Shown here one piece after another: positions 1 to 27,106 of a DNA stretch of 27,106 bases. The position numbers and the translations under genes are program-made. Origin of the DNA: Candidatus Undinarchaeales archaeon SRR5007147.bin71 (GTDB lineage: Archaea; Undinarchaeota; Undinarchaeia; Undinarchaeales; Undinarchaeaceae); NCBI GenBank assembly GCA_014189675.1, contig DVAE01000026.1:1-27106 (forward strand). Direction: 5' to 3'. The notes under the pieces were generated by a model, which was given only the letters and a program-made list of their open reading frames with translations, did not search any database and was not told the DNA's origin. How positions within the stretch are numbered: the stretch's first letter is position 1; each line of letters begins with the position of its first letter.

Positions 1-9
1 AGCGGATTT

Positions 10-447
10 ATGGGTATGTTAATTTTTATGTTTGTGGCAATATTAGTGATAAGCCTGATAGCGGCCTTCATAATAATGAAGTACGGAAAAAGGAAGGAGG
101 AAGGAGAGCAGGGAACTACCGCCCAAGCAAAATTTCTGACAACAAAAATAGGTTTAATTTTAGGCGTCCTCCTCCTTGTGTTTATGTCTATTGCAGGAAT
201 GTCCTTCAAAGCAGCAGTTCTGGTCTTTGTTATAATTATCGCAATCTCTCTGATTATAGACCTTGTAAAAAGCGCAGGTAATAAGAAATCTGCTGAGACA
301 GTTTCAAATAAAAAGAAACCTGCAGAGAAAGTGACCAAAACCGGAGAGAAGGAAGGGGTTTTAAATCCAGAAGACCCCCGGACTGAGAAGCTTTATGAGA
401 ATTATCCCTTCCTTAAAGAGAAGAAAGATGGGAAAAATAAGTCTTAG
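10..447 (+). CDS. Small multi-pass membrane protein with charged C-terminal tail (possibly 5'-truncated)
   Basis: I do not recognise the family. Residues 1-23, about 44-62 and about 66-88 are strongly hydrophobic and read as three membrane segments. A basic stretch follows the first segment, and a Lys/Glu-rich cytoplasm-like tail runs from about 90 to 145. The frame stays open to the left edge of the window, so the true start may lie further upstream. In-frame ATGs at 10, 16 and 28 are all possible, and no promoter or Shine-Dalgarno site is visible to choose between them. The gene ends 53 bases before the next, which has its own TATA box, so the two are probably separate units. Confidence 0.6.
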   Translation: MGMLIFMFVAILVISLIAAFIIMKYGKRKEEGEQGTTAQAKFLTTKIGLILGVLLLVFMSIAGMSFKAAVLVFVIIIAISLIIDLVKSAGNKKSAETVSNKKKPAEKVTKTGEKEGVLNPEDPRTEKLYENYPFLKEKKDGKNKS

Positions 448-470
448 AATTTGAAGGGATTTCCGATAGA

Positions 471-478
471 TTAAAATA
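471..478 (+). promoter_or_regulatory. TATA box for the winged-helix/Mrr-like gene
   Basis: The sequence ttaaaata is centred about 26 bases before the ATG at 501. This spacing places the transcription start at or next to the start codon, so the mRNA is probably leaderless. Confidence 0.5.
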
Positions 479-500
479 CATTTTTCTGCATATAGTAGCT

Positions 501-1571
501 ATGCCAAAACTTGACGAACAGATTCTTGGTATCATAAGAAACGCAGGACCCTCTACTCCGATGGAGATAGCGAGCAGAATTAACGGGACGGACTCTTTGA
601 TAGTTGGTGCAGTTCTTGCAGACGCGGAGAGTCAGAAGAAGATAAAAAAGTCAAAGCGGAGGATAGGGGGCGGTCTTCGCTATTATTATTTTCCGGATCA
701 GCTTGGAACACTCCAAAAAAAGATAAGCAATACACTCACGACGCACGAAAAGGAGGTTCTACAGATACTTATGAAGGAAAATCTCCTAGGAGAATTTGAG
801 ATTTCTGACCAGATAAAGCTTATTCTTCCCAATCTTGAGGACTTGATTCGCTCCTTCAATATAGAACATGGTGGAAACACTTACAGATGCTGGAGCTCCC
901 CGACTATGAACGAAAAACTTGCTTTTGATACTGCAATGGAAAAAATCACAGGAAGGCTTGGCGCTGGAGAGGAAGGAGAAGTAAAGAAGGAAACGGCAGA
1001 AGAAAAAATTAAGAAAGAAGTTAAGAAAGAAAAACCGACAGCCAAGACAGAAAAAATAAAGGAAGAAATAAAGCCTGAGGTAAAAGTCCAGGAAAAAGTC
1101 AAAGCAGCACCCAAGATTGAGAAGAAAACTAAGACTTCTGACTCAAGGCAGGCAAAGCTTTCAAAGGAGCAAAAGGGGCAGAAAGAAACTGAAGAAGAGA
1201 TGCGGGACCGCATAAGAAAGGAGATATTAAGAGAAATTGAGGGAGATTTTGGAGATATTGTTCTTAGATGGCTGGAGACCCAAGATATTGACGTTCGTTC
1301 AGAAAACTCTGTTCCAGATGAGAATACCTACGAGCTTGAGGTGAAGGTTCCGACACCCCTAGGAAGACAGACTTATATGGTAAAAATACTTGACTTTCCA
1401 AAGAAGCCAGCAAGTCAAAATGATGTAGCGGCAATAGGAACAGAGGCGGTAACGCGAAGAGTTCCTGCAATGGTAATAAGCTCAACGGGCTTTGCGAAGA
1501 CAGCGATAAAATATGTCGATAAGGAGCTGAGGGATTTGGTCTTCCTTATTGACAAAAATGACCTAGAATGA
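501..1571 (+). CDS. Winged-helix protein with charged linker and C-terminal Mrr-like (restriction-endonuclease-fold) domain
   Basis: There are three parts. Residues 1-135 look like winged-helix DNA-binding segments: a helix-turn-helix rhythm at 4-45, a basic wing at 46-62, and a second helical unit at 76-130. Residues 155-245 are a Lys/Glu-rich, probably helical linker. Residues 248-356 resemble the Mrr_cat fold: two strands around 276-297, a helix containing EAVTRR, then strand-helix-strand VPAMVISSTGFAKTA and LVFLIDKNDL, matching the Mrr pattern of a vTTsgFt-type strand and a terminal liD..L strand. The usual acidic-x-Lys catalytic pair is not clear: the position two before K295 is M293, so nuclease activity is doubtful. 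Fold assignment is by eye. A role in binding or processing DNA is inference. Confidence 0.6.
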   Translation: MPKLDEQILGIIRNAGPSTPMEIASRINGTDSLIVGAVLADAESQKKIKKSKRRIGGGLRYYYFPDQLGTLQKKISNTLTTHEKEVLQILMKENLLGEFEISDQIKLILPNLEDLIRSFNIEHGGNTYRCWSSPTMNEKLAFDTAMEKITGRLGAGEEGEVKKETAEEKIKKEVKKEKPTAKTEKIKEEIKPEVKVQEKVKAAPKIEKKTKTSDSRQAKLSKEQKGQKETEEEMRDRIRKEILREIEGDFGDIVLRWLETQDIDVRSENSVPDENTYELEVKVPTPLGRQTYMVKILDFPKKPASQNDVAAIGTEAVTRRVPAMVISSTGFAKTAIKYVDKELRDLVFLIDKNDLE

Positions 1572-1702
1572 CAGACATAAATTTCAGGCGCTCAAGAAAA
1601 GGAGATTTAGAACAGATTAACCGCTTTGTTGAGAGGATGAATGAAGAATTGGGAAAAGATGAAGATCCTTTTGACAGTGGTGAAGTTGATGGAAAAGACT
1701 GA
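1568..1702 (+). CDS. 44-residue acidic/charged microprotein, translationally coupled
   Basis: The start codon overlaps the stop of the preceding gene (ATGA at 1568-1571), the usual sign of translational coupling. The product begins MTDINFRRSRKGDLEQINRF and ends in a Glu/Asp-rich tail. It could form one amphipathic helix (about residues 12-29). There is no Cys, no membrane segment and no recognisable family. Its support is the ATGA overlap, the absence of any other gene in the space and the promoter starting right after it. It might be a small partner of the Mrr-like protein. Confidence 0.5.
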   Translation: MTDINFRRSRKGDLEQINRFVERMNEELGKDEDPFDSGEVDGKD

Positions 1703-1709
1703 GATAAAG

Positions 1710-1717
1710 CTTATAAA
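1710..1717 (+). promoter_or_regulatory. TATA box for the PhoU/TrkA-C-like gene
   Basis: The sequence cttataaa lies about 46 bases before the ATG at 1760. The predicted transcription start is near 1739, leaving a short leader of about 20 nt that contains a GGTGA Shine-Dalgarno-like site at 1743-1747. This gene therefore appears to have a leader, unlike most promoter-proximal genes here. Confidence 0.55.
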
Positions 1718-1742
1718 CAAATCTCAGTAATAATAAATGGAA

Positions 1743-1755
1743 GGTGAAATTCACC
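1743..1755. repeat. Perfect inverted repeat ggtgaa-a-ttcacc in the 5' leader
   Basis: Two 6-base arms surround a single central base. The left arm contains the ribosome-binding-like GGTGA of the following gene. The repeat lies just after the predicted transcription start. It could be an operator for a dimeric repressor or chance; with a 1-base centre it cannot form a normal hairpin. Confidence 0.4.
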
Positions 1756-1759
1756 ATTA

Positions 1760-2368
1760 ATGGCAGACGAAACATACGAAGTCGACGAAATTGTGGATGA
1801 GCTTCTGAACAAGAAGCGAGGAATAAAGGAAATTATAAAGGAGATGAAGAATGTCTCCGAACTGATGGTTGATCTGGCCTATTCAGCAATACTTTTCAAT
1901 AATGATGATTTGGCAGAGGAAGTAAAAGGACTAGAGGAGGAGATGAACAAGCTCCGCCTTCAGATTGAGATAAGTGCAATGCTCGCGGCTCGGACATCAC
2001 AAGATGCCTCAAAACTCAGTGGAATAATAAGAGTTGCTGCTGCTGCAGAAAGCATATCCAATGCCGCAGAAAAAATAGCGGACACAGTTCTTAGAGATAT
2101 AGAGCTCCACCCTGTACTTAAGGAGGCGCTCGAAGAGGCTGAAGAAACCGTTGAGAGAGTAATAGTAAAGGAAAAATCTGGAATCGATGGTATGGCAATA
2201 CGGGATATCCGTGACAACGAAAAATATGCAGTTGATATACTCTGCATCAAGCGCGGAGGAAAGTGGATTTTTGACCCGAAATGGGATGTGAAAATTAAAG
2301 CGAAGGATATGGTAATAGTTACAGGTTTCAAAGAAAACGTTGAGCAATTCAAGGATCTTGTGAAGTGA
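1760..2368 (+). CDS. PhoU-like helical protein with TrkA-C (RCK_C) domain
   Basis: The protein is soluble and has two parts. Residues 1-125 are helical and acidic, with the heptad-rich character of PhoU domains, including an [16 protein letters not shown] stretch typical of the second PhoU helix pair. Residues 130-202 match TrkA-C: a strand at 132-137 (RVIV), the helix-containing [11 protein letters not shown], then GGKWIFDP and [10 protein letters not shown] before a final helix. In archaea such PhoU/TrkA-C proteins are linked to regulation of ion or anion transport. The domain senses a small ligand and the partner is usually a membrane transporter; none is adjacent here. The stop overlaps the GTG start of the next gene. 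Confidence 0.8.
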
Positions 2369-2907
2369 AGGCCTTCTATAGAGATTTTGTGTTTGAAGTT
2401 TCTGACGATGTTTATTCCCCTAGAGAGGACTCCGTTCTTATTGCAGATTCCCTCGAACTGAAAGGCAGTGAAAAGGTTCTGGACCTTGGGACCGGTAGCG
2501 GAATTCTTGCGATTATCGCCGCATCGAAGGGTTGTGAAGTTACAGCGGCTGACATAAATCCGGAGGCTGTGAAGTGCGCAAAGGAAAACGCTGAGAGAAA
2601 CCAGGTTTCAATAGAAGTTCTTGAAAGTAATTTGTTCGAGAATATTCCAGGGGATTTTGACATTATACTCTTCAATCTCCCTTACATCAAAATAAATGAA
2701 GAGCCTGAGAAAGCAATAGATCTCAGCTATAACAGCCCAGGAACTATTGAGGGCTTTCTCAAGGAGTATAAAGAACATTTGAAGCCGGGAGGGAGGGCGA
2801 TTGTTGTAAGTTCCAGCCTCTCAGGCATCGAGCCGGAGAGTCTTGGAAAAATTATTGCAAGGCAGAAGCTTCCTTTTGAAGAAATATTTGTTATTGAATT
2901 AGAATAG
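2365..2907 (+). CDS. HemK/PrmC/Mtq2-type N5-glutamine methyltransferase (probably of release factor aRF1)
   Basis: This is a class I SAM-dependent methyltransferase of 180 residues, the short archaeal/eukaryal Mtq2 length without the bacterial N-terminal domain. A YSPREDS motif near residues 17-23 is typical of Mtq2-like enzymes. Motif I is [13 protein letters not shown] (39-51), and an acidic loop AADINPEA follows. The catalytic-loop motif reads NLPY (around 109-112) where the family usually has NPPY. Mtq2 methylates the GGQ glutamine of the class I release factor, so that is the likely substrate. The start is GTG at 2365, overlapping the previous stop by two bases, so translation is probably coupled. 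Confidence 0.8.
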
Positions 2908-2920
2908 AAAATAATACTCG

Positions 2921-2944
2921 AAATATTCTTATTTTCTAAAGTTT
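2921..2944 (+). terminator. Possible U-rich termination region in convergent junction
   Basis: A T-rich stretch follows the methyltransferase stop and runs into the 3' end of carS. U-rich runs are the usual archaeal intrinsic terminator, but this one is interrupted, so support is weak. Confidence 0.3.
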
Positions 2945-3454
2945 TAGAAGGCCTTCAAGGGATTTTGATACAGGATGCAGTAGTCCGAAGATAAGAAAGA
3001 TTATGAAATAATTAGAAAGCGACAAGGGAACTGCAAAATAGGTGAAAAGGCAGGCCCCCATTATCCAGTCCGTTTGGTCGAAGGGAATCCAGGATTCTCC
3101 AGGGGAAATGCCGCGCTGCCTTTTAGAGAAGCTTGCGAGGAGATCTCCAAATAATGCACCGAATCCGAACAGAAAACCCAAAACAAATAGATTAGTCTCA
3201 CCATAATTTATTAAAGAATAGTTTTCCAGGTTAATGTATCTTTGAAAATGTAAAACGGCAATTGCTCCGGAAACTCCGAAGAGAAATCCGCGATAGGTTT
3301 TATTGTTTCCAAAAATTCTTTTTCCCCGGAAGCTTCTGCCCAAATCTACAGGGTAGTCCAGTAGAGGAACCCATTTGAAAATTACAGGGAACATGTTAGC
3401 AATTGCCGCTGGAAGGAAAACCCAAATCAGAGGAAGAATTGTATCTAGCGCCAT
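2936..3454 (-). CDS. carS: CDP-archaeol synthase (CDP-2,3-bis-O-geranylgeranyl-sn-glycerol synthase)
   Basis: CarS is the CTP-dependent integral membrane enzyme that activates unsaturated archaeol phosphate to the CDP form, the precursor of all archaeal polar lipids. The 172-residue length is normal. Family signatures are visible: a first membrane helix with ANMFPVIFK (20-27), PVDLGRSFRGKRIFGNNKTYRGF (starting at 35), and the cytidylyltransferase-like loop GDLLASFSKRQRGISPGE (103-120) followed by PFDQTDW. About five hydrophobic segments are present. The start overlaps the end of the upstream PHP gene by 10 bases, so it is the last gene of the minus-strand unit, next to a CDP-alcohol phosphatidyltransferase that could use its product. 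Confidence 0.92.
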   Translation of the reverse strand: MALDTILPLIWVFLPAAIANMFPVIFKWVPLLDYPVDLGRSFRGKRIFGNNKTYRGFLFGVSGAIAVLHFQRYINLENYSLINYGETNLFVLGFLFGFGALFGDLLASFSKRQRGISPGESWIPFDQTDWIMGACLFTYFAVPLSLSNYFIIFLIFGLLHPVSKSLEGLLKL

Positions 3455-4227
3455 TTGATATTGGTCTTTTTAAGCCACTCCATAAAAACCGTTGATGTCA
3501 TATAAGGTATTTTTGCGAGAGAATATTTTTGAACAAGCATTTCACCACCACTGTTGTTTATTATACTGTGAAAAATATCCTTTTTCCTGTCTATCCGGAA
3601 GTGTGACCCGATTTCGTGAACATGGTGAGCGTCCGAACCACCGGCATAGAAATTGATATTGGCATCCTTGTAAAATTCCTCTGGACAGACGCTGGTTTTC
3701 TTCATACGCCTAACTCTACTAAGAGGTAGATGCAGCAAATAAGGAAGAACATTGTCAAATGCAGAATTATGAACTTCAACAGCACCGAGAGACCTGAGAT
3801 GTTTCCTGGCGATTTCTTCACCTTTTATTTTAACAATACTGGTTGTTCCAGGAGTATAGGGATGAGTAATAAATCCGTTTAAGTCCTTGTTACCGGCAAT
3901 GAACTTAACCAGCTCATCAATTGAAAAATTATACGGAGTGAGCAATTCAGAATAATCATAGATTGACTCCTTTTTGGAGAAAACTATCATATCTATTCCC
4001 TCACTTGTTAGGCATTCAAGACCAGGGAATATTTTTGTGTTTTTTAAACTTTGGTCTTTCAATGAAAAATACGCTTCTGCAGGATCTTTATACGCATGTT
4101 CGGTAACCAGCACGGCATCCAGATTGAAAGTCTCAAATGCATTCCAAATCTTACCTACCTTTTCAGATTTTCTTCTATTATTTTTTGGAAGGTTTGGATG
4201 GAAGTGGTAATCAACGTTTAGCTTCAT
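3445..4227 (-). CDS. PHP-domain metal-dependent phosphoesterase
   Basis: The 260-residue protein shows the PHP metal-binding motifs in order: DYHFHPN (D6, H8, H10), TEH (E43, H44), GLE (E71), HPY (H122), EVHN (E151, H153) and GSDAHH (D199, H201). PHP proteins hydrolyse phosphomonoesters or phosphodiesters of small molecules or nucleic acids using two or three metals. The exact substrate cannot be read from sequence. Sitting between a CDP-alcohol phosphatidyltransferase (16-base overlap at its start) and CarS, it may act on a phosphorylated polar head group or lipid phosphate; that is inference from context. No signal peptide is visible, so it should be cytoplasmic. Confidence 0.85.
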   Translation of the reverse strand: MKLNVDYHFHPNLPKNNRRKSEKVGKIWNAFETFNLDAVLVTEHAYKDPAEAYFSLKDQSLKNTKIFPGLECLTSEGIDMIVFSKKESIYDYSELLTPYNFSIDELVKFIAGNKDLNGFITHPYTPGTTSIVKIKGEEIARKHLRSLGAVEVHNSAFDNVLPYLLHLPLSRVRRMKKTSVCPEEFYKDANINFYAGGSDAHHVHEIGSHFRIDRKKDIFHSIINNSGGEMLVQKYSLAKIPYMTSTVFMEWLKKTNIKWR

Positions 4228-4834
4228 TTCTGAAATACCTCTTTAAAGTTACGTAATCCCTGAAAACGAAGGGGAAAATTGAGATTGAGAACAGAGCAAC
4301 TGCCTCTGTAAAGTAGTTTATCTGTGTGAAGGCGAAATATGCATACAACAAATAAACAAGATATTTAGTTCTTAGAACAAACTTAGGAGAAATATCCAGA
4401 CTGTTGCGAACTACGACAAAAACAATCATTATTGTATAAAGATATACGTAGATAGCTCCGAATATTGGGTTTAGTAAATTGTAATACATAAGCGTGAGTA
4501 TCACAATAACAATTCCAGTATGGTCTACAAACATATCAGTAAAAGCTCCTGAATTTCCATCATTTCCGCTGACTCGGGCAACAGGACCGTCGAGAGCGTC
4601 CAAAATAACATGGATAAGAAGGAATAAAACTGCAAATATTGGAGATTCAACAACAAAGATAAGGAATCCTAACAATGACAAAAGACCGACATAGCTGAGA
4701 ATATCTGCAGAGATTCCGAGACCGGACAAGAGCTTTGCAAGAGGTTTTACTGCCCGGTCCCTAAATGCCTTGAATCTTTGTACAGAACTGTGCTCACTTG
4801 AAGAAAAATAATTCAAATTATCCTTTGTCATCAT
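4211..4834 (-). CDS. CDP-alcohol phosphatidyltransferase family (archaetidyl-head-group transferase)
   Basis: The family signature D-x2-D-G-x2-A-R-x8-G-x3-D-x3-D is intact: D79, D82, G83, A86, R87, G96, D100, D104. These residues bind divalent metal and the CDP moiety and move the lipid phosphate from CDP-archaeol to an alcohol. About five to six membrane segments surround this loop. Which alcohol is used (inositol phosphate, glycerol phosphate, serine or another) cannot be told. CarS two genes downstream makes the expected donor. Start codons at 4834 and 4831 are both possible (MM). The gene overlaps the PHP gene and begins 33 bases after the DUF2085 gene, where an internal TATA-like element may exist (minus-strand ctttttattcataaaac around 4846-4862). 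Confidence 0.88.
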   Translation of the reverse strand: MMTKDNLNYFSSSEHSSVQRFKAFRDRAVKPLAKLLSGLGISADILSYVGLLSLLGFLIFVVESPIFAVLFLLIHVILDALDGPVARVSGNDGNSGAFTDMFVDHTGIVIVILTLMYYNLLNPIFGAIYVYLYTIMIVFVVVRNSLDISPKFVLRTKYLVYLLYAYFAFTQINYFTEAVALFSISIFPFVFRDYVTLKRYFRNEAKR

Positions 4835-4867
4835 ATTAACTAGTAGTTTTATGAATAAAAAGTTTAC

Positions 4868-5383
4868 CTACAGAAGTGAAATTAGTAAATACGCTGAAGC
4901 AAGCCCCAAGCCCAAGAGGGATTTTATGACAATAAAATTAAGAGTAAACTCCAGCCAAGGAGCTGACTTGTTTTCGAACTTCTTTATTATGAAAAACAGA
5001 GGAATTGAAGCGACTATTATTCTTGATGTAGAGAATGTAATACTCAGAGCTGTGTAGGGATTTAGCACTCTAGATAGGGCTGAGAAGAAAAGAATAGCCA
5101 AGGAAGCTCCCGCGAGGTATCCAGTAAAAAAACGCCGTGTATTATCACTTTCAGTCCCGAGAACAAGCTGAGCAAGACCGTCCAGAGCTAGTGGAGCCAT
5201 GAAGGCAAGAGGTAAAAGGAGTCCAGAAACTGCAGTAAAGGGACCAAACCAGAGAAAAAGCAGAACAGTAGAAACGAATGCCCCGAGATAAACACCTGTG
5301 CATCTTGAGCAGACGACTAAATATTTGGAGAATTTGAAAGAGCGTTCATGTCTCTGATGACACATAAATTTTTTCAGTTTCAT
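4868..5383 (-). CDS. DUF2085 family membrane protein
   Basis: The N-terminus carries the family hallmark CHQRHERSF (8-16) followed by a Cys pair C25-x2-C28 with TGVYLG. Further on are P-x-A-L-D-G-L-A-Q and T(E)SDNTRRFFTG, both conserved in DUF2085. Four or five hydrophobic helices cover the rest. The function of DUF2085 is unknown; the conserved Cys/His at the N-terminus suggests metal or redox binding. The start overlaps the GTPase stop (ATGA at 5380-5383), so the two are coupled. Its presence at the head of a lipid-linked unit may hint at a membrane or lipid role, which is only inference. Confidence 0.8.
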   Translation of the reverse strand: MKLKKFMCHQRHERSFKFSKYLVVCSRCTGVYLGAFVSTVLLFLWFGPFTAVSGLLLPLAFMAPLALDGLAQLVLGTESDNTRRFFTGYLAGASLAILFFSALSRVLNPYTALSITFSTSRIIVASIPLFFIIKKFENKSAPWLEFTLNFIVIKSLLGLGLASAYLLISLL

Positions 5384-6453
5384 CTTTTCTGTACAATAGT
5401 AAGTACATCACCGTCCTTTAATACATGATTGAGACCTGCTTTCTGGTTGGCAAATTTTGCGCTCTTCCCCGTCACCATTGCATAACGGAAGTTCTTTCGG
5501 AAGGTCTTATGAAGCTTTGAGCAGACTTCCCCAACAGTCGAATCGGCCTTGACTAAGAGAGGCTCCTCTAAATCAGCTTTTTCTCCCTGGGGTTTCATAA
5601 AAATTCTAATTAGCTGGAGCTTCGTGAAAATACTCTCTTTCAGAGTATCGAGACCTTCGCCATCTTTTGCAGATATGGAAACCTGCTCCTTGTGAAGTTT
5701 TGGAACCTCCTTTACAGAATCAGATTTGTTCACAATAACAAGTGAGGGAAGGTAAACACGATTCTTGACAATTCCATCAATAAGTTGGTCAAGGTCAACA
5801 GCGTCCTGTATAGTAATTGAAGCGTTGAGATAGCCGAATTCAGACAGAACACTTTTTATGAGAGAGTTTGTGAGTTTGCATTTTGAAATTTTTTCGATTT
5901 GTATTCCGCCATAAGCCCGTTTCTCAATTGAGATTCTTGGAGCTCTTTCATCAAGACGGAGGTTTGCATCATAGAGCTCCTTCAGCATTTGCTTATACTG
6001 CTCGGGTTTGTTTGCATCGATTACAAGGCAAAGTAGATCACCCATCCTTATAACAGAAAGAACTTCTCTACCGCGACCCTTTCCTGATGCTGCGCCTGCG
6101 ATTAATCCGGGAACGTCCAGGAGCTGGAGCTCAGCCGACTTGTATTTCATTGCTCCAGGAACAACAGTAAGTGTTGTAAAGTCATAATGTCCTACCTCAC
6201 TTTTCGCGTTTGTCAGAGCATTTAGAAGTGTGCTTTTTCCGACAGATGGAAAGCCGGCGAAAATTATAGTAGCGTCCCCGCTCTTTTTTATTCCATAACC
6301 AAGGCCACCTCCTTGTGAAGAGCCCTTTTCAGCAGAGGCTCTCAGTTTTGAGAGTTTTGCCTTCAGCTTCCCTATGTGATGTTGAGTCGCCTTGTTGTAA
6401 GAAGTCTTGCGGATTTCATCCTCAATCTCCTTAATTTTATCTTCCACTGACAT
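5380..6453 (-). CDS. DRG/Obg-related translational GTPase with TGS domain
   Basis: This is an archaeal homologue of eukaryotic DRG (Rbg) proteins. Residues 1-45 form the basic helical N-terminus. The G domain has G1 GFPSVGKST (67-75), the Thr-rich switch I region YDFTTLTVVPG (90-100), G3 DVPG (113-116), G4 NKSD (242-245) and G5 SAKDG (261-265). An insertion at about 165-230 corresponds to the S5D2L-like domain of DRGs. The TGS domain covers about 282-355. Length and order are normal for the family. DRGs bind ribosomes and are thought to help stalled or slow translation. A TATA element lies about 27 bases upstream of the ATG, so this is probably the leaderless first gene of the five-gene minus-strand unit. 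Confidence 0.93.
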   Translation of the reverse strand: MSVEDKIKEIEDEIRKTSYNKATQHHIGKLKAKLSKLRASAEKGSSQGGGLGYGIKKSGDATIIFAGFPSVGKSTLLNALTNAKSEVGHYDFTTLTVVPGAMKYKSAELQLLDVPGLIAGAASGKGRGREVLSVIRMGDLLCLVIDANKPEQYKQMLKELYDANLRLDERAPRISIEKRAYGGIQIEKISKCKLTNSLIKSVLSEFGYLNASITIQDAVDLDQLIDGIVKNRVYLPSLVIVNKSDSVKEVPKLHKEQVSISAKDGEGLDTLKESIFTKLQLIRIFMKPQGEKADLEEPLLVKADSTVGEVCSKLHKTFRKNFRYAMVTGKSAKFANQKAGLNHVLKDGDVLTIVQKR

Positions 6454-6476
6454 AGATAGAAAGAGTTCCCCTCGAA

Positions 6477-6484
6477 GTATTTAA
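6477..6484 (-). promoter_or_regulatory. TATA box for the GTPase-to-carS unit
   Basis: On the minus strand the sequence is ttaaatac, centred about 27 bases before the ATG ending at 6453. The spacing fits a leaderless transcript. It is the only clear promoter upstream of the five-gene unit. Confidence 0.55.
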
Positions 6485-6530
6485 CGCTACTTGTTTCTGT
6501 TTACAGCACTGGTGACTAATTTCTATCGAG

Positions 6531-7151
6531 TTATACCAGCTCGATTATGAGAGGATACATAGATTCGTCATTCCAGCGGACAAAGTAGGCTTTCATTGGA
6601 AGCTTGCTCCAGATATGCTTCCTCTTGTTCACCATAAGAATGACTGCACCCATACCATTTTCTCTGTTTTGTTCTGAGATAAAAGTTCGAGCAGACTGCG
6701 CATCATTTGCTGAAGGAGAGAGAAGTCTTTCTTTTGCAGGTTTGTTGTAAAAATCCTTTTCAAAAAAGTCGTCATTTGGGAACTGTCCTGGAACAATGTG
6801 TTCAATATGTGAGTGTGCAATTCCTACCATATCTTCCTCTCCACGAGGAAGATGGGAGGTTTTTACAACATAAGGAAAGCAATACTTTTCATCAACGTGC
6901 TCAACATCAGTTACAAGAAAATAACCGCCCTGAGAGGAACCCGGCTTTCCTCCTTTAGAAAGTATTTTTACTCCGCCTTCTCTTCGGCCCCGAAGAACTC
7001 CAAGATACTCGATTCCTGTTTTTTTGAAAGTCAGTCTTTTCTTTGAAACTTTTGTTATTTTCTTAAGAATGTGTTTTGGAAGCACTAGCTTTTCTGGAAT
7101 TCCTGACTTGCCAACAAGGGCTTTTCTACCTCCAGTTATTTTAAGAGACAT
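6531..7151 (-). CDS. JAMM/MPN+ metalloprotease-like protein
   Basis: The JAMM zinc motif can be read as E48 (GIEYLG), H113-S-H115 and S147-x2-D150 (PSANDAQSA). The strand before it, DMVGIAHSHIEH, matches the family's G-x-xHSH strand, and LGVLRGR matches the core strand after the Glu. The unusual point is the spacing: about 31 residues separate HSH from S-x2-D, where about 7-9 are usual. The N-terminus (1-45) is basic. JAMM enzymes cleave isopeptide bonds of ubiquitin-like modifiers or act in cofactor chemistry. No ubiquitin-like or E1-like gene is in the window, so the substrate is open. A non-proteolytic relative is possible. Confidence 0.6.
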   Translation of the reverse strand: MSLKITGGRKALVGKSGIPEKLVLPKHILKKITKVSKKRLTFKKTGIEYLGVLRGRREGGVKILSKGGKPGSSQGGYFLVTDVEHVDEKYCFPYVVKTSHLPRGEEDMVGIAHSHIEHIVPGQFPNDDFFEKDFYNKPAKERLLSPSANDAQSARTFISEQNRENGMGAVILMVNKRKHIWSKLPMKAYFVRWNDESMYPLIIELV

Positions 7152-7172
7152 ATTAGAAGAGTAGATAATATA

Positions 7173-7180
7173 TTATAAAT
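7173..7180. promoter_or_regulatory. Shared bidirectional TATA box between JAMM and TrmJ-like genes
   Basis: The sequence ttataaat (attta­taa on the other strand) is centred at 7176.5. That is 25.5 bases from both start codons, the plus ATG at 7202 and the minus ATG at 7151. A single TATA element may serve two leaderless genes. The intergenic space is exactly 50 bases. Confidence 0.6.
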
Positions 7181-7201
7181 GACTTATGCAACCCTATTTC
7201 T

Positions 7202-7891
7202 ATGGTTTCAGTAATTCTTCTCAAGCCACTTTACCAGGGAAATATAGGTTCCGTAGCCAGAGCCATGAAAAACTTCGGATTTAGTGAACTTGTACTTGTG
7301 GGCTCTGAAATTGGTGAAGAAGCAAGAAAGATGGGAATGCACTCTCAGGACATTTTAGATGAGGCAAAAGTTTTCGACAGTCTTGAAGACGCAGTAGAGA
7401 GTTTTGACCTTCTTGTAGGCACCACTTCCTATGAAAGTGATAAAGATGATAAATTCCTGAAGATGAATTTTACCCCGGCGGAATTGAAAGAAAAGTTATC
7501 GCAGGTGAGTGGAAAAACTGCACTGCTTTTTGGACCGGAGGATTCAGGACTAAGAAATGATGAGCTCGCTCGCTGCGATATGACTGTCAGCATACCGACC
7601 ACAGGAGAATATAGGTCGATGAACTTGTCCCACGCGGTGGCTGTTTTACTTTATGAGCTCTCCAGCCTGAAGGGGAAGAGAGAAGTCAGGATTGCATCAA
7701 GAAAAGAGCTTGATATCATGCGCAAGAACATTGAAGAGATTGCAGAGCTTGCAGGACATACAGAAAAAGAAAAGATATTTAACGAGATGGTCGGTAAGAT
7801 ATTAGGAAGGTCGATGATTACAGGTCGTGAGGCAAGCACGCTTATCGGTTTTCTTAAAAAAGTTAAGGGAGAACTTCGAAAAATAAACTAA
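7202..7891 (+). CDS. trmJ: TrmJ-like tRNA/rRNA 2'-O-ribose methyltransferase (SPOUT)
   Basis: The three SPOUT/SpoU motifs are complete: motif 1 NIGSVARAMKNFG (14-26), motif 2 LLFGPEDSGLRNDEL (around 107-121) and motif 3 IPTTGEYRSMNLSHAVAVLLYEL (starting around 131), which forms the SAM-binding knot. The C-terminal 70 residues are helical, as in the TrmJ family. TrmJ methylates the ribose of tRNA position 32; with no structure at hand a related TrmH-type target cannot be ruled out. The mRNA appears leaderless from the shared TATA element. The stop lies one base before the start of the next gene, so the two are likely co-transcribed. Confidence 0.85.
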   Translation: MVSVILLKPLYQGNIGSVARAMKNFGFSELVLVGSEIGEEARKMGMHSQDILDEAKVFDSLEDAVESFDLLVGTTSYESDKDDKFLKMNFTPAELKEKLSQVSGKTALLFGPEDSGLRNDELARCDMTVSIPTTGEYRSMNLSHAVAVLLYELSSLKGKREVRIASRKELDIMRKNIEEIAELAGHTEKEKIFNEMVGKILGRSMITGREASTLIGFLKKVKGELRKIN

Positions 7892-7892
7892 G

Positions 7893-9164
7893 ATGGTTAT
7901 TGGAATTCCAGCAGACACAAGCATTTGGGGAACAATCGTTAACTGGACAATACTGCTGATAATGTTCATGTACGTTCTTCCGAAGCTTTATCTCTATCAG
8001 ATTTTTTCAAAGCTTGAAATGGCAGCCCAAAAATTCGAGGCAATGTCCAAAAAAAGTCAAGCAATGGTAGTAAAAAAAACATCACCTTTTGGAAGAGCAA
8101 AAAAGGACATACGCGAAAGGGTTACAAGATTCGTTGACTTTTTTATAGTTCCGCCTGTCAGCCTCGACCCATTTGGAATAATCAAGAAACTTGATCATGT
8201 TATAGATAATTCTGACACAAGATTCAGGAAGGCTGCAGATTACATAGCCCCGGATGCAGACAGTGAACAGAAGATGAATGTATTTATGGGAATGCAAGCG
8301 GCCGTTATGATAAATATGGTGGCAAAGGTAGTAAGGCATTATGTCGAAATGACGAAGAAATTCAAGAACCTGCAGTTTGCGATGCTACTGCAAATGCAAC
8401 TTCCAATGTTGGAAAAGATGGTGGAGTCCGAAGTAAAGGGTCTAGAAGCCTTCCTAAACGGTCACGCAATAGGAGACGGAATCGGTCCGATGGTAGTTGC
8501 AAGTCAGTTAGATACTGAAGGAAAGGAGATAGCAAAGGAGGCAATTTCAGTGACTAAGACTGTCAACGGCCGCAGAATAACATTCGTAAAAGCCACTGGA
8601 CCAGGAGGAAGGCTAGGTAAAATTGGAGAAGCTGTTGAAAAAATAGCGGCAAAGGGAAAGGTTGCAAGAATAATAACGGTAGATGCCGCCCAGAAGCTTG
8701 AGGGTGAGAAAACCGGAACAATTTCAGAGGGAGTCGGAATCGCTATGGGAGGACCTGGTGTCCAGCGCTATAAAATAGAAGAAGTGGCTACAAAGTACCG
8801 CCTTCCGATGGATGCAATTGCGATAAAAATGAGCCCATTTGAGGCGATATCGCCTATGCCTGAAAAAGTAGTGGATTCTCTGAACAATGCGGTTGACATG
8901 CTCAATGAAAGGATAGCAGAAGTTCCTAAAGGTCAGCATATTATCGTCGTTGGCGTTGGGAACACCTGCGGAATTCCTAATACAAAAAAGAATCTTGAAA
9001 AACTTGTGAAACGCATAAAAGAGAGAGCACGGAAAATTAAGAAAGCAGAGAAGGAGAAGAATAAGACCTGGTGGGGAGGAACACGGAAAGAGGCAGAGGT
9101 CTGGAATTTTAACCGTGCAGATATTTTAAATTTAGGAAAAACCGCAGGGTTTATTAAGCAATAG
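7893..9164 (+). CDS. Membrane-anchored archaeal protein, DUF1512-like
   Basis: One N-terminal hydrophobic segment (about 11-33) is followed by a long soluble part of about 390 residues. The pattern of an N-terminal anchor, a helical region and a glycine-rich alpha/beta region (KATGPGGRLGKIGEAVEKI around 233-251, AMGGPGVQRYKIEEVA, HIIVVGVGNTCGIPNTKK near 364-381) agrees with my recollection of the archaeal DUF1512 family; function unknown. The repeated Gly loops after beta strands suggest nucleotide or phosphate binding, which is inference. The C-terminus is strongly basic. It begins one base after the TrmJ-like stop and precedes L10e by 22 bases, suggesting a ribosome- or membrane-linked operon. 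Confidence 0.6.
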   Translation: MVIGIPADTSIWGTIVNWTILLIMFMYVLPKLYLYQIFSKLEMAAQKFEAMSKKSQAMVVKKTSPFGRAKKDIRERVTRFVDFFIVPPVSLDPFGIIKKLDHVIDNSDTRFRKAADYIAPDADSEQKMNVFMGMQAAVMINMVAKVVRHYVEMTKKFKNLQFAMLLQMQLPMLEKMVESEVKGLEAFLNGHAIGDGIGPMVVASQLDTEGKEIAKEAISVTKTVNGRRITFVKATGPGGRLGKIGEAVEKIAAKGKVARIITVDAAQKLEGEKTGTISEGVGIAMGGPGVQRYKIEEVATKYRLPMDAIAIKMSPFEAISPMPEKVVDSLNNAVDMLNERIAEVPKGQHIIVVGVGNTCGIPNTKKNLEKLVKRIKERARKIKKAEKEKNKTWWGGTRKEAEVWNFNRADILNLGKTAGFIKQ

Positions 9165-9186
9165 AGGAACATTTTGAGATAAACAA

Positions 9187-9735
9187 ATGGCAGAGAGAGC
9201 TGGAGGCGTATATGCAAGAATGGACGGGAGACCCTACACAAGGGTTTCTAACAAGAAGCCACGTAAGGCTTATGTAAAGGGAGTTCCTCACAACAGAATA
9301 CACAACTTTGAATCCGGAACAAAACGTAATGATTATACAGTCGAATTAATACTTCGGGCCCAGAGAGAGGTTCAAATAAAGCACAATGCTCTTGAGGCTG
9401 CGAGAGTTGCTGTGACAAAAACTCTTTCGCCGCTGGGAAATCAGTATTTCATGAAAATTAGAACTTATCCTCATCACGTTCTCAGAGAAAACCCACTTGC
9501 AACAGGAGCAGGAGCTGACAGGTTCTCAACAGGAATGAGCAAGGCTTTTGGAAAGATTGTAGGCAGGTCAGCCAGAGTCACAAAGAACCAGGCAATAATC
9601 AGCGTTAATGTAAAGAAGGACCAGATTGTTCTTGCAAAAAATGCTCTCAGAAAAGCTTCAATGAAGCTTCCTATTCCGTGCAGAACAGAAATAAAAGAGC
9701 TTGCTGAAGGTAGCAAAACCGCAGCAAGTAAATAA
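9187..9735 (+). CDS. rpl10e: 50S ribosomal protein uL16 (archaeal L10e)
   Basis: The sequence is typical archaeal L10e over its whole length of 182 residues: an N-terminal YTRVSNKKPRKAYVKGVP segment, the central RAQREVQIKHNALEAARVA helix, PHHVLRENPLATGAGADRF (the loop that reaches toward the peptidyl-transferase centre) and the C-terminal TGMSKAFGKIVGRSARV. It helps position tRNA and the 5S-rRNA region of the large subunit. It follows the DUF1512-like gene with a 22-base gap and no clear own TATA box, so it is probably co-transcribed. The stop codon abuts the stop of the convergent methyltransferase-like gene with no spacer. Confidence 0.97.
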   Translation: MAERAGGVYARMDGRPYTRVSNKKPRKAYVKGVPHNRIHNFESGTKRNDYTVELILRAQREVQIKHNALEAARVAVTKTLSPLGNQYFMKIRTYPHHVLRENPLATGAGADRFSTGMSKAFGKIVGRSARVTKNQAIISVNVKKDQIVLAKNALRKASMKLPIPCRTEIKELAEGSKTAASK

Positions 9736-10851
9736 TTATTTAGATTTCCAGAAGAGGGCTATTAGAGCGTCTCGTGAATATGATTTATGTGAAGGTTTTC
9801 CCTTCTTACTCCTACCTTTTCTTGCCTTACCTTTTGTAACTTTTACTCTGAAACCAACTTCAGAGGCTTTTTTCTCGAAACGACCTTTTGTCCAGCCCTG
9901 ATGTAAATTACAAAATGCCTCAAGAGGCATAACAAGAACTTCATTATCAGTTATCGCTGAGAACTCTCCTCTGTCAATTCCATTTTTGTCTTCATATGCC
10001 TCATATTCTTCGATGAAGTCTATTAACTCGTCTTCTACCTCATCAATATTTCTCCAAATTCCAAACTTACTCATATGACAAGGATATGTTTTGTCACCTG
10101 TGAAACGCTCCATAAGATAAGGAGGTTGTGTTTTTTTGTCATCTATGTATCTTTTAATTTCATGCCTAAATTTCTTGAAGTTGATATCTCTGCCATGTTT
10201 TCTTTCACGTGATTTAAGACAGGGTTCCATACCATACATTGATTTAACAAAATCGTCCCTCTTTTTGTTAAAGTATTCAACAGGCTCGCCGACCATATAC
10301 AGTTCATCATTAACTCTACCCTCTCCAGCCTTTCGAACATCCATTAAATTGTAGACGTTTTCAAGTATTTTTCTTTGACCAGTAGAATTATATTCAGAAA
10401 ATTTGAATCCGAACATTGTGAAGATGTCCATATAGGGCTCCTCAAAAAGCTTCTTTATTTTCTTGTTTTCTGAAATTCTGTCGAGAAGCTCTTCAATAAA
10501 AATAACTTTTTTTATGAATTTTGGCGAATAATGACCATTTTTTCTAAGATGTTTTTTAGCGAGATTCATCAGACTGTTGGTAGGTTCTACAGCAATTATT
10601 TGGTGAAGGCTATCCGGAAATTCTCTGTGAAGTTCATACAAATCAGAAAACTCCCTACCAGATCCAATTCCTAGAACAATTATTCTGGTTTTGAGACCTT
10701 TTTTATTGGCTTTTTTAATTCTCTTCTTTAGTTTTTTATAAATCTTTACCTCATAATTACGGGGCAGTGTTACCAAGCCCTTGTTAATAAGAGGGGCAGA
10801 CGCCCAGTAGGCTTCCTGCCCGCTTGAATAATATTCTCTCCAGTCGACCAT
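9736..10851 (-). CDS. Unusual SAM-methyltransferase-fold protein with long basic C-terminal region
   Basis: Residues 55-100 read as a Rossmann SAM-binding start: strand RIIVLGIGSGREF (56-68), then an acidic strand end IIAVEP (85-90) about 25 residues later. The family is not one I can name. The rest (150-371) has few hydrophobic strands, many charged residues, a Cys-His pair in TYPCHMSKFG, and a very basic tail around 335-360 (KVTKGKARKGRSKKGK) suited to binding nucleic acid. The first 30 residues (DWREYYSSGQEAYWASAP) resemble the N-terminal caps of small methyltransferases. The gene looks more AT-rich than its neighbours. A TATA-like tatattaa sits about 25 bases upstream, so translation is probably leaderless. 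Substrate unknown; an RNA or protein target is inference. Confidence 0.5.
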   Translation of the reverse strand: MVDWREYYSSGQEAYWASAPLINKGLVTLPRNYEVKIYKKLKKRIKKANKKGLKTRIIVLGIGSGREFSDLYELHREFPDSLHQIIAVEPTNSLMNLAKKHLRKNGHYSPKFIKKVIFIEELLDRISENKKIKKLFEEPYMDIFTMFGFKFSEYNSTGQRKILENVYNLMDVRKAGEGRVNDELYMVGEPVEYFNKKRDDFVKSMYGMEPCLKSRERKHGRDINFKKFRHEIKRYIDDKKTQPPYLMERFTGDKTYPCHMSKFGIWRNIDEVEDELIDFIEEYEAYEDKNGIDRGEFSAITDNEVLVMPLEAFCNLHQGWTKGRFEKKASEVGFRVKVTKGKARKGRSKKGKPSHKSYSRDALIALFWKSK

Positions 10852-10871
10852 AAAGTAGTGTAGAGATTGAA

Positions 10872-10880
10872 ATTAATATA
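10872..10880 (-). promoter_or_regulatory. TATA box for the methyltransferase-like gene
   Basis: Minus-strand tatattaat is centred about 25 bases before the ATG ending at 10851, consistent with leaderless transcription. Confidence 0.45.
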
Positions 10881-10910
10881 GTTTTTCAAATTGATGAAAA
10901 ATTTAGTAAA

Positions 10911-10919
10911 TTTTATAAG
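10911..10919 (+). promoter_or_regulatory. TATA box for ppsA; decides the start codon
   Basis: The sequence ttttataag ends only 3 bases before the ATG at 10923, so transcription must begin after that codon (expected near 10940). The ATG at 10947 is therefore the likely start. Confidence 0.6.
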
Positions 10920-10946
10920 CACATGAACGCTACCAGACTTGATATT

Positions 10947-13535
10947 ATGAATGATGAAAGTTCTGCCGTGGTGCTCTGGTTTGATTCCATTTCAAAGGAC
11001 GATATAGGGAAAGCAGGAGGGAAAGGTGCCAACCTTGGAGAGATGACATCATTCGGACTTCCGGTTCCGCCTGGTTTTGTTGTGACCGCCCAAGCCTACG
11101 AACTGTTTCTGAAAGAGGCAAATATAGTCGTCGATATGAAGGATATTTTGAAGGACCTTGATGTTGAAGATACGGATGCTCTCAATAAGGCAGCCGAAGC
11201 AATAAAAGGAATGATAAAAAAGGCCTCTATCTCAGAAGAGATTTCAGGACCAATAAAAGAAGCCTATGAAAAAATGTCCATGAAAACTGAGAAAGGAATA
11301 ATACTTGCAGGAACTGGGGAAAGTGGTGAATTTGTTGCAATAAGAAGTTCAGCAACGGCAGAGGACCTTCCAGACGCAAGCTTTGCCGGACAGCAGGCGA
11401 CTTTCCTTAACATCAGGGGCGGAAAAAATGTAATTCAGGCAGTCAAGGACTGCTGGGCATCCCTTTTCGAGCCGAGGGCTATATTTTACAGGGAACGAAA
11501 GGGATTTGAGCACGAGAAAGTTCTGATGTCAGTCATAGTTCAGAAAATGGTGGACTCTGAAAGTGCAGGAGTTATGTTTACATCTAATCCAGTTACAAAC
11601 GATGAATCTGAAATATCCATAGAAGCGGCATGGGGTCTCGGAGAGGCCGTTGTAGCTGGACAGGTGAATCCAGACAGGTACCTGATAGACAAAGAAACAC
11701 TAAGCATAAAGAAAAAGGATGTTCCGCGTAAGGACTTCATGTACATCCGTGATATTTCAACAGGAAAGACTGTTAAAGAAGACCTTAGTGAGGAGACTGG
11801 ATCAAAGCAAGTCCTTAAGGAAGAAGATATGCAGGAGCTCGCCAACCTTGGGAAAAAAATAGAGGAACATTATAACTGGCCACAGGATATTGAATGGGCT
11901 GTTGAAGATGACAAGATATACATACTTCAGACAAGGGCTGTTACCACACTCGGAGAACGGAAGGAAGATAAATCTGAAGAAGGGGAGCAAGAAACAAGCC
12001 AGCCAGTATCTGAAACAAGTGGTTCTGAGCCAGTGAACGAAGAAGGTAGGTCAATAGTTGAAGGTTTCGGGGCAAGCCCAGGAATAGGGGCAGGAAAAGT
12101 AGTTCTTGTACATGATATATCACAGCTTTCGAAGGTTGAGAAAGGAGATATAATGGTGACGGAAATGACGACTCCTGATATGGTCCCGGCAATGGAGAGA
12201 GCGGCAGCCATAGTCACAAACTCCGGGGGTTTGACCTGCCACGCTGCAATAGTTTCAAGAGAGCTTGGAATTCCATGTATAGTCGGAACCAGCAATGCAA
12301 CTGAAGTTCTGAAAAACGAACAGAAAGTAACGGTTAACGCAAACGATGGAAAGGTTTACGAGGGGATTATTAACAGTATGTTAGAAGAGGAAAAGGTAGC
12401 TGCCGAAGAGGAAGATGTAGAGCCAGTTCCTGAAACACGGACAAAAATATATATGAATCTAGGAGTCCCGAACAGAGCAGAGGAGCTGGCAAAGCTGCCC
12501 GTTGACGGAATAGGTCTTATGCGGGAGGAATTCATATTCGCAAGTTCAATTAGAGAGCATCCGCTTGCCATGATAGAACGAGGAGAAGAGCAGAAATTTA
12601 TAGACCTGCTTTCAGAAGGGATTTCAAAAGTTGCAAGAGCCTTCAGTCCAAGGCCTGTAGTTCTGAGACTGTCAGATTTCAAAACAAATGAATATCGTGC
12701 ATTATCAGGTGGAGAAAAATACGAGAAAGAGGAAGAAAACCCTATGATAGGTTGGAGGGGATGTTCCAGATATACTACTGAAGAGTATGGTCCGGCATTC
12801 AGACTTGAGCTGAAGGCTGTAAAGAAAGTCAGAGATGAAATGGGTCTGAAAAACATAATTATAATGCTCCCTTTTGTGAGAATTCTTGACGATGTGAAAA
12901 AAGTCACTGCAATAATGGAGGAAGAAGGTCTCCAAAGAGGTCCTGACCTGAAACTGTGGATGATGGCGGAAGTTCCAAGCAATGTTATACTGGCAGACAA
13001 GTTCGCGGAGCTTGTTGACGGATTTTCTATAGGAAGTAATGACCTGACGCAGACTATTATGGGTGCAGACAGAGATTCTGAACTTCTTCAGAGGCTTGGA
13101 TATTTTGATGAAAGAAATGAGGCTGTGATGAGATCCATAGCAAGGCTGATTAAAGTAGGAAAGGAGAAGGGAATAACGGTTTCTATATGCGGCCAGGCTC
13201 CTTCAGTTTATCCGGAGTTTACGAAATTCCTAGTTGAAGAAGGAATAACATCAATAAGCGTGAACCATGACGTTGTGAAAAGGGTCAAGAGGCTTGTAGC
13301 GGAAGTGGAGAGCGAGCTCAGTAAAACAGCTGAGCAAGAGCCAGTAAGTGAGGTTATAGAAGCCGAGGAAATTATACCTGAAGAAAATCAAGAGGAAAGC
13401 GAGAAAGGAGGAGAATCTGCAGAAGAAGAGCAAGAACAAGTAGAAGAAGAAACTGAAGAGAATGCAAACCAGACGGACCAAGAAACAAGTGATACTGAAG
13501 CTGAAGAGCCTGATGAAGGTCAGCAGACACTCTAA
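10947..13535 (+). CDS. ppsA: Phosphoenolpyruvate synthase (pyruvate, water dikinase)
   Basis: PEP synthase converts pyruvate and ATP to PEP, AMP and phosphate, the entry step of gluconeogenesis. All three domains are present: an N-terminal ATP-grasp-like part (about 12-330, with GGKGANLGEM and AIRSSATAEDLPDASFAGQ), the swivelling phosphohistidine domain with GGLTCHAAIVS (catalytic His432) and the C-terminal TIM barrel (IGLMREEF, GSNDLTQTIMGADRD, and catalytic Cys748 in CGQAPS). I chose ATG 10947 over the in-frame ATG at 10923, which lies too close to the TATA box. Two additions are unusual: an acidic linker at about 335-367 and a Glu-rich tail of about 71 residues (792-862). The enzyme works with the FBP aldolase/phosphatase encoded at 18889. 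Confidence 0.93.
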   Translation: MNDESSAVVLWFDSISKDDIGKAGGKGANLGEMTSFGLPVPPGFVVTAQAYELFLKEANIVVDMKDILKDLDVEDTDALNKAAEAIKGMIKKASISEEISGPIKEAYEKMSMKTEKGIILAGTGESGEFVAIRSSATAEDLPDASFAGQQATFLNIRGGKNVIQAVKDCWASLFEPRAIFYRERKGFEHEKVLMSVIVQKMVDSESAGVMFTSNPVTNDESEISIEAAWGLGEAVVAGQVNPDRYLIDKETLSIKKKDVPRKDFMYIRDISTGKTVKEDLSEETGSKQVLKEEDMQELANLGKKIEEHYNWPQDIEWAVEDDKIYILQTRAVTTLGERKEDKSEEGEQETSQPVSETSGSEPVNEEGRSIVEGFGASPGIGAGKVVLVHDISQLSKVEKGDIMVTEMTTPDMVPAMERAAAIVTNSGGLTCHAAIVSRELGIPCIVGTSNATEVLKNEQKVTVNANDGKVYEGIINSMLEEEKVAAEEEDVEPVPETRTKIYMNLGVPNRAEELAKLPVDGIGLMREEFIFASSIREHPLAMIERGEEQKFIDLLSEGISKVARAFSPRPVVLRLSDFKTNEYRALSGGEKYEKEEENPMIGWRGCSRYTTEEYGPAFRLELKAVKKVRDEMGLKNIIIMLPFVRILDDVKKVTAIMEEEGLQRGPDLKLWMMAEVPSNVILADKFAELVDGFSIGSNDLTQTIMGADRDSELLQRLGYFDERNEAVMRSIARLIKVGKEKGITVSICGQAPSVYPEFTKFLVEEGITSISVNHDVVKRVKRLVAEVESELSKTAEQEPVSEVIEAEEIIPEENQEESEKGGESAEEEQEQVEEETEENANQTDQETSDTEAEEPDEGQQTL

Positions 13536-14026
13536 GAAATTATTTTATCTTTGTATTTCAAAGTGAACCAGCCTATATAATATCCAAGAAGAGCCCCGAA
13601 AATAACATCTGCCGGATAGTGGTGGCCCAGATAAATCCTGCTGATGCCCACGAGTGTTGCCAGCAAATAGAGAATCCATGCGTGGTTTTTCATCTTAAGA
13701 GATAAAACAGAGGAAAGATAAAATGCCCTTGTAGCATGACCGCTGGGGAAAGACGTAGCAATCGCCGAGAGAGGCCTGAGTCTTTCCACAGAAACCTTCA
13801 GGAATCCTGTGAAAAGTTCAATTGCAATAAGACCTAGAAGGACGAGCTTGAAATAGTTCTTTTCTTCTCCGTCATAATAATAGACTATAGGAAGCACTAT
13901 GAACCATATCCAGAAATCCGCCAGGTGGCTTATTGCTGAAAAAAAGAAATCCGGAAGCATGTTACCAGACAAACTATAAATATAAAGGAATAGGCTCTTA
14001 TCAAACGCAATAAGCTCCAGTAGCAT
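13532..14026 (-). CDS. PAP2-family membrane phosphatase
   Basis: The PAP2 acid-phosphatase signature is complete: K-x6-RP (KVSVERLRP), PSGH (FPSGHATRAF) and S-R-x5-H-x3-D (SRIYLGHHYPAD). Five or six hydrophobic helices surround these motifs. The family dephosphorylates lipid phosphates such as polyprenyl diphosphate, so recycling of a lipid carrier is plausible; the substrate is not shown. I start it at ATG 14026 (MLLELIAF), giving 164 residues, because a TATA box lies about 24 bases upstream and the longer reading frame (to 14119) would run back through the dph2 start with an N-terminus unlike the family. Its stop codon overlaps the ppsA stop tail to tail. Confidence 0.85.
   Translation of the reverse strand: MLLELIAFDKSLFLYIYSLSGNMLPDFFFSAISHLADFWIWFIVLPIVYYYDGEEKNYFKLVLLGLIAIELFTGFLKVSVERLRPLSAIATSFPSGHATRAFYLSSVLSLKMKNHAWILYLLATLVGISRIYLGHHYPADVIFGALLGYYIGWFTLKYKDKIIS
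13540..13559 (+). terminator. Possible U-rich terminator after ppsA
   Basis: A T-rich run of about 20 bases follows the ppsA stop by five bases and lies inside the 3' end of the convergent PAP2 gene. Archaeal termination at U-rich tracts makes this plausible, but the tract is interrupted. Confidence 0.35.
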
Positions 14027-14031
14027 AAATT
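14024..14031 (+). promoter_or_regulatory. TATA-like box for dph2, overlapping the PAP2 start codon
   Basis: The sequence cataaatt is centred about 25 bases before the dph2 ATG at 14053. Its first three bases are the complement of the PAP2 ATG, so the two signals share bases. Confidence 0.45.
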
Positions 14032-14045
14032 GTATTTGAAGAGGT

Positions 14046-14053
14046 AATATAAA
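14046..14053 (-). promoter_or_regulatory. TATA box for PAP2 gene, overlapping the dph2 start codon
   Basis: On the minus strand the sequence is tttatatt, centred about 24 bases before the PAP2 ATG ending at 14026. Its edge is the A of the dph2 ATG. Confidence 0.5.
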
Positions 14054-15030
14054 TGTTTGAGGAATATTCCGACGAAATAAGGGAGAAAAACGCCAAGCGG
14101 ATAGCGATACAGCTACCAAGCGGACTTAAGCGGAAAGCTCCGGAAATACTTGCAGAACTGAAAAAGATTGTAGGTGAAGGAGTTGAACTTCTCGTTCTGG
14201 GAGATACCTCATATGGAGCCTGCGACCTCAGGGACATTGAAGCTGAGAAAATAGGAGCTGACCTTATGATTCATTTTGGGCACGCCTCTTTCAGAGTTAA
14301 GGAAGCCCTACCTACAGTCTACGTTGAATTTTTCTCTGATCAGGATATAATTCCAGTTGTTGAGAAAGCCGCTCGAGAGATTAAAGAAGATAGAATAGGA
14401 CTCCTCGCTGTTGTTCAGTTTACACAACAAATTGAAAAAGCCAAAAAAATCCTAGAAAAGGCCGGTAAGAAAGTGATAGTGGGCCAGTCCCAGTCAAGAT
14501 CCAAGCACGCTGGACAGATACTTGGATGTGATTTCACAGCTGGAACTAGCATGGAAAAGGACATTGACTGCTTCTTGTATATAGGGACAGGAGACTTCCA
14601 CCCAGCAGGGGTTGCAATGGGAACTGAAAAAATAGTTTATGTTGCGGATCCTGAGCGAAATAAAATAAGAGATATGGAAGAGCTCAAAGATAAGCTTCTC
14701 AGAGTACGATTTGCGAAAATTGAAGCCGCAAAGAAAGCGAAGAGATTTGGAATCATAGTCAGCCCGAAGGGAGGGCAGAATAGGCTTCCGTATGCAAGAA
14801 AGGTCGCAAGCCTCCTCCAAAAGTTTGGAAAAGAAGCATTTATCGTGGTTGTTGATGAAATAACCCCTCAGAAGCTGGATGAATTTATGTTTGATTATTG
14901 GGTATGCACCGCATGCTCTCGTATAGCATATGATGATGAAGCAGTCTATAAAAAAATGATAACTCCTCAAGAGGTAGAAATAGTTACCGGAGTCAGAGAG
15001 TGGAAGGACTATGTTGTGGATCATTTCTAA
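14053..15030 (+). CDS. dph2: Diphthamide biosynthesis enzyme Dph2 (3-amino-3-carboxypropyl transferase)
   Basis: Dph2 is a non-canonical radical-SAM [4Fe-4S] enzyme that starts diphthamide formation on the conserved His of elongation factor 2. The three cluster cysteines, one per repeated domain, are in place: C57 in SYGACDLRD, C159 in ILGCDF and C288 in CTACSRIAYDD. These match the spacing known from the archaeal homodimeric enzyme. Other signatures are IQLPSGLK at the N-terminus and GDTSYG. The 325-residue length is normal. An extra Cys (C285) lies three residues before the third ligand. The transcript is probably leaderless from a TATA element that overlaps the divergent PAP2 start. A short T5 run at 15063-15067 could contribute to termination. 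Confidence 0.93.
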   Translation: MFEEYSDEIREKNAKRIAIQLPSGLKRKAPEILAELKKIVGEGVELLVLGDTSYGACDLRDIEAEKIGADLMIHFGHASFRVKEALPTVYVEFFSDQDIIPVVEKAAREIKEDRIGLLAVVQFTQQIEKAKKILEKAGKKVIVGQSQSRSKHAGQILGCDFTAGTSMEKDIDCFLYIGTGDFHPAGVAMGTEKIVYVADPERNKIRDMEELKDKLLRVRFAKIEAAKKAKRFGIIVSPKGGQNRLPYARKVASLLQKFGKEAFIVVVDEITPQKLDEFMFDYWVCTACSRIAYDDEAVYKKMITPQEVEIVTGVREWKDYVVDHF

Positions 15031-15073
15031 GTTCAATGATTTCAAGTAGAAAGAGACTTGGATTTTTGAAAAC

Positions 15074-15081
15074 TATTTAAA
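15074..15081 (+). promoter_or_regulatory. TATA box for rpoL
   Basis: The sequence tatttaaa is centred about 28 bases before the ATG at 15106, giving a leaderless or nearly leaderless mRNA. Confidence 0.6.
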
Positions 15082-15105
15082 GTACATAAGTTATAGAAAA
15101 CAGCC

Positions 15106-15378
15106 ATGGAACTTAATGTTGTAAAGGAAGAAAAAGACATGTTGCAAGTCGAACTAGTTGGAGAAACTCATACGCTTGCTAATATCCTTAAGGAAGAGCT
15201 TTACGAAGACCCGAAGGTTAAAGGATCTGCCTATGTCAAGGAAGATTCTCTGGAATCAAACCCAAAACTTGTTATAAGAACATCAGGGAAGAAACCAATG
15301 ACAGCACTGAAAGATGCTGCAAAGAGAATACAGAAAATGGCGGATGAATTCGCCTCAAAGTTTGAAAAAGCCAAGTAG
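15106..15378 (+). CDS. rpoL: DNA-directed RNA polymerase subunit L (Rpb11/AC19 homologue)
   Basis: The 90-residue protein has the Rpb11/alpha-NTD-like dimerisation fold: the conserved GETHTLANILKEEL helix (19-32) followed by strands and the long C-terminal helix from about 64 to 88. It pairs with subunit D to form the assembly platform of RNA polymerase. Length and motif agree with archaeal RpoL. It has its own TATA box and is followed after 32 bases by the signal peptidase gene, which carries its own GAGG ribosome-binding site, so the genes to about 16237 may form one operon. Confidence 0.95.
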   Translation: MELNVVKEEKDMLQVELVGETHTLANILKEELYEDPKVKGSAYVKEDSLESNPKLVIRTSGKKPMTALKDAAKRIQKMADEFASKFEKAK

Positions 15379-15410
15379 CTTGTTTTCAGATTCTAGGTTA
15401 TGAGGATTTA

Positions 15411-15926
15411 ATGGACAGAAAGGAGATAGCAGAAACGGTATTGTACCTGTTTTTTGGTTTTGTGATAGCCCTTATTGGACATTCTGCACTTGGTTATGCT
15501 TTAGACACTGAATACCCAGTTGTTTCAGTGGTTTCTGAGAGCATGGAGCATGATGACCCTGAAACCTATAGTGGATGGTTCATTGACAGGAATTTTAACG
15601 AAACCGAACTTGAGAATTGGCCATTCAACAGGGGAATGAATAAAGGAGATCTTGTCTTAGTAAAGGGCTCTGTTGTCAGTGAACTGAATGCAGGTGATGT
15701 GATTGTTTACAGAATAGGTGGAGGAAAACCAATTATACACAGAATTGTATGGATAAATGATTCAAAGGTGTATACAAAGGGAGATAACAATAAAAATACG
15801 GACCAGGAAGGAGTTCACCTTGCGCCGCCAGTACAGGACCAGCACGTCCAAGGAAGGGCAGTTTTCAGAATTCCGCTTCTTGGATGGATAAAAATAGCAT
15901 TTATGAATATTGTGGGGTTGGATTGA
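15411..15926 (+). CDS. Signal peptidase I, archaeal/ER type (S26B)
   Basis: The enzyme removes signal peptides from exported proteins at the outer face of the membrane. An N-terminal hydrophobic anchor (about 10-30) is followed by the catalytic Ser in SESM (S44), the His in IIHRI (H110), which replaces the bacterial Lys, and the Asp in TKGDNN (D125). This Ser-His-Asp arrangement defines the archaeal and ER type. An insertion of about 25 residues between S44 and GDLVLV (51-75) is hydrophilic. A second weakly hydrophobic stretch is near the C-terminus. GAGG lies six bases before the ATG. Its stop overlaps the TFS start (TGATG). The lipoproteins at the right end need a different peptidase; the anchored or secreted proteins at 16835 and 17960 may be clients. 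Confidence 0.9.
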   Translation: MDRKEIAETVLYLFFGFVIALIGHSALGYALDTEYPVVSVVSESMEHDDPETYSGWFIDRNFNETELENWPFNRGMNKGDLVLVKGSVVSELNAGDVIVYRIGGGKPIIHRIVWINDSKVYTKGDNNKNTDQEGVHLAPPVQDQHVQGRAVFRIPLLGWIKIAFMNIVGLD

Positions 15927-16237
15927 TGAAATTTTGTGAAAAATGTGGAAGTCTTATGAAACCGAATGATAGTGGAATTGAATTCGTATGCGACTGCGGA
16001 CACATGGAGAGTGTAGGAGAAGGGCATATAACAACAGAGAAAGTGGAGAAAGGTATTCCTGATATTGTTGTGAAAGAAGAGGGGGATAAAGTTCTTCTTC
16101 CTGAAACTGATGCAGATTGTGAATGCGGCAATAAGAAAGCCTACTATTGGATAGAGCAGACGAGAAGCGCTGATGAAGCGCCGACACGATTTTACAGGTG
16201 CACAAAGTGCATGCACACCTGGAGAGAATACTCCTAA
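15926..16237 (+). CDS. tfs: Transcription elongation factor TFS (TFIIS/RPB9-like, two zinc ribbons)
   Basis: TFS stimulates transcript cleavage by stalled RNA polymerase. The N-terminal ribbon uses C4, C7, C22 and C24; the C-terminal ribbon uses C65, C67, C92 and C95. The catalytic acidic hairpin is QTRSADEAPT with D83 and E84. The C-terminus HTWREYS is the family ending. In each ribbon one knuckle is Cys-x-Cys where Cys-x2-Cys is usual. I start at ATG 15926, giving 103 residues, because it overlaps the signal peptidase stop and puts the first Cys at position 4 as in the family. The reading frame extends further upstream but that part reads through the signal peptidase gene. Confidence 0.92.
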   Translation: MKFCEKCGSLMKPNDSGIEFVCDCGHMESVGEGHITTEKVEKGIPDIVVKEEGDKVLLPETDADCECGNKKAYYWIEQTRSADEAPTRFYRCTKCMHTWREYS

Positions 16238-16247
16238 TACAGTAAAC

Positions 16248-16255
16248 TTATAAGA
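16248..16255 (+). promoter_or_regulatory. TATA box for the 65-residue membrane protein
   Basis: The self-complementary cttataag is about 40 bases before the ATG at 16292. The predicted start near 16277 leaves a short leader carrying a strong GGAGGTG ribosome-binding site (16281-16287), so this gene is not leaderless. Confidence 0.5.
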
Positions 16256-16291
16256 CAGCCGGCTTTAGCACTAAGGTAAAGGAGGTGCAAA

Positions 16292-16489
16292 ATGGCAATA
16301 AAACACGGAAAAGTCTGGGAATCTTTGCTTGTCGCAGGCTCCATAATTTTTGCGTTTGGAATTATATGGGGATCTCTGCTTCTTGCAAAAGAGTTCACGG
16401 AGGCCCAAGGAGCACTTGTTCTAATAATAATAGGAACAATCCTATTGATTCTTTCTGAGACAAGTCTTCTCTCAAAAGGAAAGAAATAA
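16292..16489 (+). CDS. Small two-helix membrane protein
   Basis: The 65-residue protein has two hydrophobic helices (about 10-32 and 39-58) joined by a short loop with Lys-Glu-Phe, and a basic C-terminus (SKGKK). No family is recognised. An unusually strong Shine-Dalgarno site (GGAGGTG, 4 bases before ATG) and its own TATA box indicate efficient translation, so it is a real gene despite its size. It is followed by the OB-fold gene after 26 bases. Confidence 0.75.
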   Translation: MAIKHGKVWESLLVAGSIIFAFGIIWGSLLLAKEFTEAQGALVLIIIGTILLILSETSLLSKGKK

Positions 16490-16515
16490 AAGATTGAAAC
16501 TCCAAGCTGGTGTGT

Positions 16516-16857
16516 ATGGAAAAGCTAACAAGGGCGCCAGCTCTGGAGAGATTTGTAAGTGAAATACGACCTGAAGACATAAGAGTCCGTGTTGTGGGAA
16601 CTGTGTCTGATAAGAGTGAGAATTCTTTTGAGCTTGGAGATGAAACAGGGAAAATTATTGTTAAGTCTGCGTCAGGATTTTCATTTGAGAATGGAAATAG
16701 GGTTCGTGTTTTTGGAAGACCTGTTTCAGCAGAAAAGGGAATTGAACTGGAATTTGAGTTAGCACAAGATATGAAACTCCTTAATGAAAAACTATATAAG
16801 AAAACCATTACTTTAAATCAAAATAAGGACATTGATGGAAACCAAAATAATCCTTAA
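16516..16857 (+). CDS. OB-fold protein (RPA/SSB-like, single-stranded nucleic-acid binding)
   Basis: The 113-residue protein shows the strand pattern of one OB fold: VRVVGTVSDKSENSFELGDETGKI (starting around 25), then KIIVKSASG, NRVRVFGRPVSA and IELEFELAQDM. The GDETG turn followed by I-x-V is common in RPA- and Stn1-type OB folds. It is too short for an archaeal RPA subunit with several domains, so it may be a small accessory ssDNA-binding protein. PCNA lies two genes downstream, which supports a replication or repair role. I prefer ATG 16516 over the GTG at 16510. A weak TATA-like aaataaaag at 16484-16492 fits a leaderless start there; co-transcription from upstream is also possible. Confidence 0.65.
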   Translation: MEKLTRAPALERFVSEIRPEDIRVRVVGTVSDKSENSFELGDETGKIIVKSASGFSFENGNRVRVFGRPVSAEKGIELEFELAQDMKLLNEKLYKKTITLNQNKDIDGNQNNP

Positions 16858-17098
16858 AACCGCATTGATAGCACTAGTAGTGTTTGTTGCAATAGTATCT
16901 GTTGCAGAAGCACGAAGAGGCGCGGCTGACGAAGATGCACAGGACTGCATCCTTAAGCCTGTCTCAGGGCTCAGCATAGCTTCAGTAACTGGGGGCTTTT
17001 CCTACATATTTGCAGGCGGAGCAAGCCCATTGATAATACTTGCTGTTGCATTCATTGTCGGTTTTATATCATCACATTTCATATGGCACGGATTCTAA
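16835..17098 (+). CDS. Small exported or membrane protein with N-terminal signal segment
   Basis: Residues 1-24 have the form of a signal peptide (METK, then hydrophobic through VSVAEA), followed by a short polar part with Asp/Glu and one Cys (RRGAADEDAQDC). A Gly/Ser-rich stretch and a second membrane helix (about 64-84, ending in HFIWHGF) follow. The start is ATG 16835; a TTG just before it is in frame but less likely. It overlaps the end of the OB-fold gene by 23 bases. No family is recognised; a type of small pilin-like or membrane-tethered protein is possible but not supported by a clear motif. Confidence 0.6.
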   Translation: METKIILKTALIALVVFVAIVSVAEARRGAADEDAQDCILKPVSGLSIASVTGGFSYIFAGGASPLIILAVAFIVGFISSHFIWHGF

Positions 17099-17105
17099 AG
17101 AATCC
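17090..17105. repeat. Small inverted repeat around a stop codon
   Basis: The arms ggattc and gaatcc flank a 4-base loop taaa that contains the stop codon of the preceding gene. No U-tract follows, so it is not a convincing terminator. It may be chance. Confidence 0.3.
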
Positions 17106-17143
17106 TATTGCCCTGTGATAACTAGAAAGAGTGGGAACTATAG

Positions 17144-17890
17144 ATGGCATTTAAATTTATATTGGACGAACCGGACCTTTTAAAGGACTGTGTTATAGCC
17201 TCATCCAGCCTTCTTAACGAAGCAGTGCTTACTGTGGACAGTAATGGAGTCAGCCTTGTAAGTATGGACTCGGCAAATGTTGCCCTTGTAGAATTCAATA
17301 TTCTTGCAGGAGCATTCAGAGAACTGGAAGCCTCCGAAAAAACTGAATTTGGAGTTAATATGGCAGATCTTGTATCTGTAATGAGACGAGTAAAATCCAC
17401 GGAAACTCTTGAGATGTCTATGGACGATGGTATGCTATCATTAAAGATATCTGGAAATGCAAAAAGAGCTTTTCAGATACCATTGATAGACGTAAAGAAA
17501 GAGACTAAAATACCTCAATTGGAATTCCCTGCCAGCATTGAAATAAAGGCAGAGTTCCTTGAAGATGGTATAAGTGATGCAGAGATAATCTCAGACGCAG
17601 TTATTTTTGAGGCTGACCCAGACTCATTTAAAATACGCTCCAGAGGAGATAACAGAACTGCCGAGCTCCAGATGCAAAAGGGGGAAGATGGAATTGTGAG
17701 TTTGGAGGCAAAAGACCACGTTAAATCAACCTTCTCTCTGGACTATTTGAAGAAGATGATAAAAGCCTCAAAAATATCTGACGTGGCGAGTGTAAGAATT
17801 GGAAATGATTACCCACTAAGAATGACATTCACAGTCCTGGACAAGGCACATATAGGATTTGTTCTTGCTCCGAGAATAGAGAATGACTGA
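17144..17890 (+). CDS. pcn: DNA polymerase sliding clamp (PCNA)
   Basis: PCNA is the trimeric ring that tethers DNA polymerase, ligase, FEN1 and other partners to DNA. The 248-residue protein has the normal length and two-domain layout: LVSMDSANVALVEFNI (38-53) is the classical LmamDsshValv motif of domain one; the interdomain loop is near residue 118-128; and the C-terminal PLRMTFTVLDKAHIGFVLAPRIE stretch carries the family ending with partner-binding residues. A U7 tract follows the stop. It lies 45 bases after the small exported protein gene with no strong TATA box of its own. Primase and GINS genes are 2-4 kb downstream, giving a loose replication cluster. Confidence 0.96.
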   Translation: MAFKFILDEPDLLKDCVIASSSLLNEAVLTVDSNGVSLVSMDSANVALVEFNILAGAFRELEASEKTEFGVNMADLVSVMRRVKSTETLEMSMDDGMLSLKISGNAKRAFQIPLIDVKKETKIPQLEFPASIEIKAEFLEDGISDAEIISDAVIFEADPDSFKIRSRGDNRTAELQMQKGEDGIVSLEAKDHVKSTFSLDYLKKMIKASKISDVASVRIGNDYPLRMTFTVLDKAHIGFVLAPRIEND

Positions 17891-17903
17891 GCTATTGTCA
17901 ATA

Positions 17904-17910
17904 TTTTTTT
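17904..17910 (+). terminator. U7 tract terminator after pcn
   Basis: Seven consecutive T residues begin 14 bases after the pcn stop codon and 20 bases before the TATA box of the next gene. This is a typical archaeal intrinsic terminator, with no hairpin needed. Confidence 0.6.
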
Positions 17911-17929
17911 CTGAAAACAGAGCGATACC

Positions 17930-17937
17930 TTTATAAT
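17930..17937 (+). promoter_or_regulatory. TATA box for the anchored exported protein
   Basis: The sequence tttataat is centred about 27 bases before the ATG at 17960, consistent with a leaderless mRNA. Confidence 0.6.
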
Positions 17938-17959
17938 TAAAAACGAATTAGAAGCTCTG

Positions 17960-18805
17960 ATGAGTAACAAGAAAGATTTTAGTTTCTATTACAGCATAGC
18001 GCTTTTATCACTGCTTGCCATAATTGTTTTTATGCAGCCTCAGACAGGAGAAGAAATACCTGACTTCGACGAAGTTACAACAATAAATGGAGTGAGTGTT
18101 GAAGAAGACCTTGTTATCCAGGAGGAAATGGTTGAAGAAATTGTCAAGTTTGAAGGGACTCTGGAAGAGACTGGATGTAATGTTGATACTGACTGGCCGG
18201 AGCATTGCCCTATAAAGAAGGGAAGTAGGGAATTTAGAACCTGCTGGATTGAGTCAACAAGTGGAAGTCCTGACCTTTTCGCAACTGTAGGATGTGGGGC
18301 AATGACCATTCACGCAGAATTCAAGCAAATGGCATCTATAGCAACCTCAAGAGAGGCCAGACTTGTAATTCTACCCAGTCCGAACGTGACAGCTAGATAT
18401 CTTTTATCTCTAGATATGAGAATAAATGGTCTTCCAATGACAGAAAATCAAGAGCAAGGTCTAGTAATCAATATAGAGGAAGTCCAAAATCACAGAAAAG
18501 TTGTAATAAGTGTTTCAGATGGGAAAATATGCGTACGAGAATCCGCTGAGGAGTGCATAGAAAGCCCTGAAGTTGTCGAAGCAACTCAACCTGGAAGAAT
18601 GAAATGGGACATCGTAGGGGAAAATGATGACTTGAGAATTTATGTTGACGACTCCATGATTGCAGAGTTCACTGAGCTTAGTCTTCTATCATACCAGCAG
18701 ACTGGAAATCTTGTATCACTGTACGCACGGCTTAATCCTGATGATGTGAGCGGAAATGTCCTGGATGTTGAAATTAGAAAGGCTGAGTTTTACAACATAG
18801 TATAA
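17960..18805 (+). CDS. Membrane-anchored extracytoplasmic protein, beta-rich with six cysteines
   Basis: A basic N-terminus and one hydrophobic segment (about 9-26) anchor the protein; the remaining 250 residues should lie outside. Six cysteines in that part (C73, C83, C95, C112, C191, C199) could form disulfides. From about 115 to the end the strand pattern, including KWDIVGENDDLRIYVDD and a final LDVEIRKAEFYNIV, resembles laminin-G/concanavalin-like jelly rolls that bind sugars. I cannot assign a named family, so the fold is inference. The gene stands alone with its own TATA box, after the pcn terminator and before fbp. Confidence 0.65.
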   Translation: MSNKKDFSFYYSIALLSLLAIIVFMQPQTGEEIPDFDEVTTINGVSVEEDLVIQEEMVEEIVKFEGTLEETGCNVDTDWPEHCPIKKGSREFRTCWIESTSGSPDLFATVGCGAMTIHAEFKQMASIATSREARLVILPSPNVTARYLLSLDMRINGLPMTENQEQGLVINIEEVQNHRKVVISVSDGKICVRESAEECIESPEVVEATQPGRMKWDIVGENDDLRIYVDDSMIAEFTELSLLSYQQTGNLVSLYARLNPDDVSGNVLDVEIRKAEFYNIV

Positions 18806-18843
18806 AAGTCTTTTAGAATTCCATATAAGAGGACGGAGCAAGC

Positions 18844-18851
18844 TATTTAAA
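18844..18851 (+). promoter_or_regulatory. TATA box for fbp
   Basis: The sequence tatttaaa is centred about 27 bases before an ATG at 18875 and 41 bases before the real fbp ATG at 18889. Transcription is expected to begin near 18873-18875. Confidence 0.55.
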
Positions 18852-18874
18852 GAACATAGGAAAAGAAAGGAGAG

Positions 18875-18892
18875 ATGGGAGAAAAGCTATGA
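18875..18892 (+). other. Possible five-codon upstream ORF (MGEKL) overlapping the fbp start
   Basis: ATG at 18875 opens a five-codon frame whose TGA stop overlaps the fbp ATG (ATGA at 18889-18892). It sits where the TATA box predicts the transcription start, so it could be read as a leaderless mini-ORF. GGAG at 18878-18881 provides a separate ribosome-binding site for fbp itself. Confidence 0.3.
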
Positions 18893-19989
18893 CAAAAAAA
18901 ACAACACTTTCAGTAATAAAGGCAGATGTAGGCAGTGTTCCGGGGCACGTAGTGGCACCTCCGGAGCTCTTAGAGGAATGTGAAATAGAACTTAATAAAG
19001 GCCTTACAGAGAATACAATAAACGATTTTTACATAACAAGGTGCGGAGACGATATTCAACTCATAATGACGCACTTCAATGGTGAAGACAACAAAGATGT
19101 TCACAAGCTTGCCTACGACGCGTTTTTAAAGGCAACAAAAAAGGCAAAGGAAATGAAGCTCTACGGAGCCGGACAGGACCTTTTGAAAGACACTTTCTCA
19201 GGAAATGTAAAGGGAATGGGACCTGGTGTTGCTGAAATAGAATTTGAAGAGAGGCCTTCAGACCCAGTAATAGTTTTCGCGGCAGACAAGACAGATCCTG
19301 GAGCATTCAGCCTTCCATTCTACAGAATGTTTGCAGACCCTTTCTGCACCCCAGGACTTACGATTGATCCGACTCTGCAGGACGGATTCAGTTTCGAGAT
19401 TCACGACATCAAAGAAAACAGAAAAATAACTCTTGAGGCCCCAGAAGATACATACAAAATTCTGGCATTTATAGGCTCAACGGGAAGATATCTCATAAAA
19501 AGAGTGTACAGGCGCTCGGACGGAGAAATTGCCGCCTCACTTTCCACTGAAAAACTGGCTCATATAGCCGGAAAATATGTAGGAAAGGATGACCCAGTTG
19601 CAATAGTACGTTGCCAGTCAGGATTCCCAAGTATTGGAGAAGCTCTTGAGCCTTTTGCTTTCCCGCACCTCGTTTCAGGTTGGATGCGCGGCTCGCACAG
19701 AGGTCCCTTTATGCCTGTTTCTCAGGAAGATGCTAGAAACTCCAGGCTTGACGGACCTCCAAAAGTAATCGCTCTTGGATTCCAGATAAACAAAGGAACA
19801 CTTGTAGGACCCGAAGACTTGTTCAGCGATGTTGCATACGACAGAACACGTGAGAAGGCACAGGAAGTTGCTGATTACATTAGGAGACACGGTCCATTTG
19901 AGCCGCACAGACTTGGAGAGGAAGATATGGAATATACCAATCTTCCGAAAATCTTGAAGTCCCTTGAAAGCAAGTTCAAGAAGATTTAA
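18889..19989 (+). CDS. fbp: Fructose-1,6-bisphosphate aldolase/phosphatase (bifunctional, archaeal type V)
   Basis: This enzyme joins dihydroxyacetone phosphate and glyceraldehyde 3-phosphate to fructose 1,6-bisphosphate and then dephosphorylates it, driving gluconeogenesis one way. Family landmarks run along the whole 366 residues: SVIKADVGSVPGH at the N-terminus (H20 and the D13 metal region), GAGQDLLKDTFSGNVKGMGPG (starting at 93), ADKTDPGAFSLPFYRMFADPF, and GSHRGPFMPVSQEDA. The Y201-x2-K204 pair fits the Schiff-base lysine and its tyrosine partner by motif spacing. The start is at ATG 18889 with GGAG seven bases upstream. With PEP synthase at 10947 the window encodes both ends of gluconeogenesis. 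Confidence 0.95.
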   Translation: MTKKTTLSVIKADVGSVPGHVVAPPELLEECEIELNKGLTENTINDFYITRCGDDIQLIMTHFNGEDNKDVHKLAYDAFLKATKKAKEMKLYGAGQDLLKDTFSGNVKGMGPGVAEIEFEERPSDPVIVFAADKTDPGAFSLPFYRMFADPFCTPGLTIDPTLQDGFSFEIHDIKENRKITLEAPEDTYKILAFIGSTGRYLIKRVYRRSDGEIAASLSTEKLAHIAGKYVGKDDPVAIVRCQSGFPSIGEALEPFAFPHLVSGWMRGSHRGPFMPVSQEDARNSRLDGPPKVIALGFQINKGTLVGPEDLFSDVAYDRTREKAQEVADYIRRHGPFEPHRLGEEDMEYTNLPKILKSLESKFKKI

Positions 19990-20019
19990 GAACAAACTAA
20001 ACCAATACTTTTCGGGAGA

Positions 20020-21270
20020 ATGTATAAAGAGGAGATTGAAAGTTATTATTCCAGGACGGATGTCCAGAGAGCCATACTGGAAGTTTCTGAAAACAGGGAA
20101 GTTATTCCTGTTCTTTCAACAGGCTCATTCGGATCTAGACCAAATGCTGTCTATTATGAAAAAGATGTAGGACAAATGGTCAAGAGTGGAGCCATAGACT
20201 TTCACTGCTCAGTTGAGCGCTGGAAAGACCCTCTAAAACTCAAAACTGGTATGAGAAAAGAAGAGCAGGATGCTCTGAGGATTGGGTGGGACCTTATTAT
20301 CGATATTGATTGCAAGAAAACTCTAGAAGAAGCTAAAACAGCGTGTATAATACTTCTTGACAGGATTGAAGAGCTGAATATACATAATTACGGTGTTAAA
20401 TTCTCTGGAAATCGCGGATTCCATATAGTAATTCCCTTTGAAGCATTTCCGGCAGAAATCATGGGAATGGGAGATATTGCAAAAAACTATCCTGATTTGC
20501 CCAGAAAAATGATACAATATCTTGCAGACACTACTTTTGAAACAATGAAGGAGGAATTTGGAGAGGATCCACGCAATGTCCTTGAGATTGACCACGGAGT
20601 TATAAGCCCGCGGCATCTTTTCCGAGCTCCATACGCTCTTAACAGAAAAACATGGCTCGCAAGCATCCCGCTTGAGAAAACGGAAATCCAAAATTTTGAC
20701 CCTCAAAGTGCTCAGCCGTCCAAAGTAAAAGTTAAACGGAAATTTTTCAAGAAAATGAAGGAAAACGAGGCTATTGAACTTCTCAGAGCATCTGCTTATT
20801 GGACTTCGAAGAGGAAGAAAGATAGTGAGAAGAAAGAAATTGCATTTGAAGTTCCAAAGGACGCGATACCTGTCAAATTTTTTCCCGGCTGCATTAAAAA
20901 TATAATGGAGGGGCTGGACGACGGAAGAAAACGAAGCGTCTTCATACTCGTGTCATTCCTACACAGAATAGGCTGGGAAAAAGATGATGTATGGGACTTC
21001 CTTCTTGATTGGAACAGGAAAAACAAGCCACCTCTGGCAGATAATCTGCTCAAGTCCAGTTTTACAAGCCAGTACACTGGAGAGGGTCCGAAAATGTCTC
21101 CAAATTGCAGTAATCCAGGGTATTATGGGGGGTTTGGAGAAAAGCAGTGCGAACATAGGAATCCAGTGTCATATACTCTAGGTAGAGTAAGAGCCCTTAA
21201 GAGAAAGCGCCCCAAGCGCAGGGCAAAGACTAAAAAGGAGACGAAACAAGAGAAGGAAGTGGGAGAATGA
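20020..21270 (+). CDS. priS: Single-chain DNA primase: PriS catalytic domain fused to PriL-like C-terminal domain
   Basis: Primase makes the short primers for replication. Residues 1-235 are the PriS catalytic domain: the metal-binding DID at D95 and D97, S129-G-N-R-G-F-H135 for nucleotide binding, and FRAPYALNRKT (201-211). Residues 285-390 resemble the PriL C-terminal domain, which normally holds an iron-sulfur cluster and starts primers: FPGCIKNIMEGL (C291), a helical R-K-R-S-V-F-I-L-V-S-F-L part, PNC (C363) and KQC (C377) before NPVSY. Only three cysteines are seen in this part; four are usual. The tail (391-416) is very basic. Single-chain primases of this kind are known from Nanoarchaeum. 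The stop overlaps the GINS start (ATGA). Confidence 0.85.
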   Translation: MYKEEIESYYSRTDVQRAILEVSENREVIPVLSTGSFGSRPNAVYYEKDVGQMVKSGAIDFHCSVERWKDPLKLKTGMRKEEQDALRIGWDLIIDIDCKKTLEEAKTACIILLDRIEELNIHNYGVKFSGNRGFHIVIPFEAFPAEIMGMGDIAKNYPDLPRKMIQYLADTTFETMKEEFGEDPRNVLEIDHGVISPRHLFRAPYALNRKTWLASIPLEKTEIQNFDPQSAQPSKVKVKRKFFKKMKENEAIELLRASAYWTSKRKKDSEKKEIAFEVPKDAIPVKFFPGCIKNIMEGLDDGRKRSVFILVSFLHRIGWEKDDVWDFLLDWNRKNKPPLADNLLKSSFTSQYTGEGPKMSPNCSNPGYYGGFGEKQCEHRNPVSYTLGRVRALKRKRPKRRAKTKKETKQEKEVGE

Positions 21271-21842
21271 CAGAAGTAATAACCTACGAGACACTTCGGG
21301 AAATACAGAGAGATGAGAAGAGGTCTTCAAAACTTTACTCGCTGAACGAGGATTTCTATTCGATTGTTCAGGACTATCTCGGAAGAGAGCTTTCAGAGGA
21401 TGATATATCAAGGAATGAGATACTTAATGCTAGGAAAATATTAGAGGATATACAAGACAGGCGCGAGAAGAAGATAATCAACTATGCGCTTGCAATAGCG
21501 AGAAATAATGAGAAGCTTGATGTGTCTGAGATGACCACTGAAGAACACTTGCTTCTTGAGAATCTTGTAGAAACGCTTAAAAAGTATCGCAGTAACATAG
21601 ATAACTCGTCGTCTTCAGAAGCAAAGGAACTGACAGAAACTGTAGAAGAGCCTGTCGAAGAAGAGAAGAGCCCTGAAGACAGTGAAAAGGCTCTTATAAA
21701 GATAAAGATTCTCGAGGATCTCCCGCAGATTGTCGGAGCAGATATGGAGGAATACGGACCATATTCAGCAGGAGAAATTGCTGAAATTCCGGAAGAAAAC
21801 GCAAAAATATTGATCGAAAATAAAACTGCAGAGGAACAATGA
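21267..21842 (+). CDS. GINS complex subunit (archaeal Gins51/Gins15 type)
   Basis: GINS joins MCM and a RecJ-like protein (the archaeal CMG-like helicase). Residues 5-110 form the helical A domain (YETLREIQRDEKRS near the start; ARKILEDIQDRREKKIINYAL at 55-75 is the hallmark ending). Residues 115-140 are a Ser/Glu-rich linker. Residues 142-190 are the small beta B domain (IKILEDLPQIVGADMEEYGPY, then GEIAEIPEENAKILI). The order A then B marks Gins51 rather than Gins23. The start overlaps the primase stop by four bases and its stop overlaps the L44e start, a common archaeal arrangement of primase, GINS and L44e. Confidence 0.88.
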   Translation: MTEVITYETLREIQRDEKRSSKLYSLNEDFYSIVQDYLGRELSEDDISRNEILNARKILEDIQDRREKKIINYALAIARNNEKLDVSEMTTEEHLLLENLVETLKKYRSNIDNSSSSEAKELTETVEEPVEEEKSPEDSEKALIKIKILEDLPQIVGADMEEYGPYSAGEIAEIPEENAKILIENKTAEEQ

Positions 21843-22117
21843 ACATACCAAAAACAGTGAATATGTATTGCGCATGGTGCAAGAAGCACAATGCCCATGG
21901 AATATTTGTGTCAAAGAAGAGGCAGAAGAGAACTTTGTCCATAGGACAGCGAAGATTCAAACGAAAGATGGAAGGATACGGTTCATTCCCGAAGCCAATG
22001 CCACAAGGAAAGAAGCCGACACAGAGGCAGGATCTTAGATTCAAGTGCGAAGAATGCAAGAAATCAAACACTCGATCAAAAATGCCAAGAGTAAAGAAAT
22101 TCGAGTTGACGGAATAA
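21839..22117 (+). CDS. rpl44e: 50S ribosomal protein eL42 (L44e)
   Basis: The 92-residue protein matches archaeal L44e: N-terminal MNIPKTVNMYCAWC with C11-x2-C14, a basic middle (KRTLSIGQRRFKRKMEGYGS), and a C-terminal KCEEC pair C70-x2-C73 completing the zinc-binding site. It contacts the CCA end of tRNA in the E site. The start overlaps the GINS stop (ATGA at 21839-21842). In most archaea rps27e follows directly; here a membrane-protein gene takes that place. Confidence 0.96.
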   Translation: MNIPKTVNMYCAWCKKHNAHGIFVSKKRQKRTLSIGQRRFKRKMEGYGSFPKPMPQGKKPTQRQDLRFKCEECKKSNTRSKMPRVKKFELTE

Positions 22118-22124
22118 GAAATAT

Positions 22125-22832
22125 ATGGCTTTGCCAATTCTAGAAGTAATCCGATGGAAGAGACTTTATTATTTTAGCCTCTTTGCATTCATCATCTCAG
22201 TCGTACTTTTCAAACTTAGTCCAGTCATATCGGCAATATTTATGTTTTCAATGCTGTCATGGTGGACTCTTCTTCCGGGAAGAATTTCACCATATCTTAT
22301 GGAAATAAATATAGGAGATTTTTTCACAGTTATGATTGCCCTGTATATAGGTCCGATCGAAGGAGCAATCTTCGGATTCCTGAATATATGGGCAGGTCCT
22401 ATATTCGGAAAAGCAGAAAGGCTGCAACTGACAAGCAGAATATCGATTGTTGCAATTGTTGCAACTCTTCTGGTGCCCACAATATACAATCTGACGGGTC
22501 AAAGTGTTCTCTATACTCTGTATGGATACTCAATAAGCTTTTACACAATACACCTTGCCTCAAGCCTTATGATATCACGGAGAGCTTTCCTGAACGTTAT
22601 GAAATTCTCACTTATAGCACTTCCAATGGCATTTATCACCAACAAAGCTTATCTCTCAGTATTTGGAGAATTTTCAGGGTGGATTGCAGGAAGTGGAATT
22701 GGTATCGGAAGCGAAATGATTTTGGCAACGGGGGGCCTTATGTTATTTTTCAGCCTTATGAATTTCCGCGAGTTCCTAATTCAAAAAACAGGAAGTGGAA
22801 GTCCTCTATTGAAGAGCGAGAAGCATATATAG
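22125..22832 (+). CDS. Multi-pass membrane protein, ECF-transporter S-component-like
   Basis: Six or seven hydrophobic helices span about residues 15-30, 33-50, 64-94, 106-123, 127-150, 158-180 and 186-212. The GPIEGAIFGFLNIWAGPIFG stretch (76-95) resembles the G-x2-x-G-x-x-x-G helices of energy-coupling-factor S components, which capture vitamins or metals. The similarity is weak and the family is not certain. No ECF ATPase or T component is in the window. The gene begins seven bases after L44e and its stop lies within the TATA box of aIF2-alpha. Its position between two translation genes, where rps27e is normally found, is unusual. Confidence 0.6.
   Translation: MALPILEVIRWKRLYYFSLFAFIISVVLFKLSPVISAIFMFSMLSWWTLLPGRISPYLMEINIGDFFTVMIALYIGPIEGAIFGFLNIWAGPIFGKAERLQLTSRISIVAIVATLLVPTIYNLTGQSVLYTLYGYSISFYTIHLASSLMISRRAFLNVMKFSLIALPMAFITNKAYLSVFGEFSGWIAGSGIGIGSEMILATGGLMLFFSLMNFREFLIQKTGSGSPLLKSEKHI
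22824..22831 (+). promoter_or_regulatory. Internal TATA box for aIF2-alpha, within the end of the membrane-protein gene
   Basis: The sequence catatata is centred about 26 bases before the ATG at 22854 and overlaps the last codons and stop of the upstream gene. The spacing suggests a leaderless internal transcript for aIF2-alpha, nop10 and PAC2. Confidence 0.5.
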
Positions 22833-22853
22833 GCGCAGGGACAGGAAAAGGTC

Positions 22854-23642
22854 ATGGAAAATAAAACAAGAGCCCAAAAGTTTCCGGAAGAAGGCGAATT
22901 TGTAATGGGAATTGTGTCAAAGATTTTCCCCTATGGGGTTTTCGTCAATCTGACAGACTATAATGGAGTTGAGGGCATGGTGCACGTCTCTGAAGTCTCC
23001 AATAAATGGGTCAAGAACATAAAAGACCATGTAAAGGACAAACAGGTAGTCATTGTAAAGGTTTTGAAGGTTGCTCCGGGACGGGGACACGTTGACCTGT
23101 CTATAAAATCTGTCAAGGATATTCACAGAAAGAAGATTCTTGATGCCCATAAGAGAAAACAGAGGGTTGAAAGAATCCTCTCAATGTCAGAAAAGAAAGT
23201 AAAAAAGGAAAGTGTGGAGGAAGTTATGGATGCCCTTGAAGAGGGCTATGAAGAGGCCTACTCTGCACTCGAAAAAATTCTTTCAGATGGGGAGAAAGCA
23301 CTAGATGGAATAGAACTCTCAGATAAGTGGAAAAAAGAGCTTGTAAAGATTTCAAATGATAATATTGAGCTTCCTGTAGTTTCGATAAAGGCAATTCTGG
23401 AACTGGAAAGTGATGAAGGAAATGGAATTGAAACGATAAGAACAGCTGTTAAGAAAGCGCGGGCGGCAAATGATGACAAAGAAGTAAGTCTTGAGCTGAA
23501 ATACAAAGGAGCGCCGCATTATTCTATACGGCTGATAGGACCAGACTACAAAAAAATTGAGAAAGTTCTTGAAAAAATATCAGCTGCTGCAATAGATGAA
23601 ATAGAAGGAAGGGGCGGGAGTGGACAGCTTATTCGGGAATAA
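22854..23642 (+). CDS. eif2a: Translation initiation factor aIF2, alpha subunit
   Basis: The alpha subunit of the initiator-tRNA-binding factor. The S1/OB domain covers about 12-88 (GEFVMGIVSKIFPYGVFVNL, GMVHVSEVSNKWV, HVDLSIKSV); the helical domain with a Lys/Arg-rich stretch follows at about 90-175; and the C-terminal alpha/beta domain (ELKYKGAPHYSIRLIGPDYKKIEKVL near 215-240) binds the gamma subunit. Length and order are typical. A TATA box sits about 26 bases upstream. The stop overlaps the nop10 start (TAATG), so they are coupled. Confidence 0.96.
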   Translation: MENKTRAQKFPEEGEFVMGIVSKIFPYGVFVNLTDYNGVEGMVHVSEVSNKWVKNIKDHVKDKQVVIVKVLKVAPGRGHVDLSIKSVKDIHRKKILDAHKRKQRVERILSMSEKKVKKESVEEVMDALEEGYEEAYSALEKILSDGEKALDGIELSDKWKKELVKISNDNIELPVVSIKAILELESDEGNGIETIRTAVKKARAANDDKEVSLELKYKGAPHYSIRLIGPDYKKIEKVLEKISAAAIDEIEGRGGSGQLIRE

Positions 23643-23812
23643 TGGCAAAAATTCTCCGGTGTACGAAATGCAGACAGTATACTATAAAAACTATATGTCC
23701 TAATTGCAACACAAGTACGGCCAGTCCTGAGCCTGCAAAATATGATCCCAAGGACAAGTACGGAAAATATAGGAGACAAGCACGAACAGATGGAAACCTT
23801 CGTAAAGTATAG
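23642..23812 (+). CDS. nop10: H/ACA ribonucleoprotein protein Nop10
   Basis: This 56-residue zinc-ribbon protein helps guide pseudouridylation of rRNA as part of the box H/ACA complex with Cbf5, Gar1 and L7Ae. Four cysteines form the ribbon (C7, C10, C19, C22: RCTKC and CPNC), followed by the conserved PAKYDPKDKYGKYRRQ helix region (31-46) that binds Cbf5. The start overlaps the aIF2-alpha stop (TAATG). It lies in the conserved archaeal order aIF2-alpha, nop10, PAC2 gene. Its end overlaps the next start by 23 bases. Confidence 0.93.
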   Translation: MAKILRCTKCRQYTIKTICPNCNTSTASPEPAKYDPKDKYGKYRRQARTDGNLRKV

Positions 23813-24584
23813 AAAAAAGCCTAAATTAAACAATCCAGTTCTTATAGAAGGACTTCCAGGATTCGGACAGGTCGGAAGGCTTGTTTCAGAGCATCTTGTA
23901 AAAGAATTTAAGGGGGAAAAATTTGCAGAGCTTTACAGTCCTCACTTTCCACCGCAGGTCATGATCAAGAATGACGGGCTTATAGATATGATTTCAAATA
24001 ACTTTTTCGCTATAAAGAGACCGAAGAAGAGAGATATTCTTGTTGTTATAGGAGAGTCACAGGCGGCGACTATAACTGGGCAGTATGAAATCTGCGAGAA
24101 AATACTTGATGTTGCCAAGGAATTTGGAGTAGAGGATGTCATAACAGTTGGTGGATATGCAATGGGAAGACTTATGAAGAGACCGAAGGTCTACGGAGCC
24201 GCCAATGATAAGAAAGTAATAAAGGAATTTTCGAAGCACGGAGCAATATTCAAAACTAAAGGAGAGAGAGGAGGAATAGTAGGCGCATCAGGTCTGCTTC
24301 TGGGACTTGGACAGCTCAGAGGAATGAACGCAGTATGTCTGATGGGAGAAACACCAGGGCATCCGCTTTTAATAGACGCAAAGGCGGCTGAAGAGGTTCT
24401 CAATATTATAGGGGCTTATCTCGGAGAAGACATTCCAATGGGCGAGCTGGATAAGAGGGCAAAGGAGCTTGAGAAGTTCAGGCTCGGGCTTGAAAAAATG
24501 ATGAAGAAGGCCATCCAGCAGGTCGAGAAGCAGGAAGAGAGTGAGCAGAAGAAAACTGAAGAGAAAGTCAAGTATATCGGTTAA
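23790..24584 (+). CDS. PAC2-family protein (PbaB-like; proteasome-assembly-chaperone homologue)
   Basis: The PAC2 fold is shown by the N-terminal LIEGLPGFGQVGRLVSEHLV (18-37), then HFPPQVMI, the strand RDILVVIGESQA, VGGYAMGR (around 118-125) and GASGLLLGLGQLRGM with LMGETPGHP near residue 168-198. Archaeal PbaA/PbaB proteins are homologues of proteasome assembly chaperones. The C-terminal 40 residues are charged and helical; the ending VKYIG is not the exact HbYX motif that docks on the proteasome. I start at ATG 23790, within the end of nop10, because the family begins near METF. The stop lies four bases from the stop of the convergent lipoprotein gene. Confidence 0.88.
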   Translation: METFVKYRKKPKLNNPVLIEGLPGFGQVGRLVSEHLVKEFKGEKFAELYSPHFPPQVMIKNDGLIDMISNNFFAIKRPKKRDILVVIGESQAATITGQYEICEKILDVAKEFGVEDVITVGGYAMGRLMKRPKVYGAANDKKVIKEFSKHGAIFKTKGERGGIVGASGLLLGLGQLRGMNAVCLMGETPGHPLLIDAKAAEEVLNIIGAYLGEDIPMGELDKRAKELEKFRLGLEKMMKKAIQQVEKQEESEQKKTEEKVKYIG

Positions 24585-24588
24585 TTAT

Positions 24589-25548
24589 CTACTCAGTAAG
24601 CTGAGCCCTGCAATTTGTTATTTCATCTGAAGAACCATATATTCCGAACTTGCCTTTGAGTTGTTCTGTAACGCGGTAGCCGTAATTGGATACGACGCTG
24701 ATTGTACAGAAGTCCTTGACGAAATTCATGTTCCCAGTATAATTTAGTGAAAGTGTTTTTATGAGGTCCTGTTTGCCGAAGCGGAGCTGTAGCTCAGCGT
24801 CAGCATATGTAAGTTCCTTATTATTTCCTTCAGTAAAATTGCAGGGACCTGACAAAGTTAGAGTAGTCTCATTCATATAGCCGGAGCCTTTGTATCCGGC
24901 GAGGCCGTCCCCTGTGTTTTGAATTTTCAGGCGGATGCTGAAGCTCCTTGCATTTTCAGAAATGATTAGGGGCTGATTTCTTAGAGACTCTATCTCTATC
25001 TGAACTGGACCTGCGCTCGGGAAATTCTCTCCGGTTCCGCCCGTCTGGCCGCCGAGGCGCTCTGCTTCCTGTTGGGACATTAGGAGAATTGATGCCCAGC
25101 CCTCTGATTTGTACATGTAACTGACAGATGCAGCAACTATGCTTTCACGTGGATCGCAGCCTGCCTGCATATCCCACTGGACTGAGTATGCGTCTCCTTC
25201 ACTGCAGATTGAGAGATCAGGAGGATAAAGAGTAGGAACTGTTTTGAACTGTTGAGTGGCGTCATCACCGAGACCAAATCCAGGATGGCTCCACAGGTCT
25301 GCCGTGATATCCGTCGCCTCATAGTTTCCGCCGTTCTGGAGGTCCATGGAAAGGCGTACAGAACCACCGACAGGAACATCCTCGTAGCCAGGGGAGAAAC
25401 TCAGTATTTTTATTGCATCTGTCTGCGAAACAACGACTGGGCATTCCTTTGCCTTGCCTTTGCATCCGCTGACGGAAACTGCAAGGAGAATAACAAGTAC
25501 AACTAGGGTGAATTTTCCGAAGCCTGTTTTTTGTTTTATTTTAGTCAT
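24589..25548 (-). CDS. Surface lipoprotein with paired beta-sandwich (CARDB-like) domains
   Basis: The N-terminus has a basic start, a hydrophobic helix (about 14-28) and a lipobox-like end V-S-G-C, so the Cys is probably lipid-modified. The mature part has two beta-rich regions linked by a middle segment. The first (about 45-150) has IKILSFSPGYEDVPVGGSVRL and LQNGGNYEATDI, which resembles bacterial-type Ig/CARDB domains. The second (about 190-319) has SFSIRLKIQNTGDG. It is clearly paralogous to the next gene, with matching order. Its start codon lies one base after the upstream stop, so the genes form one operon. No enzyme motif is seen; a binding or structural surface role is inference. Confidence 0.75.
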   Translation of the reverse strand: MTKIKQKTGFGKFTLVVLVILLAVSVSGCKGKAKECPVVVSQTDAIKILSFSPGYEDVPVGGSVRLSMDLQNGGNYEATDITADLWSHPGFGLGDDATQQFKTVPTLYPPDLSICSEGDAYSVQWDMQAGCDPRESIVAASVSYMYKSEGWASILLMSQQEAERLGGQTGGTGENFPSAGPVQIEIESLRNQPLIISENARSFSIRLKIQNTGDGLAGYKGSGYMNETTLTLSGPCNFTEGNNKELTYADAELQLRFGKQDLIKTLSLNYTGNMNFVKDFCTISVVSNYGYRVTEQLKGKFGIYGSSDEITNCRAQLTE

Positions 25549-25549
25549 T

Positions 25550-26527
25550 TTATCTTGAAGGTGCGTAGCTTACTCTTGCATTGGCGTCAATCATATATGT
25601 GTATTCCACTGAAGCCTCGAAGGCTGTGGCATCTTGTATTAGTGTGTCGATTACACCACTCTTTACAGTAAATACAACATCGTAACTTCTCCACTGATTT
25701 GTGCTTCCGATGATTTTTAGTTTATCAGAATCATTAACAAGAAGAGTATCTGCACCATCCATTGAATCAAAATCATAGCTGGGGTCAAGAGAACTGTCAG
25801 AAAGACGAAGAGGCTCGAGAACATCAGGATCGAATTTCAACCTGATTTCCCTGAAAGAGTTGTCTTCAAGAGAACCCCCACCACTATTCTTAACATTCAC
25901 CGCAACAGAAACCGTTTGCGTAGTATCAGGCTGGAGAATTATAGGAGTTTTTGGAGCGACTATTTCAAGGCTTATTGGCGCAGGTGAACTGTAAGAATTA
26001 AGAACATAGCCACTTATCTGACCACCTTTCTGGAGCCAGTTGTCGTAAGAGGAGAGAAGGGCTTCCTGCGTTCCTGTGGTACTGTAATCGTACATTACTC
26101 GGAGGCCGAAATCCTGACCCGTTGTAGCCTTTGGAAGGCTTGTTGGAGCCAGTAGGATAAGCTCTTTCTCGACTATATCTCCGGGGATTCCCTTGTCGCG
26201 ATTAGGTCTCTCCAATCGGTCTATTCCATTCGGAACAAATTTACTGTTGCAAGTAAAATCAGAATTGTCTAATGGAGAAGCAGCTCCGCAGTTGAAAAGT
26301 ATGAATTTTAGATTCGTCGCATCAAAGTTCCCATTGTTCTGTGCCGCTGAATAGAAGGTTATCGGATCGCCGGGATTAACTGTTGAAACAATAGGATAGA
26401 AGGAAGTTATTGAAACTCCAGGATAGGAAACCTCTGTAGGAGTTTCTTTATCGTCCACCCCAAGCTGAGTTCCTGTGCACCCCGATACAAGGACTACGAG
26501 TGCTATTAGGAGAATTGCGTTTTTCAT
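25550..26527 (-). CDS. Surface lipoprotein, paralogue of the downstream gene
   Basis: Residues 1-17 form a signal helix ending in LVSGC, a lipobox, so the protein is probably a lipoprotein. The first beta-rich domain has VSITSFYPIVSTVNPGDPIT and AQNNGNFDATNLKF, matching the paralogue's order. The middle has VMYDYSTTGTQEALLSS. The second domain (about 185-325) begins VAVNVKNSGGGSLEDN and contains SDKLKIIGSTNQWRSYDVVF, which matches NSSKLQLIGLANQWNSYKAIF in the third gene. The start overlaps the stop of that third gene (ATGA at 26524-26527). No catalytic motif was seen. The family is not named; CARDB-like is my best description. Confidence 0.75.
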   Translation of the reverse strand: MKNAILLIALVVLVSGCTGTQLGVDDKETPTEVSYPGVSITSFYPIVSTVNPGDPITFYSAAQNNGNFDATNLKFILFNCGAASPLDNSDFTCNSKFVPNGIDRLERPNRDKGIPGDIVEKELILLAPTSLPKATTGQDFGLRVMYDYSTTGTQEALLSSYDNWLQKGGQISGYVLNSYSSPAPISLEIVAPKTPIILQPDTTQTVSVAVNVKNSGGGSLEDNSFREIRLKFDPDVLEPLRLSDSSLDPSYDFDSMDGADTLLVNDSDKLKIIGSTNQWRSYDVVFTVKSGVIDTLIQDATAFEASVEYTYMIDANARVSYAPSR

Positions 26528-27106
26528 TCCTCAATTACGACAGTAGCCTGCCCCTCCTCTATGTATGTATAGTCGGCTTCAGCGCTGAAGCTTATAACTT
26601 CTTGGATGATTGCTTCGACAGATTGTGAAGGATTGTATATGTTAGTGTTTGGGTCATTATCTGAAGCCTCTACTGAGTCAAGTATTCCATCACCGTCGTC
26701 GTCGTCATCTTCATTATCAGGAATTCCATCATTATCATAATCATATGGGGATGAATCCAAGGTATCAGGAGTTCCGTCACTGTCATCGTCAAGATCTAAA
26801 TCATCAGGAGTTCCGTCACCATCATTATCATTTTCAGACTGATTAGTTAATTGTGCCTGTTGTTCCAACTCGGAGGGTGCTTCAGTTGTAGTTTTTATCT
26901 TAAAAATTGCCTTATAGGAATTCCACTGATTGGCTAAACCTATGAGCTGAAGCTTACTTGAATTACTGACAGTAAGAATATTATCGCTTGCTTGTTCAAA
27001 GTCTCCAGAATCCAGAGCAAGCAATGAAGTATCATAATAGAGTCTGACTTCCCCCAACTCACCGCCATTCACTATACCATTTCCTGAGTTTCTTATAATA
27101 ACCGCA
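26524..27106 (-). CDS. Exported protein paralogue with inserted calcium-binding-type (TSP3-like) repeats, 5'-truncated
   Basis: The frame stays open to the window edge, so the N-terminus is missing; the visible part begins AVIIRNSGNGIVNGG, which matches VNVKNSGGGSLED of the downstream paralogue. The visible residues correspond to the second beta domain of that paralogue, with the SKLQLIGLANQWNSYKAIFKIK core and the final AEADYTYIEEGQ (paralogue: ASVEYTYMIDAN). Between these the gene carries an Asp-rich module (26647-26832) with DNDGDGTPD, DSDGTPD, DNDGIPD and DDDGDGILD units, the thrombospondin type 3 calcium-binding pattern. The paralogue lacks it. The stop overlaps the next gene's start. 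It is probably a surface protein. Confidence 0.75.
   Translation of the reverse strand, partial: AVIIRNSGNGIVNGGELGEVRLYYDTSLLALDSGDFEQASDNILTVSNSSKLQLIGLANQWNSYKAIFKIKTTTEAPSELEQQAQLTNQSENDNDGDGTPDDLDLDDDSDGTPDTLDSSPYDYDNDGIPDNEDDDDDGDGILDSVEASDNDPNTNIYNPSQSVEAIIQEVISFSAEADYTYIEEGQATVVIEE
26647..26832 (-). repeat. Thrombospondin-type-3-like aspartate-rich repeat module
   Basis: About 62 residues contain four D-x-D-G-x-x-D type units. At the DNA level the plus-strand 17-mer atcaggagttccgtcac occurs at 26764-26780 and 26803-26819, so part of the module arose by local duplication. This pattern in known proteins binds calcium. Confidence 0.75.

Follow-up and report, generated by a model that had tools for sequence, protein, structure and literature searches.

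The last genes of the window, which is the complete 27,106-nucleotide contig C11 of a marine metagenome-assembled genome (623,718 bp in 39 contigs, 83% complete), are part of a seven-gene operon. In our judgment the odds lean modestly towards this operon encoding an envelope complex that is heteromeric, lipid-anchored and conserved among archaea with small genomes (mostly of DPANN type), and whose recognition tips are exchangeable. Three of its genes, g1 to g3, lie on the minus strand at the right end of the window, beside a PAC2-family gene (Table 1).

Table 1. Coordinates of the array genes and neighboring features in the window
Feature	Position	Strand	Remarks
PAC2-family gene	23742..24584	+	Convergent flank of the array, also in UBA55 and ARS1358
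g1, array position 7	24589..25548	-	319-aa lipoprotein, two beta-sandwich domains (predicted), lipobox VSVSGC
g2, array position 6	25550..26527	-	325-aa lipoprotein, two beta-sandwich domains (predicted)
Sequence identical to right end of contig C10	26520..26609	-	90 bp; would join C10 and C11
g3, 3' part of array position 5	26524..27105	-	Domain 2 only; 5' part lost at contig edge
Insert in domain 2 of g3	26647..26835	-	Asp/Asn-rich, thrombospondin-3-like, presumed from sequence to bind Ca2+; likewise in position 5 of ARS1358 and UBA55
Contig edge	27100..27106	.	Point where the position-5 versions cease to align; start of domain 2

The three genes are paralogous (BLASTP, E = 1e-10 between g1 and g2 and 3e-10 between g2 and g3), and their significant mutual similarity across the two-domain unit places them in one family; in phmmer searches, g1 and g2 matched the lipoproteins of the sister contig (7e-8 to 6e-61). 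Much of this had been proposed in a first-pass annotation, which correctly took the genome for a DPANN archaeon (it belongs to the Undinarchaeota), described tight gene junctions (an ATGA overlap between g3 and g2, and one base between g2 and g1) and recognized lipoboxes in the two genes with visible N-termini (predicted as ...VLVSGC in g2 and ...VSVSGC in g1). The NQWxSY core string that it gave as a shared feature is common to g2 and g3, the more recent duplicates, and is missing from g1, and the Asp-rich insert of g3 had escaped it. Elsewhere in the window, a 281-aa protein with a single N-terminal TM segment (17960-18805, plus strand) adjoins PCNA (17144-17890) and is possibly a LamG/concanavalin-type surface protein as reported for Undinarchaeales (PMC7414124).

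The array runs past the window edge, as had been surmised. Contig C10 of the same assembly (locus L004) adds four lipoprotein genes and the gene of a multi-TM protein to it, in the order pelota (minus strand), multi-TM protein of 842 aa, lipoproteins of 451, 311, 302 and 542 aa, and the sequence shared with C11. The 90-bp overlap comprises the 3' end of the other version of position 5 and the start of position 6, and C10 matches the window end over 96 bp at 98%. From the overlap and from synteny we infer that the two contigs join, giving an array in which pelota is followed by the membrane protein, six lipoproteins and PAC2. A search of related genomes recovered the same array with the same flanks: archaeon UBA55 (G002, GCA_002495465.1) has, on a single contig, pelota, proteins of 844, 451, ~296, 303 and 395 aa, positions 6 and 7, and PAC2, and ARS1358 (G001, GCA_002687935.1) has this order and these flanks with position 1 split across two contigs. 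Profile searches, the source of all our counts across the window's own genome, placed every array copy at this one locus.

Several neighboring or related genes may be mentioned here. Upstream of the array, C10 encodes two adjacent multi-TM proteins of 398+ and 391 aa (L004 2-1195 and 1237-2409, minus strand) with long coiled-coil-like cytosolic tails and no confident family. Both sister genomes have a lone lipoprotein-like gene of ~175 aa beside CTP synthase (L054 5502-6032, L055 5531-6052), which the array profile matches weakly (E about 1e-6). An extracellular unit of the lipoprotein kind is also present in the position-1 protein (profile E 2e-9); this multi-TM protein has variable C-terminal extensions (L047 1-2490, L045 3351-6188), and those of G004 look internally repeated (GAQNxxxHNDxLDKxWCC).

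Each lipoprotein is closer to its same-position counterpart in other Undinarchaeota than to its array mates. In a maximum-likelihood tree, bootstrap values were 98-100 for the groups of positions 2, 3, 5/6 and 7 and 80 for position 4, and the one-to-one orthologous groups reach back to a Naiadarchaeales-like genome (G003). Because positions 5 and 6 have a single common counterpart in G003 and in G004, they most likely duplicated later than the other positions, judging from the sequences. Identity to ARS1358 was 93% for position 2, 86% for position 3, 93% for position 4 and 94% for position 7 (g1, which is 43% identical to G003_p6). At position 5 it was 91% in domain 1 and 38% in domain 2, and at position 6 the values were 96% and 76%. 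Housekeeping neighbors showed 78-96%, and the array proteins were similar (86-96%) except in domain 2 of positions 5 and 6. The serial duplication first suggested for these genes implies a lineage-specific expansion and was not borne out in that form: the subunits separated long ago, have one-to-one orthologs and are about as conserved as housekeeping genes. An adhesin array that expanded recently in one lineage and serves host attachment alone would suit the DPANN lifestyle and the adhesin-like tip domains, but the ancient orthologs and their wide distribution already contradict recent expansion, and we consider such an array very unlikely.

AlphaFold2 predicted the same order of elements in g2 (mean pLDDT 79.7, pTM 0.75) and g1 (mean pLDDT 72.5, pTM 0.67), in agreement with the two-domain beta-sandwich architecture read earlier from the sequence, although the two models were built on the same alignment rows (11 sequences) and are not independent. 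In both, domain 1 is followed by a ~25-residue strand, domain 2 and a second ~25-residue strand at the C-terminus. The best structural matches were to one Ig-like domain, with ~100 residues aligned but spread over model residues 36-325 (Z up to 11), and this spread suggests that in the models domain 1 is completed by the last strand on its way back, which would leave domain 2 as an outward tip. The matches included the transglutaminase C-terminal domain, integrin, complement MG domains and RbmA, and were generically Ig-like. PDB profile searches with lipoprotein, position-1 and SLT-tip queries returned nothing significant, and the CARDB and DUF11 (COG1361-type) Ig-like domains, which are also beta-sandwiches, gave weak profile matches, all below the Pfam cut-offs (best 16.4 bits vs 22.7). 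Given their paralogy, joint encoding, lipid anchors and conserved bases, the subunits most likely assemble into a single heteromeric surface complex.

The assembly contains two versions of position 5. One is the ordinary version, g3, an ortholog of position 5 in ARS1358 and UBA55 (88-90% identity); the other is the 542-aa protein of C10 (c542). Compared with UBA55, the c542 gene is 91.5% identical over its first 647 bp and 96% over its last 96 bp, and its middle ~0.9 kb has been replaced and is unalignable, which makes the gene a mosaic with sharp edges. The replacement takes in the predicted tip but leaves both the base and the strand that returns to it untouched. Within the replaced part lies a diverged domain-2 core of the position-5 type (42% identity, E = 4e-18), so c542 is not a random chimera. 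Although the genome is a MAG and the join falls at contig ends, we think it most improbable that chimeric assembly produced the C10 tip and that the thrombospondin-type tip alone is real: the frame is open over 542 codons, the domain-2 core flanks the insert on both sides, and the GC content of the tip matches that of its flanks. The simplest reading of these sequences is that the two versions are strain alleles, which would exist because the tip was replaced by recombination with the tip of a diverged relative. Alternatively, they might be tandem paralogs in one genome with seven lipoproteins, gene conversion having kept their 5' and 3' parts alike. The junction sequence would permit a further gene copy, and tandem duplication also gave rise to positions 5 and 6, but each of the two sister genomes has one copy, C10 extends without a break from position 4 across the shared 5' part, which occurs only once in the assembly, and C11 starts exactly at the point of divergence; we judge tandem paralogs rather unlikely. 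A diversity-generating retroelement target was considered and rejected, as the genome (83% complete) has no RVT_1 reverse transcriptase. No relatives were found among viral contigs.

The insert in c542 is a DUF1554/endostatin-like domain (29.0 bits, above the Pfam cut-off of 27.5) that also matched endostatin chains in the PDB (E = 0.004). DUF1554 occurs in 6 of 394 archaeal genomes, none of them another member of the Undinarchaeota. It was also seen in a 2,533-aa open frame (L154, G378:C2:423505-423879) of a small archaeal genome that has a lipoprotein array as well. In Leptospira, endostatin-like (DUF1554) Len proteins are outer-surface lipoproteins that bind laminin, fibronectin and complement regulators (PMC2063517). 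The C10 tip resembles them in placing such a domain on a surface lipoprotein, but here the domain is inserted in the Ig-like tip of an archaeal array protein, and its score lies far below the Len cut-offs (23 bits vs 300-400). The insert of g3 matched neither PF02412 nor PF18884 above the Pfam cut-off. Variability extends beyond positions 5 and 6, since position 7 of UBA55 has an insert absent from two relatives; this protein contains a true TSP_3 (31.5 vs a cut-off of 25). Position 6 of ARS1358 has an E/Q-rich linker.

The statement that the unit lacks an enzyme holds in this genome and fails in G003, where the position-4 ortholog (L045 8560-10038) has at its end a lytic-transglycosylase domain of the SLT family (PF01464, E 2.5e-7) with a visible ES...GLMQ motif. 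This would place a peptidoglycan-type enzyme, as judged from its sequence, on an archaeal surface lipoprotein. Position 7 of the same genome (L045 11058-12230) has a Cys-rich C-terminal tail (CTDACRQDGFDYGRC...), whereas Undinarchaeales have no such tail. For attachment or recognition, the function first suggested for the array, the endostatin/DUF1554 and thrombospondin-3 tip domains and the exchanged position-5 tip provide indirect support, and contact with a host is a plausible candidate role. The most likely contacts of variable tips of the binding type are molecules outside the cell or partner cells.

A profile built from 31 array proteins was compared with 394 archaeal genomes and found matches in 117, of which 82 were strong (E<1e-12). 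Genomes of 1.5 Mb or less made up 81/82 of those with strong matches vs 15/35 of those with weak ones. Two complete genomes of ~1 Mb look like Nanohaloarchaeota by their size and the character of their proteins; for most surveyed genomes the phylum label was deduced from genome size. The module is not confined to the smallest genomes, as G266 (2.1 Mb) carries it, and because of this one array the module may also have a general envelope role. Arrays contain one to six lipoproteins, and a lipobox-like motif, predictive of lipidation, is present in 137/148 array proteins. Among 40 loci longer than 15 kb, 26 include an adjoining anchored protein of ~380 aa (prot0), 23 pelota, 19 a DUF63-like membrane protein and 16 a PHP gene; prot0 itself gave only sub-threshold CBM-like/Shr-like matches. 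In six Nanohaloarchaeota-like loci (L048, L053, L105, L106, L107 and L108), genes for secreted proteins of ~580 aa and ~900-1650 aa lie beside the array. In seven others, from several families (L090, L120, L096, L099, L093, L110 and L119; the 700-aa class), one array lipoprotein has a Cys-rich C-terminal extension of ~350-400 aa, often with two thrombospondin-3-like repeats. Pfam gave no name to most of the long C-terminal extensions seen in array proteins from other genomes.

We then compared the array with known systems. The nearest prior notice is a table line of Makarova et al. 2019 (PMC6393860), compared here by its description, in which DPANN cls.004306 (NEQ255), next to arCOG02487 and present in 43/67 DPANN genomes, is listed as a 'predicted component of secretion system and S-layer-like proteins'. 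The likeness lies in DPANN-wide secreted proteins beside Ig-like proteins of S-layer type; that single line is without the array, the orthologous subunits, the tip inserts or the tip replacement. The main text of the Undinarchaeota paper (PMC7414124) names LamG and Ig proteins and not the array, and we found no pelota-linked surface module of DPANN in the literature. The nanohaloarchaeal SPEARE/giant Ig-repeat proteins (PMC6642349, PMC10266531), which have a proposed role in host contact, are also DPANN surface proteins made of Ig-like domains. They are very long single chains, mostly of 3,000-9,400 aa, whose ATPase domain is cytosolic, in contrast to the separate ~300-aa lipoproteins of the array, whose sizes and domains do not agree with a giant protein of thousands of residues with TM segments and a VirB4/TraG ATPase.

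The putative secretion complex associated with arCOG01314 (Makarova et al. 2015, PMC5898192), of which a MoxR ATPase and PF07760 (DUF1616) proteins form part, is similar in that one neighborhood encodes several proteins, membrane-bound or secreted, whose extracellular domains are Ig-like. A MoxR-family AAA+ ATPase gave no match above cut-off in the window's own genome or G001-G005, and G017, G022 and G043 have one elsewhere. The PF07760 Ig-membrane subunit was found neither in G000-G004 nor in other sampled array genomes: in a sample of 61 genomes it was absent from 14/14 with an array and present in 20 others, and the two never co-occurred (Fisher p 0.002, relatedness ignored). We have not filed the array under this complex because the MoxR match is lacking and PF07760 is absent, although it could work in a like manner. 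The array may be a DPANN counterpart of the predicted arCOG01314/arCOG02884/arCOG02487 complex, a general secretion or envelope-biogenesis complex in which Ig-like subunits scaffold an export or S-layer-anchoring machine and the tip inserts are incidental. Most subunits are as slow-evolving as housekeeping genes, which fits a structural or secretion role as well as a recognition complex, the module is widespread, pelota-linked and present in one 2.1-Mb genome, and cls.004306 sits beside arCOG02487 among predicted secretion and S-layer-like proteins. However, no MoxR-type AAA_3 match exceeded the cut-off in Undinarchaeota, neither an ATPase nor a channel was found in the array, and the replaced tip of position 5 would be left unexplained. 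We regard a secretion complex as possible but doubtful.

In the envelope complex with exchangeable tips that we favor, the multi-TM protein of position 1 and as many as six lipoproteins (positions 2-7) would each contribute a two-domain, Ig-like beta-sandwich unit, and an N-terminal lipid would hold each lipoprotein at the membrane. The chain would exit through domain 1 on a long strand, form domain 2 far out and return on a second long strand, such that domain 2 is a tip tolerating inserts and replacement and the base stays fixed. At positions 5 and 6, and in some cases at 4 and 7, the tips would carry or gain binding or enzyme modules (thrombospondin-3-like repeats, the endostatin/DUF1554 domain and, in G003, the SLT domain), and the tip would contact outside molecules or partner cells and set specificity.

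The array bears on the question of how DPANN archaea, Undinarchaeota among them, recognize their partners and hold on to them. It offers a compact, conserved candidate for a surface complex, encoded together and present in dozens of archaea with small genomes. More tentatively, and with less confidence than we place in the secretion complex, we suggest that it is an undescribed heteromeric surface complex in which inter-strain recombination of tips acts as a cassette-like switch of specificity for partner cells, with an SLT tip in some lineages. If this is true, a tip bearing a cell-wall enzyme of the SLT type would point to bacterial partners or prey. The tips of positions 5 and 6 are where specificity would most likely be encoded, and the question is thus directly testable.
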